A DNA stretch of 64,000 bases from Maribellus sediminis (GTDB lineage: Bacteria; Bacteroidota; Bacteroidia; Bacteroidales; Prolixibacteraceae). The notes beneath the pieces are model-generated. The model saw only the letters and a list, made by a program, of their open reading frames with translations, searched no databases and had not been told where the DNA came from. The translations under genes were made by a program, and so were the position numbers. The DNA is taken from contig NZ_WXUB01000001.1 of the NCBI RefSeq assembly GCF_011799805.1, forward strand, positions 1,426,001 through 1,490,000. The letters run 5' to 3'. Numbering within the stretch: position 1 is the first letter of the stretch; every line of letters starts with the position of its first letter. Shown one piece after another: positions 1 to 64,000 of this stretch.

Positions 1-114
1 GTAAATTCCTTTTGCACCGAAACCATATAAAATACCCAGGCAAATAAACGTTATCAAGAAACTTGAAAGTGCGAAGGATTTATAAAAGGTAAGTATTAGT
101 CGTATGGTTCTCAT
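1..114 (-). CDS. N-terminal fragment of a membrane protein (truncated by window edge)
   Basis: Reading the minus strand from the ATG at 114-112 gives 38 uninterrupted codons that run off the start of the window. The peptide starts MRTIRLILTFYKSF and continues into a strongly hydrophobic stretch at about residues 15-32, so it has either a signal anchor or a first transmembrane helix preceded by basic residues (positive-inside). The family cannot be told from this much sequence. It is transcribed away from the nucleoside kinase gene, making 115-749 a divergent intergenic region. Confidence 0.55.
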   Translation of the reverse strand, partial: MRTIRLILTFYKSFALSSFLITFICLGILYGFGAKGIY

Positions 115-364
115 TTATAGATTATACTGTTGCTGTAAGAAGACGGGATTTCACACTACCCCCCTGTGTTCATTTTTAATTCAACTTAAGCGGTGTTTTT
201 GGTTTTGATTTCTTTTGGTTATGGAATAAAATTAAACATAAAACTTTGAATATGTTAATTAAAAAACATTAAAAAAAGCTAATGAAGTAAGCTCAGTTAT
301 TCATTATCAGCTGTTTCTTTATCTGAGCCTTGCTTGATCCCCGGACTTACTGTTGCTGTGTAAG

Positions 365-393
365 GGATGTCATCTTTTGAAAAGATGACATCC
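365..393. terminator. Perfect hairpin of the GGATGTCATC family
   Basis: The arms GGATGTCATCTTTT and AAAAGATGACATCC pair completely around a single G. There is no long T-tract on either side, so termination is uncertain. The same stem recurs at 44390-44419 and 47406-47435, where T-tracts make it a clear terminator. Each arm is itself a quasi-palindrome (GATG-N-CATC). It lies between two divergent genes, where a terminator is not expected, so it may be a stray copy of a mobile palindrome. Confidence 0.5.
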
Positions 394-627
394 TTCAGCG
401 AGATCCGATCCCTGGTTTAAATTTGTAAGTTGCCATGAAAAAACATTGTTTAACATTAATCGGCTATTGAAATGTATACTTTGTACTGTATCGGTACTTC
501 AAACCGGGCTTTTCCCACACCGAAAGTCTGAAGTTTATTGTTTTCAATCCCTCTCTTTAATTGGCACTATTGCCGTCGGCAAATCTATGCAAGCATTTTC
601 GTATTTTCTCATTAAAGCATTTGAAAC

Positions 628-680
628 CTCAATCCCTCAGTCCTTCAATCCCTCAATCCTTTAATCCATCAGTCTCTCTT
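628..680. repeat. Degenerate TCAATCC/TCAGTCC short tandem repeat
   Basis: About six imperfect tandem copies of a 7-8 nt unit (TCAATCCC, TCAGTCCT and variants). The same unit appears at 2535-2566, 4654-4682, 4873-4903 and 30870-30939, always between genes. Confidence 0.7.
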
Positions 681-707
681 CCTCCGCCTTCTTCTCCTTC
701 TTGCAAC

Positions 708-736
708 TTGCCAACTTTTACCTACATTTACTTTTG
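708..736 (+). promoter_or_regulatory. Bacteroidota-type promoter of the nucleoside kinase gene
   Basis: TTG at 708-710 is followed after 18 nt by TACTTTTG at 729-736, matching the TTG / TAnnTTTG pattern of the Bacteroidota primary sigma factor. The expected start site at about 742-743 would leave only about 7 nt of leader before the ATG at 750, a nearly leaderless transcript. Confidence 0.6.
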
Positions 737-749
737 AAAACAGACAGCG

Positions 750-2414
750 ATGAAAGAAGTAGAAATTTTTTGCAAGAATACCGGTTCGTACCACAGTTAT
801 CCCATGGGCACTTCGCTGCTCGAAATCAGTAACGATCTGAATATTAAAGACGATCATTGTGTGTGCGGTGCCATTGTTAACAACCAGGCCCGCGAACTTT
901 CGTTTTGCGTGGTAAAACCCAAGCAGATCGAGTTTATCGATGTATCGCATCCCGATGGCATGCGGCTGTACACACGCAGCCTGATATTTATTTTGTATGC
1001 AGCCGTTAAGGAAGTTTTCCCTCATGTCGATTTCAGGGTGCAAAACGGTATCTCGAATGGCTACTTCTGCGAACTTCGTGGACTGGAGCGCGAGATCAGC
1101 GAATCGGATGTGTTTTCGATAAAACAGGAAATGCAGGCACTTATCGATGCCGATCTTCCCTTTGTAAAAAAGGATTTGCTGACGACCGAAGCCGTGGATC
1201 TGTTAATGAAACAGGGCCTCGAAGAAAAGGCGCAGTTGATCGGGCAACAGGGACAATTGTACACGCATCTGTATTTTTTGAACGAGCTTGCCGATTACCT
1301 CTATGGACATTTACTCCCTTCAACCGCTTACATCCGGAATTTTGGGCTGATCCCTTATTACGATGGTCTGTTGCTTATCGTCCCGCGCCGGAAGAACTTT
1401 TTGAAATTGCGCAAAGTGAGTTACCACGATAAACTGTTCGAGATTTTCCAGGAACAAAAAGACTGGGCCGGAATTATTGATGTTTCAACGGTAGGTAGTT
1501 TAAACGAGCGTACCCTAAATGGAAGGGGAGGCGATGTGATAAAAATTTCGGAAGCCCTGCACGAAAAGAAAATTGCCGAAATCGCGAACATGATCTCGCA
1601 ACGAAACGGCGACGCAAAAGTGGTGCTGATTGCCGGACCGTCGGCGTCGGGAAAAACCACTTTTAGCAAACGTTTGGGGGTTCAACTGGCAGTAAATGGC
1701 TTGCGCCCTCACCATGTTTCACTCGACGATTATTTTGTCGACCGCGAACAAACACCCAAAGACGAGCACGGCGAATACGATTTCGAAGCCCTGGAAGCCA
1801 TCGACATAAAGTTTTTTAACCAGCAGATGATCGAGTTGTTCGACGGACAGAAGGTGAGGTTGCCCCGCTTCGATTTTCACCTGGGAAAACGTGCACAGAA
1901 TGGCGACACACTGCAGCTCACTCCCGGCGATATTCTGATAGTTGAAGGAATTCACGGCATGAATCCCGGCCTGCTCACACAAATTGAGGAACGTAACACT
2001 TTCAAGATATTTATTTCGGCTCTTACACAGATCTCGATGGATGAGCACACGCACATTTCCACGGCTGATAACCGCCTGCTGCGGCGCACCATCCGCGATG
2101 CCCAATACCGCGGCTACCATGCTGCCGATACCATTAAACGCTGGCCTTCAGTACGAAAAGGCGAGGAACGCAATATTTTCCCGTACCAGGAAAATGCCGA
2201 TGTAATGTTTAACTCGGCCACATTGTACGAACTGGCTGTGCTAAAAAAGTATGCGGAACCTTTGCTAAAATCTGTACTCGAAAACCAGGACGAATATTCG
2301 GAGGCCACCCGCCTGCTCGAATTTCTTTCGTATTTCAAACAGATCAGCGACGAGGAAATTCCGCCAACTTCTTTGCTTCGTGAGTTTTTGGGCGGCAGTA
2401 GTTTTGTCTACTAG
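750..2414 (+). CDS. TGS-domain nucleoside (uridine) kinase
   Basis: The 554-residue product has an N-terminal TGS-like region (about 1-60), a middle part resembling the second additional domain of threonyl-tRNA synthetase, and a C-terminal phosphoribulokinase/uridine-kinase domain (about 285-480). The P-loop GPSASGKTTF starts at Gly296 and is followed by the SLDDYF motif typical of uridine kinases. The family is expected to phosphorylate uridine or cytidine to the monophosphate in the cytoplasm for pyrimidine salvage. This fused form is known from Bacteroidota and Firmicutes and is much longer than classical Udk (about 210 residues). The gene stands alone behind its own promoter. The TGS part may bind a nucleotide or tRNA-like ligand; that is an inference. 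Family assignment is firm, substrate less so. Confidence 0.9.
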   Translation: MKEVEIFCKNTGSYHSYPMGTSLLEISNDLNIKDDHCVCGAIVNNQARELSFCVVKPKQIEFIDVSHPDGMRLYTRSLIFILYAAVKEVFPHVDFRVQNGISNGYFCELRGLEREISESDVFSIKQEMQALIDADLPFVKKDLLTTEAVDLLMKQGLEEKAQLIGQQGQLYTHLYFLNELADYLYGHLLPSTAYIRNFGLIPYYDGLLLIVPRRKNFLKLRKVSYHDKLFEIFQEQKDWAGIIDVSTVGSLNERTLNGRGGDVIKISEALHEKKIAEIANMISQRNGDAKVVLIAGPSASGKTTFSKRLGVQLAVNGLRPHHVSLDDYFVDREQTPKDEHGEYDFEALEAIDIKFFNQQMIELFDGQKVRLPRFDFHLGKRAQNGDTLQLTPGDILIVEGIHGMNPGLLTQIEERNTFKIFISALTQISMDEHTHISTADNRLLRRTIRDAQYRGYHAADTIKRWPSVRKGEERNIFPYQENADVMFNSATLYELAVLKKYAEPLLKSVLENQDEYSEATRLLEFLSYFKQISDEEIPPTSLLREFLGGSSFVY

Positions 2415-2730
2415 CTGCAAACCACAAGCTGCAAGCCGCTAGCGTTTCACCGGTTGACTAAAGTTCACCCGGTGAATGGTAAAGAATATCGAATGTCGAT
2501 TAGCGATTAGTGATTGCAGATTTTTAAGAGCGATTCAATCCTTCAGTCCTTCAATCCCTCAGTCTATAAATCGGCGCTTCGTGTTTCATGAATTCAAAAT
2601 AATCCTTTTAGCGCCGCGGATTGTGTTCTTGATTTACGAATGATGATTAACGATTAGCGATTGCAGATTTATTAAGTACGAATCAATCCTTCAATCTCAT
2701 CTTCCTTTGCATCAGCCGACGGACTGCGAT
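2414..2730. repeat. Intergenic repeat block, copy A (upstream of radical SAM gene)
   Basis: This block contains in order an AAGCTGCAAGC motif, a CACCGG/CCGGTG stem (2449-2477), GATTAGCGATT repeats, a TCAATCC tandem array (2535-2566), a segment with GCGCCGCGGATTGTGTT, a second GATTAACGATTAGCGATT array and a CAGCCGACG motif. The same modules, partly rearranged, occur at 4575-4905, so the two copies flank the gene at 2989. From 2731 to 2988 no gene or clear signal was seen. Confidence 0.7.
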
Positions 2731-2988
2731 GATAGCCTTCGCTTTTTATTGAATTTCAGAGAATTGCGATTCTTGTGTTTTATTTGTAATTTAACGAGTG
2801 CTTTTCAATTTAAATAACATAAAACACCTTTAGGATACGCAATACGGGCGGGATGAGCGTGTGTTCTGGAAATCATTATTCAAAACATAAAAATTGTAGT
2901 AATGATAGTATCAAGGTCATTATTATTGTCAATTTCTCAGGAACCATTCTTGCTATAAATAATCATTAGGGAACGAATAAACTTCAAC

Positions 2989-4539
2989 ATGAAAAAATTA
3001 AGTATCAGTATAATTGATCTTATTCATAACAGTAGCTCGCGTTCGCTGTATCGGAAAATTATGTTTCCCAACTATATCAGTATCATGCCCCAGATTATTG
3101 GAGTTTGGTGTCGTCAACTCGGTCACGAGGTACACTACGCTTTTTATACCGGGATGCAGGAAATTAAAACACTTTGGGATGAAAACAGCGATGTTGTGTT
3201 TATAAGTTCGTTTACGTTTACAGCACAATATGCGTATGCGCTGAGTAATTATTTTAGAAGTAAAGGCAAGATAACTGTGCTTGGAGGACCGCATGCCCGC
3301 TGTTATCCTGAGGATGCCTGTAAGTATTTCGACTATGTTTTAGGTTTGGTTGATGAGGAGTTGTTAAAAGACCTCTTGCATAGTCTCGAACCTCAAAAAC
3401 AGGGGGGAATTTACCTGAATGCAAAAGCCCAGCCCAAATCTTTACCGGGAGCCAGGGACAGGTGGAACTTTATTGAAACCGCTCATAAGAAGCAGCACAT
3501 TATCAAATTTGTGCAAATGATTGCAAGTTTGGGTTGCCCATATGGTTGCGACTTTTGCATCGATTCAAAAATCCCATACCAGTTGCTCGATTTAGATGTA
3601 CTAAAGGATGATCTTCGCTTTTTAACCACAAAAATTAAACGTCCGAAGGTGAGTTGGTACGATCCTAATTTTGGAGTAAAGTTCGATACCATTATGGAAA
3701 GTATTGAATCTGCCATACCTCCGGGGAGTATCGATTTCGTGGCTGAATGTAATCTGTCGACACTGTCGGAGCAAAATGCACGAAGGTTACAACAGAACAG
3801 TTTTAAAATGGTAATGCCGGGAATTGAGTCCTGGTATGGTTATGGAAATAAATCGAAAACGGGTAATAATACCGGGTATGAAAAAGTAAAACAAGTTGCA
3901 GAACACGTAAATATGATCCAGAAATATATCCCGCATGTTCAAACTAATTTTTTGCTCGGACTTGATTCTGAATCGGGGGATGAACCATTTGATTTAACCC
4001 GGAGATTTGTCGATCTGGCTCCGGTGGCTTATCCGTCTTTTGCGCTGCTTTCGGTTTACGGAAAGGCTGCCGTTGAAAATGTGAAGTATGAGAACGAGGA
4101 CAGGATCATTCCCTTTCCCTTTCATTACATGATGTCGGTTCATACGTTGAATATCGTACCAAAGAATTATTCGTGGGAAGAGTTTTATCGTCAGTATATC
4201 AATTTGTTGAGACACTGTTTTTCACCGTCTACAATTCATAAAAGGTTTAAAAATAATGATGAACCCAATTCGAAATGGTTAATCCTTTTGCTTTCTCTTT
4301 CTCTTGGCGGGCGCGGGAAGATCAAATTTTTAGAGTCCTTACTTGAACGCTTGAAAAATGATAACGAATTCCAAGCCTTTGTACGAAAGGATTCCACTGA
4401 AATTCCCCGGTTCATGACCGAAAGAATTAAAAGCGACCTCGGAGAATTATGGGAATGGCTACCCGATAAAACCTTTCGCTATGAGACGAACGTTCATTCA
4501 GCCATGCCTGTGACTTTGTCGGATGAGGTCCCGAATTAA
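2989..4539 (+). CDS. B12-binding-domain-type radical SAM protein
   Basis: The 516-residue protein has an N-terminal Rossmann-like half of the cobalamin-binding type (DVVFISSFTFTAQYAYAL, then VLGGPHA at about 103-109) and a radical SAM core. Its cluster motif C183-x3-C187-x2-C190 lies in GCPYGCDFCID. The layout matches class B-like radical SAM enzymes such as HpnJ or BchE relatives. The usual cobalamin lower-ligand motif DxHxxG is not seen, so it may use this domain without B12. The substrate cannot be predicted. No pathway partner is adjacent, and the gene lies between two copies of an intergenic repeat block, so it may have been inserted or carried as a cargo. Base usage looks slightly more AT-rich than its neighbours. 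Confidence 0.85.
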   Translation: MKKLSISIIDLIHNSSSRSLYRKIMFPNYISIMPQIIGVWCRQLGHEVHYAFYTGMQEIKTLWDENSDVVFISSFTFTAQYAYALSNYFRSKGKITVLGGPHARCYPEDACKYFDYVLGLVDEELLKDLLHSLEPQKQGGIYLNAKAQPKSLPGARDRWNFIETAHKKQHIIKFVQMIASLGCPYGCDFCIDSKIPYQLLDLDVLKDDLRFLTTKIKRPKVSWYDPNFGVKFDTIMESIESAIPPGSIDFVAECNLSTLSEQNARRLQQNSFKMVMPGIESWYGYGNKSKTGNNTGYEKVKQVAEHVNMIQKYIPHVQTNFLLGLDSESGDEPFDLTRRFVDLAPVAYPSFALLSVYGKAAVENVKYENEDRIIPFPFHYMMSVHTLNIVPKNYSWEEFYRQYINLLRHCFSPSTIHKRFKNNDEPNSKWLILLLSLSLGGRGKIKFLESLLERLKNDNEFQAFVRKDSTEIPRFMTERIKSDLGELWEWLPDKTFRYETNVHSAMPVTLSDEVPN

Positions 4540-4574
4540 ATGCGCCATTCTCGGGATATATTTATGAGAAGTTT

Positions 4575-4905
4575 ACCAAAAGCTTCAAGCTGCAAGCTTC
4601 AAGCTACAAGTGCTTCACCGATTGACTTTAGATCACCCGGTTAATAGGTATGAATCAGTCCTTCAATCCCTCAATCCTTCAAGTTGAGATCCCTCTCCGT
4701 CAGCCGACGCCTCGGGATGACAAAAGATGAGTTAATAGAGCAGCGCTTCGTATTATATGATTTAAAAATAATCCCTTTTGCGCCGCGGATTGTGTTTTTG
4801 ATTGACGAATGATGATTAACGATTTGCGATTACAGATTTGTTAGGTACGAATTGATCCTACAGTTAATCAAGGCTTCAATCCCTCAATCCTTCCGTCCTT
4901 CAACT
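4575..4905. repeat. Intergenic repeat block, copy B (downstream of radical SAM gene)
   Basis: This is a diverged direct copy of the block at 2414-2730. Shared modules are the CAAGCTGCAAGCTTC run, the CACCG-TTGACTTTAG-CCGGTT stem, the TCAATCC array (4654-4682, again 4873-4903), CAGCCGACG, GCGCTTCGT...GCGCCGCGGATTGTGTT, and GATGATTAACGATT...GCGATT. Copy B carries extra sequence around 4684-4736. Nothing else is recognised between 4906 and the promoter near 4993. Confidence 0.7.
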
Positions 4906-4965
4906 TTTCTGCGAGTGCCGACTGAGCTGCATTTCACACATCAATTCTGTCACTTCACGCAATTT

Positions 4966-5000
4966 TTGTTAATAAGGTCCCCGACGTCCGGATATTTTTG
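4966..5000 (+). promoter_or_regulatory. Possible promoter of the RND efflux operon
   Basis: TATTTTTG at 4993-5000 fits the Bacteroidota -7 consensus TAnnTTTG. The best upstream TTG (4966-4968) is 24 nt away, longer than the usual 17-21, so the -33 part is doubtful. The start codon lies 43 nt downstream. Confidence 0.35.
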
Positions 5001-5042
5001 GTTGCAATTTGAAAAAGCAGAAACAATCAAAAATATCATACG

Positions 5043-6116
5043 ATGCAATTTAGAAACATTTTACTGGTAGTATCAGCTGCAATTTTTGCCCTGTCGGGTT
5101 GCAAAAGTTCAACCGGAGAAGCGCCTCTGGCCGAAACAATTAAGTACGTAAAAGTAGAGACAATTAACGATGGAGTAGTTCAGAACTCCATGACGCTGAA
5201 CGGAAAGGTGAAGGAAAAAAGCCTTACTTCACTTTCTTTCCGTGTTGGCGGTCCTTTGAAAAAACTGAATGTAAAACCCGGCGATTATGTTCGCGCGGGG
5301 CAGGTTATTGCCGAGATCGACAAACGCGATTACGAACTTCAGCTGGCAACCACCAAAGCACAATTCGAGCAGGTGGAAGGAGAATACAACCGTTACAAGC
5401 AGTTGATCGATCAAAACAAAATTCCGGAGAACACCTTCGAAAAGATAAAATCGGGTTACCTGATGGCCAAAACAGCTTACGAAAATGCGCAGAACCAATT
5501 GCATGATACCGAGTTGAAAGCGCCATTTTCGGGCTACATTTATGAGAAGTTTGCCGAAAATTTCCAAACTGTAGGTGCCGGAATGCCGATCGTTTCGATC
5601 ATCGATAATTCGCACCTCGAGGTAGTTGCTTCGGTTTCTGAAAGTCAGCTGAACAAGGTAAAGAACGACCAGGAGAGTTTTGTAAATGTGGCCAACGCCG
5701 GAATTACCAAAATGCCGGTTGACGTGTTTAGTGTTGGCGAGAAAGCAAAAAAGGATGGTTTGTACGAAGTTAAATTTTCGTTCGAAAACCAGAACCACAT
5801 GAATGTTGCTCCGGGTATGACCGCAGAAGTAACCGTTTACTGCAAGGCTGAAGCCAATCATTTGTCGGTGTCGCAGTCAGCCATTTTCCACGAAAAAACA
5901 ACCACTTATGTCTGGATCTTCAATCCTTCGACAAGCAAAGTCGAAAAACGTGAAGTAAGGATTTCGCTCGACGGAACAAAAGGACGTGTGAACCTGGTTT
6001 CCGGGGTACAAAACGGCGAGCAAGTGGTTACAGCAGGTGTGCATTACCTGGTTGAGGGCCAAAAAGTAAAGCCACTTGAAAATCCTTCGGTAACTAATAT
6101 CGGAGGGCTGCTGTAA
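5043..6116 (+). CDS. RND efflux periplasmic adaptor lipoprotein (HlyD/AcrA family)
   Basis: The 357-residue protein has a lipoprotein signal ending ALSGC, with Cys20 as the probable lipidated residue. A barrel-sandwich half-motif (about 60-90), a coiled-coil hairpin (about 95-155, KAQFEQVEGEYNRYKQL) and the second lipoyl half (KAPFSGYIYEK) follow, then beta-barrel and membrane-proximal domains. It would link the inner-membrane pump encoded next to the outer-membrane channel encoded two genes on. Its stop codon overlaps the pump start in TAATG, so the two are translationally coupled. The exported substrate is unknown. Confidence 0.93.
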   Translation: MQFRNILLVVSAAIFALSGCKSSTGEAPLAETIKYVKVETINDGVVQNSMTLNGKVKEKSLTSLSFRVGGPLKKLNVKPGDYVRAGQVIAEIDKRDYELQLATTKAQFEQVEGEYNRYKQLIDQNKIPENTFEKIKSGYLMAKTAYENAQNQLHDTELKAPFSGYIYEKFAENFQTVGAGMPIVSIIDNSHLEVVASVSESQLNKVKNDQESFVNVANAGITKMPVDVFSVGEKAKKDGLYEVKFSFENQNHMNVAPGMTAEVTVYCKAEANHLSVSQSAIFHEKTTTYVWIFNPSTSKVEKREVRISLDGTKGRVNLVSGVQNGEQVVTAGVHYLVEGQKVKPLENPSVTNIGGLL

Positions 6117-9100
6117 TGTTGGAGAAACTATTGAATCAAAAAGCCATGATTTCGACAATACTGTTCGCGGTATTGTTTGGAGGGATCATCGCTTACAATA
6201 ATATCGGAAAGCTCGAAGATGCCGAGATCCCGATCAAAGCGGCAACGGTAATTACGGTTTACCCGGGGGCAACGGCGCATGAAGTGGAACTGGAAGTTAC
6301 CGACATGCTCGAAAAAGCGATTCAGAAACTGGAGAACATCGACGATATTACTTCTGTGTCAGAACCGGGGCTGTCCATCATCACGGTAAATATAAAGTCG
6401 AATGTAAAAACACCCGACTTGCCACAGTTGTGGGACCACCTTCGCCGGAAAGTGAACGATGTAAAAGGAAGTTTGCCTTCGGGTGCTATGGAGCCAATCG
6501 TTAACGACGACTTTGCCGATGTGTACGGAATTTTATACGCTATTACGGCCGACGGTTATACGCACGAAGAACTGGTGAAATATACCGAGTACATCGAGCG
6601 TGAGTTACTGGCTGTTGACGGTGTTCGCCGGTCGCAGATATTCGGGGAACAAACACAAACCATCGATGTGGTTTTTTCTTCTGAAAAACTGGCCGGATTG
6701 AGTGTTAATCCCATGTATATTGCTGCGGCCATTCAAAACGAAACCGCGATCATCAACCCGGGATCGGTTGTAGCCGGCAAAGAATCGATTCGTGTGGGAG
6801 TGGGGCAGAAAATCACGACAATTGATGAGATTGAAAACCTGCTGATCCAGGTTCCCGGTGGAGGAAATTTCCGTTTGGGAGACATTGCCACCGTAGAAAA
6901 ATCGTACCTCGAACCGAAGCGATCGGCATTGTATTATAACAATCACGCAGGTTTAACGCTTGGTTTGTCGAACGAAAGCGGGATCAATGTGGTAAAACTG
7001 GGTGAAAAACTCGACGAGAAACTGGCTCAGCTGCAAAAGGAATTGCCGGCCGGAATCGAGGTCAACCAGGTGTATTATCAGCCCGACCGGGTGGATGCAG
7101 CCGTAAAAGATTTTATGCTGAACCTGGCCATGTCGGTTGGGATTGTGATCGTTGTACTGATGTTTGCCATGGGCTTACGTTCGGGGTTGCTTATTTCAAG
7201 CGGACTGGTGTTCACCATTATGGGAACCCTGATTGTGATGCTGGCTATCGGACTGCCGTTGCACCGTGTTTCTTTGGCAGCCATTATTTTGGCCATGGGT
7301 ATGTTGGTGGATAACGCCATTGTTGTCGCCGACGGTATTTTGGTCGACTTAAAAGCCGGCATGGACCGCAGTAAAGCTTTTGTAAATACCGCGAAGAAAA
7401 CGGCACTGCCACTGCTTGGTGCAACCGCTGTTGCCATCCTGGCTTTCCTGCCTTTGCGCATGTCGCCAAATGCTGCCGGCGAATTTCTTTCGTCGCTATT
7501 CACCGTATTGATCATTTCGTTGTCGCTGAGTTGGGTATTTGCTATGATCCAGACGCCTTTTAATGCGAAATATTTCTACCGTAAAACACGTCCGAAAGGT
7601 GAACATGCCGAACACTATGATTCGATGTTTTACCGCATTTTCAGGGGATCGCTGCAGTGGGCAATTCGAAATAAATTCCTGTTTACCATTGGTTCATTTG
7701 CTGTTCTGATCTTTGCTTTCTGGTCGTTCCGTTTTGTAAAAGTCGATTTTATGTCGAAAATGGCTTACGATCAGTTCTTTATTGAATACACGCTGCCACA
7801 GGGCGCCGATATTGAAGCAGTGGAAAACGACCTTCAGCAAATTCAAAAAGATATTCTGGCGATGGATGGTGTGCATTCGGTTACAGCTTCGGCTGGCCGT
7901 CCACCGGCACGCTACCTCCTGATGCGTCACATGCAAACCGGAGGTTTTAATTACGGCGATCTCATTATCGAAACCGACAATACAGATAGGGTGCCTGAAA
8001 TTATCCCTAAAATTGAGGAGTACCTGAATCAGAATTATCCCGATGCTTTCTTCCGGGTAATGGAATATGGCGCGGCCTTTTCCGATGCCGATATTGAGGC
8101 ACAGTTTACCGGACCCGATCCGGCAGTACTGAAGGATTTGGCCAACAAGGCAAAACAGATTTTTTTAGAGGAACCGGCAGCAATAAATGTTACCGACAAC
8201 TGGAAAAATCAAACGAAAAAGATCGTTCCCGAATATTCGGTAGAACGGGCACAACCGCTTGGATTGACCCGCTCGGACGTGGGGAATTCGATTTTGGTTG
8301 CCACCAACGGAATGCCGATCGGAGCCATTTACGAAGGCGACCGTATGTTGCCGATCGTACTACGTACCGACAATAATGTAGGAGAAAATGTAGAGCAACT
8401 GATGAACATTCCGGTTTGGGGACAACGCAGCCAGGCCAGTGTTCCGCTCTCGCAGATTGCAGACACCTTAAAAGTGACCTGGGATTATGAATTGATCAAC
8501 CGTCTGGACAATGAGCGTTCGATAAAAGCACAGTGCGATGCAGCAGAAGGATTTACAGCTGCCGAGGTGCAGGCCATGTTTCAGGATAAGGTTAAAGCTA
8601 TTGATTTGCCCGATGGATATAAATTGAACTGGGAGGGAGCAACCGCACGTTCGAGTGAAGCGAACAGCGGACTGTTTATGTTTCTTCCGCTGGCAATTGG
8701 TTTAATGGCCATCATAATTATCGGTCTGTTTAACAACCTGAAACAACCGCTCATTATCTTCCTTGTAGTGCCTTTCGCATTTATCGGAATTGTGCTTGGG
8801 CTGGTAAGTACCGGCATCTTCCTGACCTTCGCCGGAATTATTGGCGCCCTTGGATTGATTGGAATGATGATTAAAAATGCGGTGGTGTTGCTCGATGAAA
8901 TCAACCATAATATCTACGAAGGCAAAGACCGCCTGACTGCTACCATCGATGCGGCTTTATCGCGCTTGCGTCCGGTAATGATGGCATCGTTGACAACTAT
9001 TCTGGGGATGGCGCCACTGATCACCGATTCGATGTTTAATTCAACAGCAATCGTGATCATGTTTGGTTTGGCAGTAGGATCGCTGATTACATTGATTGTA

Positions 9101-9166
9101 GTGCCGGTGTTGTACACGGTTTTGTACAGGATTGATGGGAGTGAACTAAAAATGGCAATGAAATAG
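6116..9166 (+). CDS. RND-family efflux pump, inner-membrane permease
   Basis: The 1016-residue protein has the two-fold RND layout: a transmembrane helix at the N terminus, a large periplasmic loop, a helix block (about 335-530), a second periplasmic loop and a final helix block (about 845-1010). In TM4 the motif GMLVDNAIVV carries the conserved proton-relay Asp399. Length and motifs fit the hydrophobe/amphiphile or metal RND group (AcrB/CzcA-like); TM4 lacks the DFG-type signature expected of metal pumps, favouring organic substrates, which is an inference. It sits between adaptor and TolC genes in one operon. Confidence 0.94.
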   Translation: MLEKLLNQKAMISTILFAVLFGGIIAYNNIGKLEDAEIPIKAATVITVYPGATAHEVELEVTDMLEKAIQKLENIDDITSVSEPGLSIITVNIKSNVKTPDLPQLWDHLRRKVNDVKGSLPSGAMEPIVNDDFADVYGILYAITADGYTHEELVKYTEYIERELLAVDGVRRSQIFGEQTQTIDVVFSSEKLAGLSVNPMYIAAAIQNETAIINPGSVVAGKESIRVGVGQKITTIDEIENLLIQVPGGGNFRLGDIATVEKSYLEPKRSALYYNNHAGLTLGLSNESGINVVKLGEKLDEKLAQLQKELPAGIEVNQVYYQPDRVDAAVKDFMLNLAMSVGIVIVVLMFAMGLRSGLLISSGLVFTIMGTLIVMLAIGLPLHRVSLAAIILAMGMLVDNAIVVADGILVDLKAGMDRSKAFVNTAKKTALPLLGATAVAILAFLPLRMSPNAAGEFLSSLFTVLIISLSLSWVFAMIQTPFNAKYFYRKTRPKGEHAEHYDSMFYRIFRGSLQWAIRNKFLFTIGSFAVLIFAFWSFRFVKVDFMSKMAYDQFFIEYTLPQGADIEAVENDLQQIQKDILAMDGVHSVTASAGRPPARYLLMRHMQTGGFNYGDLIIETDNTDRVPEIIPKIEEYLNQNYPDAFFRVMEYGAAFSDADIEAQFTGPDPAVLKDLANKAKQIFLEEPAAINVTDNWKNQTKKIVPEYSVERAQPLGLTRSDVGNSILVATNGMPIGAIYEGDRMLPIVLRTDNNVGENVEQLMNIPVWGQRSQASVPLSQIADTLKVTWDYELINRLDNERSIKAQCDAAEGFTAAEVQAMFQDKVKAIDLPDGYKLNWEGATARSSEANSGLFMFLPLAIGLMAIIIIGLFNNLKQPLIIFLVVPFAFIGIVLGLVSTGIFLTFAGIIGALGLIGMMIKNAVVLLDEINHNIYEGKDRLTATIDAALSRLRPVMMASLTTILGMAPLITDSMFNSTAIVIMFGLAVGSLITLIVVPVLYTVLYRIDGSELKMAMK

Positions 9167-9212
9167 GGTCGCACTTAGAAGAGTGGATGAATGAAAATTT
9201 AAGAAGAGAATA

Positions 9213-10613
9213 ATGAAGAAAACAATAAAATTTATGATGGGCTCGCTGATGTTGCTGGCAGTTGTTGCAGGTTTTAATACTGCATCTGCTCAAAAAGTGA
9301 TGACACTGGAAGAATGCAGGCAACAGGCGGTTGAATTCAACAAGGAATTGAAAAATGCAGCATTACAGAATAAAGAAGCGCAGATAAACCAGAAGGTAGC
9401 CAGAACGGCTTACCTGCCTTCTGTAGGATTTACATCGTCGTTGATGCACCGCCCCAATATGGATCCGATCAGTATGCCGGGATATTTTCTTCCGACTGCA
9501 AATAGCGAGGAAGATGCTATGAATGGCAACTTTTCGGGAACCAGCGATGTTTGGAAACCCGGAACAACAATCGACCTGAAAAGCCTTACGCTTTTAACCG
9601 GAGGATTCGAAGTAAACCAGCCAGTTTACGTTGGTGGAAAAATTCGCTACTCGAATCAACAGGCCGATGCCGGCGTTGCCATAGCCGATCTGGCGCTGAA
9701 TATGAAATATTCGGATGTGATTGAACAGACCGATAAGGCATTCTGGCAGGTAGCATCGGTTCAGGAAAATATTAAAATTGCCGAAGATTACATTAAAATG
9801 CTGGCTGAACTGGAAGACCAGATGAACGCCATGTACGAAGTGGGTTTGCAACCTGCAAGTGAGAAATTACGTGTAACTGTTCAGAAAAACCAGGCTGAAT
9901 TAAACCTGATGACTGCCCGAAACGGACTGAGGGTGGCAAAAATGTACCTGAATCAGATTCTGGGACAAGCGCTCGAAACCGAAATTCAGATTGAATACAA
10001 GGAAGTGGCAAGCGTAGAGTTGTTCGATCTTGAAAACGGATTGTTTGAAGCAATTAACAAACGTAATGAATTGAAAATTCTGGAAAAGCAAAAAGAACTG
10101 AGTGAACTTGATGCAAAAATCACCAGGGCCGATTATCTGCCCCAGGTTGGTGTTAGTGCACAATATACCAGCTATTGGGTGAGAGATGTATATGAAGATA
10201 TCAATTTTCAACCCATGTTGGCGGCGCAGGTTTCCATCCCGATTTTCCAGTGGGGGCAGGGCAAAAAGAAAATGCAGGCTGCCCAGCTTAAAGTTCAGCA
10301 GGCTGAAACAGATTTGCAACATACAAATGATTTGATTAATCTTGAGGTAATGCAGGTTAAAGTTCAGGTTGAAGAAGCATACGAAAGAGTGTCGCTTGCC
10401 AAAAAGAGTGTTGAGGAAGCTGAAGAAAGTCTGGAAGAGACCCGCGCAAGTTTCGAAGTGGGATTAAATACAACTACCGACATGTTGAATTCGCAGGCTG
10501 AGTGGCAGGCATCGAAAGCACGGTTAACGCAGGCTGTGGCTAATTTCGAGGTACTGAAAATACGCTGGCAAAGTGTAACCGGGAACTTGTACATTCCTGA
10601 AACTGCCGAATAA
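9213..10613 (+). CDS. TolC-family outer-membrane efflux channel
   Basis: The 466-residue protein has a signal peptide ending ASAQ (about residue 26) and two OEP repeats of long amphipathic helices rich in Gln, Glu and Ala (for example QNKEAQINQKVART and the long C-terminal helix VEEAYERVSLAKKSVEEAEE). It would form the outer-membrane and periplasmic tunnel of the tripartite pump. The gap after the pump gene is 46 nt, and the histidine-kinase gene begins 17 nt after its stop, which places all in one transcription unit. Confidence 0.93.
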   Translation: MKKTIKFMMGSLMLLAVVAGFNTASAQKVMTLEECRQQAVEFNKELKNAALQNKEAQINQKVARTAYLPSVGFTSSLMHRPNMDPISMPGYFLPTANSEEDAMNGNFSGTSDVWKPGTTIDLKSLTLLTGGFEVNQPVYVGGKIRYSNQQADAGVAIADLALNMKYSDVIEQTDKAFWQVASVQENIKIAEDYIKMLAELEDQMNAMYEVGLQPASEKLRVTVQKNQAELNLMTARNGLRVAKMYLNQILGQALETEIQIEYKEVASVELFDLENGLFEAINKRNELKILEKQKELSELDAKITRADYLPQVGVSAQYTSYWVRDVYEDINFQPMLAAQVSIPIFQWGQGKKKMQAAQLKVQQAETDLQHTNDLINLEVMQVKVQVEEAYERVSLAKKSVEEAEESLEETRASFEVGLNTTTDMLNSQAEWQASKARLTQAVANFEVLKIRWQSVTGNLYIPETAE

Positions 10614-10630
10614 ATGCAGAGGTGGATTAA

Positions 10631-11701
10631 ATGAAGTGTTTACAGTTACATAGCAAAAAGAAGGACGATCTGTTTCTCCGTTTACCGGGTTACGAACCGC
10701 TTAGTATAATTATTCGGTTTGTAATTACCAGCATCATTGCTTTTGGAGTGTTGCGCTTCATTGTTGCCATTACAGATGTGCCGCCGGAAATTGATGAAAG
10801 GATTCCTTTTGTTATTTATGTGGTGGTGGTGCTGGCCTTCAACCTGGCTGTGGAATTACAGATTGTTCTGGATAACGTGCTCGAACGGTTTCTACCGGTA
10901 CCTACCAGGATAAAACTGCGGTTGTTTTTACAGATCAGTGTAGGTATCCTTTTTTTGGTTGCTGCACACCGGGTTATCATGTTTTTTGTTGATCCAAAAT
11001 TAACCCTAGAAGAATCGCGGCCCGGAGTAATTCTGGGGATGGCAGCCGGACTGATTTTTGTGCAGATGGTGGCAAATTCGCTGACGCTGGCAAGGTTAAC
11101 GCAGAAGTGGGTGAATTTGCAGGAAACAATTGCAGAAATGAAGCGCGAAAAACTCCAGATGGATTACAACATGTTACAGGATCAGTTGAATCCGCACTTT
11201 CTGTTCAATAACCTGAGTGTGCTGAAATCGTTGATCATTTACGATCCCGATGTTGCCGTGGAATTTACCGAGAATTTTACCGATGTCTACCGTTATGTTC
11301 TCCAAAGCCGGAATAAACGCCTGGTTAAATTATCGGAAGAATTTGAATTTATGAAAGCATATTACGCCTTGCACAAAGAACGCCTTGGAGACGGGATTGC
11401 CGTGGAAACAAATGTTCCGAAAGGCATTCTGGACAAGGAAATCGCTCCGCTGACCGGTCAGCTGCTGATTGAAAATGCAGTGAAACACAACATCACCAGT
11501 AAGGAAACACCGTTGAAAATTAGCGTTACAGTTGAGGATAATTACCTGGTGGTTTCGAATAATATGAATTTAAGAACGACATCGTATTCTACAAAAACGG
11601 GATTAAAGAACCTGTTTAAGCGCTACGAGATGCTAACCGAAAGGGAGATCGTCGTTCAGTATGATAAGGAACGGTTTGAAGTAAAAGTGCCGCTATTATA
11701 A
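10631..11701 (+). CDS. LytS-type sensor histidine kinase (efflux operon)
   Basis: The 356-residue protein has four predicted membrane helices (about 25-47, 59-80, 98-120, 132-152), a short coiled coil, then the His_kinase domain with the phospho-acceptor His189 in LNPHFLFNNL. The ATPase domain has the N-box IENAVKHN and the G-box TKTGLKNLFKRYEML. It lacks a large extracellular sensor, so it probably senses a membrane signal. It starts 17 nt after tolC and is followed by its LytTR partner, suggesting that the efflux operon carries its own regulators. Confidence 0.9.
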   Translation: MKCLQLHSKKKDDLFLRLPGYEPLSIIIRFVITSIIAFGVLRFIVAITDVPPEIDERIPFVIYVVVVLAFNLAVELQIVLDNVLERFLPVPTRIKLRLFLQISVGILFLVAAHRVIMFFVDPKLTLEESRPGVILGMAAGLIFVQMVANSLTLARLTQKWVNLQETIAEMKREKLQMDYNMLQDQLNPHFLFNNLSVLKSLIIYDPDVAVEFTENFTDVYRYVLQSRNKRLVKLSEEFEFMKAYYALHKERLGDGIAVETNVPKGILDKEIAPLTGQLLIENAVKHNITSKETPLKISVTVEDNYLVVSNNMNLRTTSYSTKTGLKNLFKRYEMLTEREIVVQYDKERFEVKVPLL

Positions 11702-11810
11702 TTAGTAGTGAGTATTTAGTAATGAGTATTGAGATGAAAGACATTTTGAAACGTTGGAGAAATTTTATTGAAGTATGTCTCAAATCTCCTGTCTCACAAT
11801 CTCAAGTCTA
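11702..11810. repeat. Short degenerate repeats between kinase and regulator genes
   Basis: The spacer begins with imperfect TAGTAATGAGTATT units (11702-11732) and ends with TCTCAAATCTC / TCTCACAATCTC units (11778-11806). They resemble the other intergenic short tandem repeats of this window in style but have different units. Confidence 0.4.
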
Positions 11811-11815
11811 AAAGA

Positions 11816-12586
11816 ATGAGAGTAATTATTGTTGAAGACGAAATGCACAACTACCGCCTGTTAAAAGGCATGGTAGAAAAGCTCCGGCCCGGATGGGAGA
11901 TTCTGGACGGGCTGGAAAGCGTAAAAAGCACGGTGGAGTGGCTCACTAACAATTCTTCACCCGACCTTATTTTTATGGATATTCAGCTAACAGATGGCAT
12001 TAGTTTTTCGGTGTTCGATGAGGTACAGGTCGACAGCATGGTCATTTTTACTACGGCTTACGACGAATATGCATTACGTGCCTTCCAGGTGAACAGCATC
12101 GATTATCTGCTAAAGCCAATAAAACAGGAAAAGCTGGAGCAGGCCATCGTAAAATTTGAGAACCTTGTGAAACCTCAACAGGAAAGCAATGCAATAAAAC
12201 CCGATTATAAAGAACTTTTACAGGCGATTACTCAGGGAGAAAAGAAATACAGGAAACGTTTTCTGGTTTCAGGTGCAACCGCATTTTTTAAGCTCGATAC
12301 CGATGACATTGCTTGGTTTTATACCCAGGATCGGGTAACAACTGCTGTTACTTTTGCGGGAAAAGAACACACTATTGATTTGACCATTGAGAAGCTGGAG
12401 GAGCAACTCGATCCCGAGATGTTCTTCCGCACCAACCGAAGTTCAATTGTTCATATAAATGCTATCCGGAAGTTTGAGAACCATTTTGGCGGCAAACTGA
12501 TACTACGCCTCATTCATCCTTTCGACGAGCCAATAATGATCAGCAGGTTAAAAGCCGCTGAATTCAAGGAATGGGTAGGGAACTAA
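11816..12586 (+). CDS. LytTR-family response regulator
   Basis: A receiver domain with acidic pocket (VEDE), phosphorylation site Asp55 in LIFMDIQL and the switch Lys in LLKPIK is followed by a LytTR DNA-binding domain (about 145-256). I chose the ATG at 11816 (MRVIIVEDE), which puts the receiver at the N terminus; an in-frame ATG at 11768 would add 16 residues from a repeat-like spacer and looks wrong. It is the likely partner of the LytS kinase just upstream and probable regulator of the efflux genes. Confidence 0.92.
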   Translation: MRVIIVEDEMHNYRLLKGMVEKLRPGWEILDGLESVKSTVEWLTNNSSPDLIFMDIQLTDGISFSVFDEVQVDSMVIFTTAYDEYALRAFQVNSIDYLLKPIKQEKLEQAIVKFENLVKPQQESNAIKPDYKELLQAITQGEKKYRKRFLVSGATAFFKLDTDDIAWFYTQDRVTTAVTFAGKEHTIDLTIEKLEEQLDPEMFFRTNRSSIVHINAIRKFENHFGGKLILRLIHPFDEPIMISRLKAAEFKEWVGN

Positions 12587-12632
12587 ACCTGTAACTGTTA
12601 GTATAAAAGTGAATTACACGAAAAAGAATCCA

Positions 12633-12809
12633 ATGAAAAACAGAAAAGAGTTATTTGAAGAAGCAAAATCCCTGATTGTTGAATCGAATCCGCACAAGGA
12701 AAGCATACTTTATCACAATATTTTCTCGCTGAAAGTTAACGGCTTTTATCCTTTCTCATCGAAACAGGATGTAATGGGACTGGTTAATTTTTTGAACAAT
12801 ATCGATTAA
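12633..12809 (+). CDS. Small hypothetical protein (58 residues)
   Basis: The peptide MKNRKELFEEAKSLIVES... is charged, ends KQDVMGLVNFLNNID and has no recognised domain. A GTG at 12609 would extend it by eight residues; the ATG at 12633 gives a more typical start. Amino-acid composition is protein-like and it follows the LytTR gene by 46 nt on the same strand, so it may be cotranscribed. Function unknown. Confidence 0.5.
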   Translation: MKNRKELFEEAKSLIVESNPHKESILYHNIFSLKVNGFYPFSSKQDVMGLVNFLNNID

Positions 12810-12874
12810 ATAATCGGAATCCAAATTTTCTGCAATCCCAACAGTTTGACAGGGATTCAAAATCTCTTAAATGA

Positions 12875-13291
12875 TTATTTGGCCCGAACGTATTTTTCCT
12901 GCCGGTAATTTTTTTTGTCGTATGTCCAGTCGTCTTTTATAGGATAAACCTGGTAAAGGGTGTCTCCTTTTATTTCAAGCAGCACCTTAACAGCCTTCCC
13001 TTCATTTGCTCCACTTACCATGTGAATAAAATTTTCGGTGTAGTGTGTTCCATCGATAGAATAAGTTGCACTGCCATAATTGTACCTGTCCCCTCCATTA
13101 ACATGGAATTTTCCTACAAACAGTACATGATCTTTTGTCCAGGTTTTTAACTGTTCTCCATTGAGATAATTTGATTCACCATTATTGACGACTTTGTAGG
13201 AAACCATCTGCCAGGTTCCTTCCAGCTTTTTGACCGGTGGCATGAATGCCATAAGGCAAAATACAACTAAGATTGAGGCTAATTTTTTCAT
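12875..13291 (-). CDS. Secreted lipocalin-like protein
   Basis: The 138-residue product has an N-terminal signal (MKKLASILVVFCLMAFMPP). The mature start LEGTWQMVSYKVV is the classic beginning of lipocalin-like/DUF4488-type beta-barrel proteins in Bacteroidota. The rest alternates short beta strands (HVLFVGKFHVNGG, YNYGSATYSIDG, HYTENF). A small-ligand role in the periplasm is likely for the fold but not shown. It is transcribed alone towards the efflux regulator genes. Confidence 0.7.
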   Translation of the reverse strand: MKKLASILVVFCLMAFMPPVKKLEGTWQMVSYKVVNNGESNYLNGEQLKTWTKDHVLFVGKFHVNGGDRYNYGSATYSIDGTHYTENFIHMVSGANEGKAVKVLLEIKGDTLYQVYPIKDDWTYDKKNYRQEKYVRAK

Positions 13292-14015
13292 GAATTGTGG
13301 TTTTTTGAGTGATTAATTCATTTATTTGGATAAATACCTTATACCCTAATACAGAATAAGAGTTACATAAATGAGCGAATAATTTGTTTCACGAATATTT
13401 CAGTTCACATCATCTGGCGTCTTTCATTTTCGTTATTCTTTCACACCATTATATAGCTATCACCTAAAAAATAAATAGCAGGTAAAAAAGCTTCATGATT
13501 TTTGGCTTATATACAGTGTAATTTTATTCAGGTTGAATCCATTTTATTGAGTGCAAAAAACTGTACCGCATTTCAACGAAAATTTTCGGATTTTTCAGCC
13601 CAATGTTGTGTAAGTTTTTACAGCCTGAAATCTCATTTGAAGGTAATTTTGCGTACTGGTTGAACAACAGCAAGTTGTAATGTACTGTTTGCAGTGTATT
13701 TTTCATTTTGCAACCTTCATGTTGCAAACGTGAACTTCCTCAAAATTTAGTATTTTTGCAGTGTTGCGAACTAAGTGATTGATTTCGTTTAGGTTGCTTT
13801 TATGTTTAGCAGGTGTTGAGACGGAACGACGAGATGTCAATAATAGAATATAAAACAATCTCTTTATCATGTTAAATCATGGTGCTATAATGACTTTTTC
13901 AAACTTTTGTCAGGGTCTCGACAGTTCCACTTTACTATTTTTGAACCGTTTTTTATAGAAGCACATTTCGTTAACGTTCGCGTTAACGATTTTGAATAAA
14001 GTTTTAAGTCAATAG
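13292..14015. other. Long AT-rich intergenic region upstream of pta
   Basis: No convincing gene was found in 724 nt. A 67-codon minus-strand frame at 13524-13727 has poor protein character and is rejected. A possible -7 box TATTTTTG lies at 13751-13758, with the nearest TTG 26 nt upstream; if it is used, the pta transcript would have a leader of about 250 nt. No fold or known riboswitch was recognised in that leader. Confidence 0.4.
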
Positions 14016-16109
14016 ATGAAAACAGGAATTTACATTACCAATACCGAGCGCAGTACAGGAAGGTCGCTGGTGGCACTGGGTATCTTCAAACAGTTACTGT
14101 CAAAAGTAAGCCGCGTGGGTTATTTCAGACCCATCATCAACGACCAGCCGCATGGCAAGCGCGATAACCACATCGAAACTATGCTCAAGTATTTCAACCT
14201 TGAGATGGATTACAAAGATGCTTATGGTTTTACGATGTCGCAGGTGGTGAAGTACATGAATCGTGGTCAGGAAGCCCGCCTGATTGAAAAAATCATCGAG
14301 CAGTACAAAGCCCTCGAAGAAAACTTCGATTACATTGTGGTTGAAGGAGCCGACTTTGCCGACAAAGGTGTTGCCATTGAATTTGAGCTCGACATTGAAA
14401 TTGCCAAAAACCTGGCGTTGCCGACGATCCTGGTCAGCTCTGCACAAGGAAAGGAAATTAAGGATGCAGCTTCAAACGTTGATCTGGCCGTAAAAACGTG
14501 TGCCGAACTGGATGTAAATGTACTTTCGGTAGTCATGAACCGTGTTCCGGAAGATAAGATCGACGAAATGAAAGCCGAACTCGAAAGTGTGATTCCGGCG
14601 GATACGGCAATTGAGATTATTCCCGATATTCCGCAACTGGCAAGCCCGGTTGTTCGCGAGATTCTGGAAGAACTAAATGGAAAAGTATTGTTGGGGGAAA
14701 ACTTATTGTGTAAACAGGTTGATCGCATCGATATTGGTGCCATGCAACTGCGTAATTTCCTCGATCGTCTTGGCGATAACAGTCTGATCATTACTCCGGG
14801 CGACCGCTCCGATATTATTTTGGGTGCGTTGCAGGCAAATGTTTCAGCCAACTACCCAACGGTTTCTGGTATTGTGGTTACCGGCGGACTACCTCCGCGC
14901 AAAGCCATTATGAAACTGATTGAAGGGCTGCCAAGCATTGTCCCGATCATTCTGGTTGACGATGTAACTTTTGATGCTGCCAATAAAGTGGCACATGTTA
15001 AACCAAAAATCCGCCCGGGTATCACACGCAAAATCGAACTAAGTATCTCAACATTTGAAAAATATGTTGATTGCGAATACCTGATCGAACGTTTCCAGAA
15101 TTATCACACCGATGTGGTTACTCCACACATGTTCCAGTACAGCCTGGTTGCCAAAGCCAAATCGAAAAAAATGCACATTGTATTGCCCGAAGGTATGGAC
15201 AACCGTATTCTGATGGCTGCAGCAAGCCTGGTACAACAGAATGTGGTAGATATAACCTTGCTTGGTAAACGCGAGGAAATACAGGCAAAAGCCGCTGAGA
15301 TTGGTATTAATCTTTCTGAGAAAGTAAATATCATCAATCCGGTTGAATCGGAGTATTACGAAGACTACTGGAAAACCTATTACGAATTACGTAAACACAA
15401 AAATATTCCCGAAGAAATGGCGCAGGACGCCCTGGCCGATGTATCGTACTTTGGTACCATGATGGTTTACAAAGGACATGCCGACGGAATGGTTTCGGGA
15501 GCAGCACATACCACCGCACATACCATTATTCCTGCACTGCAGTTTGTTAAAACTCGTCCGGGAGTATCTACTGTTTCATCGTGTTTCTTTATGTGTCTCG
15601 ATGATCATGTTTCGGTATTTGGCGATTGTGCTGTAAACGTAAGTCCTACCGCCGATCAGTTGGCAGAAATTGCTATTTCATCAGCCGAATCGGCAAAAGC
15701 ATTTGGTATTGAGCCTAAAGTGGCCATGCTTTCTTATTCATCAGGAACATCGGGTACCGGTGCCGAAGTGGATAAAGTAAGGGCTGCAACAGAAAAGGCC
15801 AAACAATTACGTCCCGACCTGAAGATTGAAGGTCCTATTCAGTACGACGCGGCGGTTGATCCGAGTGTAGGGAAAAGCAAAATGCCCGATTCGGAAGTGG
15901 CAGGACAGGCAACTGTACTGGTATTTCCCGATTTGAATACCGGAAACAACACTTACAAAGCCGTTCAACGTGAAACCGGTGCACTGGCAATCGGCCCAAT
16001 GTTGCAAGGCTTGAACAAACCGGTGAACGACCTGAGTCGTGGTTGTACTGTTGACGATATTTTCAACACAGTAGTTATCACAGCCATTCAGGCGCAGGAG
16101 GGATTCTAA
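14016..16109 (+). CDS. pta: Phosphate acetyltransferase
   Basis: The 697-residue long-form enzyme converts acetyl-CoA and phosphate to acetyl phosphate and CoA. It has an N-terminal P-loop-like domain of the dethiobiotin-synthetase type (ITNTERSTGRSLVALG), a DRTGG domain in the middle and the C-terminal catalytic PTA domain (about 370-690) with SGAAHTTAHTIIPALQ, SYSSGTSGTGAEVDKV and the terminal GPMLQGLNKPVNDLSRG. The length matches E. coli-type Pta (about 700). ackA follows 121 nt downstream, giving the acetate/ATP-forming overflow pathway. Confidence 0.96.
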   Translation: MKTGIYITNTERSTGRSLVALGIFKQLLSKVSRVGYFRPIINDQPHGKRDNHIETMLKYFNLEMDYKDAYGFTMSQVVKYMNRGQEARLIEKIIEQYKALEENFDYIVVEGADFADKGVAIEFELDIEIAKNLALPTILVSSAQGKEIKDAASNVDLAVKTCAELDVNVLSVVMNRVPEDKIDEMKAELESVIPADTAIEIIPDIPQLASPVVREILEELNGKVLLGENLLCKQVDRIDIGAMQLRNFLDRLGDNSLIITPGDRSDIILGALQANVSANYPTVSGIVVTGGLPPRKAIMKLIEGLPSIVPIILVDDVTFDAANKVAHVKPKIRPGITRKIELSISTFEKYVDCEYLIERFQNYHTDVVTPHMFQYSLVAKAKSKKMHIVLPEGMDNRILMAAASLVQQNVVDITLLGKREEIQAKAAEIGINLSEKVNIINPVESEYYEDYWKTYYELRKHKNIPEEMAQDALADVSYFGTMMVYKGHADGMVSGAAHTTAHTIIPALQFVKTRPGVSTVSSCFFMCLDDHVSVFGDCAVNVSPTADQLAEIAISSAESAKAFGIEPKVAMLSYSSGTSGTGAEVDKVRAATEKAKQLRPDLKIEGPIQYDAAVDPSVGKSKMPDSEVAGQATVLVFPDLNTGNNTYKAVQRETGALAIGPMLQGLNKPVNDLSRGCTVDDIFNTVVITAIQAQEGF

Positions 16110-16139
16110 TCTAAATAATACAAGTATAAATAGATTGAA

Positions 16140-16200
16140 GGCTCATCCCCGTTAAATCCCCCTTCGAAGGGGAAGGAACCGAAGTGACAGGGGGATGATT
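16140..16200. repeat. Nested palindromic repeat in the pta-ackA spacer
   Basis: An outer pair TCATCCCC (16143-16150) and GGGGATGA (about 16191-16198) encloses an inner perfect hairpin CCCCTTCGAAGGGG near 16159-16172. The element looks like an interspersed palindrome rather than an operon-specific signal; no T-tract follows. A genome-wide copy count would settle this. Confidence 0.5.
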
Positions 16201-16230
16201 TAATATAAAGAGCAAATTAAAAATTATTCA

Positions 16231-17427
16231 ATGAACATATTAGTAGTAAACGCGGGAAGTTCGTCGATCAAATATCAATTGATTGATATGACCACGGAAA
16301 AACCGCTATCAAGTGGGATTGTTGAACGTATCGGATTGGAAGAAGGTACCATCACCCACAAAACATTTTTGAACGGAGAAGAAAAGAAAACCAAAGAAGT
16401 ATTCCCGATTCCGGATCACACTGTTGGTTTGAAACGCGTTGCCGAACTTTTGGTTGACGCGGAGTGGGGTGTAATCAGCGATCCGTCGGAAATTCAGGCT
16501 GTTGGACACCGTTTGGTACATGGAGGCGAGGCCTTTACAAAAACAGTGGTTATCACCGAGGAAGTAAAAGCAAAAGTGAAAGAGCTTTTCCCGTTGGCAC
16601 CACTGCACAACCCGGCTAACCTGATTGGTGTTGAAGTAGCAGAAAAGGTATTCCCGAATGCTACTCAGATTGGGGTTTTCGATACTGCTTTCCACCAAAC
16701 AATGCCGGAAGTTGCTTACCGTTATGCTATTCCGAATGAATTATATACCGAAATGGGTATCCGTAAATACGGTTTCCACGGAACATCGCACAAATATGTT
16801 TCTGAAAAAGCCGCTGAATACCTTGGAAATGAAAAGGCAAAAGTAGTGACCATTCACCTGGGTAATGGTGCATCAATGGCAGCTGTTGACGGTGGTGTTT
16901 GTAAAGATACAACCATGGGGATAGGACCACTGAACGGCCTGATCATGGGAACACGTTCCGGAGATGTCGATCCGTCGATCATTTTCTACCTGATTGAACA
17001 AAAAGGTTATTCGGTTGCCGAAGTTTCAAAAATACTGAACAAGGAAAGTGGCATGCAGGGACTTACCGGCGATACCGATATGCGCGATATCGAAGACCGT
17101 TACATAAAGGGCGATAAAACAGCAGTTCTGGCTTACGAAATGTATGCTTATCGTATTCAGCAGTTTATCGGAAAGTATGCCGCAGCAATGAATGGACTTG
17201 ATGCCATTGTATTTACCGCCGGAATTGGTGAGAATGATACCATCGCTCGTAGTCTTGTTTGTAAGAACATGACTTATTTCGGAATTGAAATGGACGAAGC
17301 AAAGAATGCTGTACGTAGCAAGGATATTCGCGAAATAAATGTTGAAGGAGCAAAAACCAAGGTTTTGGTTATCTCAACCAACGAAGAACTGGAAATTGCA
17401 CAACAGTCATACAATTTGGTGAAGTAA
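16231..17427 (+). CDS. ackA: Acetate kinase
   Basis: The 398-residue enzyme interconverts acetyl phosphate plus ADP with acetate plus ATP. The N-terminal VVNAGSSSIKYQL phosphate-binding motif, the GHRLVHGGE segment, FDTAFHQTMP, GFHGTSHKYV, HLGNGASMAAV and the C-terminal FTAGIGEND all match the ASKHA-fold acetate kinase family. Length is normal. It is probably cotranscribed with pta and ends just before a strong terminator. Confidence 0.97.
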   Translation: MNILVVNAGSSSIKYQLIDMTTEKPLSSGIVERIGLEEGTITHKTFLNGEEKKTKEVFPIPDHTVGLKRVAELLVDAEWGVISDPSEIQAVGHRLVHGGEAFTKTVVITEEVKAKVKELFPLAPLHNPANLIGVEVAEKVFPNATQIGVFDTAFHQTMPEVAYRYAIPNELYTEMGIRKYGFHGTSHKYVSEKAAEYLGNEKAKVVTIHLGNGASMAAVDGGVCKDTTMGIGPLNGLIMGTRSGDVDPSIIFYLIEQKGYSVAEVSKILNKESGMQGLTGDTDMRDIEDRYIKGDKTAVLAYEMYAYRIQQFIGKYAAAMNGLDAIVFTAGIGENDTIARSLVCKNMTYFGIEMDEAKNAVRSKDIREINVEGAKTKVLVISTNEELEIAQQSYNLVK

Positions 17428-17446
17428 GATTGTATAAACGATATTG

Positions 17447-17483
17447 AATAGGCGGCGTAAGTTCTTTACGCCGCCTATTTTTT
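17447..17483 (+). terminator. Rho-independent terminator of pta-ackA
   Basis: AATAGGCGGCGTAA (17447-17460) pairs with TTTACGCCGCCTATT across a GTTC loop and is followed by an eight-T run. It lies 20 nt after the ackA stop. Confidence 0.9.
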
Positions 17484-17670
17484 TAAAATCTATGGTGATT
17501 CACCTTAAATCACGGTTCTAAGTTTTCATACTCACCCTTGCTCACTCTCTATGAATTTACCCTTTATACACAAATACAAGGAATGAGCGATTTTGATCAG
17601 CTCCAGAAATTCGGCGCATTATAGTGTACCTTTTCAATGCTTTGCCGCAATTGCGCCGATTTTGTAGGAT

Positions 17671-17925
17671 CATTAACCCCGGGCGGCACTCACCCCGAAT
17701 GTTCGGGGGTCGTTCTGCCCGGGGCTGAATGATGAAGGACTTTCAGCCCTTCGATTGGCAAAACTTGCTTTCGAGATTTTAAAAAAACAGCACTGAAAGT
17801 GCGTTGTATTTTAGCCCAGGCCAAAGTAATTCAAAGAATTACGGCGGCCTGGGTTACAATAGCATGATGTACCTCGTCCGGCGAAAAAGGCTGATCGAAG
17901 CTGAACAATTGTTCCGGACGAAAAT
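17671..17925. repeat. Hairpin-rich interspersed element (REP-like or structured RNA)
   Basis: Four stacked inverted repeats are visible. CCCCGGGC (17677-17684) pairs with GCCCGGGG (17717-17724) around an inner CCCCGAA/TTCGGGG. GGGCTGAA (17722-17729) pairs with TTCAGCCC (17742-17749), overlapping the first stem. GCCCAGGCC (from 17814) pairs with GGCCTGGGT (from 17846) around a perfect GTAATTC/GAATTAC (17826-17842). CGTCCGG (17875-17881) pairs with CCGGACG (17914-17920). An open frame at 17804-18034 runs across these stems and is considered spurious. The remaining spacer (17484-17670, 17926-18126) shows nothing else. Confidence 0.6.
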
Positions 17926-18126
17926 GGAGCAGAACCTCGCAAAGATGTATATAAAGGGAAGCTCTATGAATAGAGGGAGCGAGGGAGAGTCTGCACAAAA
18001 TTGTATGGCTTTCATGCCTGTTGGTGATTCCTGAGAATCATGATTGTTATATTGAAGTAAAAAGTGATCGTTCTATTTTTTCACCTTTAATAAAATCCTG
18101 ATATTTGAAAACTCAAAATTAGAAGA

Positions 18127-19125
18127 ATGACAACTAAAAATATTCCAACTGTACTAGGCGTAGGCAATGCGCTTGTTGATGTAATTTCTGTGCTTGAGAG
18201 CGATGCTTTGCTGGAAACGTTTGGCCTGCCACGGGGCAGTATGACCCTGGTTGATGCTGAGCGTTCGAAGCAGATCTATGAAGCAACCTATTCTGATAAA
18301 AGTGAATTAACAACCGGTGGATCGGTGGCAAATACCATGCGCGGAATGGCCAATCTTGGAAGTGCAGGCGGCTACATGGGAAAAGTTGGAAAAGACGAGT
18401 TAGGCGAACTCTTCAAAAACGATTTCGAAAAACGCGGCCTCACCACACACCTGGTTTTTAGCGATACTGTTGATACCGGTCGGGTAATGGCTTTGGTAAG
18501 TCAGGATTCGGAACGTACGATGGCTACCTACCTGGGGGCAGCAGCAGAGATGCGTGCCGAAGAATTTCAGACTGATGTGCTGGGCAACTACAACTACATG
18601 TACGTTGAAGGCTACCTGGTTTTCAATCACGATCTGATTAAAGCCGGTGTTGAATTGGCCCGGGAAAAGGATTTGAAAGTAGCGCTCGATCTGTCAAGTT
18701 TTAATGTGGTGGAAGCTAATCTCGATTTTCTGAAAGAGCTTGTAAAAACGCATGTTGATATTGTTTTTGCAAATGAAGAGGAAGCCAAATCTTTTACCGG
18801 TCTCGATCCGGAAGCTGCATTGCATGAAATTGCAAAAGATTGTGAGTTGGTGATTGTAAAACTCGGAAAGGAAGGATCGCTCATAAAGTACAAAGGCGAA
18901 GTAACCCGCGTGGGTTCAATTCCTGCCAAAGCGCTTGATACTACCGGTGCCGGTGATGCTTATGCCGCCGGATTCTTCTATGGGCTGACCAATGGCTACG
19001 ATATGGCAACCTGCGGAAAAATTGCTGCCCTGGTTTCAGGAAAAGTAGTGGAAGTTATGGGCCCCAATCTACCCGATTCGGCTTGGGCAGAAGTAAAGCA
19101 GGAAATCGCAAAGATTGTGGGATAG
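18127..19125 (+). CDS. PfkB-family sugar/nucleoside kinase, adenosine-kinase-like
   Basis: The 332-residue cytoplasmic kinase carries the PfkB signatures: TTGGSVANTMRGMANLG near residues 59-75 and DTTGAGDAYAAGF, with catalytic Asp277. GVGNALVDVISVLE at the start fits the adenosine kinase/ribokinase branch. The expected reaction is ATP-dependent phosphorylation of a nucleoside or sugar; adenosine is the best guess from the family. It converges with the deoxynucleoside kinase gene over a shared terminator. Confidence 0.88.
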   Translation: MTTKNIPTVLGVGNALVDVISVLESDALLETFGLPRGSMTLVDAERSKQIYEATYSDKSELTTGGSVANTMRGMANLGSAGGYMGKVGKDELGELFKNDFEKRGLTTHLVFSDTVDTGRVMALVSQDSERTMATYLGAAAEMRAEEFQTDVLGNYNYMYVEGYLVFNHDLIKAGVELAREKDLKVALDLSSFNVVEANLDFLKELVKTHVDIVFANEEEAKSFTGLDPEAALHEIAKDCELVIVKLGKEGSLIKYKGEVTRVGSIPAKALDTTGAGDAYAAGFFYGLTNGYDMATCGKIAALVSGKVVEVMGPNLPDSAWAEVKQEIAKIVG

Positions 19126-19126
19126 A

Positions 19127-19165
19127 GAGTTAAAAGTTCAGAGTTTAGAGTTCAGAGTTCAGAGC
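19127..19165. repeat. Degenerate AGTTCAGAG short tandem repeat
   Basis: Five imperfect copies of a 7-8 nt unit (GTTCAGA/GTTTAGA) directly follow the PfkB stop codon. The same unit occurs at 30791-30820. Confidence 0.65.
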
Positions 19166-19244
19166 CCGCCTGAACGAATTCCTGCGGGCAGGGTTAAAGT
19201 TTAGAGTGGAACAGGCGATTTCCAATCGCCTGAATCTATAAAAC

Positions 19245-19296
19245 AAAAGGATGGCATCCGTTTTTGTGTCAATACACGCGGATGCCATCCTTTTTT
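19245..19296. terminator. Bidirectional terminator with long GGATGGCATCCG stem
   Basis: AAAAGGATGGCATCCG (19245-19260) pairs with CGGATGCCATCCTTTT (19279-19294) around an 18 nt loop with its own GTGT/ACAC pairing. A T-tract follows on the plus strand and an A-tract precedes it, so it can serve the two converging genes (18127 and 19314). Each arm is also internally palindromic (GGATG-N-CATCC). Confidence 0.85.
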
Positions 19297-19313
19297 CTGC
19301 AAATGACTAATGA

Positions 19314-19928
19314 TTAAAACAATCCGTGAATCTGTGCATCGATCTTGTCGATCACATAACTCAAATCTTCAGGATTGGCCGTAAAATCAAGATCATCCAC
19401 ATTGATCACCAGTAATTTTCCCATTTTGTAGTTGTTGACCCAGCTCTCGTAGCGGTCGTTCAACTGTTTCAAATAATCCAGGCGGATCGAATTTTCATAC
19501 TCCCTACCACGTTTCTGGATCTGGTTAACCAGTGTAGGAATACTGCCGCGCAGGTAAATCAACAAATCAGGCGGTTCTATGAGGCTGATCATCAGGTCGA
19601 AAAGCGTTTTATAGTTTTTAAAGTCGCGGGTGCTCATCAGGCCCATGCTGTGCAGGTTGGGAGCAAAAATCTCCGCATCCTCATAAATCGTACGGTCCTG
19701 TATAATGGTTTTTCCCGATTTACGGATATCAATAATTTGCTTAAAACGGGAGTTCAAAAAGTAGATCTGCAAATTGAACGACCAACGCTGCATATCGTTG
19801 TAAAAATCGTTGAGGTATGGATTCTCGTCCACATCCTCGTAATGTGGCGTCCATTTGTAATGTTTCGCAAGTAATTCAGTAAGAGTGGTTTTTCCCGCCC
19901 CTATATTTCCGGCTATCGCTATGTGCAT
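19314..19928 (-). CDS. Deoxynucleoside kinase
   Basis: The 204-residue protein starts MHIAIAGNIGAGKTTLTELL with the P-loop at residues 7-15. The dNK-type motif IIQDRTIYEDAEIFA (catalytic DRT region) and the later lid-like segment KRGREYENSIRLDYL follow. The family phosphorylates deoxyadenosine, deoxyguanosine or related nucleosides to monophosphates in the salvage pathway; which one cannot be read from the sequence. Length is typical of bacterial dAK/dGK. Confidence 0.92.
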   Translation of the reverse strand: MHIAIAGNIGAGKTTLTELLAKHYKWTPHYEDVDENPYLNDFYNDMQRWSFNLQIYFLNSRFKQIIDIRKSGKTIIQDRTIYEDAEIFAPNLHSMGLMSTRDFKNYKTLFDLMISLIEPPDLLIYLRGSIPTLVNQIQKRGREYENSIRLDYLKQLNDRYESWVNNYKMGKLLVINVDDLDFTANPEDLSYVIDKIDAQIHGLF

Positions 19929-19965
19929 TGTTGATGTTTATTTGAGAATCTAAAGTATGAAAAAA

Positions 19966-21486
19966 TTATCTTTTATCGGGTAACATGTTCATAAGTTCGT
20001 CCAGATACTGTCGGTTATTGGCCAGTCGCGGAATTTTATTTTGCCCCCCGATTTTACCGCGTTGTTTCATCCAATTGTAAAATGTTCCTTTCGGTGCATT
20101 TACCACATGCGGCATTTCCAGTGTGAGGTTTTTATGGCGCTTGGCTTCATAATCCGAATTCAGGGTTTTTAGCGTATTATCCAGTATACTGGTAAAGTGA
20201 TCCAGGTCTTTTGGAGGCACATCAAATTCGATGATCCATTGATGGGCACCACGCTGGTTTTCTCCCATAAATATTGGTCCGGCGGTATATTCGTTAACAA
20301 TGGCTCCCGTGTGCTGGCAAGCCACATTCATGGCATTCTCGGCATTATCTATAATAACTTCTTCGCCAAAGGCATTGATAAAATGTTTGGTTCGTCCGGT
20401 AACTTTTATTTTGAACGGATATTTACAGGTGAATTTTATCGTGTCCCCAATAATGTAGCGCCACAAACCGGCACTTGTGGAGATAACCAGTGCGTAATTT
20501 TCGTCCAGTTCAACCTCTTCCAGTCCCAGCACAGTTGGGTTTGCTTTTCCAAACTCCGACATAGGGATGAATTCGTAAAAAATACCATAGTCGAGCATCA
20601 GCAGCATGTCGTTCTGATGTTCGTTATCCTGAATGCCGAAAAATCCTTCCGAAGCGTTATACGTTTCCAGGTAGTGCATTTGCGACGACGGGATCAGGTT
20701 ACGGAACTGCTCGCGATACGGCTCGAAGTTTACGCCGCCATGAGCAAAAACCTCGAGATTAGGCCACACTTCCAGGAGATTCGTTTTTCCAGTTGTTTCG
20801 AGTACCTTTTTCAGCAGCACCAGGTACCAGGACGGAACGCCTGCAAAACCGGTCACATTTTCTTCGAGCGCCGTTTCAATTATCTTTTCAATCTTTTCCT
20901 CAAACTCCTCAATTAGTGCAATCTCGGTAGTTGGTGTGCGAAACAGATCGCTCCAGAATGGCACGTTCTCCAGCATAATGGCCGATAAATCGCCGTAATA
21001 CGAATTGTTACTAAAGTTGTTTATCCGGTGACTGCCGCCAAGTGTCAACACTTTGCCTTTTAAAAGCTTGGTTTCGGGATGTGTATGAATGTATTGCATA
21101 AAAACATCCTTTGGGCCTTGCAGGTGGCAATTTTCAAGCGCTTCGCGGGTGACCGGGATAAATTTACTTTTGTCGCTGGTGGTTCCCGATGATTTGGCAA
21201 ACCATTTGGTTTCGCCAGGCCACAGTACATCGCGCTCGCCTTCACGCAAACGGTCGACATAGGGTTTTATATCGTTATAATCCTGAAGAGGATTGTTCTC
21301 CTGAAATTCCTTCAGCGAAGTGATCGATTCAAAATTGTGCGCCTTGCCCCAAACAGTATCCTTGGCACTCTGAATCAGGTTAAAAAGGGTTTCGTTCTGA
21401 ATCTCTAACGGGTATCTGCGGTAGTATTGGATTTCGTCACTACGTCGTGTAGTCACCCAGCGTACAACTGAATTAATTAGCGGCAT
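19966..21486 (-). CDS. GH3 auxin-responsive-promoter family protein (acyl-adenylating type)
   Basis: The 506-residue protein has the GH3 superfamily layout: KSSGTTSDKSKFIPVT (the phosphate-binding loop equivalent of ANL enzymes), then YNASEGFFGIQ, LWRYIIGDTIKFT and GRTKHFINAFGEE. Plant members join amino acids to jasmonate or auxin through an acyl-adenylate; bacterial substrates are unknown. I chose the ATG at 21486 (MPLINSVVRW), the usual family start; an ATG three codons upstream adds only MCC. It lies 37 nt upstream of the deoxynucleoside kinase on the same strand and may be cotranscribed. Confidence 0.88.
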   Translation of the reverse strand: MPLINSVVRWVTTRRSDEIQYYRRYPLEIQNETLFNLIQSAKDTVWGKAHNFESITSLKEFQENNPLQDYNDIKPYVDRLREGERDVLWPGETKWFAKSSGTTSDKSKFIPVTREALENCHLQGPKDVFMQYIHTHPETKLLKGKVLTLGGSHRINNFSNNSYYGDLSAIMLENVPFWSDLFRTPTTEIALIEEFEEKIEKIIETALEENVTGFAGVPSWYLVLLKKVLETTGKTNLLEVWPNLEVFAHGGVNFEPYREQFRNLIPSSQMHYLETYNASEGFFGIQDNEHQNDMLLMLDYGIFYEFIPMSEFGKANPTVLGLEEVELDENYALVISTSAGLWRYIIGDTIKFTCKYPFKIKVTGRTKHFINAFGEEVIIDNAENAMNVACQHTGAIVNEYTAGPIFMGENQRGAHQWIIEFDVPPKDLDHFTSILDNTLKTLNSDYEAKRHKNLTLEMPHVVNAPKGTFYNWMKQRGKIGGQNKIPRLANNRQYLDELMNMLPDKR

Positions 21487-21508
21487 ACAACACAAATTGG
21501 TTCGAAGC

Positions 21509-21516
21509 CAAATTTA
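21509..21516 (-). promoter_or_regulatory. Possible -7 box for the GH3-family gene
   Basis: Minus-strand TAAATTTG matches TAnnTTTG and lies 22 nt upstream of the chosen ATG. No clear TTG was found at the proper distance upstream, so the call is tentative. Confidence 0.35.
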
Positions 21517-21783
21517 TGAATTTATGTTGAAATGGCTGGCAAAAATAAAAGACGGTATTTCTGCGTTAAACGATAAAAAAGAATCACTCGCCGATTATGT
21601 AGTTTTTTTAGTCACCCGTGATTTTTATTTTTATATTCGTTATCATTTCTTAAAAACCGGGGTGTAACTGCTGTATGAACACTCAAAAGAATCAAATTTA
21701 TGAAACAAGCATGATGCTTAGTAATTCAGAAATTGAATTCAAATTCATGCGGGTTCCATTTGTACCACTAAAGTCGAATAAAA

Positions 21784-22308
21784 ATGAATTACATTGACAT
21801 AATTTTACTGATCCTGCTTATTCTGGCGGCGGTCAGCGGATTTAAAAAAGGACTGGTTGCCGAGGTAGCTTCACTGGCTGCCCTTATCCTTGGAATCTGG
21901 GGTGCCATCGAGTTTTCATACATCACTTCCGATTTTCTGGTCGAAAACTTCGATCTGAAAACTGATCACCTGAACATCATCTCTTTTGTGGTAACTTTTG
22001 TGGTCATTGTAATTCTGGTGCACATTGTGGGAAATGTGGTTAACAAAATGCTCGAAACCGTGATGCTGGGTTTTGTAAATAAACTGGCCGGCCTCGTTTT
22101 TGGCGTTTTAAAATCTGCCCTTATTCTGAGCATTCTACTTGTTGTTTTCGACAAAATTGATGAAGACGTGCACATTCTTCCTGAAAAGACAAAAGAAAAT
22201 TCAAGAATGTACGAACCCATCCGATCGTTTGCTCCGTCGATTTTCCCGTTTATTGAAAACTGGAGCATAAATGGCGATAAAAAGAACCGAGATTCACATG
22301 TGGTCTAA
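21784..22308 (+). CDS. CvpA-family membrane protein
   Basis: The 174-residue protein opens MNYIDIILLILLILAAVSGFKKGLVAEVASLAALILGIWGA-like (hydrophobic helix, then GFKKGL), the hallmark of the CvpA/colicin V production family. Four predicted helices end near residue 125, with a polar C-terminal tail. The family has been linked to envelope maintenance; its biochemical role is not settled. It overlaps the next gene by 11 nt or more, suggesting one operon. Confidence 0.88.
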   Translation: MNYIDIILLILLILAAVSGFKKGLVAEVASLAALILGIWGAIEFSYITSDFLVENFDLKTDHLNIISFVVTFVVIVILVHIVGNVVNKMLETVMLGFVNKLAGLVFGVLKSALILSILLVVFDKIDEDVHILPEKTKENSRMYEPIRSFAPSIFPFIENWSINGDKKNRDSHVV

Positions 22309-23380
22309 ATTGAAAGAACGTATTCAGCAGAAAAGAACAAAAGCTCCTGCGGGAGACCATTGCTGCAAGAATTGTGAAACCGAATTCACCGGGCATTATT
22401 GCCCCAACTGCGGGCAGGCGGTTAAAGAGTTTGACAAACCGTTTAGTTTTATTTTTTACAATTTTCTGGGTGATTTTTTTGCTTTCGATACGCGTTTTTT
22501 CAAAACGCTGTTTCTCCTGATTGCCAAACCCGGGTTTCTTACCAAACAATATTTCGATGGAAAACGTGTGCGTTATGCACCGCCCTTCAGAATCTATATT
22601 TTTGTAAGTTTTATCCTCTTTTTACTCTTGCAGAATTTCACAAACCGGGGATTAACAACGGTGCTCGATTCGGAACTTGATGGCGATAAAATCGGGTTGG
22701 ATTCTGCTTCAATGGTTGTGGCTGATTCTATCCTTAGCACGGTCAATCAAGACATGGATCCGGAGCAGAAAGCGGTGGTCGATTCGCTGGTGGCTCCGTT
22801 TGTGGTCAAGGATACAACAGGAGAGGAGGGACAGAATTTCAAACTGGACATGGAAACATTTCGGGAGACCCGAAATCTGCGTCAGGCTTTGAATAAATAC
22901 GCCATAAGCCTGGAAGAGGATCTTGAAGTTGAGACCGATCCGGAGAAAAGAACCGAACTGCGCGAATACATCCGCTATTGCCGCTCACCCGAAACGGCGC
23001 TGGCAAAAATTCTCCAATACATTTCATGGGCCTTTTTCCTGCTGTTACCGCTGTTTGCCGTTTTATTGAAACTGGTGTACATCCGGCGCAGGCAAAACTA
23101 TATGCGCCACCTGGTATTTTCCATACACATTCATTCGTTTGTGCTCCTGGTAATGATAGCAATTATGGCGCTGTTTATGAGTTTTGGTACAAAAGTTACC
23201 TTGATCAGTACCATTTTATTCCTGTCGGTGCCCTTGTATTTTATTATTGCGATGAAAAAATTTTACGGGCAATCGGTAGGCAAGGCCATCATGAAATTCT
23301 TTGCCGTTTCTTTTATGTACAATATCGTGTTCTGGATAATTGTAATCTATGCCTCTTTAAATGCGATTAACCTGGTATAG
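22298..23380 (+). CDS. DUF3667 membrane protein with N-terminal zinc ribbon
   Basis: The product has a Cys4 zinc-ribbon near its start (C-x2-C in CKNCETE and C-x2-C in CPNCGQ), then the DUF3667 core PFSFIFYNFLGDFFAFDTRF and GKRVRYAPPFRIYIF. Membrane helices follow, one near the N-terminal third and at least three at the C terminus after a long polar region. ATG 22298 (MWSKLKERIQQ) overlaps the cvpA-like stop; an alternative start at 22271 would add nine residues. Function unknown; the family is common in Bacteroidota. Confidence 0.82.
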   Translation: MWSKLKERIQQKRTKAPAGDHCCKNCETEFTGHYCPNCGQAVKEFDKPFSFIFYNFLGDFFAFDTRFFKTLFLLIAKPGFLTKQYFDGKRVRYAPPFRIYIFVSFILFLLLQNFTNRGLTTVLDSELDGDKIGLDSASMVVADSILSTVNQDMDPEQKAVVDSLVAPFVVKDTTGEEGQNFKLDMETFRETRNLRQALNKYAISLEEDLEVETDPEKRTELREYIRYCRSPETALAKILQYISWAFFLLLPLFAVLLKLVYIRRRQNYMRHLVFSIHIHSFVLLVMIAIMALFMSFGTKVTLISTILFLSVPLYFIIAMKKFYGQSVGKAIMKFFAVSFMYNIVFWIIVIYASLNAINLV

Positions 23381-23401
23381 TTAAGGTGAAAACCATAGAT
23401 T

Positions 23402-24373
23402 CTATTGAAAACGGTATTCGCCGATCTGTTGGAAACCCCGCAGAAAGTCGTTTGTTTTCATTCGCTTTTTACCTGCAAGCTGAATGTCGGTGATTTGTAG
23501 CCAACCATCGCCGCAAGCCACTTTCAGGTAGTTTTTACCATCGGTTTCAATGCTTCCCGGTTTTGTAGTTTTACCATCAGCATGCATGACAAAAAACATT
23601 TTTGCCGAAATTTCCTGTCCGCTTTTTTCATGTACCAGCGTAGTCCAGGCAGCAGGGTAGGGCGACAAGCCTCGAATGAGGTTGCGAACCGATTCAACAT
23701 CTTTCGACCAATCGATTTTGCAGTCGTCTTTAAAAATCTTTGGAGCATGTTTAATCTCAGTTTCGCCAGCCAGTTCTTCCTGAGGAATGGCTTTGTAATC
23801 GCCTGAAGCCAATGCATCAACAGTTTCCACAACAAGTCCGGCACCAATTTCCATTAAACTATCGTGGATGGTTCCAACGGTATCATTTTCCCAGATATCG
23901 ATCTCTTTTTTGAAAAGGATTTTTCCGGTATCAATTTCATGATCGAGCAAAAAGGTAGTAACACCGGTTTTTGTTTCGCCATTTATTACCGCCCAGTTCA
24001 AAGGTGCTGCACCGCGATATTGCGGAAGCAAAGAACCGTGCAGGTTAAAAGTTCCTAGGCGTGGCATGGCCCAAACTACTTCGGGTAACATGCGGAAAGC
24101 AACAACCACCTGCAGGTCGGCATTCAGAGCTTCCAACTCGGCTAAAAATTCCGGATTCTTAAGCTTTTCGGGTTGAAGCACTTTCAATGAATTTGCTACA
24201 GCATATTTTTTTACCGCAGATTCTGCAAGTTGTTTTCCCCTGCCTGCCGGACGGTCGGGAGCCGTAATTACTCCAACTACATTGTACCCGTTTTCAACCA
24301 GTTTTTGGAGACTGGCCACTGCAAAATCGGGAGTCCCCATAAATACGATGCGCAGATCTTTTCCTTGTGTCAT
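23402..24373 (-). CDS. fmt: Methionyl-tRNA formyltransferase
   Basis: The 323-residue enzyme formylates initiator Met-tRNA using 10-formyl-tetrahydrofolate. The start MTQGKDLRIVFMGTPDFAV, the catalytic Asn110 and His112 in FNLHGSLLPQYRGAAP, and Asp148 in HEIDTGKI are all in place, as is the C-terminal OB-fold domain (KPGSIE...LKVACGDGWLQITDIQ). I chose 24373 because an upstream in-frame ATG would add 26 basic residues that belong to another reading frame. The start overlaps the stop of the DUF5522 gene in ATGA, so translation is coupled. Confidence 0.96.
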   Translation of the reverse strand: MTQGKDLRIVFMGTPDFAVASLQKLVENGYNVVGVITAPDRPAGRGKQLAESAVKKYAVANSLKVLQPEKLKNPEFLAELEALNADLQVVVAFRMLPEVVWAMPRLGTFNLHGSLLPQYRGAAPLNWAVINGETKTGVTTFLLDHEIDTGKILFKKEIDIWENDTVGTIHDSLMEIGAGLVVETVDALASGDYKAIPQEELAGETEIKHAPKIFKDDCKIDWSKDVESVRNLIRGLSPYPAAWTTLVHEKSGQEISAKMFFVMHADGKTTKPGSIETDGKNYLKVACGDGWLQITDIQLAGKKRMKTNDFLRGFQQIGEYRFQ

Positions 24374-24573
24374 TTGCTTTTTCTTAATACGGTGTTTCCT
24401 TTTTGGGCTTTTGGCCAGTAAGGGCAGTGCCGGCAACCATTGGCACAACAATAACCTCGGTTGGTCAGGTATTCCTCAGTCATGACCCGGTAGCCCTTCT
24501 CCATATAAAAATCTTTTCCCTCTGTTAACTCATCTTCGAATTTGTCGCTAAAGAGGTCATCGAAATAGCCCAT
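24370..24573 (-). CDS. DUF5522-type small cysteine-motif protein
   Basis: The 67-residue protein has an acidic N-terminal half (MGYFDDLFSDKFEDEL) and the motif NRGYCCANGCRHCPY, the conserved C-x3-C-x2-C signature of small DUF5522-type proteins, followed by a basic tail. The spacing resembles a metal- or cluster-binding site but no chemistry is known. It overlaps the fmt start by 4 nt (ATGA) and is upstream of it on the same strand, so the pair forms a coupled unit. Confidence 0.82.
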   Translation of the reverse strand: MGYFDDLFSDKFEDELTEGKDFYMEKGYRVMTEEYLTNRGYCCANGCRHCPYWPKAQKGNTVLRKSK

Positions 24574-24608
24574 AAACTAATTTTTTGCAAAACTAAGGAT
24601 TATTGTTT

Positions 24609-24672
24609 GAATGCAAGAATGCTTTAATGCCTTAATGTTTTACCTTTTCCAAAGTTCAAAACTTTGGAAAAG
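24609..24672. repeat. Short repeat plus perfect 13-bp palindrome
   Basis: 24609-24637 matches the reverse complement of 30844-30872 at 27 of 29 positions (units GAATGC/TTAATGCC). Next to it CTTTTCCAAAGTT (24644-24656) and AACTTTGGAAAAG (24660-24672) form a perfect stem with a CAA loop and no T-tract. The spacer is between divergent genes, so this is not an ordinary terminator. Confidence 0.6.
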
Positions 24673-24746
24673 TTGCATTCAGGAAAGTTGTCGATAACTG
24701 AAAATACTTAATTTTAGACATTACATAAAAGAATAAGCAATTCAAA

Positions 24747-25142
24747 ATGAGCATAGAACGCGATTATTTGATGCGGCAAATGATGCAACTCTTCCAGGTG
24801 CTGCGAAAAATTCTGGGCCTCCGCGAAGACGGTGAAATTGAGGAAGCCCAATCACAGGTGAGGTATTTCTACCGCATTTTAAATATCAACACCGATATCC
24901 AAAAACTGGGTATTGAAGAACTGCTTTATTTGTTGCAGGAAGAAAAAAAGTTCACCAATGAGCAGATCGAGCTTTTTGCTTTTGTTTTGAAGGAACAGGG
25001 AGAAATGGCCGATGAAGAAACACTGCGCCTCGATTATTTCAGGAAAGCCTGGTTTCTGCTGGATAAAGTGGACAAGGAAAGCATTTCTTTTTCGATAGAA
25101 AGGCAAATGAAGTTGCAGGAATTAAATGCATATCTGAATTGA
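24747..25142 (+). CDS. Hypothetical helical protein, possibly DUF6483-like
   Basis: The 131-residue protein is almost entirely helical and charged. Its start MSIERDYLMRQMMQLFQVLRK, with repeated hydrophobic heptads, recalls the small DUF6483 family, but this is a recollection of pattern, not a search result. There is no signal peptide or membrane helix. It is followed 52 nt later by the rhamnosidase gene on the same strand; a functional link is not evident. Confidence 0.6.
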   Translation: MSIERDYLMRQMMQLFQVLRKILGLREDGEIEEAQSQVRYFYRILNINTDIQKLGIEELLYLLQEEKKFTNEQIELFAFVLKEQGEMADEETLRLDYFRKAWFLLDKVDKESISFSIERQMKLQELNAYLN

Positions 25143-25194
25143 ATTTATTGCTAAATTCAGAAATAAACGACCAACTTATAAACTAAACCGACTG

Positions 25195-27930
25195 ATGAAA
25201 CAGCTACTTCTTTTTATTACTCTGGGCCTTATTACTCCTCTGTTGACCAATGCAAAAATTCATCCCGAAAAGCTGAGGTGTGAGTACCTCGAAAATCCTT
25301 TCGTTGTTGATGATTTGCACCCGCATTTGTCGTGGATAAACGTGGCCGATGATGGCGAGAGGGGACAATTACAAACTGCCTGTCAGATACGAGTTGCCAG
25401 TTCGCTACAAAATCTTGAACAAGCCGATTTATGGTTAAGCCCTAAACTGAATTCAACTCGTGTGGCATACCAGGGTAAAGACTTGCAATCGCGGCAGGAG
25501 TGTTGGTGGCAGGTTCGCGTGTGGGATAAAAACGGCCATGTTTCAGCGTGGAGTGAACCGGGATTCTGGCGCATGGGAATTCTTAACGATTCGGAGTGGA
25601 AAGCGAATTGGATAGGTGCCCCCTGGCAGGGAGAGGAAACCTTGCCCAAACCCATGAATCCAAACGCTGAACTGCCTGCTGAATTACCACCTCCGGCACC
25701 CCTGTTAAGAAAAGAATTTCGGGTGAAAAAGGAGGTAAAAAGTGCCGTGGCTTTTGTTACCGGCCTTGGCTATTTTGAGTTGTACCTGAACGGCAAAAAG
25801 GTTGGCAATGATGTATTGGTTCCCAATCAAACCAATTATGACAAACGCCCGGGATTGTTGAACCAGAATATTCCGCTTCCCGACGACTTTCGAAAATATA
25901 AAGTGATGTACCTGGCTTACGATGTTTCACAGGAATTATCAGGCGGAGACAATTGTGTTGGCGGCATTTTGGGAAATGGTTTTTACAATCCGGCCAAGTA
26001 CTGGGCCGAAGGATACGGAACGCCACGGTTTTTGCTGCAACTTCACATCAGTTATACCGACGGAACGGAAGATGTGATCGTGAGTGATGAAACCTGGAAA
26101 GCCGGCAGAAGTCCCATTTTAATGGATATGGTGTATTACGGCGAACATTACGATGCCCGCCTCGAACAACCGGGATGGTGCTCGCTCGGATTTGATGACA
26201 GTAGCTGGGAGCAGGTTGCCATGCGTAAAGCACCTGAAGGAGAGCTGGTGGCACATACTGCCCGACCCGATAAAGTGGTGCAACAACTGCAACCTGTCCG
26301 ATTGGAAAAAATGTACAATGGAAATTATAAGGTCGATTTTGGAGAAGAAATTTCGGGTTGGGTACGGCTAAAAGATGTTGAAGGCCCGGCCGGTCATAAA
26401 GTTGAAATCAGGTATTTGAGTAATTCCTATTCAGGCGACAATTCATACATTTTTTCCGGCAATGGAAAGGAGAACTACGCGGCACGCTTTAACTGGTTTG
26501 TTTTTCGTGAAGTGGAGATCGTGAACTGGCCCGGAATTCTGAATCCCGAGCAAATTATTGCTGAGGTAGTAAATACCGAAATTCCGGAAACCGCTGAGTT
26601 CGAAACATCGAACCCGATGTTTAATGCCATCAATAAAATCTGGAAACGGAGCCAGATGGATAACATGCACGGCGGTGTTGCCAGCGATTGTCCGCATCGC
26701 GAACGGTCGCCATACACCGGCGACGGACAGGTTGCCTGTGTTACCGTGATGCATAATTTCGATGCCCGCAACTTTTATCAGAAATGGATACGCGATATTA
26801 TTGATGCGCAGCTAGTTGAAAGCGGCTATGTTCCTAACGGAGCGCCCTGGCAGCCCGGCTGTGGTGGGGGAGTGGCCTGGGGAGCTGCTATTTGCATCAT
26901 GCCCTGGGAATACTATGTGCATTACGGCGATAAGGATATGCTGACAGACTCGTATTTTGCCATGAAAGAATACATCCGTTATATGGAACAGTGGATCGAT
27001 GCTGAAGGAATCATGCTTTCGCAGCGTACCGGAAAGGATGGGAATGTGCTGCGCTGGTTTAATTTAGGCGATTGGGTAGCACCCGGAAACTTGCCGCCGG
27101 ATGACATGGTACATACTTTTTATTTCTGGCGTTGTGCTGATATTGCCGCCAAAACTGCAGCAGCTTTAGGTGAAAAATCAAAAGAGGTAAAGCATTACGA
27201 CGATTTGGCAAAAAGGACAAAAGAAGCATTCTTTAAGCGTTTTTATAACGAAGAATCAGGAACCTACGGGCCGGCAGGAGGAAATATATTTGCCCTTAAA
27301 ATGGGCGTGCCGCCGGAACAATATTCTAAAGTTATCGCTGCGTTGAAAAAAGATATTCAAAAAAACAATGGTCATCTGGATACAGGAATCTTTGGTACGC
27401 AGTTTTTTTTCGAAGTGCTTTCAGAAAACGGACTGCATGATTTAGCATATGAGGCGATGAATAAAAAGTGCGAACCCGGTTATGGCCGTTGGTTAGACCT
27501 GGGTGCAACCACAACCTGGGAACATTGGAATACCACAGGCTCGCACAATCACCCCATGTTTGGCGGTGGTTTGGTTTGGTATTACCGGAAACTGGCGGGA
27601 ATGCAGGCCGATGAGGCAGAACCGGGGTACAAGCATCTTATTTTTAAACCACAGCCGGTTGAAGACATTTCATTTGTTCGATATTCCAACGAAACATCCT
27701 TCGGGAACGCCGGTATTCACTGGCAGAAGGATAATTCGAATTTTTCTATGGAAGTTACAATTCCGGTTGGGGCGCATGCCAGTATTTATGTACCTTGTGA
27801 AAGCGGTCAAATAACAAAAGAAGGTGGTGTTCCTGTTAACGAAAACAGCGACATTCAATACCTGGGCTGGAATAACGGATATTCACAAATTAATGCAGGC
27901 AGCGGAATCTATCATTTTACCGTTGATTAA
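25195..27930 (+). CDS. Secreted alpha-L-rhamnosidase (GH78)
   Basis: The 911-residue glycoside hydrolase has a signal peptide ending near residue 21 and N-terminal beta domains (LRCEYLENPFVVDDLHPHLSW, the usual GH78 start). The catalytic (alpha/alpha)6 domain carries the motif DCPHRERSPYTGDGQ from Asp498, containing acidic catalytic candidates of the family. WEHWNTTGSHNHPMFGG near residue 780 and a C-terminal beta domain complete it. It would remove terminal alpha-L-rhamnose from plant or algal glycans or glycosides in the periplasm. It is followed 42 nt later by a sugar transporter, probably for the released sugar. Confidence 0.93.
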   Translation: MKQLLLFITLGLITPLLTNAKIHPEKLRCEYLENPFVVDDLHPHLSWINVADDGERGQLQTACQIRVASSLQNLEQADLWLSPKLNSTRVAYQGKDLQSRQECWWQVRVWDKNGHVSAWSEPGFWRMGILNDSEWKANWIGAPWQGEETLPKPMNPNAELPAELPPPAPLLRKEFRVKKEVKSAVAFVTGLGYFELYLNGKKVGNDVLVPNQTNYDKRPGLLNQNIPLPDDFRKYKVMYLAYDVSQELSGGDNCVGGILGNGFYNPAKYWAEGYGTPRFLLQLHISYTDGTEDVIVSDETWKAGRSPILMDMVYYGEHYDARLEQPGWCSLGFDDSSWEQVAMRKAPEGELVAHTARPDKVVQQLQPVRLEKMYNGNYKVDFGEEISGWVRLKDVEGPAGHKVEIRYLSNSYSGDNSYIFSGNGKENYAARFNWFVFREVEIVNWPGILNPEQIIAEVVNTEIPETAEFETSNPMFNAINKIWKRSQMDNMHGGVASDCPHRERSPYTGDGQVACVTVMHNFDARNFYQKWIRDIIDAQLVESGYVPNGAPWQPGCGGGVAWGAAICIMPWEYYVHYGDKDMLTDSYFAMKEYIRYMEQWIDAEGIMLSQRTGKDGNVLRWFNLGDWVAPGNLPPDDMVHTFYFWRCADIAAKTAAALGEKSKEVKHYDDLAKRTKEAFFKRFYNEESGTYGPAGGNIFALKMGVPPEQYSKVIAALKKDIQKNNGHLDTGIFGTQFFFEVLSENGLHDLAYEAMNKKCEPGYGRWLDLGATTTWEHWNTTGSHNHPMFGGGLVWYYRKLAGMQADEAEPGYKHLIFKPQPVEDISFVRYSNETSFGNAGIHWQKDNSNFSMEVTIPVGAHASIYVPCESGQITKEGGVPVNENSDIQYLGWNNGYSQINAGSGIYHFTVD

Positions 27931-27972
27931 AATTTACTTTTAAAACGAATTGAACAAAACCAACATAAACAG

Positions 27973-29295
27973 ATGAAATCATCAAAAATATTTTTCTTCT
28001 CGATTGTAGTAGCACTCGCCGGCTTTCTGTTTGGATTCGATACGGTGGTGATTTCGGGTGCCGATCAGCAGTTGCAGGCCTTTTGGCAAAGTTCCGATCT
28101 TTTTCACGGCCTGGTGGTCATGTCCACGGCATTATGGGGAACGGTTGTGGGTGCTATATTTGGCTCAATTCCTACCAACCGGTTAGGACGAAAGAAAACC
28201 CTGATGAGTATTGGTGCCCTTTTTTTTATTTCGGCCCTTGGATCAGCAATTGCCTCCGATCCTTATGTGTTTGCAGTTCTTCGCTTTATAGGCGGTCTTG
28301 GAATTGGCGTTTCCACCGTTGTAGCGCCGTCCTATGTGTCGGAGATTGCACCACCCGATCAACGGGGCAAACTCGTGGCCCTGTATCAGTTTAACATCGT
28401 TTTTGGGATTCTGATGGCCTATGTTTCGAATTACCTGTTAAAAGACATTGGCGAAAATGCCTGGCGCTGGATGCTGGGTGTTGAGGCCATTCCGGCTTTT
28501 ATTTATTCGATGCTCGTTTTAAGAGTGCCCGAAAGCCCGCGCTGGTTGATGGAATACAAAAACGACAAAATTGCTGCGACACAGATCTTAAAAAGCATTT
28601 TTAACAACGAGGATGTTGAACGTGAAATTACGGCCATTGAAAATGAGAAAGCGGATGAGGTGGTGAACGAAAATATTTACATGAAGAAATTCCGGGTTCC
28701 GCTGATGCTGGCCTTTTTTATCGCCTTTTTTAATCAGCTCTCGGGAATAAATGCCTTTTTGTATTATGCTCCCCGGATTTTTGAATTGGCCGGACTCGAG
28801 AAATCTGCTTCTTTTTTGAGCTCGATCGGCATTGGCGTAATCAACTTGGTGTTTACACTCATCGGTATTTCAATGATCGACAAGTTTGGGCGCAAAACAC
28901 TGATGTACATCTGTTCCTTCGGTTATATATTTTCCCTTTCGCTGGTAACCGCTGCCTTTGCTTTGAAGTGGGAAGGAATGCTGGTGCCCTTGTTCTTTTT
29001 TATTTTTATTGCGGCGCATGCAGTGGGGCAGGGAGCTGTTATCTGGGTATTTATCTCTGAAATATTTCCAACCAGGTTGCGGGCATCCGGACAAGCTTTT
29101 GGTGCTTCAGTACACTGGATTTTGGCTGCTGCCATTCCGGCTTTGATTCCTTTTCTTTTTGGACAAATTGGTCCGGCGCTGGTTTATGCCTTTTTCGGAA
29201 TAATGATGGTGGGACAGCTTTTTTGGGTCGTTTTAAAAATGCCCGAGACCAAAGGACAGACCCTGGAAAGCCTTGCAGCTAAATTGTCAAGTTAA
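27973..29295 (+). CDS. Sugar porter family MFS transporter
   Basis: The 440-residue protein has 12 predicted helices. Sugar-porter signatures are GFLFGFDTVVISGA in TM1, NRLGRKKTL after TM2, PESPRWLME after TM6, NQLSGINAFLYYAPRIF in TM7, DKFGRKTL after TM8 and PETKGQTLE near the end. It should import a monosaccharide with protons. Its position behind the GH78 gene suggests L-rhamnose, though xylose or glucose porters look alike. Confidence 0.92.
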   Translation: MKSSKIFFFSIVVALAGFLFGFDTVVISGADQQLQAFWQSSDLFHGLVVMSTALWGTVVGAIFGSIPTNRLGRKKTLMSIGALFFISALGSAIASDPYVFAVLRFIGGLGIGVSTVVAPSYVSEIAPPDQRGKLVALYQFNIVFGILMAYVSNYLLKDIGENAWRWMLGVEAIPAFIYSMLVLRVPESPRWLMEYKNDKIAATQILKSIFNNEDVEREITAIENEKADEVVNENIYMKKFRVPLMLAFFIAFFNQLSGINAFLYYAPRIFELAGLEKSASFLSSIGIGVINLVFTLIGISMIDKFGRKTLMYICSFGYIFSLSLVTAAFALKWEGMLVPLFFFIFIAAHAVGQGAVIWVFISEIFPTRLRASGQAFGASVHWILAAAIPALIPFLFGQIGPALVYAFFGIMMVGQLFWVVLKMPETKGQTLESLAAKLSS

Positions 29296-29391
29296 TTTAA
29301 AGACATTCAGGATTGTCAGTTTATTTCGCAAAGTATCATAATCTGAATATTTTGTTAATTATATTTAGCCAGTTATTTTTAAACATTTAAT

Positions 29392-30099
29392 ATGCAACTT
29401 AAACCAGGCCTAAGATTCTTAGCTATTGTAGTATTGTTTTTTGTCTTTAGTTCAGAGACGAGTGCACAAAAACGAAGCACCCAAAACATTATCGACCGAG
29501 AATCGATCACGCAAGGGCAATACACCCTGATCTATATTAACAAGGATGAAAATTTCAAATCGGAGATCGGGCAAAAGCTAAAGGAAACTTTTTTTGAAGT
29601 TTATCCGGAAATGGCCCGCGAGTACAACCGGAAAGCAGCTAAAAAGGTGGTTTTTGTCATCGATCCGGCGTATGATGGAGTCGCCGCCACTTCCAATGCC
29701 AGGGTCGTGTTTAATCCAAGGTGGTTCGACCGTTCGCCAAACGATATTGATGTTGTAACCCATGAAGTAATGCACATTGTTCAGGATTACGGGAATACGC
29801 CGGGGCCCTGGTGGGTAACCGAAGGCATAGCCGATTATGTGCGTTATAAATACGGGGTGAACAATGCGGCTGCTGGCTGGTCATTACCCGAAGTAACAGA
29901 CAAGCAGAATTACGATAATTCGTATCGGATAAGCGCCCGCTTTTTTGTTTGGATTGAGCAAAATAAAAACAAGCATTTTATAAAGAAAATGGATAGGGTG
30001 ATGCGAAAGCACACTTATGAGGATGAAATTTGGGTAAAGCTTACCGGGAAAAATCCGACAGAACTTTGGCAGGAATATACCTTAAATCCACAGATTTAA
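29392..30099 (+). CDS. Secreted metallopeptidase-like protein, basic secretory protein family
   Basis: The 235-residue protein has a signal peptide ending SAQ (about residue 27) and a zinc-binding HEVMH motif (His124, Glu125, His128) in DVVTHEVMHIVQDYG. GPWWVTEGIADYVRYKYG, a typical downstream element of the plant and bacterial basic secretory protein (BSP) peptidase-like family, follows. It is probably exported and may act on proteins. It follows the sugar porter by 96 nt and may belong to the same locus; a rhamnogalacturonan or cell-wall context would fit but is inference. Confidence 0.82.
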   Translation: MQLKPGLRFLAIVVLFFVFSSETSAQKRSTQNIIDRESITQGQYTLIYINKDENFKSEIGQKLKETFFEVYPEMAREYNRKAAKKVVFVIDPAYDGVAATSNARVVFNPRWFDRSPNDIDVVTHEVMHIVQDYGNTPGPWWVTEGIADYVRYKYGVNNAAAGWSLPEVTDKQNYDNSYRISARFFVWIEQNKNKHFIKKMDRVMRKHTYEDEIWVKLTGKNPTELWQEYTLNPQI

Positions 30100-30139
30100 G
30101 AAGCTGAGGATTCTGCTGATGAACGTTTGAAGGATGTGC

Positions 30140-30778
30140 TTAAAGTAAGTCGCCCCATCGTTTCAGCAAGTCTTTTTTGCAGGATGCGGCAATAAACGGA
30201 TCGTTAATGGCGCGGGTCACTTCCGGATCGAATTCTTCGGCATAAATCCATTTATAAACCTGTTGAATGGAAACGGAGTCTTTTCGCTCTATAAGTTCCA
30301 TGGTATCGCCGGCTTTAACATGCCCGTTTTCAAGAACACGAACATAAACGCCCGAAAAACCGGAATCCACAAACTTGCGAACGATTAGTTTATCGTTGAA
30401 ACGAAATTCAAGCTTAAAACAGGGTTGCCTGGGTTGTGTAGCCTGAACAACAGCTTTGCCGATTTTAAAAATATCGCCAATGTTGACTTCAGCTTCGTGC
30501 AAGCCTTCAACGGTAAGGTTTTCTCCAAACATTCCCCACGGAAGTTCCGATTCGGGATACAGCTTCTGCCAGTACTGATAATGATCGGCAGAATACAGAT
30601 AACATGCCTTGTCAGTTCCTCCATGGTAGCGCCGGTCGATTACGTGGTCTTTATCCACATCCTCCGTTCCAAGGTAAATGCCGTATTCCACCGGAAACTT
30701 GAAAATGCCGGTTTTAACTTCTTCCCCGTGGTGTACGAAGGTTCTTGGTTCGCCTATATTGGTGGAAATTATTTTCAT
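30140..30778 (-). CDS. MOSC domain protein (YiiM-like)
   Basis: The 212-residue protein has the MOSC fold with GTDKACYLYSADHY, WGMFGENLTVEGL and the conserved Cys of QPRQPCFKLEFRF, and a C-terminal three-helix extension (SIQQVYKWIY...ARINDP-like) as in YiiM, which reduces N-hydroxylated compounds with molybdenum cofactor. The start at 30778 (MKIISTNIG) is preferred over an ATG seven codons earlier. The specific substrate is unknown, and no cofactor genes are nearby. Confidence 0.87.
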   Translation of the reverse strand: MKIISTNIGEPRTFVHHGEEVKTGIFKFPVEYGIYLGTEDVDKDHVIDRRYHGGTDKACYLYSADHYQYWQKLYPESELPWGMFGENLTVEGLHEAEVNIGDIFKIGKAVVQATQPRQPCFKLEFRFNDKLIVRKFVDSGFSGVYVRVLENGHVKAGDTMELIERKDSVSIQQVYKWIYAEEFDPEVTRAINDPFIAASCKKDLLKRWGDLL

Positions 30779-30790
30779 CCGTAATATTTT

Positions 30791-30942
30791 TGAGTTCAAA
30801 GTTCAGAGTTCAAAGTTCAGTATCAGTTCCCCGAATATTTAAGCATTAAGGCATTTAAGCATTATTGCATTCAATCCTTCAATCCTTCCGTCCCTCAGTC
30901 CTTCTGTCCCTCAATCCTTCCGTCCCTCAATCCTTCACCCTA
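30791..30942. repeat. Cluster of three short tandem repeat types
   Basis: AGTTCAAAGTTCAG units (30791-30820) are followed by a TTAAGCATTAAGGCATT segment (30840-30872, inverted copy of 24609-24637) and a long TCAATCCTTCCGTCCC array (30870-30939) with about nine degenerate 7-8 nt units. It runs up to the end of the DnaJ-like gene, leaving no room for a normal terminator. Confidence 0.7.
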
Positions 30943-31671
30943 CGCAATATTTCGTTCCTTCTTAATGTTCTCGTAGGCTTGATTCACCTTCTGAAACTTT
31001 TCTTTGGCAGCATTCTGAATTTCCGTACCCAGCGTACTCACTTTATCGGGGTGGAATTTCATGGCCATTCTTCGGTATGCTTTTTTTACTTCATCGTCGG
31101 TAGCGGTTCGTTCAATTTCCAGGATTTTATAGTCTGAATCGGTATTTGGAACAAACATTGCCTGAATGGATTCGTAATCATTCCGCTGAATTCCCATCAG
31201 GTTGCAAATCTGATTAATGAGCTCCAATTCTCTTGGATCCACCTGGCCGTCGGCTTGTGCAATTCCAAACAAAAAATGAACGAGCTGCAAACGGGCCGAA
31301 TAATTCATATTCGCCTGAATCTGACGGCAGACTTCATTTACAGGAATAGTTTGCTGCAACAGATCGCGTAACATTTTAATGGCTTCCTGTGCCGAGTCTT
31401 CACCAAAATTATGAACGAGAAACCTTTTTACATAATCCAGTTCCGATTTCAGCACCTTGCCGTCGGCTTTCATTACGGCAGCTACCAAAACAAGCAGGCT
31501 CATAACATAGCCGCCGGTGGTAGTTTGCGACGAATAACCTCTTGTTCCACGCTTAACGGCTTCCTGTCCGCCATCGAACATCGAACCAACCATAAAACCT
31601 ACTATTCCTCCAATGGGGCCTCCAAAAGCCCAACCCAGGCCGCCACCTATCCATTTACCAAATTTTGCCAT
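30940..31671 (-). CDS. TerB/DnaJ-domain co-chaperone (DjlA-like)
   Basis: The 243-residue protein has a glycine-rich hydrophobic N terminus (GKWIGGGLGWAFGGPIGGIVG), a TerB-like helical domain (about 55-160) and a C-terminal J-domain with the HPD motif in AMKFHPDKV. It should stimulate Hsp70 ATPase, probably at the membrane, as DjlA does. The first 17 nt overlap the end of coaE, so it is cotranslated with it. Confidence 0.88.
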   Translation of the reverse strand: MAKFGKWIGGGLGWAFGGPIGGIVGFMVGSMFDGGQEAVKRGTRGYSSQTTTGGYVMSLLVLVAAVMKADGKVLKSELDYVKRFLVHNFGEDSAQEAIKMLRDLLQQTIPVNEVCRQIQANMNYSARLQLVHFLFGIAQADGQVDPRELELINQICNLMGIQRNDYESIQAMFVPNTDSDYKILEIERTATDDEVKKAYRRMAMKFHPDKVSTLGTEIQNAAKEKFQKVNQAYENIKKERNIA

Positions 31672-32254
31672 CTTCTCTTAATTGTTTGTCAATCTTTATT
31701 ATGCCCGGAAGTATAAGATCCGAGTCTGAATTTTTTATTTCTGCAGTTGCCAGTTTTCGTTTCTCCGAATCGGGCCACTGTTTTTTAATTCTCTCAATTA
31801 CCTGTTGTTCCGTTACCTTATCGCGTTTCATTACGCGGGCTATACGTTCCTTTTCCGGTGCCGAAACGAGCAAGGTGTAGTCCATCATTTTATAAAAGCC
31901 ACTTTCGAAAAGAATGGCGGCTTCGTGAATGACGTATGGAGCTGTTTGTTCTTTTGCCCATGCTAAAAACTCAGCCCGAACCACCGGATGGATCAGTTCG
32001 TTTACCTTTTGCAGTTGAATGTCGTTGTTAAATATGTAGCCGGCAAGTTTTTTTCGGTCAAGGGTCCCATTTTCGGTATAAATGTCGCTTCCAAACAGTT
32101 CGATGAGTCCTTTTCTGATAACGGGGTTTGTATTGGTAAGGTGTTTGGCCACACTATCGGCTTCGAAAACAGGCACTCCCAGAAACCTGAAAACCTTGCA
32201 AACAGTAGATTTTCCGCTTCCTATTCCTCCCGTGATACCAACAGTAACAGCCAT
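31655..32254 (-). CDS. coaE: Dephospho-CoA kinase
   Basis: The 199-residue enzyme catalyses the last step of coenzyme A synthesis. MAVTVGITGGIGSGKSTV holds the P-loop (residues 9-17); EADSVAKHL and the helical lid with HPVVRAEFLAW follow, as usual for CoaE. Length is typical. It starts 2 nt after the YbbR-like gene ends and overlaps the DnaJ-like gene, so the three form one operon. Confidence 0.95.
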   Translation of the reverse strand: MAVTVGITGGIGSGKSTVCKVFRFLGVPVFEADSVAKHLTNTNPVIRKGLIELFGSDIYTENGTLDRKKLAGYIFNNDIQLQKVNELIHPVVRAEFLAWAKEQTAPYVIHEAAILFESGFYKMMDYTLLVSAPEKERIARVMKRDKVTEQQVIERIKKQWPDSEKRKLATAEIKNSDSDLILPGIIKIDKQLREDGKIW

Positions 32255-32256
32255 TT

Positions 32257-33246
32257 TTAATTTTTTTCTATCAGGTATTCCACTGCATCGGGCGAGGTTC
32301 TTACCACTTGAATGTAAGATGACCTCTTTTCGATAATAACGTTTAAGTTGCTGGTGTTGCCCGAACTTTCGTTATAATCAACAAAGGCATTTATATCGTT
32401 TGAAGTAAGCTCTTCAAATTCGCTTAAACCAACAAGGCAGGTCACGTTCACCTCTGAAGGGAACAGTTTTACATTCACACTGTCCGGTTTATTTTTTATC
32501 AGAATTGGAATGTGAAGCAGCTTTTCGGTGTACTTTTCCACTTCGATTTTTAACAGCGTTTTATTCGGACTAATTGATGTATGTTCCGGGTGGAGAATAT
32601 CGAGGTTTTTCTCAACAGTTTCATCCAGTTCATTAAATGTTTTCATTTCGGTGCTTAGGGAACTAATGGTATCAACAATCCCTGAAGGTCCTGTGATCTT
32701 TACTGTTCCCGGATCCAGCTCAACCGGACTTTTAAGGTTGAACTGACTCTTGAAACTTACATTGACATTTGCCTTAATTTGCACCGTTTTTGTTTTCAGG
32801 CTGTCGAGAACGATTGGAATATGGTCGGGCAGAACTTCCAGAATTTTTATTTCATTACTCACCTGGCTTTCGATGCGACGTAAAAGTGTGTACGACTGTA
32901 TGGTGTACGTTCCGTTTTGCGATTCGATGTTTTTAGTGATGTTGTTGAGGTTTAGCACGATGGGCGAAAATGAAAGGCTGAGTTTATGTCTGAGCAGGGT
33001 AAAACCACCTGCATCCACTTTCAGCTCTAGTTTCGATGGCGGTGTGTTGGCCAAAAACTGCCGGTTAGGCGGATTAATGTACTTCACCGGATATGAAATG
33101 GTAGTTGAATAGTCTTTGCCAAGTGCATTTAAAAACCAAAGCCCGGTAGCAATAAGCAGACACACCAAAAAAATGACAACACGTTTGTCATTCTTGATGT
33201 GATCCATTTTTAAGTACTCCGGTATTTTGTGGATGCTTTTATTCAT
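32257..33246 (-). CDS. YbbR-like domain protein (CdaR-type)
   Basis: The 329-residue protein has one N-terminal membrane helix (about 22-40) and an extracytoplasmic region of repeated YbbR-like beta units (for example VKITGPSGIVDTISSLSTE, DSVNVKLFPSEVNVTCLVG). In Firmicutes the family regulates the c-di-AMP synthase CdaA; no cdaA lies here, and in Bacteroidota the gene commonly precedes coaE, as here. A start at 33207 (MDHIKNDKRV) is an alternative. A minus-strand TAAATTTG at 33263-33270, 17 nt upstream, may be its -7 box. Confidence 0.82.
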   Translation of the reverse strand: MNKSIHKIPEYLKMDHIKNDKRVVIFLVCLLIATGLWFLNALGKDYSTTISYPVKYINPPNRQFLANTPPSKLELKVDAGGFTLLRHKLSLSFSPIVLNLNNITKNIESQNGTYTIQSYTLLRRIESQVSNEIKILEVLPDHIPIVLDSLKTKTVQIKANVNVSFKSQFNLKSPVELDPGTVKITGPSGIVDTISSLSTEMKTFNELDETVEKNLDILHPEHTSISPNKTLLKIEVEKYTEKLLHIPILIKNKPDSVNVKLFPSEVNVTCLVGLSEFEELTSNDINAFVDYNESSGNTSNLNVIIEKRSSYIQVVRTSPDAVEYLIEKN

Positions 33247-33295
33247 TCGAAACTGAAAAGCACAAATTTAACCAAATCTGTCAATATGTAAACCG

Positions 33296-33325
33296 AAGAA
33301 AGCCGGGAAGTTCGAATTCCCGGCT
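33296..33325 (-). terminator. Terminator of the TonB receptor/DUF4249 operon
   Basis: AGCCGGGAA (33301-33309) pairs with TTCCCGGCT (33317-33325) around GTTCGAA; on the minus strand the stem is followed by TTTCTT. It is 28 nt beyond the DUF4249 stop. Confidence 0.7.
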
Positions 33326-33352
33326 ACTATTAATTTTATAGTTGAAACGTTT

Positions 33353-34273
33353 TTAATTTTCATGCTGATAAGCGTGTTTCAAAGGCGCAAAATTATCTTC
33401 GCCAATAATAACCGTATTACCCGGTGAAACATCACGAGCTGAGAAGAAACCAAGTACGCGTTTATTGTCGCTCGAACTTAAGTTTCCCTGCACGTTTGCC
33501 GGCGGTACACTAAACGGATTGCCTGCAAATGCCTGGTTTACCATGCCCAGGTAAAAGTCGTAGATCGGTGCCGTAATCGACAGCTGTTCCACATAAATCG
33601 TGTCGCCCATACGAAGTATCTGGTCTTCATCGTCTTCGTAGAAATCAGTAAAAATCTCAAAATCGTAGATGTAATTTCCGTCAACCAGTTCGTCGCTGGC
33701 AAACGACAAATTTTCGCTTTCGTACAGCAAGTTATTGTTGATGTAGATATCCCACTTGTAGTAATCGCCTTCGCCCGGTGTTTCCTGCGAACTGATGAAA
33801 ATGGCTAAAAATTCGAAATCGCCGCGGGCCGACAGGTTGACTTTTACCGAATCGAGTGTCTCCACTTTTTTCATGTAATCGCTGGCAGTAACTTGAACGC
33901 CGTCGGAAGTTGTAATCCTTAAATAGTATGTTTTATCAGGTTGGGCTTCGTAAGTTACATTGCCCGGAAGCACGTAAATTCCGCTATTGCTTACCTCTTT
34001 TAAGACAACGCTGTTGGAGTAATTTTCGTTGTCTGAAATCTCCACAACGGCATCGTTTATAGGTGGATTCTGTTCGCTGTTGTCAACCGGAAGTGTGCTC
34101 TGTAACTTCACATACACATTGTCGGTTGGTCGGTTCTCGAGGTAAGCTTCCACCGAAATCAGATCAATATTTTCTTCGTTCAAATCAACTTCAATCACGT
34201 CTTCACATGAATAGAGAACAGCCGAAAGAAGCGTTGCGATAATCAGTATTTTAAATGTGAATATTCTTTTCAT
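33353..34273 (-). CDS. DUF4249 lipoprotein
   Basis: The 306-residue protein has a lipoprotein signal with Cys23 in AVLYSCEDV. The motif EVDLNEENIDLISVEAYLENRPTDNVYVKLQSTLPV near the N terminus is characteristic of DUF4249, predicted to be beta-rich. It starts 4 nt after the TonB receptor gene ends, the standard pairing of this family in Bacteroidota, and probably acts at the outer-membrane surface with that receptor. The ligand is unknown. Confidence 0.87.
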   Translation of the reverse strand: MKRIFTFKILIIATLLSAVLYSCEDVIEVDLNEENIDLISVEAYLENRPTDNVYVKLQSTLPVDNSEQNPPINDAVVEISDNENYSNSVVLKEVSNSGIYVLPGNVTYEAQPDKTYYLRITTSDGVQVTASDYMKKVETLDSVKVNLSARGDFEFLAIFISSQETPGEGDYYKWDIYINNNLLYESENLSFASDELVDGNYIYDFEIFTDFYEDDEDQILRMGDTIYVEQLSITAPIYDFYLGMVNQAFAGNPFSVPPANVQGNLSSSDNKRVLGFFSARDVSPGNTVIIGEDNFAPLKHAYQHEN

Positions 34274-34277
34274 GGCC

Positions 34278-36626
34278 TTAAAATTTAAAATTGTAGGTGA
34301 TGGATGGGATAGGTGCGCCTATGATCGATAATCGAACGAATTCGGTTTGATTGAGGTTATCCTCGTTGGCCCGCGGTGTAATGGAATATGCATTCCTGCG
34401 GCCGTATACATTGTACACCGAGAAATTCAACGACTGTTTAAAGCGTCGGTGCTCGTTCTTTTTGAAATCGTAGGTTACCGAAAGATCAAGGCGGTGATAA
34501 TCGGGAATACGGTAGCTGTTACGCGCCGAATATTCGTAAATCTGGTTGCCCTGAACGTAGTATTTCGATACCGGATAGGAGGTAGGCGTACCTGTAGCCA
34601 GAATGAAATTAGCTGCAAAGTTCCAGCGTTTATTCAATTCGTAATTACCTACTACCGAAAGATCGTGCGTTCTGTCGTACGACGAAGGATACGGATCACC
34701 ATTGTTGATGCCTTCTATGGTTCGTGTGGTTTTCGACCAGGTATAACCAACCCAGCCGGTTAGCTGTCCCTGTGTTTTCTTAACAAGTAATTCCACACCC
34801 TTCGATTCGCCACTGCCGTGCAGGAGTTCGGTTTCAATCGAATTATTCAGGAATAGTTCGGCACCTTCTTTATAATCCAGCACGTTTTTCATGTCTTTAT
34901 AATACAATTCAACTGAAGTTTCCCACATGTTTCTGGCAAGATTCCTGAAGTACCCAACCGACACCTGATCAACGATAAGCGGTTCGATGTAAGTGCTAGT
35001 CGGTAACCATATATCAAGAGGCGACGGCGACTGGGTGTTGGTGATGAGATGCAGGTTTTGAACCATGCGGTTGTACGACGCCTTTGCTGAGCTGTTAGCA
35101 TCTACAGTGTATTTCAAACCTAAACGAGGTTCAATATGTACAACTGCGTCGCCCACTTTGTCCCACTTACCATATTTCACAGTTTCTGTAATTTCATTCT
35201 TTTGAGGTTGTTCGGGATTCTCGTAGAAATTTACTTCTCCCGGTCCGATTTGCTGAAAGTGACTTAATCTTAATCCGTACTGCATCGAGAAACGGTCGGA
35301 AATAATCTGTTCGTTACTCAGGTAAACCGCACTTTCAAGGGCATTGTATTCGGCCAGTTCCATATCCGAGAACATGGAGTTTTCGCCGTTGGTTGCAACC
35401 TTGCCCGGCTTGAAATTGTGGTGGATCGCATTCACACCGTATTTTATGGTGTTCTTTGGGTTTAGAAATAAGGTGAAATCCAGTTTCGCATTGTAATCGC
35501 GAATGCGTGACGACCAGTCGAAGTTATCGGCATTGTCTCCGGGAACCCCAAGGTTGTAATCGTAGTTGGAGTAGATAGCCGACACATTCATAAACAGTTT
35601 ATCGCCAAAAATGTGGTTCCAGCGAGCCGTTGCAGTGGCATTTCCCCAACGCATGTAAAGCGATTCACCCAGTTCAAAATTATCGTCACCCATATATCCT
35701 GAAAGGAAAATCCGGTTTTTATCGTTGATTACCAGGTTCGACTTTCCGTTCAAATCGTAAAAATAAAGTTTGTTTTCTTTTAATTCTTCAAGACCGACAG
35801 CTCTTCCCAATACATCGTAATACGTACGTCTTCCGGCAAGAATAAAACTCCATTTATCTTTAATGATCGGGCCTTCAATCGTCAATCTACTTGAAAGATT
35901 TCCGATTCCGCCATCAAATCCGAAGCGTTTTGAGTTACCGTCTTTTTGACGAATATCGATCACCGAAGAGGCTTTCCCGCCAAATTGTGCCGGAATACCG
36001 CTTTTGTAAACCTGGATATCGTTAATGGCATTTGAGTTAAACACCGAGAAAAAACCCATAAGGTGCGATGCATTGTACACCGGAGCTTCATCCAGGATCA
36101 TCAGGTTTTCGTCGGGGCCACCGCCACGTACATACAAACCTGAACTTGCTTCGCCACCACTTTGGATACCCGGCAGCAGCTGAATGGATTTAATAATGTC
36201 GACTTCGCCCATAAAGGCCGGAAGTTTCTGAATGGTTTTTACCGGCAACTTGGTCATGCCCATCTGGATGCGTTCCACATTGGCATTGGCAGCTTCGGCT
36301 TTTACAACTACCTCTTCAATTTTTTGCGAATCGTCGGTGAGTGAAAAAGTTTTAGTGCTGTTTTCGGTGGCTTTAACAGGTTCCTGAATGGTGGTATAAC
36401 CAATATAGGAAACATGCATGTTGTAGGAGCCTTCGGGAATTGTTAGCGAGTAAAATCCGTAGGCATTACTGGCTGTTCCCTGTTTCAACTCGGGGATGTA
36501 GACAGTGGCTCCAATCAAGGCCTCGCCGTTGGAGGCATCCTTGATGTAACCACTTAATGTTACTTCCTGCGCCCTCGTCAGAGTTGAGAGAAAAAGAAGG
36601 AGCAGGATAATGTTCTGTTTTAACAT
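34278..36626 (-). CDS. TonB-dependent outer-membrane receptor with CarboxypepD_reg-like domain
   Basis: The protein (about 782 residues from 36626) has a signal peptide ending LTRAQ, an N-terminal carboxypeptidase-regulatory-like beta-sandwich (SGYIKDASNGEALIGATVY), a plug domain with LPGIQSGGEASSGLYVRGG and PVYNASHLMGFF, and a long beta-barrel ending in IPSITYNFKF with terminal Phe. It would import a ligand using TonB energy. I chose 36626 (MLKQNIILLLLF) because it gives a proper signal peptide and the probable promoter at 36741-36748 lies downstream of the longest possible start (36758). It forms an operon with the DUF4249 gene. Confidence 0.9.
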   Translation of the reverse strand: MLKQNIILLLLFLSTLTRAQEVTLSGYIKDASNGEALIGATVYIPELKQGTASNAYGFYSLTIPEGSYNMHVSYIGYTTIQEPVKATENSTKTFSLTDDSQKIEEVVVKAEAANANVERIQMGMTKLPVKTIQKLPAFMGEVDIIKSIQLLPGIQSGGEASSGLYVRGGGPDENLMILDEAPVYNASHLMGFFSVFNSNAINDIQVYKSGIPAQFGGKASSVIDIRQKDGNSKRFGFDGGIGNLSSRLTIEGPIIKDKWSFILAGRRTYYDVLGRAVGLEELKENKLYFYDLNGKSNLVINDKNRIFLSGYMGDDNFELGESLYMRWGNATATARWNHIFGDKLFMNVSAIYSNYDYNLGVPGDNADNFDWSSRIRDYNAKLDFTLFLNPKNTIKYGVNAIHHNFKPGKVATNGENSMFSDMELAEYNALESAVYLSNEQIISDRFSMQYGLRLSHFQQIGPGEVNFYENPEQPQKNEITETVKYGKWDKVGDAVVHIEPRLGLKYTVDANSSAKASYNRMVQNLHLITNTQSPSPLDIWLPTSTYIEPLIVDQVSVGYFRNLARNMWETSVELYYKDMKNVLDYKEGAELFLNNSIETELLHGSGESKGVELLVKKTQGQLTGWVGYTWSKTTRTIEGINNGDPYPSSYDRTHDLSVVGNYELNKRWNFAANFILATGTPTSYPVSKYYVQGNQIYEYSARNSYRIPDYHRLDLSVTYDFKKNEHRRFKQSLNFSVYNVYGRRNAYSITPRANEDNLNQTEFVRLSIIGAPIPSITYNFKF

Positions 36627-36740
36627 TTGGCTTTTGTTTTCTGTTAATAATTGTTTATTGTTTCTTGGCAGCACGAATTTAAATTGTTCAGTTTTCATAT
36701 CTGGTTTGTTTCCGACCAATAAACTGATTTTGTCGGTGAA

Positions 36741-36748
36741 CAAACATA
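36741..36748 (-). promoter_or_regulatory. Probable -7 box of the TonB receptor operon
   Basis: Minus-strand TATGTTTG matches TAnnTTTG; the start site would be near 36735, giving a leader of about 110 nt to the ATG at 36626. No clear -33 TTG at the expected distance was seen. Confidence 0.4.
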
Positions 36749-36948
36749 TACTGCTCAAAATGAATTCGTTTTACACTTTTTGAAAGACAAACGAAAAATC
36801 TAAGGGTTGCAGTTCGTGTATTAAATTTCATTAAAAGAATGACCGGGGGTAAAATTTGATCTGCTTATTCAGTTTGTAATGAGCGAGTTTAAATGAGAAG
36901 AGTGAATACCCGGATTGATCCTGTTATAGATTGAGATCGTTCTTCGGA

Positions 36949-37776
36949 TCAGAAAGTAATCCGGGTAAAAATCCGAAATTCATTATTCTTTTTATGTTTT
37001 AAAGTTGGGCCATTGTAGAGAAATTCGTGACGTAGCCCAAGTCCAAGGTGTTTGGTAACTGAGTAAGCCAATTCGGTTTCCAATTCACAACCTACATCAT
37101 CAGTTGCATAAAAAAGAATACTCGTCCAGTTTTTTAGATTTATTCTTTCTGACAACTGATAATTGTTATCAAGATAAAGCGAAGGTGCTTTCTTATGTAT
37201 TTCAATATCACCCCTTATTATAAACAACTGCAGATAATTGTACAGCACTGATAAACGAGTGCCTCCCATCTTTTTGGTTTCAAAAAAATAGCCGGGGCCA
37301 ATTCCTCCCAGCAAAATAATATAATCAATATCAACACCTTCAAATGTCCGTTGATTACGTTCAATTATTCCCTGTCCTGCCACATGCCACTTTTTATGTA
37401 AGGTATGGTACCAGTTTACTCTTAAATTTTGCTCATTGTCGTCTTTTTTGCCGTTATCCAAGCTAAAATCTGATTCCAGTTTTATATCAATTTCGTCGAG
37501 CCGGCCTATAAGCGAAGCACCAAAGCGTAAATCGAAATCAAACTCCTTATCATCATCTTCGTTCGACCACTCGGCAGCTCCGCTGATGTAAGAATCGCTG
37601 GTGGTCCATTTTCTGATATGCTCAACTGAATCGATGGTTGTACTATCATTAATTGTAGTCAACGTATCGGAAATTAGGGATGTGACAATTATGGGTTGGG
37701 CAGCCAACGCCGGAGCCACAACTGCCAATAAAAAGAGGAAAAATATCAGATTTCTCTTCAGACCATTATAGAACAT
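36949..37776 (-). CDS. DUF481-type secreted beta-barrel protein
   Basis: The 275-residue protein has a signal peptide ending APALAAQ (about residue 27). The rest is predicted antiparallel beta: FDFDLRFGASLIGRLDEIDIKLESDFSLDNGKKDDNEQNLRVNWYHTL, then alternating strands to a terminal Phe (RIFTRITF), matching DUF481 outer-membrane-type proteins. Function unknown. It is transcribed alone, divergently from the sulfatase genes; the 285 nt between them is AT-rich with no clear signal. Confidence 0.75.
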   Translation of the reverse strand: MFYNGLKRNLIFFLFLLAVVAPALAAQPIIVTSLISDTLTTINDSTTIDSVEHIRKWTTSDSYISGAAEWSNEDDDKEFDFDLRFGASLIGRLDEIDIKLESDFSLDNGKKDDNEQNLRVNWYHTLHKKWHVAGQGIIERNQRTFEGVDIDYIILLGGIGPGYFFETKKMGGTRLSVLYNYLQLFIIRGDIEIHKKAPSLYLDNNYQLSERINLKNWTSILFYATDDVGCELETELAYSVTKHLGLGLRHEFLYNGPTLKHKKNNEFRIFTRITF

Positions 37777-38061
37777 AATATAATAATTGAATCATAATGT
37801 TTTTACCTATAAATTTAATTTTAAATGTAATACAGGCAATACCTGTTAATACCTTTATATTATTTTTGGATTAAAGTGAACAGTGCCGAAGATCTTTCTT
37901 TTTTGCTTTTATGCAGGCGTGTCTTTTAACACGTGTGGCATTCGTAGTAAACTTTCTTATTCATCAGGCGTTTTTATTAATAATTGTAATACCCCATATT
38001 GATGGGTTGTTGATATTATTAACATATTATTTCAAATTCACACAATAACTAAAATGCAATT

Positions 38062-39636
38062 ATGAAACACAAAAACTTACGTGGCCCGATGCTTGTGGCC
38101 ATAATCTTAACATTATCATTTTGGACTTTTGCCCAGAATAAACCGAATATCCTTGTCATCATGGTTGATGACGTTGCTCCGAATGCGTTAAGTTGTTACA
38201 GCTTAGGTCTGCAGTATCCAACACCGAATATCGACCGGATTGCAAAAGAAGGCGTACTTTTTACCGACCATTATTCGCAGCCCAGTTGTACGGCCGGTCG
38301 TGCTGCTTTTATTACCGGACAAAAGCCGGTTCGTACCGGACTTACGACGGTTGGACAGCCCGGTAATCCACTTGGTCTGAAAAAAGAAGATCCAACCCTG
38401 GCCGAGTTGCTGAAACCGCTGGGATATATGACGGCGCAGTATGGAAAAAACCACCTGGGCGACCGTAACGAACACCTGCCAACCGTGCATGGATTCGACG
38501 AATTTTTTGGAAACCTGTATCACCTGAACGTTTCGGAAGAAGAAGAGCAGGCTGATTATCCGAAAAGCAAGGAATTCTATGAAAAGTACGGACCGCGTGG
38601 TATCATCGAATCGTATGCTACCGATACTTACGATCCAACAGAAGATCCGCGTTTTGGTGTGATTGGCAAACAGAAAGTTACCGATACCGGAAAACTCACC
38701 AGTAAGCGTATGGAAACCTTCGACGAAGAGCTGGTAGCCAAAACCGAAGATTTTATAAAACGGGCACACGATGCCGGCAAGCCATTTTTTATCTGGCATG
38801 CAACAAGCCGTATGCACGTTTACACGCACCTGAAAGAAGAATCACGTAACCTGGCCACACCGATAAGTACCGATATGGACCTGTTTGGTTCAGGGTTAAT
38901 GGAACATGACGGACAGGTGGGTGAAATTCTGGATTACCTCGATGAATTAGGAATTGCAGACAATACCATTGTAATTTATACCACCGATAATGGCCCTGAA
39001 CAAAGTACCTGGCCCGATGCCGGAGTAACCATGTTCCGTGGCGAGAAAATGACAACCTACGAAGGTGGTGTTCGTGCGCCGTTCTTGGTACGCTGGCCTA
39101 AAAACATTCCTGCAGGATTAATCCGTAACGGTATTTCGGCACACGAAGATGTACTGCCTACCATTATGGCAGCCGTTGGCGAGCCTGAAATAAAAGACGA
39201 ATTAAAAGCCGGGAAAACCATTGGCGATATGACCTACAAAGTGTACATCGACGGATTTAACAACCTCGATTACTGGGAAGGAAAAACCGATGAATCGGCA
39301 CGAAACTATTTCTTCTATTATTACGAATCGGGTTTAACAGCTATGCGTGTTGGCCCATGGAAAATGCATTTTGCCACCAAGGAACGTTATTTCGATGATA
39401 TGGTGACGCATACCATGCCACAGCTTTTTAACCTGCGGAAAGACCCGTTTGAAAAATATGACGATATCTATGGTTTCGAACTGATTATGCACAAATCGTG
39501 GGTAATGCAACCGGCTATTGGTATGTTAACGGAGCATTTGTCGAGCTTTAAGGATTTTCCTCCTCGTCAGGCTGCTGCTTCGCTCGATATTAATAAAGCT
39601 ATTGATGCTATTTTGAAATCGGATACTAGACAGTAA
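38062..39636 (+). CDS. Secreted sulfatase (S1 family), CTAGR type
   Basis: The 524-residue enzyme has a signal peptide ending TFAQ (about residue 25), the metal-binding start NILVIMVDDV, the catalytic motif PSCTAGRAAFITG with Cys76 as the residue to become formylglycine, GKNHLGDRN, and TDNGPEQSTWPDAG. It would cleave sulfate esters from glycans or small molecules in the periplasm. The site is C-x-A-x-R rather than C-x-P-x-R, which favours maturation by a radical SAM anSME-type enzyme. It is a tandem paralog of the next gene; neither a maturase nor a SusC/D pair is adjacent. Confidence 0.93.
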   Translation: MKHKNLRGPMLVAIILTLSFWTFAQNKPNILVIMVDDVAPNALSCYSLGLQYPTPNIDRIAKEGVLFTDHYSQPSCTAGRAAFITGQKPVRTGLTTVGQPGNPLGLKKEDPTLAELLKPLGYMTAQYGKNHLGDRNEHLPTVHGFDEFFGNLYHLNVSEEEEQADYPKSKEFYEKYGPRGIIESYATDTYDPTEDPRFGVIGKQKVTDTGKLTSKRMETFDEELVAKTEDFIKRAHDAGKPFFIWHATSRMHVYTHLKEESRNLATPISTDMDLFGSGLMEHDGQVGEILDYLDELGIADNTIVIYTTDNGPEQSTWPDAGVTMFRGEKMTTYEGGVRAPFLVRWPKNIPAGLIRNGISAHEDVLPTIMAAVGEPEIKDELKAGKTIGDMTYKVYIDGFNNLDYWEGKTDESARNYFFYYYESGLTAMRVGPWKMHFATKERYFDDMVTHTMPQLFNLRKDPFEKYDDIYGFELIMHKSWVMQPAIGMLTEHLSSFKDFPPRQAAASLDINKAIDAILKSDTRQ

Positions 39637-40037
39637 ATATTGTAATGTCGAAAGAATATTATATGGGGCACTCAAAGCGGGTGCCCTTTTTACTTTTCAA
39701 CCCAGTGGTTGTGAGTATGTTTTATAGATTATTTGTGATTGAGTTCTTAGCATAAAGACTCGTGTGAGGCTACTTGATTCTCTGGAATTGTTTAATAATT
39801 AATTGAATTAGCTGAACAAGATAATCTGAAACAATGTTTATTTACAAATGAATATGTTTCATTGTGGAATCTATTCTTTTGCAGTATTGGAAAGACAATT
39901 AAATGAATTACTCTTTTTATTCTGAATTAATATTGAATTTATTTGTTGACTTGCTTAACTTATATCAGAATAATGAACTAATAATTGTAAAATACCATTT
40001 TATAACACGCAATTCAAATGCATAAACATTAACGACA
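39637..40037. other. AT-rich spacer between the two tandem sulfatases
   Basis: Apart from the terminator at 39665-39692, no gene, repeat or clear promoter was found. The terminator implies that the second sulfatase has its own promoter somewhere here. Confidence 0.5.
39665..39692 (+). terminator. Terminator of the first sulfatase gene
   Basis: GGGCAC (39666-39671) pairs with GTGCCC (39681-39686) and is followed by TTTTTAC, 29 nt after the stop codon. Confidence 0.8.
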
Positions 40038-41591
40038 ATGAAACACAATTTTAGAATCTTAAAGAGAAGTTTATTAGTGCTGCTCTTCTTACCGTTTGTA
40101 ACTTTTGCTCAGGACAAGCCTAATATTTTAATCATTTTCCCTGATGATGTGGGCTGGAGCAATGTAAGCGCTTATGGACACGGCGTAATGGGATACACCA
40201 CTCCCAATATCGACCGGATTGCCAATGAAGGTATCATGTTTACCGAACATTATGCTCAGCCATCCTGCACAGCGGGTCGTGCTGCGTTAATTACAGGACA
40301 GTATCCCATTCGTAGTGGCATGACCACAGTTGGCAGACCCGGTGCTGAACTTGGTCTCAAAAATGAGACCCCTACTCTTGCCGAAGTTCTTAAAGAACAG
40401 GGCTATGCAACCGGGCAATTTGGGAAAAATCACCTGGGCGACAGAAACTCTCACCTCCCTACAGTTCACGGATTTGATGAATTCTTTGGAAATCTTTATC
40501 ACCTGAACACTCAGGAAGAGTACCAGCAAATGGATTATCCGCAAGATCCGGAATATTTTAAAAAATTCGGAACACGTGGCGTACTTCATACCTGGGCAAC
40601 CGACGTGGATGACCCAACGGTTGATCCAAGGTTTGGAAAAGTAGGGAAACAAAAGATTGAAGATACCGGTCAACTCTCGAGAGAAAGGATGGAAACCGTA
40701 GATGAAGAATTTATGGAGGCAATGGTGGACTTCATGAAAAGAGCTAAAAATGATGATAAACCTTTTTTCGCCTGGTTTAATCCGAGCAGAATGCACATGT
40801 TCACCCACTTGAAACCCGAGCATCGATATCTGGCGTTACCTTACACTACCGAGCACGATTTTTATGGAAGTGGTATGATTGAACACGATATGATGATTGG
40901 AGAACTGCTCGACGAGCTGGAGAAAATGGGTGTATTGGAAAATACCATTGTTATTTATTCTACCGATAATGGTCCTGAACACAGTGCCCGTACGCATGGT
41001 GGAACTACCCCTTTCAGAGGCGAAAAAATGACGACTTATGAAGGAGGTGTTCGGGTGCCAATGATGGTGATGTGGAAAGATAAAATTAAAGCAGGCAGGA
41101 CACTTCGGGGCATTCAGGCACATATGGATATTTTTACTACACTGGCTGCAGCAGCAGGGGTACCTGATGTTGTTGAAAAAATGGATAAGGAACGTCATCA
41201 GTACATCGACGGTGTAAATAACCTGGATTACTGGCTGGGTAAATCGGATGAAAGCAACAGGAATAATTTTATCTATTACCACGAGTCAGATATACGGGCA
41301 GTACGTATAAATCAATGGAAAATGCACTTTCAAACCAGTGAAAATTATTACGCGCCTTATGTGAAGCAAAAGTTTCCAATCATGTACAACATCCATTTCG
41401 ATCCATTCGAAAGCTTCGACAACCTTACGGACAGATCGGACATGTTGCAACGAAAGCAATTTATTAACGAACCGATGCAGGAACTGCTTACTGAACACAT
41501 TGAATCGCTGGTGGAATATCCACCCGTTCAAAAGGCAGCCAGCTTCGATTTTTCTGAGATAATCAGGCAATTGAGTGAAGGAAAACAATAG
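40038..41591 (+). CDS. Secreted sulfatase (S1 family), CTAGR type, tandem paralog
   Basis: The 517-residue enzyme has a signal peptide ending TFAQ, NILIIFPDDVGW, the catalytic PSCTAGRAALITG with Cys77, GKNHLGDRNSHLPTVHGFDEFFGNLYHLN and STDNGPEHSARTHGGTTPFRGEK. Long stretches are the same as in the preceding gene, so the two arose by duplication and then diverged, notably in substrate-side loops such as the residues after DNGPE. The motif is again C-x-A-x-R. Separate terminators suggest the two genes are expressed independently. Confidence 0.93.
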   Translation: MKHNFRILKRSLLVLLFLPFVTFAQDKPNILIIFPDDVGWSNVSAYGHGVMGYTTPNIDRIANEGIMFTEHYAQPSCTAGRAALITGQYPIRSGMTTVGRPGAELGLKNETPTLAEVLKEQGYATGQFGKNHLGDRNSHLPTVHGFDEFFGNLYHLNTQEEYQQMDYPQDPEYFKKFGTRGVLHTWATDVDDPTVDPRFGKVGKQKIEDTGQLSRERMETVDEEFMEAMVDFMKRAKNDDKPFFAWFNPSRMHMFTHLKPEHRYLALPYTTEHDFYGSGMIEHDMMIGELLDELEKMGVLENTIVIYSTDNGPEHSARTHGGTTPFRGEKMTTYEGGVRVPMMVMWKDKIKAGRTLRGIQAHMDIFTTLAAAAGVPDVVEKMDKERHQYIDGVNNLDYWLGKSDESNRNNFIYYHESDIRAVRINQWKMHFQTSENYYAPYVKQKFPIMYNIHFDPFESFDNLTDRSDMLQRKQFINEPMQELLTEHIESLVEYPPVQKAASFDFSEIIRQLSEGKQ

Positions 41592-41654
41592 CGGAAATTC
41601 AATTCTCAATTGTTTAAATTTTGTGAGACTAATTTAAGTGATACAAAATACAAT

Positions 41655-41685
41655 AAAAGGGCATCCAAAACGGATGCCCTTTTTG
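41655..41685 (+). terminator. Terminator of the second sulfatase gene
   Basis: AAAAGGGCATCC (41655-41666) pairs with GGATGCCCTTTTT (41672-41684) across five nucleotides, ending in a T-tract. It resembles the terminators at 19245, 44383 and 47403 in its GGATG/CATCC core. Confidence 0.88.
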
Positions 41686-41729
41686 ATACTGAGTTAATAA
41701 AGGCCCCAATCGCCTTACGGGATTAAAGT

Positions 41730-41807
41730 TTATTCTTCCGGTTTTTTCCGGCGTTTTTTTACCACCTCGTTGTTTTCGGCTATAATGGTGGCAATGGTAC
41801 GTGCAAA
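41730..41807 (-). pseudogene. Possible C-terminal gene remnant
   Basis: A minus-strand frame closed by TGA at 41810 reads FARTIATIIAENNEVVKKRR... and ends KPEE before TAA at 41730. The composition (helix, then a basic KKRRKK tail) looks like the end of a real protein rather than random DNA. No start codon or upstream coding sequence survives, so it is probably debris of a deleted gene. A CCCGG/CCGGG palindrome lies just upstream near 41838-41854. The family is not recognised. Confidence 0.35.
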
Positions 41808-41974
41808 TCAGCGCCAGCTTGTGAATTCACTAACCCCGGCATTAATACCGGGCTTAGGCAACATATTCCAACCGTTGGCAAGAAGTGTGATATGCCCATA
41901 ACATGTATTGTATGATTATAAAGTGCCGGAAAATCACTATTTTACATAGAAATTAGTCTTTTAAACCATACAAT

Positions 41975-44341
41975 ATGAAAACCAAGAACCTTCCTTATTT
42001 TATTCTGGTAGTAGTTATGTCTCTTGCTTTTGCCAACAAAACGTATGGACAGGAAATATTACCATTTCCACCAACGCCTTCAGCTTCAAAGGCAGGAATA
42101 ACGTTATCCGAGTCAACTCACCAGAAAAGACAAACGGTTAATCACCTCCCCGAGGACGCTCCCAACATTGTCATCATATTAATCGACGATGTAGGTCCCG
42201 GACAAGCCGGTACTTTTGGTGGCGAATTTAACACGCCTACTTTAAGCAAAATTGCTGAAGAAGGAATTTCTTACAACCGGTTTCACTCAACAGCTATGTG
42301 TTCGCCTACCCGGGCTTCGTTACTAACCGGGCGAAATCACCACAAAGTTGGAAATGGTCAGATTCCGGAATACGCAAACGACTGGGATGGTTATACCGGA
42401 GTGATCCCCAGAAGTGCTGCAACCGTTGCAGAAGTACTAAAAAATTATGGCTATTCCACCTCCGCTTTTGGCAAGTGGCACAATACTGCACCCGAAGAGT
42501 CAAGTGCTGCCGGTCCTTTCGACCACTGGCCTACGGGTTATGGCTTCGAATATTTTTACGGTTTCATGGCTGGCGATGCCTCGCAATACGAACCTACCTT
42601 ATTTGAGAACACAACATTGGTTCCCGAGGAACACTTTCACAAAAAAGGCTATCACCTGAGTGAAGATTTGGCAGACCAGGCTATCAACTGGATGCGTCAA
42701 CACAAAGCAATAGAGCCCGACAAACCTTTTTTAATGTACTGGTCGAGTGGGGCGGTACACGGCCCCCACCACGTAACAAAAGAATGGGCTGATAAATACA
42801 AGGGGAAATTTGATGATGGCTGGGACGAGTACAGAAAGCGTGTGTATGAAAAGGCAAAAAAACTGGGATGGATACCTGAAAACGCAAAACTTACGCCACG
42901 TCCGTCGACAATGCAAGCATGGGATGACATTCCTGAAGATGAAAGAGCATTCCAGCTGCGTTTGATGGAAGTGTATGCAGGATATGCAGAGCATGTGGAT
43001 GCACAAGTTGGTAAAGTAATTGATGAACTTGACAATTTAGGGTATGAGGACAATACCCTGGTTTTCTATATATGGGGAGACAATGGTGCCTCGTCGGAAG
43101 GGCAACAAGGTACACTTGCAGAGTTGCTGGCACAAAACGGTGTAAAAACAACTACAAAACAGCAAATTGAAGCACTCAATAAGATTGGTGGTTTGGATGA
43201 ATTGGGAGGGAGTAAAGTGGAAAATATGATGCATGCAGGATGGGCATGGGGAGGTAGTTCTCCTTACAAAGGAACCAAACTTGTAGCAGCATACTTTGGT
43301 GGTACCCGTCAACCAATGGCGGTTAGATGGCCTAAGGTAATTAAACATGATAAGGTACCACGGTCTCAGTTTCACCATGTCAATGATATCGTCCCAACAA
43401 TATATGATATTCTCAATATTACCCCTCCGAGAGTTGTAAATGGGGCAGAACAAATGGAACTTGACGGGACCAGTATGAAATATACATTTGACGACCCAAC
43501 TGCTGAAGGTAGAAAGGGTGCCCAGTATTTTGAAATCCACACAAGCCGGGGGATCTATAAAGATGGTTGGTTTGCCTGTGCATTTGGAGTTCGAACTCCG
43601 TGGGTCCAAGGTCTTCCTGACTTCGATAATTGGGATCCAATGAAAGAACCCTGGGAATTGTACAATTTAGAAGAAGACTGGTCGCAAGCCAATGACCTGG
43701 CAAAAAGTAACCCGGATAAACTTGATGAGATGAAGAGTACCTTCCTGGTGGAGGCGGCCAGAAACAATGTATTGCCTATCGGCGGGACTTTTTGGTCAAC
43801 AGCAGCCTTGCACCCCGAAGATGCTCCGGCTAGCCCAATGACAGAATGGAACTTCGCCGGGCCAATAAAACGAATTCCCGAAGCTGCTTCGCCTCGATTT
43901 GGAAGCACATCAAACCAAATGGATTTTGATGTTACGGTTCCCAAAAACGCGAATGGTGTATTGTGTGCTGTGGGTGGTTATCCAGGCGGAGTAAGCTTTT
44001 TTATAAAAGATGGATATCTGAACTATGAATATTGTTTTTTTCTGATGGATCGCACCAGGATTGTTGCCAGTGAAAAACTTCCTGAGGGTAAAGTAAATAT
44101 TCAACTTTTGTCGGAGCTGGAAAACGGGCCGGCCTCAGCTTTGAATATCACTATAAAAGTAAACGGGAAAGAGGTAGCAAAAGGAAAAGTACCTCGCTCT
44201 ATTGCATCAACTATTTCCTATAACGATGGCTTTGATATCGGCCAGGACCTGGGATCGCCGGTTTCTGATGCCTATTTTGACAACGCTCCATTTACTTTTA
44301 ACGGGCAAATAAACAAGGTTGTGGCGAGGTATTTAGAGTAA
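41975..44341 (+). CDS. Secreted arylsulfatase, CSPTR type (AtsA-like)
   Basis: The 788-residue protein has a signal peptide ending TYGQ (about residue 26). Its sulfatase core begins NIVIILIDDVGPGQAGTFGG and has the canonical C-x-P-x-R motif at Cys109 (MCSPTRASLLTGRNHHKVG), FGKWHNT and IWGDNGASSEG. This resembles the long Pseudomonas AtsA-type arylsulfatases. The C-terminal 200 residues form a beta-rich extension ending FNGQINKVVARYLE. It differs clearly from the two preceding sulfatases and is likely to act on a different sulfate ester. Confidence 0.93.
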   Translation: MKTKNLPYFILVVVMSLAFANKTYGQEILPFPPTPSASKAGITLSESTHQKRQTVNHLPEDAPNIVIILIDDVGPGQAGTFGGEFNTPTLSKIAEEGISYNRFHSTAMCSPTRASLLTGRNHHKVGNGQIPEYANDWDGYTGVIPRSAATVAEVLKNYGYSTSAFGKWHNTAPEESSAAGPFDHWPTGYGFEYFYGFMAGDASQYEPTLFENTTLVPEEHFHKKGYHLSEDLADQAINWMRQHKAIEPDKPFLMYWSSGAVHGPHHVTKEWADKYKGKFDDGWDEYRKRVYEKAKKLGWIPENAKLTPRPSTMQAWDDIPEDERAFQLRLMEVYAGYAEHVDAQVGKVIDELDNLGYEDNTLVFYIWGDNGASSEGQQGTLAELLAQNGVKTTTKQQIEALNKIGGLDELGGSKVENMMHAGWAWGGSSPYKGTKLVAAYFGGTRQPMAVRWPKVIKHDKVPRSQFHHVNDIVPTIYDILNITPPRVVNGAEQMELDGTSMKYTFDDPTAEGRKGAQYFEIHTSRGIYKDGWFACAFGVRTPWVQGLPDFDNWDPMKEPWELYNLEEDWSQANDLAKSNPDKLDEMKSTFLVEAARNNVLPIGGTFWSTAALHPEDAPASPMTEWNFAGPIKRIPEAASPRFGSTSNQMDFDVTVPKNANGVLCAVGGYPGGVSFFIKDGYLNYEYCFFLMDRTRIVASEKLPEGKVNIQLLSELENGPASALNITIKVNGKEVAKGKVPRSIASTISYNDGFDIGQDLGSPVSDAYFDNAPFTFNGQINKVVARYLE

Positions 44342-44382
44342 AAAGTATTTACGAATACACACCAGTTGCCAATATTTCATGC

Positions 44383-44426
44383 AAAAAAAGGATGTCATCT
44401 TTCCGAGAAGATGACATCCTTTTTTA
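44383..44426. terminator. Bidirectional terminator, GGATGTCATC family
   Basis: An A-tract and GGATGTCATCTT (44390-44401) pair with AAGATGACATCC (44408-44419) plus a T-tract, loop TCCGAG-like. It separates the converging arylsulfatase and CspA genes and can end both transcripts. The stem is the same as at 365-393 and 47406-47435. Confidence 0.9.
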
Positions 44427-44479
44427 GAAAATTCTTTAAAGTTTCAATTCGTTTTACGAATCAAAAATCGATAAGTGAC

Positions 44480-44674
44480 TTACTTCGCGCGTCTTACATT
44501 TACGGCATTCAGTCCTCTTTTACCTTCTTCCAGGTCAAAAGTTACTTCATCGTTCTCTTTTACAAAATCTTTCAATCCCGATGAGTGAACGAAATATTCT
44601 TTTGGTGAATCGGCATCTTTAACAAATCCAAATCCTTTCGATTCGTTAAAAAATTTAATAGTCCCTTTATTCAT
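44480..44674 (-). CDS. Small cold-shock protein (CspA family)
   Basis: The 64-residue protein MNKGTIKFFNESKGFGFVKD has the single cold-shock domain, with RNP1 (KGFGFV) and RNP2 (EYFVHSS) on the nucleic-acid-binding face, and ends GLNAVNVRRAK. It binds single-stranded RNA and DNA and melts RNA structure at low temperature. The start at 44674 gives the normal family length; an upstream in-frame ATG at 44773 would read back through the RRM gene. It is the last gene of the helicase operon, 16 nt after the RRM gene. Confidence 0.95.
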   Translation of the reverse strand: MNKGTIKFFNESKGFGFVKDADSPKEYFVHSSGLKDFVKENDEVTFDLEEGKRGLNAVNVRRAK

Positions 44675-44690
44675 ACTTGTTGTCCGGTAA

Positions 44691-44993
44691 TTAATATCTT
44701 CTTCTGTTAAATCCACCGCCACCGCGGTTATCACGGCCACCGTCATTTCTTTCAACTCGTGGACGGGCAACATTTACATTCAGCGTTTTGCCTTCGAATT
44801 CCGTTTCATTCAAAGCTTCAATAGCTTCTTTTCCTGCTGCATCAGCCATTTCAACAAAGCCGAAGCCACGTGAATCGCCGGTGTATTTGTCTGTAATCAC
44901 TTTTGCAGAGCTAACTTCTCCGTATGCTGCAAATAATTCTTCTAAGCTTGTACTTGTAGTGTTGTAGCTTAAGTTCGAAACATAAATATTCAT
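44691..44993 (-). CDS. RRM RNA-binding protein
   Basis: The 100-residue protein has one RNA-recognition motif with RNP2 (IYVSNL) at the N terminus and RNP1 (RGFGFVEM) near residue 42, then a short Arg/Gly-rich tail (GGRDNRGGGGFNRRRY). Proteins of this type are cold-induced in cyanobacteria and common in Bacteroidota. Its place between cold-shock-domain genes, with 31 and 16 nt spacers, supports a shared role in RNA remodelling. Confidence 0.94.
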   Translation of the reverse strand: MNIYVSNLSYNTTSTSLEELFAAYGEVSSAKVITDKYTGDSRGFGFVEMADAAGKEAIEALNETEFEGKTLNVNVARPRVERNDGGRDNRGGGGFNRRRY

Positions 44994-45024
44994 TCTTTTA
45001 TATATTAAATGTGAATAATAATTT

Positions 45025-45474
45025 TTATTGTGCCGGTTCTATTTTTATGGCATTTAATCCTCTGTTTCCCCGGGCCAGTTCAAAGGTCACTGTGGCACCT
45101 TCAGCAATGTTGGGGAATGCATCGGTAATGTGAAAAAAGTATTTCTCGGTGCTGGCCACGTCTTTAATAAACCCGTATCCTTTATCGTCTTTAAAGTGCT
45201 CAACGCGTCCTTTTAAGGGCTCGTCATCCTGCTCGTCCTTTTTAGGTGTCGAAATCGCTATTTTACTTGCATCCACTCCCTTTTTTTTGCGGGTGATATC
45301 AGGAGCTTCACTTGTAATCCTCCCGTTTTCATCAACGTACGCTATCATATCGTCGAACGATCCACTGCTTCCGCTGGCTTTGCGTTCATCTCTGCGCTGT
45401 TGTTTTTCTTTTCGCTTTTGTGCGCGTTTTTTTTCTAATTCTTTTTTTTGAAATGAAATTGATGATCTACCCAT
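45025..45474 (-). CDS. Cold-shock-domain protein with basic coiled N terminus (copy 1)
   Basis: The 149-residue protein starts MGRSSISFQKKELEKKRAQK, a highly charged helix (about 8-33). A linker containing DDMIAYVDENGRITSEAPD and a C-terminal cold-shock domain (about 86-149: GRVEHFKDDKGYGFIKD, KYFFHITDAFPNI) follow. It is probably an RNA chaperone with an added RNA- or ribosome-binding helix; the latter is inference. A close paralog is encoded at 47459. It is the second gene of the helicase operon. Confidence 0.92.
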   Translation of the reverse strand: MGRSSISFQKKELEKKRAQKRKEKQQRRDERKASGSSGSFDDMIAYVDENGRITSEAPDITRKKKGVDASKIAISTPKKDEQDDEPLKGRVEHFKDDKGYGFIKDVASTEKYFFHITDAFPNIAEGATVTFELARGNRGLNAIKIEPAQ

Positions 45475-45504
45475 TCAGTCTGTTTTTTAATTCTTATTTC
45501 GTGT

Positions 45505-46623
45505 TTAAACCGCTACCGGGATTAATTTCTTCCCGGTTAAACGCTGTATGTTTCGAACCAAAGAATGTTGGTCTTCGGAACAAAATGAAAGCGCCGTTCC
45601 CTTGTTTCCGGCCCGCCCGGTACGCCCGATGCGGTGAACGTAAGTTTCGGCCACTTCAGGCAGGTCGAAATTGATTACTGTTTCAAGGTTTACAATGTCA
45701 ATTCCACGTGCAGCAATGTCGGTGGCTACGATAACTTTTGTTTTTCGTGATTTAAAATTCTCCAGAGCACGCTGTCTTGCCCCCTGTGATTTATTTCCGT
45801 GAATGGCCTCACTGCCAATTCCTTTACGCTTGAGTATTCGCACTATTTTATCGGCACCGTGTTTTGTACGCGAAAAAATAAGTACCGATTTGTTCAGGTC
45901 CTGTTTCAGCAACGACACCAGCAATTCACTTTTGTGTTGTCGTTCAACGTAATACAGGTGCTGTTCTATTTGTTCGGTGGTCGACGAAACCGGAGTGATT
46001 TTTACCATTACCGGATTATGCAGTATCGACCGCGACAGTGTTGAAATTGCCGCTGGCATGGTTGCCGAAAAAAACAACGTTTGTTTTTGTTGTGGCAGCA
46101 GAGGCAGTAAACGTTTAATGTCGTGAATAAAACCCATGTCGAGCATGCGGTCGGCCTCATCGAGTACAAAATGTTCAACGTGTTTCAGCGAAATGTACTT
46201 TTGATTGATAAGGTCGAGCAGACGCCCAGGGGTTGCCACCAGAATGTCGAGCCCGTTGCGTAATTTATCAACTTGTGGTTTTTGGTTCACACCACCAAAA
46301 ATTACTGCATGGCGAAGGCCCGAAAATTTCCCGTATTCCCAAAAGCTTTCGCCAATTTGTATAGCCAGCTCCCTGGTTGGGGTTAATATAAGGGCTTTTA
46401 TTTCGCGGCGTCTTTCGTTTCTGAAAGATTCGTTCAGCTGTTGTATAATGGGGATGGCAAAGGCCGCCGTTTTCCCGGTGCCTGTTTGTGCTATGCCCAA
46501 TATATCGCGGCCACTCAGCGCAGCCGGTATTGCCTTCTCCTGAATAGGAGTAGGCGTTTTGTAGTTTTTGTTATGCAGAGCTTTTAGTATCGGCTCCGAA
46601 ATGTTTAATTCTTTAAATGTCAT
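45505..46623 (-). CDS. DEAD-box RNA helicase (RhlE-like)
   Basis: The 372-residue helicase has a Q motif (TPTPIQEKAI), motif I AQTGTGKT (45-52), motif Ib TPGR, motif II DEAD (155-158), motif III SAT (186-188), motif V ATDIAARGID and motif VI HRIGRTGRAG. It ends soon after the helicase core without the long basic tail of many RhlE or CsdA proteins. It would unwind cold-stabilised RNA using ATP. It leads the operon helicase, cold-shock-domain protein, RRM protein, CspA and lies behind a leader of about 450 nt. Confidence 0.94.
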   Translation of the reverse strand: MTFKELNISEPILKALHNKNYKTPTPIQEKAIPAALSGRDILGIAQTGTGKTAAFAIPIIQQLNESFRNERRREIKALILTPTRELAIQIGESFWEYGKFSGLRHAVIFGGVNQKPQVDKLRNGLDILVATPGRLLDLINQKYISLKHVEHFVLDEADRMLDMGFIHDIKRLLPLLPQQKQTLFFSATMPAAISTLSRSILHNPVMVKITPVSSTTEQIEQHLYYVERQHKSELLVSLLKQDLNKSVLIFSRTKHGADKIVRILKRKGIGSEAIHGNKSQGARQRALENFKSRKTKVIVATDIAARGIDIVNLETVINFDLPEVAETYVHRIGRTGRAGNKGTALSFCSEDQHSLVRNIQRLTGKKLIPVAV

Positions 46624-46952
46624 ATTTTATTTTCTGTGACTTTACACAGCGTTTTTAATTAATAAATGTGAGGAATGTTTCGTGATTTGAGGATGGTAAC
46701 AAACTAACTTCATTCAAAAAAGCAACTGCACAATTCCGCCCCTTATAGGTGGTTTTGTACAAGCGCAAATTCCTCTTTGTTTTGAACGAACCCGCTCAAA
46801 ATGTTTCTCTATTGTTTTCGGTTGCTACTAATTTGGAAGAAGGTAAGGACCACATCAGATCAAAGGGCAAAACGCCGGAGGGTATTCTTACTTTACAAAA
46901 TAATTGTGTCATATATTAAAAAGTGTGTGTCACGATTTTGCTTTACACACTT

Positions 46953-47089
46953 CGCGACTTGTTAATCTGTACAAGAAAGTTGATTTTGATGTCGATTTGA
47001 CGATGGGAAGATTCGCTGACAGGTTGCGAAACAAAGCATTGCTATAAAGACGATTCAATAAAAACCTGATTGTCAAGGCGACAAAGGTA
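46953..47089 (-). promoter_or_regulatory. Promoter and conserved leader of the cold-shock helicase operon (copy 1)
   Basis: On the minus strand the -7 box TACCTTTG (47082-47089) is followed about 40 nt later by a block that also occurs at 48058-48192. Shared features include ATTGAAT-N-GTC, CAATGCT, then TTTCGC-N2-CCTGTCAGCGAATC. The last can fold as a TTCGC/GCGAA hairpin whose only variable bases are in the loop. CATCGTCA and AACA-GT-GCG close the block. The remaining leader to the helicase ATG (46624-46952) is unique and has a GTGTGT/ACACAC stem at 46921-46952. A long structured leader before cold-shock genes recalls the enterobacterial cspA leader, but there is no sequence resemblance. Confidence 0.7.
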
Positions 47090-47402
47090 CACATTTAATT
47101 GGAATAAAATAATTAATACTGATTTATCTGATTTATGGGACGAGCTTGTCTCGATTTTCAGTCTTTGAATTGTGTTATATCTTGTACCTGATCGAAATAC
47201 TTTTTTGAACGTTTGAGATGAATAAAATTTATAGTGAACTTTTAATTTCAGATAAATCGTTCATTACATGCCATTTATTAAATGCGTATCAACGCCACGA
47301 AGAAATTAATCTCACTCACAATCTTAAGTTTCATTGTGTTCGGGAATAAGTAGAACTAAACTGTCGATTTAAAAGACGGTAAGTACCAGTGTCCTCCAAA
47401 AT
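47090..47402. other. Spacer between cold-shock units, nothing recognised
   Basis: AT-rich DNA without a credible gene, repeat or promoter, between the helicase-operon promoter and the terminator at 47403-47443. Confidence 0.5.
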
Positions 47403-47443
47403 AAAAGGATGTCATCTTTCTGAAAGATGACATCCTTTTTTTT
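47403..47443. terminator. Terminator of the second cold-shock unit, GGATGTCATC family
   Basis: AAAAGGATGTCATCTTTC pairs with GAAAGATGACATCCTTTT across a T. T-tracts flank both sides (TTTTTTTT on plus, TTTTAT on minus), so it ends the minus-strand gene at 47459. The stem is nearly the same as at 44383-44426. Confidence 0.9.
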
Positions 47444-47458
47444 ATGAATAATTCGATT

Positions 47459-47920
47459 CTAAGGATTCTGTTTTTTCTCGGCAGGTTCAATATTAACGGC
47501 ATTCAATCCGCGATTTCCTTTTGCCAGCTCAAATGTTACCATGTCGCCCTCAGCAATGTTGGGGAAGGCCTCGCTAATGTGGAAAAAGTACTTTTCGATG
47601 CTCCCCAGGTCTTTAATAAATCCGTAACCTTTATCTTCCTTGAAGTGTTCCACCCGTCCTTTTAATGGCACATCTTCCTGTTCTTCTTGCTTTGGTGTTG
47701 AAACCGCAATTTCATTCACATCAATTTCCGTTTTTTTCGTGAGATCAGGAGCTTCGCTTGTAATCATCCCGTTTTCATCAACATACGCTATCATATCATC
47801 AAGTGATCCACCTCCACTGTTGGCTTTTCGCTCTTCTTTACGTTGTTGTTTTTCTTTCCTTTTTTTTGCTCGTTTTTTCTCTAACTCTTTTTTATTATAC
47901 GAAATTGATGATCGACCCAT
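47459..47920 (-). CDS. Cold-shock-domain protein with basic coiled N terminus (copy 2)
   Basis: The 153-residue paralog of the 45025-45474 product has the same MGRSSIS start, the KKELEKKRAKKRKEKQQRKE helix, DDMIAYVDENGMITSEAPD linker and cold-shock domain (GRVEHFKEDKGYGFIKD, KYFFHISEAFPNIAEGD). The linker between (about 58-84) has diverged most. It is a single-gene unit with its own copy of the conserved leader and its own terminator, so promoter, leader, gene and terminator were duplicated or kept together. Confidence 0.93.
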   Translation of the reverse strand: MGRSSISYNKKELEKKRAKKRKEKQQRKEERKANSGGGSLDDMIAYVDENGMITSEAPDLTKKTEIDVNEIAVSTPKQEEQEDVPLKGRVEHFKEDKGYGFIKDLGSIEKYFFHISEAFPNIAEGDMVTFELAKGNRGLNAVNIEPAEKKQNP

Positions 47921-48057
47921 GCATTATATTTTTAAAATTCTGACTTTCTATTTAACACAATAACCATTTTAACCTCCAGCGTGGAAATGGCTAATACAAC
48001 TATTAGGCATTAATTCCTGTTACTGGGAACAAGGCGAAACAGCTTTCCTTTTTTCCG

Positions 48058-48192
48058 GCGCAACCTGTTATTCTAAACAGAAACTTGAGTTTAATGTCGG
48101 TCTGACGATGAGAAGATTCGCTGACAGGCAGCGAAACACAGCATTGTTTTTGACTATTCAATTATTACCGGAATGCCAGGACTGCAAAGTTA
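48058..48192 (-). promoter_or_regulatory. Promoter and conserved leader of the second cold-shock gene (copy 2)
   Basis: The minus-strand -7 box TAACTTTG (48185-48192) lies 39 nt before the same conserved block as in copy 1 (ATTGAAT-N-GTC, CAATGCT, TTTCGC-N2-CCTGTCAGCGAATC, CATCGTCA, AACA-GT-GCG). The two blocks agree at roughly three quarters of positions by eye, and the spacing from promoter to block is kept (39 and 41 nt). The leader to the ATG at 47920 would be about 260 nt; 47921-48057 shows no further match. Confidence 0.7.
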
Positions 48193-48265
48193 GGAATTAT
48201 ATTGGAAATAGTAAATATTCCGGATTTATATGTTCCGTGCTGGTTAACGAGACGGACACTTTACC

Positions 48266-48286
48266 CAATTAAGTGCGACTTAATTG
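48266..48286. other. Perfect 9-bp inverted repeat
   Basis: CAATTAAGT and ACTTAATTG flank GCG. There is no T-tract in either direction. It lies 52 nt past the end of the minus-strand gene at 48338 and upstream of the copy-2 cold-shock promoter, so it could be an operator or a weak transcription barrier. Confidence 0.4.
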
Positions 48287-48337
48287 TGCCCTTAAGAAAA
48301 GATTGACGTTTTTGGAGCGTTTGCTCCACCACAATTA

Positions 48338-49168
48338 TTACTGGTTTTTTTGCTCCAGATTTTTTAAAACCTCCTGTGCAAATTCCGAATTTTTACTGTC
48401 TTCTTCGAGGTTATTGTAACGGGTGCGAATTGTGGCAGTGTCTAAAAGATCGAGTTCACGGCTTAAAGCATACGCATCAAAAACTTCGTAGATCCGGTGT
48501 ACTTTATGCCCGTAATTTGTCATCGAACCTTCGGGAGTAAGTGCATTGGCATATTTACCAAAGAGTTCTTTTTCGAGTACCCCGGTTGAAGTTGCTTCAC
48601 GAAGAACCAGGTAAGCATTCAAATCGGGAACTTGAATGTTTTTCAGAAATTCAATTTTCTGATTCTCGAGGTCCTGCATCTTTTCTTTAAAAATCAGCAT
48701 TTTGGCATTCACCTGATCTTCATTCAGGGTACTGTCCGATAGAATCTTTCGCAGTTCTGCCAGATCATTCATTTCGGTTTTCCTGAAGCCGAGAAACTTG
48801 TTGTAGATTTTGGCGATCGGCGTACCTGAAAAAGCACGGTCAAATTCATCTTTTACTGCAACTTGCAAGCGCTCTCCATTTGCGATCAAAAAATCAAAGG
48901 CGATACTGTCTTTTCCTTTTTCAACGATCTTGTAAGGAGCAAGATGCTCGTTTATATTTGAATTTTCGAAAACAAACTTCCCTTTATCAACCTGGGCCGA
49001 ATCAAGCAAAATATCGGCTTCCATCGGGTTAACCTTATAAAGGTAAACCACTTTGCTTGTTATGCCGGAACCTTTAATCTGCCAGTTATTTTTCTCTTTT
49101 CCGCAATTCTGCATTAATACAGCGGCAAGAATAAGCGCCAAGAGTTTTAATTTTTGTATGTGCTTCAT
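48338..49168 (-). CDS. DUF4369-domain lipoprotein
   Basis: The 276-residue protein has a signal ending VLMQNC with Cys22 as a probable lipid site (the lipobox is atypical at -1). An N-terminal DUF4369-type beta domain (WQIKGSGITSKVVYLYK, LLDSAQVDKGKFVFE, RAFSGTPIAKIYNKF) and a helical C-terminal half follow. Many DUF4369 proteins carry a thioredoxin domain behind this region; here no CxxC is present, so it is a stand-alone form. Function unknown, presumably envelope. Confidence 0.75.
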   Translation of the reverse strand: MKHIQKLKLLALILAAVLMQNCGKEKNNWQIKGSGITSKVVYLYKVNPMEADILLDSAQVDKGKFVFENSNINEHLAPYKIVEKGKDSIAFDFLIANGERLQVAVKDEFDRAFSGTPIAKIYNKFLGFRKTEMNDLAELRKILSDSTLNEDQVNAKMLIFKEKMQDLENQKIEFLKNIQVPDLNAYLVLREATSTGVLEKELFGKYANALTPEGSMTNYGHKVHRIYEVFDAYALSRELDLLDTATIRTRYNNLEEDSKNSEFAQEVLKNLEQKNQ

Positions 49169-49380
49169 TCGTGTTCTATTTTTTGCCAGGATTGGCGTCT
49201 AACGAATTTTACGGTTATGAAAGTTAAAACTAATTTCTTTTATCTGTGGCAATGATGTTTTTTTTTCCTTCGTTACCTGGCTTTTTTCATATTGATTTAA
49301 TTTGAAAAGTTTAAGTATGAAGTGCCGGAATTTTTTGTAATATTAATCTACAATCCACTTTATTCGAATCACAATTTACA

Positions 49381-49998
49381 TCAATTCAGCTTTTTGCTAT
49401 CCGGTTTTTCATCGATGGCCAACTTTTCTGTTGTCAATTTCCAACCAACAGATTCTATCAATTCCCGTATTACCTGAATGGTATCGGTTGCCTGGTTTTG
49501 GGCAATCAGAAAAAGATCGCTTTCTGCAACTTTCTCACGGATAAACTCCTTCGATTTTTTATTGAGTGCCGTTAGATCTGTTCCGCCAAATTTATTGATG
49601 ATGCCTTTTTGAACATCATAATATTCCAGGTCACTGTCGATGCTTAAAATCTCAGGATTTGGAAACTGGCTTAACAATACTTGCTTTTTAGGGGTGTCGA
49701 TTTCGATCCTGATTTTTGTTAGATCGAATCCGATCAGTACTTTGGCTTTTACAATCAGCAGGGCTTTCTTTTCAAACTGAATAAGTTTGAATAACATGTT
49801 TTTCTCATCGCGATGGGTGAAGATTTCAGAGAATTCGCCCTCGACGGTGATAAGTTTGCATACCTGTTTAATTTTTTCGAGAAGTAATACCGATTGCTGG
49901 TGCAGCTGCTTTTCCTTTTTATTTTTATAATAAAAGTTACTCGCAGCGATTCCGAGCACCAGACCTAAAATTAATCCCAAAAGAACCAGGGTTTCCAT
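49381..49998 (-). CDS. DUF4230 membrane-anchored protein
   Basis: The 205-residue protein has an N-terminal helix (METLVLLGLILGLVLGIAASNFYY). The DUF4230 pattern follows: KLITVEGEFSEIF, ALLIVKAKVLIGFDLTKIRIEID, then a charged helix QKGIINKFGGTDLTALNKKSKEFIREKV. The start at 49998 is preferred to an ATG two codons earlier. It resembles a membrane-tethered domain of unknown function; no partner is evident. Confidence 0.8.
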   Translation of the reverse strand: METLVLLGLILGLVLGIAASNFYYKNKKEKQLHQQSVLLLEKIKQVCKLITVEGEFSEIFTHRDEKNMLFKLIQFEKKALLIVKAKVLIGFDLTKIRIEIDTPKKQVLLSQFPNPEILSIDSDLEYYDVQKGIINKFGGTDLTALNKKSKEFIREKVAESDLFLIAQNQATDTIQVIRELIESVGWKLTTEKLAIDEKPDSKKLN

Positions 49999-50082
49999 AT
50001 GCAAATTGTTTCAATACTAAGTTAGTATTTTTTGTAAAAAGCCGAATTACCCTATTTCATGTTAAATGAGCCTGCGCAGTGG

Positions 50083-51222
50083 TCATTGTTGTAACTTCGA
50101 TTTTCCCTGACCTGTTTCTTCTTCTGTACCAAGAAATGCGTTTGCAATCATGAAAGCCGGAGTATCGCGAACCGAAGACGACAGGTTGCAGGCATAGCCA
50201 ATCACCATTTTATGTTCAGGAAAAATCAATACTGAAGCTGAACCTCCCGGAGCTGTGCCTTCGAGGCCGTAAACGGTATTTCCAAAGTTGTCTTTAAAAA
50301 TTATCCAGCCATTTACCATTCTCGAAATGTTATCGTTATAAAGTTTCAGCGGTTCGAATAGATTTTCACGGGTTTCTTCCGAGAAGTAATCGCCCGTAAG
50401 AAAAGTGTTGCCAAGCTTTACGAGGTCTTCTGCATTCGAAAGCAATCCTTTTGATGGTTCGTTCATACGTAAATCGTAGAAGCTTGCATTTACAACCTGC
50501 GCAATAATATTGGGCTCGAAAAAGTTGCTACGGTTGGCAATGGTGATAAATGGATTATCGGGTACCGTATTTTCAAAACCCAATGTATCAATCACATATT
50601 TATTCAGCAATTTATAAAATTTTTCGCCGGTGGTTTTCTCCATAATGGCACCCAGCAGGTTGTAATTAAAGCAGCTGGGATTTTGAAATTCTCCGGGTGG
50701 CATTTCCAGCGGATCGTCTTTAAATAGTTTTATACCTTGTTGCAGCGAAGTACTCACATGTTTTAGCTCCTCATCGCCTCTTGGCGGACGAATTCCGGAT
50801 GTTTCGTTGGCCAGTTGGCTGATGGTCACTTTCCCTCTTTTTTCGGGAAAATCGGGGTAATAGAATTGCACCGATGAATCGGGAACCAAAGCACCTTCTT
50901 CCACAAGTTTTTGATACAATACGTTGGTAAACAAAGAGGAAAGCTCGCCAATTCTGAATTTGGTGGAACGTTTTGCCGGAACTTCAAGATCTTTTGAAGC
51001 CCATCCAATTCCTTCGGAATACACCAGTTTACCATCGATGGAAACAGCTACGTTTGCTCCCGGAATAGAGTTTTGTGCCATATGAAATGCCACCTTCTTT
51101 CGCGCCGATTTGATTGGCTCGATGTATTTTTTGTCGTATTGGATATCAGTGTTGGCCTTTTTGCAGTTAGACAGACCAAACAGCAATAATAATAAAAGTA
51201 CAAATTGAAAGTTTCGTCTCAT
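50083..51222 (-). CDS. Beta-lactamase-fold lipoprotein with degenerate active site (probable pseudoenzyme)
   Basis: The 379-residue protein (from 51222; a start ten codons earlier is less likely) has a lipoprotein signal ending GLSNC. Its fold and order match class C beta-lactamase/serine hydrolase proteins (PGANVAVSIDGKLVYSEGIGWA, FRIGELSSLFT, PGEFQNPSCFNYNLLGAIMEK, GLLSNAEDLVKLG, GTAPGGSASVLIFPEHKM). The catalytic SxxK appears as ELSS (about 93-96), the YxN position reads PSC, and HxG reads LEG. All catalytic residues are therefore changed although the scaffold is intact and the frame open. It may bind peptidoglycan or a peptide rather than hydrolyse it. Confidence 0.85.
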   Translation of the reverse strand: MRRNFQFVLLLLLLFGLSNCKKANTDIQYDKKYIEPIKSARKKVAFHMAQNSIPGANVAVSIDGKLVYSEGIGWASKDLEVPAKRSTKFRIGELSSLFTNVLYQKLVEEGALVPDSSVQFYYPDFPEKRGKVTISQLANETSGIRPPRGDEELKHVSTSLQQGIKLFKDDPLEMPPGEFQNPSCFNYNLLGAIMEKTTGEKFYKLLNKYVIDTLGFENTVPDNPFITIANRSNFFEPNIIAQVVNASFYDLRMNEPSKGLLSNAEDLVKLGNTFLTGDYFSEETRENLFEPLKLYNDNISRMVNGWIIFKDNFGNTVYGLEGTAPGGSASVLIFPEHKMVIGYACNLSSSVRDTPAFMIANAFLGTEEETGQGKSKLQQ

Positions 51223-51339
51223 CTTAATTCGGTTTTGGTAAAACAGCACCAAAAATATAAAAAATCAAAAATGGATGTGGGTTAAATTTTATTAAAATTC
51301 GAGATAAAGGCCCTTTGTTTGCTGGTTCTTCAGAAGTTG

Positions 51340-52098
51340 CTAAATGAAATTCTTATTGTTTAACAGATTGAAAAACGCTACTTTATAGGTGGTGCTCACG
51401 GGTATGAGTTTGTCTTTAATACGTATGGCGTTGTTTTCGATGTAATCAATCTTGTCAATCGAAATCAGGTACGATTTATGAACGCGAACAAAACGCTGCG
51501 GATCGAGCAGTTCCTGCATTTTTTTGAAATTAAGCAGCGTCATGATCTTGCTATCCTCGGTATGAATCTGGAGATAATCACGTTGACCCTCAATGTAAAG
51601 TATTTTATTAAAATAAACTTTTACGGTTTTATTTCCCGATTTAATAAAGGTAAACTCGGCATGATCGTTTTGTTGATCGCTCGTATTTCCTGTTGAAATT
51701 TGATGTTGCTGTTGATGTTGCTGCTGCTGATTCTGATCTTTCAAAAAGCGAACATAAACCTTTTCAACTGCCTTCACAAAGCGTTCAAACGGAATTGGTT
51801 TCAACAGGTAATCCACCACGTCGAGTTCATAGGCTTTAAGCGCGTATTCGTCATACGCAGTAGTTAATATTACGTATGGCGGATCTTTTAGTGTTTCGAG
51901 CAGCTGAATCCCGGTAAATTCATCCATTTGAATGTCGAGGAAAATAAGATCGACTTTGTTTTCGCGCAGAAATGAAAAGGTTGCCAGTGCGTTGTCGAAC
52001 GTTCCCAGCAGATTCAGGTAATCAATCTTTTCGGCAAAACGCTGTATTTTTTTTAGTGCCAAAAGTTCGTCGTCGACGGCTATGCAGTTCATCTTCAT
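51340..52098 (-). CDS. LytTR-family response regulator (second pair)
   Basis: The 252-residue regulator has a receiver with Asp55 in LIFLDIQM and Lys in LLKPIPFERF, a Gln/His-rich linker (about 122-133) and a C-terminal LytTR DNA-binding domain (about 150-250; FVRVHKSYLISIDKIDYI). Its start overlaps the stop of the histidine-kinase gene in ATGA, so the pair is translationally coupled. The target genes are not evident. Confidence 0.93.
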   Translation of the reverse strand: MKMNCIAVDDELLALKKIQRFAEKIDYLNLLGTFDNALATFSFLRENKVDLIFLDIQMDEFTGIQLLETLKDPPYVILTTAYDEYALKAYELDVVDYLLKPIPFERFVKAVEKVYVRFLKDQNQQQQHQQQHQISTGNTSDQQNDHAEFTFIKSGNKTVKVYFNKILYIEGQRDYLQIHTEDSKIMTLLNFKKMQELLDPQRFVRVHKSYLISIDKIDYIENNAIRIKDKLIPVSTTYKVAFFNLLNNKNFI

Positions 52099-53126
52099 TT
52101 TTGCAGGATTTTCAGTGGGACTCTAAGGTACACCTCAAATTTATCCATATTCCTTTTGATATCAAAAGAATAATTATCGTCGTGAATCAATTTCAGCCTT
52201 TTCTCCACGTTTATCAATCCGGTTCCCGAACCGCTGTCGGGCAGTTTAAAGTCGTTGCGTTTTACATAGTTTTTGGTATGCAACTCAATATTATCGTCGG
52301 TAATGTAGAAATCAATTTCTATTCCCGGCGGATCGGCTTGTTTGTTGCAATGTTTCACCGCATTTTCAATAATTGGGATGAAAAGCAGGGGTGGAACTTC
52401 TTTGAAATTGGTAGAGCCTTTTACTTCGAATCGTAAAAAATGGGGCGAATTAAAACTCAGTTTGGCCAGCTCCAGATAATCCTTTATATACTCCATTTCC
52501 CGATCAAGGTTCACCTTTTCATGGTTCGATTCCTGCAACATGTATCGCATAATCTTCGACAATAAGAATATGGCATTCGAAGCTTTTTCCTTGTCCTCAA
52601 AAATCAGCGCATCGATGTTATTCAGTACATTAAAAAGAAAATGAGGATTGACTTGTGATCGTAAAATTCCAAGTTCAGATTGAACCGTTTTTCGTTGCAA
52701 TTCAGAGTGGGCGAGTTGTATTTTATAAAAGTAACTGAAGAGTTTCAGCGCCGATGCCGTGCCGATGATCATGAGGTTGTTCACAATAAACGAGAACATT
52801 TCGCTGATCGGTGATTTTCGGATGACCCAGAAACCAAGCTTGGGCTGAATATTGTACATGATGTATTGCGAAATTGCAATATTGAACCCGAAAGTAATAA
52901 CGGCCCCCAATGTAAATAAGAGGAAATTTCGGTTTTTCAGAATGAATTTCGGAATCAGAAACTCGATGACAACATAGGTGGCCATGATGTCGAAGGGTAT
53001 GTACAAGAGGTTTACGAAGGCTTCAAATGAAAAGCCCCCAACAACTATTCTCGGCACTGTAAAGAATGCAAATATTACAATCCAGAACAGTACATGATTT
53101 AACACCCTGTACTTAAATATTTTCAT
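52095..53126 (-). CDS. LytS-type sensor histidine kinase (second pair)
   Basis: The 343-residue protein has four predicted membrane helices (about 8-28, 38-58, 68-88, 108-130), a coiled coil and the His_kinase domain with His162 in QVNPHFLFNVLNN. The ATPase domain has IIENAVKHCN and GSGTGLINVEKRL. No separate sensor domain is present. It is cotranscribed with the LytTR regulator gene that follows. Confidence 0.92.
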   Translation of the reverse strand: MKIFKYRVLNHVLFWIVIFAFFTVPRIVVGGFSFEAFVNLLYIPFDIMATYVVIEFLIPKFILKNRNFLLFTLGAVITFGFNIAISQYIMYNIQPKLGFWVIRKSPISEMFSFIVNNLMIIGTASALKLFSYFYKIQLAHSELQRKTVQSELGILRSQVNPHFLFNVLNNIDALIFEDKEKASNAIFLLSKIMRYMLQESNHEKVNLDREMEYIKDYLELAKLSFNSPHFLRFEVKGSTNFKEVPPLLFIPIIENAVKHCNKQADPPGIEIDFYITDDNIELHTKNYVKRNDFKLPDSGSGTGLINVEKRLKLIHDDNYSFDIKRNMDKFEVYLRVPLKILQK

Positions 53127-53406
53127 TGCAGTTTTTTATATCGAAAACAACTCAAAAGTACGTCAACTTCCGAGCAGTTTCATTATCCCTTGACTTACAA
53201 CTACAATTGTACAAGAAATTTGTTGAATAACTAGCTGATATTCGTTTATTTAACCAATAATTTCTTCAAATTGTATTTGGTCGAGTATTTGGTTTGTTTA
53301 GTAGATAATATCTCAGCTGTTGTAGAGTATAATTACTGTTTCGTAGAAGCAATGTTCGTTTCTTCCTTTTCCGACCAAGCAACCGCAAGTTATCAATCAG
53401 TGTTTA

Positions 53407-54786
53407 TTATTTTTTATCTACAATCGTACACACTGTAGCATCGCCGGTAACATTTACCACCGTACGCATCATGTCGAGTATTCTGTCAACGGGTAAAATA
53501 ATGGCTATCCATGCTGGGTTTAAATCAACGGATTGCAACACCACCATCAACATTACCAGGCCGGCACTCGGGATTGCAGCCGAACCGATACTTGCCAATG
53601 TTGCAGTAAGTACCACTGTAAGTTGTTGCCCCAAACTTAAATCAATCATGTGCATTTGTGCAAGAAAAATTACAGCCACCGCCTGGTACAAGCTTGTGCC
53701 GTCCATATTAATGGTGGCACCAATTGGTAAAACAAAACTTACTGTTTTTTTGTCAATCTTTAAATTTTCCTCGACGCACTCCATGGTAACAGGAAGAGTT
53801 GCAGCACTCGAACTGGTAGAAAATGCCAGTGCCTGAGCAGGACTTATCCCTTTAAAGAACTCCCTGTATTTCATTTTTATACCAAATACTTTAAGCAGTA
53901 GTGGGTAAATGCCAAACGCCATAATCACTAATCCAACAAAAACGATAATCGAGTACCATGTCAGGCCCATAAAAAGATCAAGAACTTTACCCGGATCATC
54001 GCCGGCAATATCTCCAACCACACCCGCCATTAAAGCAAATACAAAATAGGGCGCAGCTTTCATTGTAATATCAATCATTTTGATGAATGCATCGGACATG
54101 CCGTTTACGATCCGGATTATAGGATCGGCTTTTTCTGAATCGATATACAGCAATGCCATCCCAAAGAAAATTGCAAAGAATATGATTTGAAGCATTGAGC
54201 CGTTGCCCGATAAAGCATTGAAAATATTCTCAGGAATCAAGTCGACCAGGGCTTGTAACGGACCTGTTTCTTTTTGCACGGTTTGCGAAACACTTTCAGA
54301 AAGTGCTTCTGCGCTACTGGCAATACTTTCTTTGTTTTTTAGAGCTTCCTCGTAAAGTTTGTTGTGTTGTAAAATTGGATTATCAAAGGTTTCAATATTA
54401 TTTTTATCTGCCCAAATTTCGTAGGTTATCCTGCTTTCAACGCGTACTTCTTCTGATAACTTTTTGCCGGGAGAGAATACATTAACCAATAATAATCCAA
54501 CCGTAACCGCAATTAATGTAGTGGCTATATATAAAGAAAGGGTTTTAAGGCCCATTTTACCCAAGTCTTTCGGATTGCCTAAACCAACTATTCCGCTAAT
54601 AATCGAGAATAATATAAGAGGAATAGCGATGAGTTTTAATAGGGCAATGAAAATATCTCCAAACGGGGCAATCCAGTTTCTGGTAAAATTACTCCACCCC
54701 AAATAACTTGATAATAAAGCCCAAATAATACCTAACCCTAAGGCAATAATTATTTGAAGATAGAGTGGAATTTTAATGCTTTTCAT
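53407..54786 (-). CDS. Dicarboxylate/amino acid:cation symporter (SDF family)
   Basis: The 459-residue protein has about eight helices plus the family hairpins. The serine-rich segment AFSTSSSAATLPVT, INMDGTSLYQ and the C-terminal VDRILDMMRTVVNVTGDATVC are SDF signatures used in substrate and sodium or proton binding. It would import glutamate, aspartate or C4-dicarboxylates. A polar insertion between the third and fourth helices (about 117-180) is longer than usual. It stands alone on its strand. Confidence 0.93.
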   Translation of the reverse strand: MKSIKIPLYLQIIIALGLGIIWALLSSYLGWSNFTRNWIAPFGDIFIALLKLIAIPLILFSIISGIVGLGNPKDLGKMGLKTLSLYIATTLIAVTVGLLLVNVFSPGKKLSEEVRVESRITYEIWADKNNIETFDNPILQHNKLYEEALKNKESIASSAEALSESVSQTVQKETGPLQALVDLIPENIFNALSGNGSMLQIIFFAIFFGMALLYIDSEKADPIIRIVNGMSDAFIKMIDITMKAAPYFVFALMAGVVGDIAGDDPGKVLDLFMGLTWYSIIVFVGLVIMAFGIYPLLLKVFGIKMKYREFFKGISPAQALAFSTSSSAATLPVTMECVEENLKIDKKTVSFVLPIGATINMDGTSLYQAVAVIFLAQMHMIDLSLGQQLTVVLTATLASIGSAAIPSAGLVMLMVVLQSVDLNPAWIAIILPVDRILDMMRTVVNVTGDATVCTIVDKK

Positions 54787-54878
54787 GAGATAATTTACAT
54801 TTTGCTTCTATGGAGGCACTAAAATATTCTTTTTTATATGATTTGGCAAAGTTGGCAGGAAAAGAATCGGTATTATAC

Positions 54879-54911
54879 AAAAACAGGTGAATACTATTAA
54901 ATATTCACCTG
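54879..54911 (-). terminator. Terminator of the acyl-CoA carboxylase operon
   Basis: CAGGTGAATA (54884-54893) and TATTCACCTG (54902-54911) form a perfect stem; on the minus strand it ends in TTTTTG. It lies 27 nt past the stop of the carboxyltransferase gene. Confidence 0.85.
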
Positions 54912-54937
54912 CCTGTTTATTGCGTTTTACAAAATTC

Positions 54938-56473
54938 TTACAACGGAATATTGCCGTGTTTTTTCGGCGGATTCGATTTCCTTTTATTGTGCGTCATTTC
55001 CAGTGCATCAACAATTTTCTTACGGGTATTTTTCGGATGAATGATTTCGTCGATATAACCCAGAGACGCTGCCTTGTATGGATTCGCAAATTTTTCGCGG
55101 TATTCTTCAACGGCTTTTGTTTTTTCCTCAGCGCTTAATCCATTTCGGTGAATGATGTTAATAGCGCCCTCGGGGCCCATAACCGCAATCTCAGCGGTTG
55201 GATAAGCCAGGTTTACATCGGCCCCAATGTGTTTGCTCGACATTACATCGTAGGCACCACCATATGCTTTTCGCGTGATAATGGTAATTTTCGGAACGGT
55301 TGCTTCTGCGAATGCATAAAGCAATTTGGCACCGTGCTTAATGATTCCTCCGAACTCCTGGTTGGTTCCCGGCAAAAATCCCGGAACATCAACAAAGGTT
55401 ACCAACGGAAGGTTAAAGGCATCGCAGAAACGAACGAAGCGAGCCGCTTTTACCGATGAATTGATATCAAGCACTCCGGCCAGGTGGCCTGGCTGGTTCG
55501 CAACAATTCCAACCGGGCGTCCGCCAAAACGGGCAAAACCTACGATAATATTTTGTGCATACTGAGGCTGAACCTCCAGGAAGTGCTTGTTGTCGATCAC
55601 CGTCTGGATGATTTCGTGCATATCGTACGGCTTGTTCGGATCAACCGGAACAATTTCCTGAAGGTGTTCATCAATACGGTCAACAGGATCCATCGATGGA
55701 ATTACCGGTGGATCTTCAAGGTTGTTCGATGGAAGGAAACTCAGTAACTCACGCACCATCATAATTGTCTGTTCCTCATCTGAGCCGCTAAAATGTGCCA
55801 CACCGCTTTTTGTACTGTGTGTATGTGCACCTCCCAGTTCTTCTTTGCTAACGTCTTCGTGGGTAACAGTTTTAATCACCTCCGGCCCGGTTACGAACAT
55901 GTGGCTTTTTTCATTTACCATGAAGATAAAATCGGTAAGGGCAGGGGAGTATACCGCTCCGCCGGCACATGGCCCCAGAATAGCCGAAATTTGTGGAATT
56001 ACACCAGAAGAGATCACGTTGTTGTAAAAAATGTCGGCATATCCAGCCAAACTTTCTACACCTTCCTGTATACGTGCACCACCAGAGTCGTTCAGTCCGA
56101 CTACAGGCGCTCCCATTTTAAGTGCCAGTTCCTGTATCTTTACAATTTTATCGGCATTGGCACGGCTCAGTGAACCACCAAAAACGGTAAAATCCTGGGC
56201 AAAAACATATACGAGTCTTCCGTTTACTTTTCCATAACCCGAAACCAGACCATCGCCTAAAACTTTTTGAGCTTCCATCCCGAAATCGTAATTCCGGTGG
56301 GTCATCAGTTTATCGATTTCATTAAAAGTTCCCGGATCGAGAAACTCCAAAATTCTTTCGCGTGCTGTTTTTTTACCGGCCGCGTGTTGTTTTTCAATTC
56401 TCTCTTCGCCACCTCCAAGTTCAGCTTGTTTGTTATAGGTGTCGAGTTGATTGTATTTTGCTTTTAAATCCAT
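54938..56473 (-). CDS. Acyl-CoA carboxylase, carboxyltransferase (beta) subunit
   Basis: The 511-residue protein is a crotonase-superfamily carboxyltransferase. [14 protein letters not shown] at the N terminus, [24 protein letters not shown] and the C-terminal half with [12 protein letters not shown] and [19 protein letters not shown] match propionyl-CoA carboxylase beta or methylmalonyl-CoA decarboxylase alpha subunits. It transfers the carboxyl group between biotin and an acyl-CoA, probably propionyl-CoA. It closes a three-gene operon with biotin carboxylase and carrier protein genes, which favours a carboxylase over a sodium-pumping decarboxylase. Confidence 0.93.
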
Positions 56474-56486
56474 TCTTTAATTGAAA

Positions 56487-56993
56487 TTAGTCAAGTTCGA
56501 TTAATACCTGGTTACTGTCAACCGTATCTTCATTCTTTACGTGTATTTTTTTGATTACGCCATCACGCGGGGCCTTGTATTCACTTTCCATTTTCATGGC
56601 AGAAATAATGATCACGGTTTCGCCTTCTTTTACTTCGTCACCTTCCGAAACCATAACCTTTACAACTTTTCCAGGCATTGGCGATGAAATGTTACTTCCT
56701 GCAGCTCCCGCAGCTCCTGCATTTCGGTTTTGAAGGTATCGGGCTTCTGCATCGATCACTTCAACATCATACGTATCATACAACGTGTATGCTGTATATT
56801 TTTTAGGCGCATTTGGAACAAGCTCAATGTCGTAGGAGTGGCCACTTTCAAGAATAGAGAAAGTACCGTCGACAGTATGCATCAGGTCTACCTCATATTT
56901 CTTGCCGTCTACCTCTACTTCAAGCATGTTTCCTTCCTGTTTCAGCAGGTTCACCCAGGCAACCCTGTCGCCTATTTTTACTTCAACTGGCAT
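56487..56993 (-). CDS. Biotin carboxyl carrier protein
   Basis: The 168-residue protein has an N-terminal beta region, an Ala/Gly linker (NAGAAGAAGSN, about 91-101) and a C-terminal biotinyl domain with SSPMPGKVVKV and the biotin-accepting Lys134 in SAMKMES. It shuttles carboxybiotin between the carboxylase and transferase encoded on either side. Spacers are 9 and 13 nt, so all three are expressed together. Confidence 0.94.
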   Translation of the reverse strand: MPVEVKIGDRVAWVNLLKQEGNMLEVEVDGKKYEVDLMHTVDGTFSILESGHSYDIELVPNAPKKYTAYTLYDTYDVEVIDAEARYLQNRNAGAAGAAGSNISSPMPGKVVKVMVSEGDEVKEGETVIIISAMKMESEYKAPRDGVIKKIHVKNEDTVDSNQVLIELD

Positions 56994-57002
56994 GTCTTTT
57001 TT

Positions 57003-58508
57003 TTAAAAATGATTTACATGTGAAATTTTCTTCCATCGGCTTTGTGCCGCAACAAATTCTTTCTTGTTGGGGGTGACATTTGCAATTTTATCGAGGTAAT
57101 CGATAAATGCTGCAAGAATTACCATGTCTTCAGGAGCGTCCGATTTTGGCTTGCTCTGCAACTGCTCCTGGTTGTTCTCGATAAAATGCGTATCGTAATT
57201 TCCGGCAATAAAATTTTCGTTGTTCATCACCCTCTCCAGCATTTTAATCGAAGTTTTTACGCCGGTAATTTTATACTCATATAAAGCACGACGCATTCTC
57301 GCAATAGCTTCGTCGCGTGTTTTTCCCCAAACGATCAATTTCGAGATCATCGGGTCGTAATAAATCGGGATCTCATAACCCTCATAAACATAGCCGTCAG
57401 TACGAACACCCAGTCCGAGTGGATCGGAGATTTTGTATACTTTTCCGGCACTTGGCATGAAGTTGTTATCCGGATCTTCGGCGTAAACACGGCACTCTAT
57501 GGCATGACCTTTTTGTCTCAGATCGCTTTGCCCAAATTCGAGCTCTTTTCCTTCTGCTACAAAAATCTGCTGTTTAACCAGGTCGATACCGGTCACACGC
57601 TCGGTAATCGGGTGTTCCACCTGCAGCCGGGTATTCATTTCAAGAAAATAATAATTGAGGTCGTTATCTACCAGGAATTCGATGGTTCCGGCCCCGTAAT
57701 AATTTACAGCTTTGGCAGCTTCAACAGCCGATTTTCCCATTTCATCCCTCAATTCCCGGGTCATCAGTGGCGAAGGCGTTTCTTCAATCATTTTCTGATG
57801 ACGACGTTGTACCGAACATTCGCGTTCGAAAAGGTGAACCGTATTTCCGTGCTGGTCGGCAAGAATCTGAAATTCGATGTGATGCGGCGAGCTGATGTAT
57901 TTCTCAATGTAAACGGCATCGTCGCCAAAAGCTGACTTCGCTTCCGAACGCGCTGCCCGAACTGCAGATACAATATCAGCCTCGTTTTTTACCAGTCGCA
58001 TACCTTTTCCACCACCACCAGCTGAAGCCTTAATCATCACCGGTAAACCAATCTTCTGAATAATAGCTAAGGCTTCTTCCTCACTTTTGATTTCACCGTC
58101 GGTTCCGGGAACTACCGGAATGCCTGCAGCTGTCATCGCCTCGCGGGCCTGGATTTTATCACCCATTCGCACAATTACTTCCGGCGAAGGACCAATAAAT
58201 GTGATCCCTTCCTGAGCGCATCTGCGAGCAAATTCAGCATTTTCCGATAAAAATCCGTAACCGGGATGAATGGCATCGGCATTACTTTTCTTCGCTATTT
58301 CTAATATTTTATCAATGTTCAGGTAGCTTTCCGAGGATGGCGCCTTGCCTACATAATAGGCTTCGTGGGCGTATCGTACATGAAGTGATGTTCTGTCGGC
58401 TTCCGAATAAATGGCCACGGTTTCAATGTCCATTTCCCGACAAGTACGCATTACTCTGATAGCTATTTCCCCCCTGTTGGCGATCAGAATCTTTTTGATT
58501 TTATTCAT
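57003..58508 (-). CDS. Acyl-CoA carboxylase, biotin carboxylase subunit
   Basis: The 501-residue ATP-grasp enzyme carboxylates biotin with bicarbonate and ATP. MNKIKKILIANRGEIAIRVMR at the start, KASAGGGGKGMRLV (ATP lid), ERECSVQRRHQKMIEE and FLEMNTRLQVEHPITE are typical biotin carboxylase motifs. I chose the ATG at 58508; an upstream in-frame ATG adds ten residues without family support. It has about 50 more C-terminal residues than AccC of fatty-acid synthesis, consistent with a propionyl/acyl-CoA carboxylase. First gene of its operon. Confidence 0.94.
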   Translation of the reverse strand: MNKIKKILIANRGEIAIRVMRTCREMDIETVAIYSEADRTSLHVRYAHEAYYVGKAPSSESYLNIDKILEIAKKSNADAIHPGYGFLSENAEFARRCAQEGITFIGPSPEVIVRMGDKIQAREAMTAAGIPVVPGTDGEIKSEEEALAIIQKIGLPVMIKASAGGGGKGMRLVKNEADIVSAVRAARSEAKSAFGDDAVYIEKYISSPHHIEFQILADQHGNTVHLFERECSVQRRHQKMIEETPSPLMTRELRDEMGKSAVEAAKAVNYYGAGTIEFLVDNDLNYYFLEMNTRLQVEHPITERVTGIDLVKQQIFVAEGKELEFGQSDLRQKGHAIECRVYAEDPDNNFMPSAGKVYKISDPLGLGVRTDGYVYEGYEIPIYYDPMISKLIVWGKTRDEAIARMRRALYEYKITGVKTSIKMLERVMNNENFIAGNYDTHFIENNQEQLQSKPKSDAPEDMVILAAFIDYLDKIANVTPNKKEFVAAQSRWKKISHVNHF

Positions 58509-58825
58509 ACAATTTGATTTCTCAATTTTTAATGTCAACTATGAAACTTAATTAGTTTTTTCCATTTTTAATATTTAACCCCATTTGTCCGTTTCATAGA
58601 ACGTTATTCAATTGTTAAGCTGCTTTTAAGTCTGCATTAATAACTCTGTTCCTTAAAAATTGTTTAGATGTATTCTTAATGAACGGTGAAAAATATTTGT
58701 TGCCACAGTAACGGCAAATTCATTTGTGTTAATAAATGTAAATTTCTCTAATTATCTCTTTTTCGCCGATCCGCAATTTGAATTTGTGGCAGTTTTAGTC
58801 AAAAGTTGAAAATTCTTAATTAGTA

Positions 58826-58856
58826 TTTTGTTAATAATAAAACAACATTAAATTTG
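58826..58856 (+). promoter_or_regulatory. Bacteroidota-type promoter of the DUF5916 gene
   Basis: TTTTG (58826-58830) and TAAATTTG (58849-58856) are 18 nt apart, a good match to TTTG / TAnnTTTG. The start site near 58863 leaves about 16 nt to the ATG. The rest of the divergent spacer 58539-58825 is AT-rich with no other clear signal, and no promoter was identified for the carboxylase operon. Confidence 0.65.
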
Positions 58857-58878
58857 TGTTTGTGATTAAAAACCAATC

Positions 58879-61488
58879 ATGATTAAGTATCAATTAGCTC
58901 TCATACTGGGATTTCTTTTTTTTAATGCTTTCGCTCAGGATCTCAACTATACACTTTCTGACGATTCGCTGGTAAATCATTACGCCAGTATAAAAAGAAT
59001 ATATTACGCCACTCGCACCGATATTGCTCCCAAAATCGATGGTCGCCTTGACGATGAATGCTGGAAAACGGTTGGAACATGGGACGGCGATTTTGTTCAA
59101 CAACAACCGCACCAGGCTAAACCGCCTTCGCAGGAAACAGAAATTAAAATACTATACGACGATAAGTACCTCTATTTTGCAGTTATTGCACACGATAAGG
59201 AACCCGAAAAGATGAGCCCTATTCTGGGGCCGCGCGATGATGCCTACAGTGGGGATATTGCCGGTGTTGCGCTCGATACCTACAACGATAAACAAACCGC
59301 TTTCGAATTTAATTTAACCTCGGCCGGGCAAAAGGTTGATCTGATGCATTTGGGCGAATACGGTTGGGATTTTAACTGGAACGCAGTGTGGGACGGCAAA
59401 ACGTCAATTGGCGATTCGGCCTGGTATGCCGAAATGCGGATTCCGTTTACCCAAATACGTTTTGCCAATAAGGAAGAACATGTTTGGGGAATGCATATCT
59501 GGCGATACATTTATCGTTTGTCGGAAGAAAGCCAGTGGAAACTTATTCCGATCGATGCCCCGGCAATGGTTTATATTTTTGGCGAACTACGCGGAATAGA
59601 AGACATTCCTTATAAACGAAACTTCGAAATTATGCCTTATGGCAAAGCCAAATACATCCCGGATTCGTACGATAAAAGCAATTTCGGTTTTGGTGTAGAC
59701 GGGAAAATAGGGGTGAGTTCGAATTTTACCCTCGATTATACGTTTAATCCTGATTTTGGGCAGGTGGAAGCGGATCCATCGGAATTAAATCTTACGTCGT
59801 ACGAAGTTTTTTACGATGAAAAACGTCCCTTCTTTTTGGAAGGTAAGAGCATACTTGAATACAATTCAGGCTCTGATATGTTGTATTACTCGCGTCGCAT
59901 CGGGCATGCTCCAAGTTATGTGCCCTGGGTCGACGAAGAAGCAGGTGAAGAGTTGTCGGTACCCGATAACACATCAATAATTAACGCGTTGAAATTGACC
60001 GGAAAGAATAAAAACGGATTATCGGTGGGAGTTGTGAACAGTGTGACCGCTGCGGAAGAGGCCATTATCAAGAGTGGGAATTCAGAAGAAAAAATTGCTG
60101 CCGAACCTTTTACCAATTACAGCATTGGCCGAATCAAGCAGGATTTTAATGAAGGCAGCACCACCATTGGCGGAATTTTTACCTCGACCATCAGAAATAT
60201 AAAGGACGATAACCTGAATTTTTTAGCAGATAACTCATTAGTCGGTGGTTTAGATGTTGAACACAATTGGCTGAACCGGAAATATTATATAGCCGGTAAA
60301 AGTTTTTTCTCGCAGGTAAATGGCAACGAAGAAGCCATATCAGCTTTACAACGTAACTCAAGGCACTATTATCAGCGTGAAGATGCCGATCACCTGGAAT
60401 ATGATCCGGAACTAACTACGCTTGGTGGATGGGGAGGAGATTTTAGCGGAGGAAAACGAAGTGGAAAATTCAGAATTGAAGGTGAACTGGAGTGGCGCTC
60501 GCCGGGAGTAGAATTAAACGATGTAGGTTATCTGCGACAAGCCGATTACATAGATCAGGATCTGGACATTGAATACCGTGTAAATAAACCGAAAGGGATT
60601 TTACTGAGTTATTCGTTCGATCTCCGTCAGCGTCATCACTGGAGTTATGGCGGCGAAAATTTGGGTGACGACCTGCGTGGCCACATGCGGCTTAAGTTTT
60701 CCAATTACTGGACTTTTGATATGGTACTTAATCATGCGTTTAATGTGGTTGACACGCGGAAGCTGAGAGGCGGACCTTCACTGAGGATCGATAATGAAAC
60801 AGGTCATCGGTATATGCTTCAAACCAATTCATCAAAAGACCTGTTTTTTGCTTTTGGGGCCGATTACGAAAGACTTTCAGATAAACTCACCAAAAACGAT
60901 GAATATGTATTTCAGGCGTATTGGAGAGTCAGCAATCGATTTTTATTATCGTCGCAGTCAGTGTATACCATTTCAAAAGATAACAACCAGTATCTGAAAT
61001 CGACCATTGTAAACGATAAACGAAATTATTTGGTTGGCCTGCTCGACCGACAGACTTTTTATACCACGCTGCGTGCCGAATTTTTTATCACTCCCGAGTT
61101 GTCGTTGCAGTACTATGGAAGTCCGTATGTTTCAACCGGGAAATACCTCGATTACCGACGAGTTGATAACTCAAAGGCTGGCAACCCTGATGAGCGTTTT
61201 GAAGTGCTAAATAAAACAACTGATGGTTTGCTGGTTGATGGTTCCGGCAATGTTTTTCATGATTTTTCGTCGTACGACTTCGACTTTAATTTCCAGGAGT
61301 TTCGTTCGAATTTTGTGGCGCGTTGGGAGTATAAAACCGGATCGACAGTTTACTTTGTTTGGACCCATAATCGTACGGGTTACGCGGAAGTCTATGAACC
61401 GTCTTTATTCGACAGCATTAAAGGGATAAGTAAGTTAAGCGCCCAAAATGCTTTCATGATTAAACTGAGCTACTGGTTCTCGTTGTAG
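58879..61488 (+). CDS. DUF5916 outer-membrane protein with N-terminal CBM9-like domain
   Basis: The 869-residue protein has a signal peptide ending NAFAQ (about residue 19). A carbohydrate-binding-module-9-like beta-sandwich (about 50-240: APKIDGRLDDECWKTVG, KILYDDKYLYFAVIAHD) and a long beta-strand-rich region with YDEKRPFFLEGKSI are the usual DUF5916 arrangement. It ends in FMIKLSYWFSL, a barrel-like terminus. It is probably an outer-membrane barrel with a periplasmic or surface ligand-binding domain. Role unknown. Confidence 0.86.
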   Translation: MIKYQLALILGFLFFNAFAQDLNYTLSDDSLVNHYASIKRIYYATRTDIAPKIDGRLDDECWKTVGTWDGDFVQQQPHQAKPPSQETEIKILYDDKYLYFAVIAHDKEPEKMSPILGPRDDAYSGDIAGVALDTYNDKQTAFEFNLTSAGQKVDLMHLGEYGWDFNWNAVWDGKTSIGDSAWYAEMRIPFTQIRFANKEEHVWGMHIWRYIYRLSEESQWKLIPIDAPAMVYIFGELRGIEDIPYKRNFEIMPYGKAKYIPDSYDKSNFGFGVDGKIGVSSNFTLDYTFNPDFGQVEADPSELNLTSYEVFYDEKRPFFLEGKSILEYNSGSDMLYYSRRIGHAPSYVPWVDEEAGEELSVPDNTSIINALKLTGKNKNGLSVGVVNSVTAAEEAIIKSGNSEEKIAAEPFTNYSIGRIKQDFNEGSTTIGGIFTSTIRNIKDDNLNFLADNSLVGGLDVEHNWLNRKYYIAGKSFFSQVNGNEEAISALQRNSRHYYQREDADHLEYDPELTTLGGWGGDFSGGKRSGKFRIEGELEWRSPGVELNDVGYLRQADYIDQDLDIEYRVNKPKGILLSYSFDLRQRHHWSYGGENLGDDLRGHMRLKFSNYWTFDMVLNHAFNVVDTRKLRGGPSLRIDNETGHRYMLQTNSSKDLFFAFGADYERLSDKLTKNDEYVFQAYWRVSNRFLLSSQSVYTISKDNNQYLKSTIVNDKRNYLVGLLDRQTFYTTLRAEFFITPELSLQYYGSPYVSTGKYLDYRRVDNSKAGNPDERFEVLNKTTDGLLVDGSGNVFHDFSSYDFDFNFQEFRSNFVARWEYKTGSTVYFVWTHNRTGYAEVYEPSLFDSIKGISKLSAQNAFMIKLSYWFSL

Positions 61489-61552
61489 CCGAAAAACCTA
61501 TCTTTGCGCCTTAAACATACAGTTATACCTGTAATTTCTAATTAGTAAGGCC

Positions 61553-62896
61553 GTGAAATTCAGAGAATATATTCCATATTATAAGCGCAACCTGCATCTG
61601 GCTTTCCCAATTGTGTTATCGCAAATAGGGCAGATTATGGTAGCGTTGATCGATAATGCAATGGTTGGACATGTTGGAACAACCGAGCTGGCTGCTGCAT
61701 CGTTTGCCAATAGTGTATTTATGATCGGTATGGTTTTCGGTATGGGTCTAACTTTTGGTATGACCCCTCTGGTTGGAACTGCCTTTGGCAACAAGGATGT
61801 GAAGTCAACGGTGGTGTGGTTGAAGAACGGGATCTTTACACATCTCATTGCTGCAATGGGTTTAACTCTTTTGATGTTTGGGGTATATCTTCTTCTGCCT
61901 TTTATGGGGCAAACTCCTGAAGTACTCGCCCTTGCCAAACCGTATTTCATTTTGCTCTGCTTTTCGTACCTTCCTTTTATCCTGTTTTTTTCGTTCAAGC
62001 AATTTTTCGAGGGAGTTGGAAATACAAAAATGGCTATGGCCATCACCTTATCCGCCAATGTCGTGAATATCGTGGTGAACTATGTGCTCATATTCGGAAA
62101 ATTTGGTTTCCCTGAATTGGGACTTATTGGTGCAGGAATCGGAACTCTGGTTTCCAGAATCGTTATGCCGATCATGTTTATTGTTTTGATTAGCAGAAAG
62201 GCCCGGTTTCTTGAATATTTTAAAATGGCGAATCGCGAAATTATCTCAGGGGAAAAAATTATTCAGCTTTTAAAAATTGGCGTTCCCATAGGTTTTCAAT
62301 TGATTGTTGAAGTAACTGCTTTCGGGATCGGAGCTGTAATGATGGGATGGCTGGGCGAAACACCGCTCGCCGCACATCAGGTTGCACTGGGATTAGCTTC
62401 ATTCACTTATATGATTTCATTGGGGGTTTCGCAGGCAAATACCATCAGGGTTAGCCATCAGATTGGCTTAAAAGATTACAGGGCGATGAAAACGGCCGCA
62501 GTGGCTTCGACACACCTTGTACTGGCATTTATGTCGATAGCAGCGCTGGCATTTATCGGTGGAAAAAACGTTTTACCCTATTTGTTTACCACCGATGTTG
62601 AAGTGGTTCGTATTTCGGCAGGATTGCTAATTATTGCTGCCGTTTTTCAGATTTTCGATGGCTTGCAGGTTGTGATGCTAAGCACGCTGCGTGGAATGTC
62701 GGATGTTACGGCCCCAATGTTTATTGCTTTTATTGCCTACCTGCTTATCGGAATTCCTACCAGTTATGGTTTTGCATTCTTACTCAATATAGGGCCCCAG
62801 GGAATCTGGTTTGGTTACCTGGTTGGATTGGGAACTGCAGGCATTCTGTTTTACTTCAGGTTTAAAAAGAATCTTCGGAAATTGAGCGTTGGATAA
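61553..62896 (+). CDS. MATE family efflux transporter
   Basis: The 447-residue protein has 12 predicted helices in two halves. IDNAMVGHVGTTELAAASFANSVFMIG in the first half and LGETPLAAHQVALGLASFTYMISLGVSQA in the second are MATE repeat signatures. It exports cationic drugs or metabolites using sodium or protons. The start is GTG at 61553 (KFREYIPYYKRNL follows); the first in-frame ATG would remove the first helix. It follows the DUF5916 gene by 64 nt and may share its promoter. Confidence 0.93.
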   Translation: MKFREYIPYYKRNLHLAFPIVLSQIGQIMVALIDNAMVGHVGTTELAAASFANSVFMIGMVFGMGLTFGMTPLVGTAFGNKDVKSTVVWLKNGIFTHLIAAMGLTLLMFGVYLLLPFMGQTPEVLALAKPYFILLCFSYLPFILFFSFKQFFEGVGNTKMAMAITLSANVVNIVVNYVLIFGKFGFPELGLIGAGIGTLVSRIVMPIMFIVLISRKARFLEYFKMANREIISGEKIIQLLKIGVPIGFQLIVEVTAFGIGAVMMGWLGETPLAAHQVALGLASFTYMISLGVSQANTIRVSHQIGLKDYRAMKTAAVASTHLVLAFMSIAALAFIGGKNVLPYLFTTDVEVVRISAGLLIIAAVFQIFDGLQVVMLSTLRGMSDVTAPMFIAFIAYLLIGIPTSYGFAFLLNIGPQGIWFGYLVGLGTAGILFYFRFKKNLRKLSVG

Positions 62897-62932
62897 AAAA
62901 AAACGGGTTACCCTTTTGTGGCTGATAACCCG
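62897..62932 (+). terminator. Probable terminator of the MATE gene
   Basis: An A-run and CGGGTTA (62904-62910) pair with TAACCCG (62926-62932); the loop contains a weak CCC/GGG pairing. The downstream T-tract is poor (ATTGTT), so efficiency is uncertain. Confidence 0.5.
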
Positions 62933-63321
62933 ATTGTTCATAGTCTAGTTTAGTTAGATCAGAAAACTTATTGGTCTAATAGAGAAAAGGTAGTTTTAAT
63001 AAGTTTCGTAATCTTGTTCATTAAGGCAGGGCTAAGATAGTATAAAAATGGTTTAATCATTAATCATTTTTAAAAATTAATTAATATTTGTTAAAAAACT
63101 AATGGTGGTAGTTTGTAAGGTATTGATATTCAGTAATGGTGAAAATAACAATATGTTTTAGAAAACGTTTGCGGTTTTTCGAACATTGTCGGAATATATT
63201 TAAATCTGTTAGTTTTATGCTAAGTTGACAAAAGTCATGTAATTCATCAGGTAAATTGACGTATGGGAAATGCTTTGAGATTTTATTTAAATATTAAAAT
63301 AACTTACAGAAAATATTAAAA
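62933..63321. other. AT-rich spacer before the dehydrogenase gene
   Basis: No gene, repeat or convincing TAnnTTTG box was recognised. Confidence 0.5.
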
Positions 63322-64000
63322 ATGAAACAGGTTGTTCTAACAGGAATTAAAAAAATGGAGATGGTAGAGGTTGCAGCTCCAATAATCACTTCTGCTGATG
63401 AGGTAAAAATAAAATTAAAAGTTATTGGTGTATGCGGATCCGATATTCACTATTACTCGGAAGGAAGGATCGGAAGTCAGGTGGTAGAATTTCCTTTTCC
63501 TGTTGGGCATGAATGTTCAGGTGTGATTGTCGAAAAAGGGGAGAACGTTGATCATGTAAATATTGGTGATTTGGTTGTCGTCGATCCTTCAGTTTATTGC
63601 GGAGTATGCGACCAGTGTCTGGCAGGCAGACCACATACCTGTCGAAGTAATAAATTTTTAGGCTGCCCCGGTCAACTGGATGGCTGTTTGGGCGAATACA
63701 TCGTACTGCCAGGATTTACCTGCTTCCCGGTTACCGGAACTTTGAACCCTGTTCAGGCGGCACTTATCGAGCCACTCAGCATTGGCTTGTATGCTGTAAA
63801 ACTTGCAGCTTTGGCCAATAACAAACAAAGTGTAGCTATTTTCGGTGCCGGGCCAATTGGTTTAAGTATTCTGCTAAAATTGAAAGCTGATGGTGTTAAG
63901 AACATCGGCATGGTTGAACCCTTGGCTTATCGCCTTGAAAAAGCCCTGGAAATAGGAGCAGAGTATGGCATACAACCAAATATCGAAGATGTGGAAGCAA
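63322..64000 (+). CDS. Zinc-dependent alcohol/polyol dehydrogenase (truncated by window edge)
   Basis: The first 226 residues of a medium-chain dehydrogenase are present. It starts MKQVVLTGIKKMEMVEVAAP. The catalytic zinc region GVCGSDIHYYSEG and PFPVGHECSGVIV, the structural zinc cluster of Cys residues in VYCGVCDQCLAGRPHTC, and the nucleotide-binding GAGPIGLSILLKL are all visible. These fit the sorbitol/xylitol or threonine dehydrogenase branch, which oxidises a polyol with NAD. The 3' end lies beyond the window. Confidence 0.9.
   Translation, partial: MKQVVLTGIKKMEMVEVAAPIITSADEVKIKLKVIGVCGSDIHYYSEGRIGSQVVEFPFPVGHECSGVIVEKGENVDHVNIGDLVVVDPSVYCGVCDQCLAGRPHTCRSNKFLGCPGQLDGCLGEYIVLPGFTCFPVTGTLNPVQAALIEPLSIGLYAVKLAALANNKQSVAIFGAGPIGLSILLKLKADGVKNIGMVEPLAYRLEKALEIGAEYGIQPNIEDVEA

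Follow-up and report, generated by a model that had tools for sequence, protein, structure and literature searches.

The window, a stretch of 64,000 nucleotides from Maribellus sediminis (contig NZ_WXUB01000001.1, positions 1,426,001 to 1,490,000), carries two cold-shock transcription units on its minus strand. One is a helicase operon, in which a DEAD-box RNA helicase is followed by a cold-shock-domain (CSD) protein with a long N-terminus, an RRM RNA-binding protein and a small CspA-like protein; the other carries a second long CSD gene. Each unit has a -7 promoter box, a leader and a terminator-like hairpin (Table 1). On the plus strand, two ORFs (40038-41591 and 41975-44341), presumably sulfatase-like to judge by their sequence features, point towards the cold-shock operon. 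Both leaders are long, as the initial annotation had proposed: the ATG of the helicase lies 459 nt, and that of the second CSD gene 265 nt, beyond the end of the -7 box. The largest part of the helicase leader lies 3′ of the element described below and includes a 38-codon ORF.

Table 1. Features of the two cold-shock transcription units and of the leader element in the window.
Feature	Position	Strand	Remarks
Terminator-like hairpin 3′ of helicase operon	44383..44424	-	Not covered by terminator scan
Small CspA-like protein	44480..44668	-	Pfam CSD, E 9e-16
RRM RNA-binding protein	44691..44993	-	Pfam RRM_1, E 1.7e-19
Cold-shock-domain protein, long N-terminus, operon copy	45025..45474	-	Pfam CSD, E 2.5e-11
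DEAD-box RNA helicase	45505..46623	-	Pfam DEAD, E 3e-53
38-codon ORF (MTQLFCKVRIPSGVLPFDLMWS...)	46796..46912	-	ATG at the place of the relatives' NMO ATG
Copy A of leader element (helicase operon)	46908..47085	-	Full model 1-177; R3 match E 1.6e-30, 166.3 bits
P5 3′ strand ACACACTT	46921..46928	-	Pairs with P5 5′ strand AAGTGTGT
P6 3′ strand CGTGAC	46929..46934	-	Pairs with GTCGCG
P5 5′ strand AAGTGTGT	46945..46952	-	P5 79.9% paired, double changes in 10/10 pairs
P6 5′ strand GTCGCG	46953..46958	-	P6 87.9% paired, double changes in 6/6 pairs
P4 hairpin CTTGT-loop-ACAAG, copy A	46958..46975	-	80.5% paired, double changes in 4/6 pairs
Conserved strip TCTTCCCATCGTCAAATCGACATCAAAATCAACTTT, copy A	46976..47011	-	15/36 positions at least 90% conserved, 64 copies
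P2 hairpin TTTCGC-loop-GCGAA, copy A	47012..47031	-	94.0% paired, both-side changes in 5/5 pairs
P0 hairpin CAAT-loop-ATTG, copy A	47056..47072	-	94.4% of cells paired, 64 copies
-7 promoter box of copy A, TACCTTTG	47082..47089	-	Sequence at this place
Terminator-like hairpin 3′ of second CSD gene	47403..47442	-	Near-identical to that of helicase operon; scan lists palindrome on + strand only
Second long cold-shock-domain protein	47459..47920	-	Pfam CSD, E 1.9e-12
Copy B of leader element (second CSD gene)	48014..48188	-	Full model 1-177; R3 match E 8.3e-20, 114.3 bits
Conserved strip, copy B	48081..48116	-	Sequence position
P2 hairpin, copy B	48117..48136	-	Sequence position
-7 promoter box of copy B, TAACTTTG	48185..48192	-	Sequence at this place

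The two leaders share a promoter-proximal element, which confirms the initial annotation's observation as a whole. Both -7 boxes lie exactly where they had been placed, and the spacing from box to conserved block, 41 nt in copy A and 39 nt in copy B, was reproduced. Local alignment of the two leaders gives a score of 74, against a mean of 11.8 and a maximum of 19 for 500 dinucleotide-shuffled pairs, and the repeat D4 (46974-47041 and 48079-48146) is 87% identical across 68 nt. The TTCGC/GCGAA hairpin occurs in both copies, with differences confined to the loop, as had been described. The shared block of about 135 nt is indeed conserved, but had been drawn too short: the 177-position model runs from the -7 box to 46908 in copy A and to 48014 in copy B. 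In copy B, the 3′ hairpin is degenerate although the full model 1-177 is matched (alignment A2). Across the genome of M. sediminis, the core with up to two mismatches matches the two window copies only. The final model likewise returns two strong matches; the next, with E values of 0.64 and 2.35, are weak and were taken as chance.

The units also resemble each other outside the leader. The terminator-like hairpins and the CSD genes are alike, the DNA blocks being 76% and 81% identical, and the two long CSD proteins are 75% identical. The near-identical end hairpins point to an old duplication of the transcription unit. Because duplication alone would explain the pair in the window, the case for function rests on other genomes.

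Covariance models in three rounds gave 65 distinct copies in 52 genomes, that of M. sediminis included, from ten families of a single order, and the further copies before CSD and DEAD-box genes that had been anticipated in relatives were thus found. Models R1 to R3 were built from accepted matches, and gene context serves as the independent check. The genome counts are lower bounds, samples of more than 40 genomes having been searched with Infernal's stricter filters: a 91-base query picked up 16 copies, spread over 11 of 37 congeneric genomes; R1 (16 sequences) matched 15 places, all full length, in 11 of 393 genomes of the order sample; R2 (23 sequences) matched 6 of 120 genomes of the family and 5 of 395 in a sample of the class, every one of the five belonging to the window's own order; and R3 (29 sequences) matched 22 of 118 genomes from the family to which G263 belongs, 10 of 151 from that of G119 and 13 of 393 in the order sample. 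In the phylum sample, the only R3 match among 183 genomes was the window's own genome, so that no match fell outside the order in the class sample (395 genomes, R2) or the phylum sample. The majority of sampled genomes of the order have no copy, which counts against the reading as a leader RNA. In three genomes (G004, G018 and G032), R2 placed CSD-gene leaders on contigs separate from the helicase operon. A search with the exact 22-letter core gave a single match (L032), which lies inside a coding gene and is a chance match; with up to three mismatches allowed, 34 of 101 genomes, the own one among them, yielded 43 matches, versus 7 in the backward control. Eight of them represent the element (two in the own genome, two in G011, one each in G004, G015, G031 and G032), the others having been judged by loop pattern at most.

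The position of the element is constant: in related operons it sits on the coding strand, between a Bacteroidota-type -7 box and whichever gene comes first. The motif TAnnTTTG stands at the model start in 49 of the 65 copies and the looser TAnnTTnR in 61, although the TTTG half of the box lies inside the model and only the TA half counts as independent. Promoter geometry in Bacteroidota puts the start of the transcript at or just before hairpin P0, and the element therefore appears to form the 5′ end of the mRNA.

The genes behind the element recur even though the model itself contains no coding sequence. Context was examined by tblastn with the helicase, long CSD, RRM and small CspA-like proteins and a nitronate monooxygenase (NMO), over up to 1500 bases past each match where sequence was available. 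For 62 of the 65 copies, a member of one operon set is the first gene recognised, at no more than 500 nt. Counted by first substantial gene, these are the helicase in 28, NMO in 22, the long CSD gene in 11 and RRM in one, with none in three; the raw first tblastn match gives 27, 23, 11, one and three, the two counts differing because the NMO match of L118 is a 38-residue relic before the helicase. In four of the 22 NMO-first copies (L108, L112, L114 and L128), NMO is matched in part only. The initial annotation had taken every controlled gene for an RNA chaperone or helicase. Its description of the element stands, and its interpretation stands in part: the gene claim is true of the window but fails in relatives, where NMO, whole or truncated, comes first in 22 of 65 copies. 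NMO is an enzyme for which we know of no role in the cold or link to cold shock, and its frequent place as first gene counts against the leader-RNA reading. Among 18 longer regions, the order NMO-helicase-CSD-RRM-CspA is complete in two (L141 and L142), partial in 13 and absent in three (L065, L093 and L116).

The simplest history would start from a single ancestral operon headed by the leader, followed by repeated gene loss. The NMO match starts 169-181 nt after the model start in all but two of the 22 copies, the exceptions being G384 (237 nt) and L138 (303 nt). In five helicase-first copies (L086, L110, L111, L113 and L118), an NMO-like start is left between leader and helicase, as judged by eye except in L118, suggesting that the body of the NMO gene was lost repeatedly while the start codon and first residues were retained. 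The 38-codon ORF of copy A may be such a relic of the NMO gene, or a leader peptide: short ORFs start from the same ATG in G004, G018 and G032, and a similar ORF is kept there, by eye, in the close relatives L066, L067 and L069. Other contexts are rare. One copy (L093:1501-1684) precedes a gene for a RelA/SpoT-domain protein, with an apparent relic of the NMO start between them; behind L065 (G031:C1:7166873-7166963) there is no operon gene but a transposase remnant, presumably IS66-like; and L116, near a contig end, is followed by an 84-aa ORF of no matched family.

The core of the element comprises hairpins P0 to P4 and a conserved strip between P2 and P4, which is mostly unpaired apart from P3. 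Structure was scored on the MAFFT alignment A6 of 64 copies. For P0 to P4 together, 87.1% of cells are paired, compared with at most 54.0% in slid controls. Doubly changed cells number 64, against a shuffled mean of 27.9 (0 of 500 shuffles as high) and at most 47 in slid versions, although both tests ignore kinship and related sequences inflate such counts. The observed count of 13 core pairs with double changes was also attained in 89 of the 500 shuffles and in slid versions. When all 15225 column pairs were compared for covariation, the two highest ranks both went to P2 pairs; the top 60 hold two pairs of P2, one of P0 and one of P6, and none of P1, P3, P4 or P5, while the remainder are mostly non-helix pairs, largely reflecting relatedness. 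Covariation, which had been named as a check on the element, is thus present, and P2 is the hairpin that it strongly supports, even as its loops differ in length and sequence among copies. P1 (83.1% of cells paired, double changes in 3 of 7 pairs) and P0 are less certain, because they are kept as pairs yet hardly predicted to form: mean thermodynamic probabilities are 0.02-0.03 and 0.06-0.07, respectively. A protein-coding role for the leader is not favoured, since the copies vary in loop length and in reading frame.

At the 3′ end, most copies offer two alternative hairpins. P5 (AAGTGTG:CACACTT plus inner pairs) is 79.9% paired, with slid versions reaching at most 62.5%, and has a covariation score of 0.214 (slid, at most 0.140); the corresponding values for P6 (GTCGCG:CGTGAC) are 87.9% (at most 61.0%) and 0.269 (at most 0.153). 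Doubly changed cells number 30 in P5, against 15.8 when shuffled, and 20 in P6, against 6.3, with 0 of 500 shuffles as high in either case, yet sliding P5 by -2 reaches 36 and sliding P6 by +1 reaches 17. The two hairpins thus appear clearly separated from slid controls by percentage paired and covariation score only, and P5 less clearly overall. Their strands follow in the order a-b-a′-b′ with hardly any linker, and order and one base are common to both; on geometric grounds, P5 and P6 should therefore not both be fully formed at once. Both pairings are possible in 38 of 64 copies, of which 25 favour P6 and 12 favour P5, the better one coinciding with the local minimum in 34. The energy gap at 37 °C stays within 3 kcal/mol in 23 of these copies and exceeds that value in 15, which speaks against a single mechanism. 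The 3′ switch cannot be essential, because it is degenerate in copy B and has no room in G263, G346 and G933, where the start codon comes 108-129 nt after the model start. Temperature has only a weak effect on predicted folding: between 5 and 45 °C, the mean probability of P5 falls from 0.39 to 0.30 and that of P6 rises from 0.38 to 0.47, and in copy A the values pass from 0.25 to 0.18 and from 0 to 0.22.

A recurrent structured leader RNA whose main hairpin is kept is probably a regulatory RNA, undescribed so far. Comparison shows that a conserved, structured leader lies next to the promoter in front of RNA-chaperone genes, most copies having two alternative hairpins at the 3′ end: a real leader RNA, and apparently one new to description. 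The element would be the 5′-terminal, structured, cis-acting leader of the order's ancestral RNA-chaperone (cold-shock) operon, and would set the output of that operon, probably through translation of the first cistron or else, conceivably, through mRNA stability. The strip may offer a docking site to a binder of single-stranded RNA, in the simplest case a CSD, RRM or helicase product of the operon itself, and a shift from P5 to P6 would expose about six additional bases ahead of the first AUG. The rbpB mRNA has a binding site for RbpB on itself, as given in the available text of PMC11697453, so that autoregulation is plausible in Bacteroidota. The likeliest signal would be cold, or a scarcity of free RNA chaperone in chilled cells. 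Cold sensing and autoregulation are what we infer, and gene content alone suggests temperature. Taken as a whole, the combination of cis-acting leader of the ancestral operon, control of its output and cold as the likeliest signal is, on balance, the explanation we think probable.

Several other explanations would account for part of these observations. The leader could act as a protein-free RNA thermoswitch that refolds by itself with temperature, as the E. coli cspA leader does, the choice between P5 and P6 setting ribosome access; the near-equal energies of the two hairpins in 23 of 38 copies, the compensatory changes in both and the cold-shock genes behind the element are consistent with this, but prediction shows little change between 5 and 45 °C and P5/P6 is absent or degenerate in several copies, and we regard it as somewhat unlikely. 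It is less likely again that the leader is a ligand-sensing riboswitch, in which strip and P2 form an aptamer for a small molecule tied to NMO or general stress and P5/P6 is the expression platform. A conserved strip beside a well-supported hairpin, with an alternative 3′ hairpin, has the look of aptamer plus platform, and the first gene is often an enzyme; the variable P2 loops, a strip largely unpaired in the model and genes united mostly by RNA handling rather than by one metabolic pathway argue against such an arrangement.

Transcription attenuation, in which the 3′ hairpin, followed by a run of T in copy A and certain other copies, stops transcription early unless remodelled, is improbable: the P5 strand of copy A does run into five T, and the Csp proteins of E. 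coli are antiterminators, but the T run is missing from many copies and a scan of 46600-48400, whose loop limit of 8 would miss P5, found no minus-strand terminator. There is slightly less still to be said for the conserved stretch acting as DNA, with a transcription-factor operator beside the promoter and the hairpins as palindromic halves. The element touches the promoter and P2 reads as an inverted repeat; set against this are the compensatory changes, the variable loop length, a conserved 36-nt strip that lacks symmetry and G-U pairs common on one strand. At columns 162/195, P6 most often has a G-U pair (39 copies), which fits RNA and not a DNA palindrome. Least probable by far is a mere duplication within the window, the leader being kept by recent descent. 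The terminator-like hairpin and similar CSD genes common to both units speak for it, but copies with compensatory change across ten families refute duplication as the complete explanation, and the CSD-gene leaders on contigs other than the helicase operon's (G004, G018 and G032) also weigh against it. A more specific form of the preferred cis-acting leader is possible, and we put it forward tentatively: an order-specific RNA switch before the whole operon, which would read the supply of free chaperone or helicase, and thereby temperature, through the choice of which of its two covarying hairpins forms ahead of the first start codon.

RNA-based control in Bacteroidota is little known. According to the available text of PMC12119571, these bacteria are credited with KH, RRM and cold-shock-domain proteins in place of Hfq, ProQ and CsrA. 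Were the order-specific switch true, RNA-remodelling capacity would be self-regulating in bacteria said to lack those three proteins. The leader, common to helicase, cold-shock, RRM and oxidoreductase genes in ten families, offers a defined, testable element; it bears on how RNA-chaperone levels are set, and possibly on how cold is sensed, in Bacteroidota, and it ties NMO to the RNA-chaperone operon.

The initial annotation knew of no described element of this sequence, and Rfam 15 and a literature search agree. In neither the window nor 17 relative loci does any Rfam family attain its gathering threshold; at E ≤ 5, the region 46600-48300 has ten sub-threshold matches, with other families at 47292-47462, off the element, and none to the family 'cspA', which we take to be that of the E. 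coli cspA leader or thermosensor. Among the best-ranked titles and abstract openings of a mostly open-access literature collection, no description of such an element was found. As a lineage-restricted candidate for a structured RNA, it is comparable to Bacteroidales-1, Bacteroides-1, Bacteroid-trp and Flavo-1 in the available text of PMC2864571. Unlike these, it has no match to the Rfam-numbered motifs of that paper, a comparison that left out Bacteroides-2 and GUCCY-hairpin, and the main text has 'cold shock' and 'helicase' 0 times. The Bacteroides thetaiotaomicron map PMC7366714, in its available text, assigns riboswitches and RNA thermometers by Rfam homology, and neither there nor in the corresponding text of the later atlas PMC10994844 is the element mentioned. 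BT_1884 of B. thetaiotaomicron is a CSD protein with an N-terminal extension of about 80 residues (PMC11648934, available text), similar, by description alone, to the window CSD proteins with their long N-terminus, and RbpB (PMC11697453, available text) may be compared as an RNA binder whose own mRNA offers it a site; the available text of both papers describes the proteins and mentions no conserved leader element. Another close parallel is with E. coli cspA, whose product, in the available text of PMC9947658, is an RNA chaperone acting on its own mRNA. Like the cspA leader, the element is a long structured 5′ leader before a CSD gene, the long CSD coming first after 11 of 65 copies and standing within the operon elsewhere; unlike it, the element has no Rfam match, precedes an operon with NMO, helicase, CSD and RRM genes, and is matched in this order only. 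It is best seen as a candidate for a new family of structured leader RNA, which is not a member of the cspA family and resembles it in place and in class of gene.
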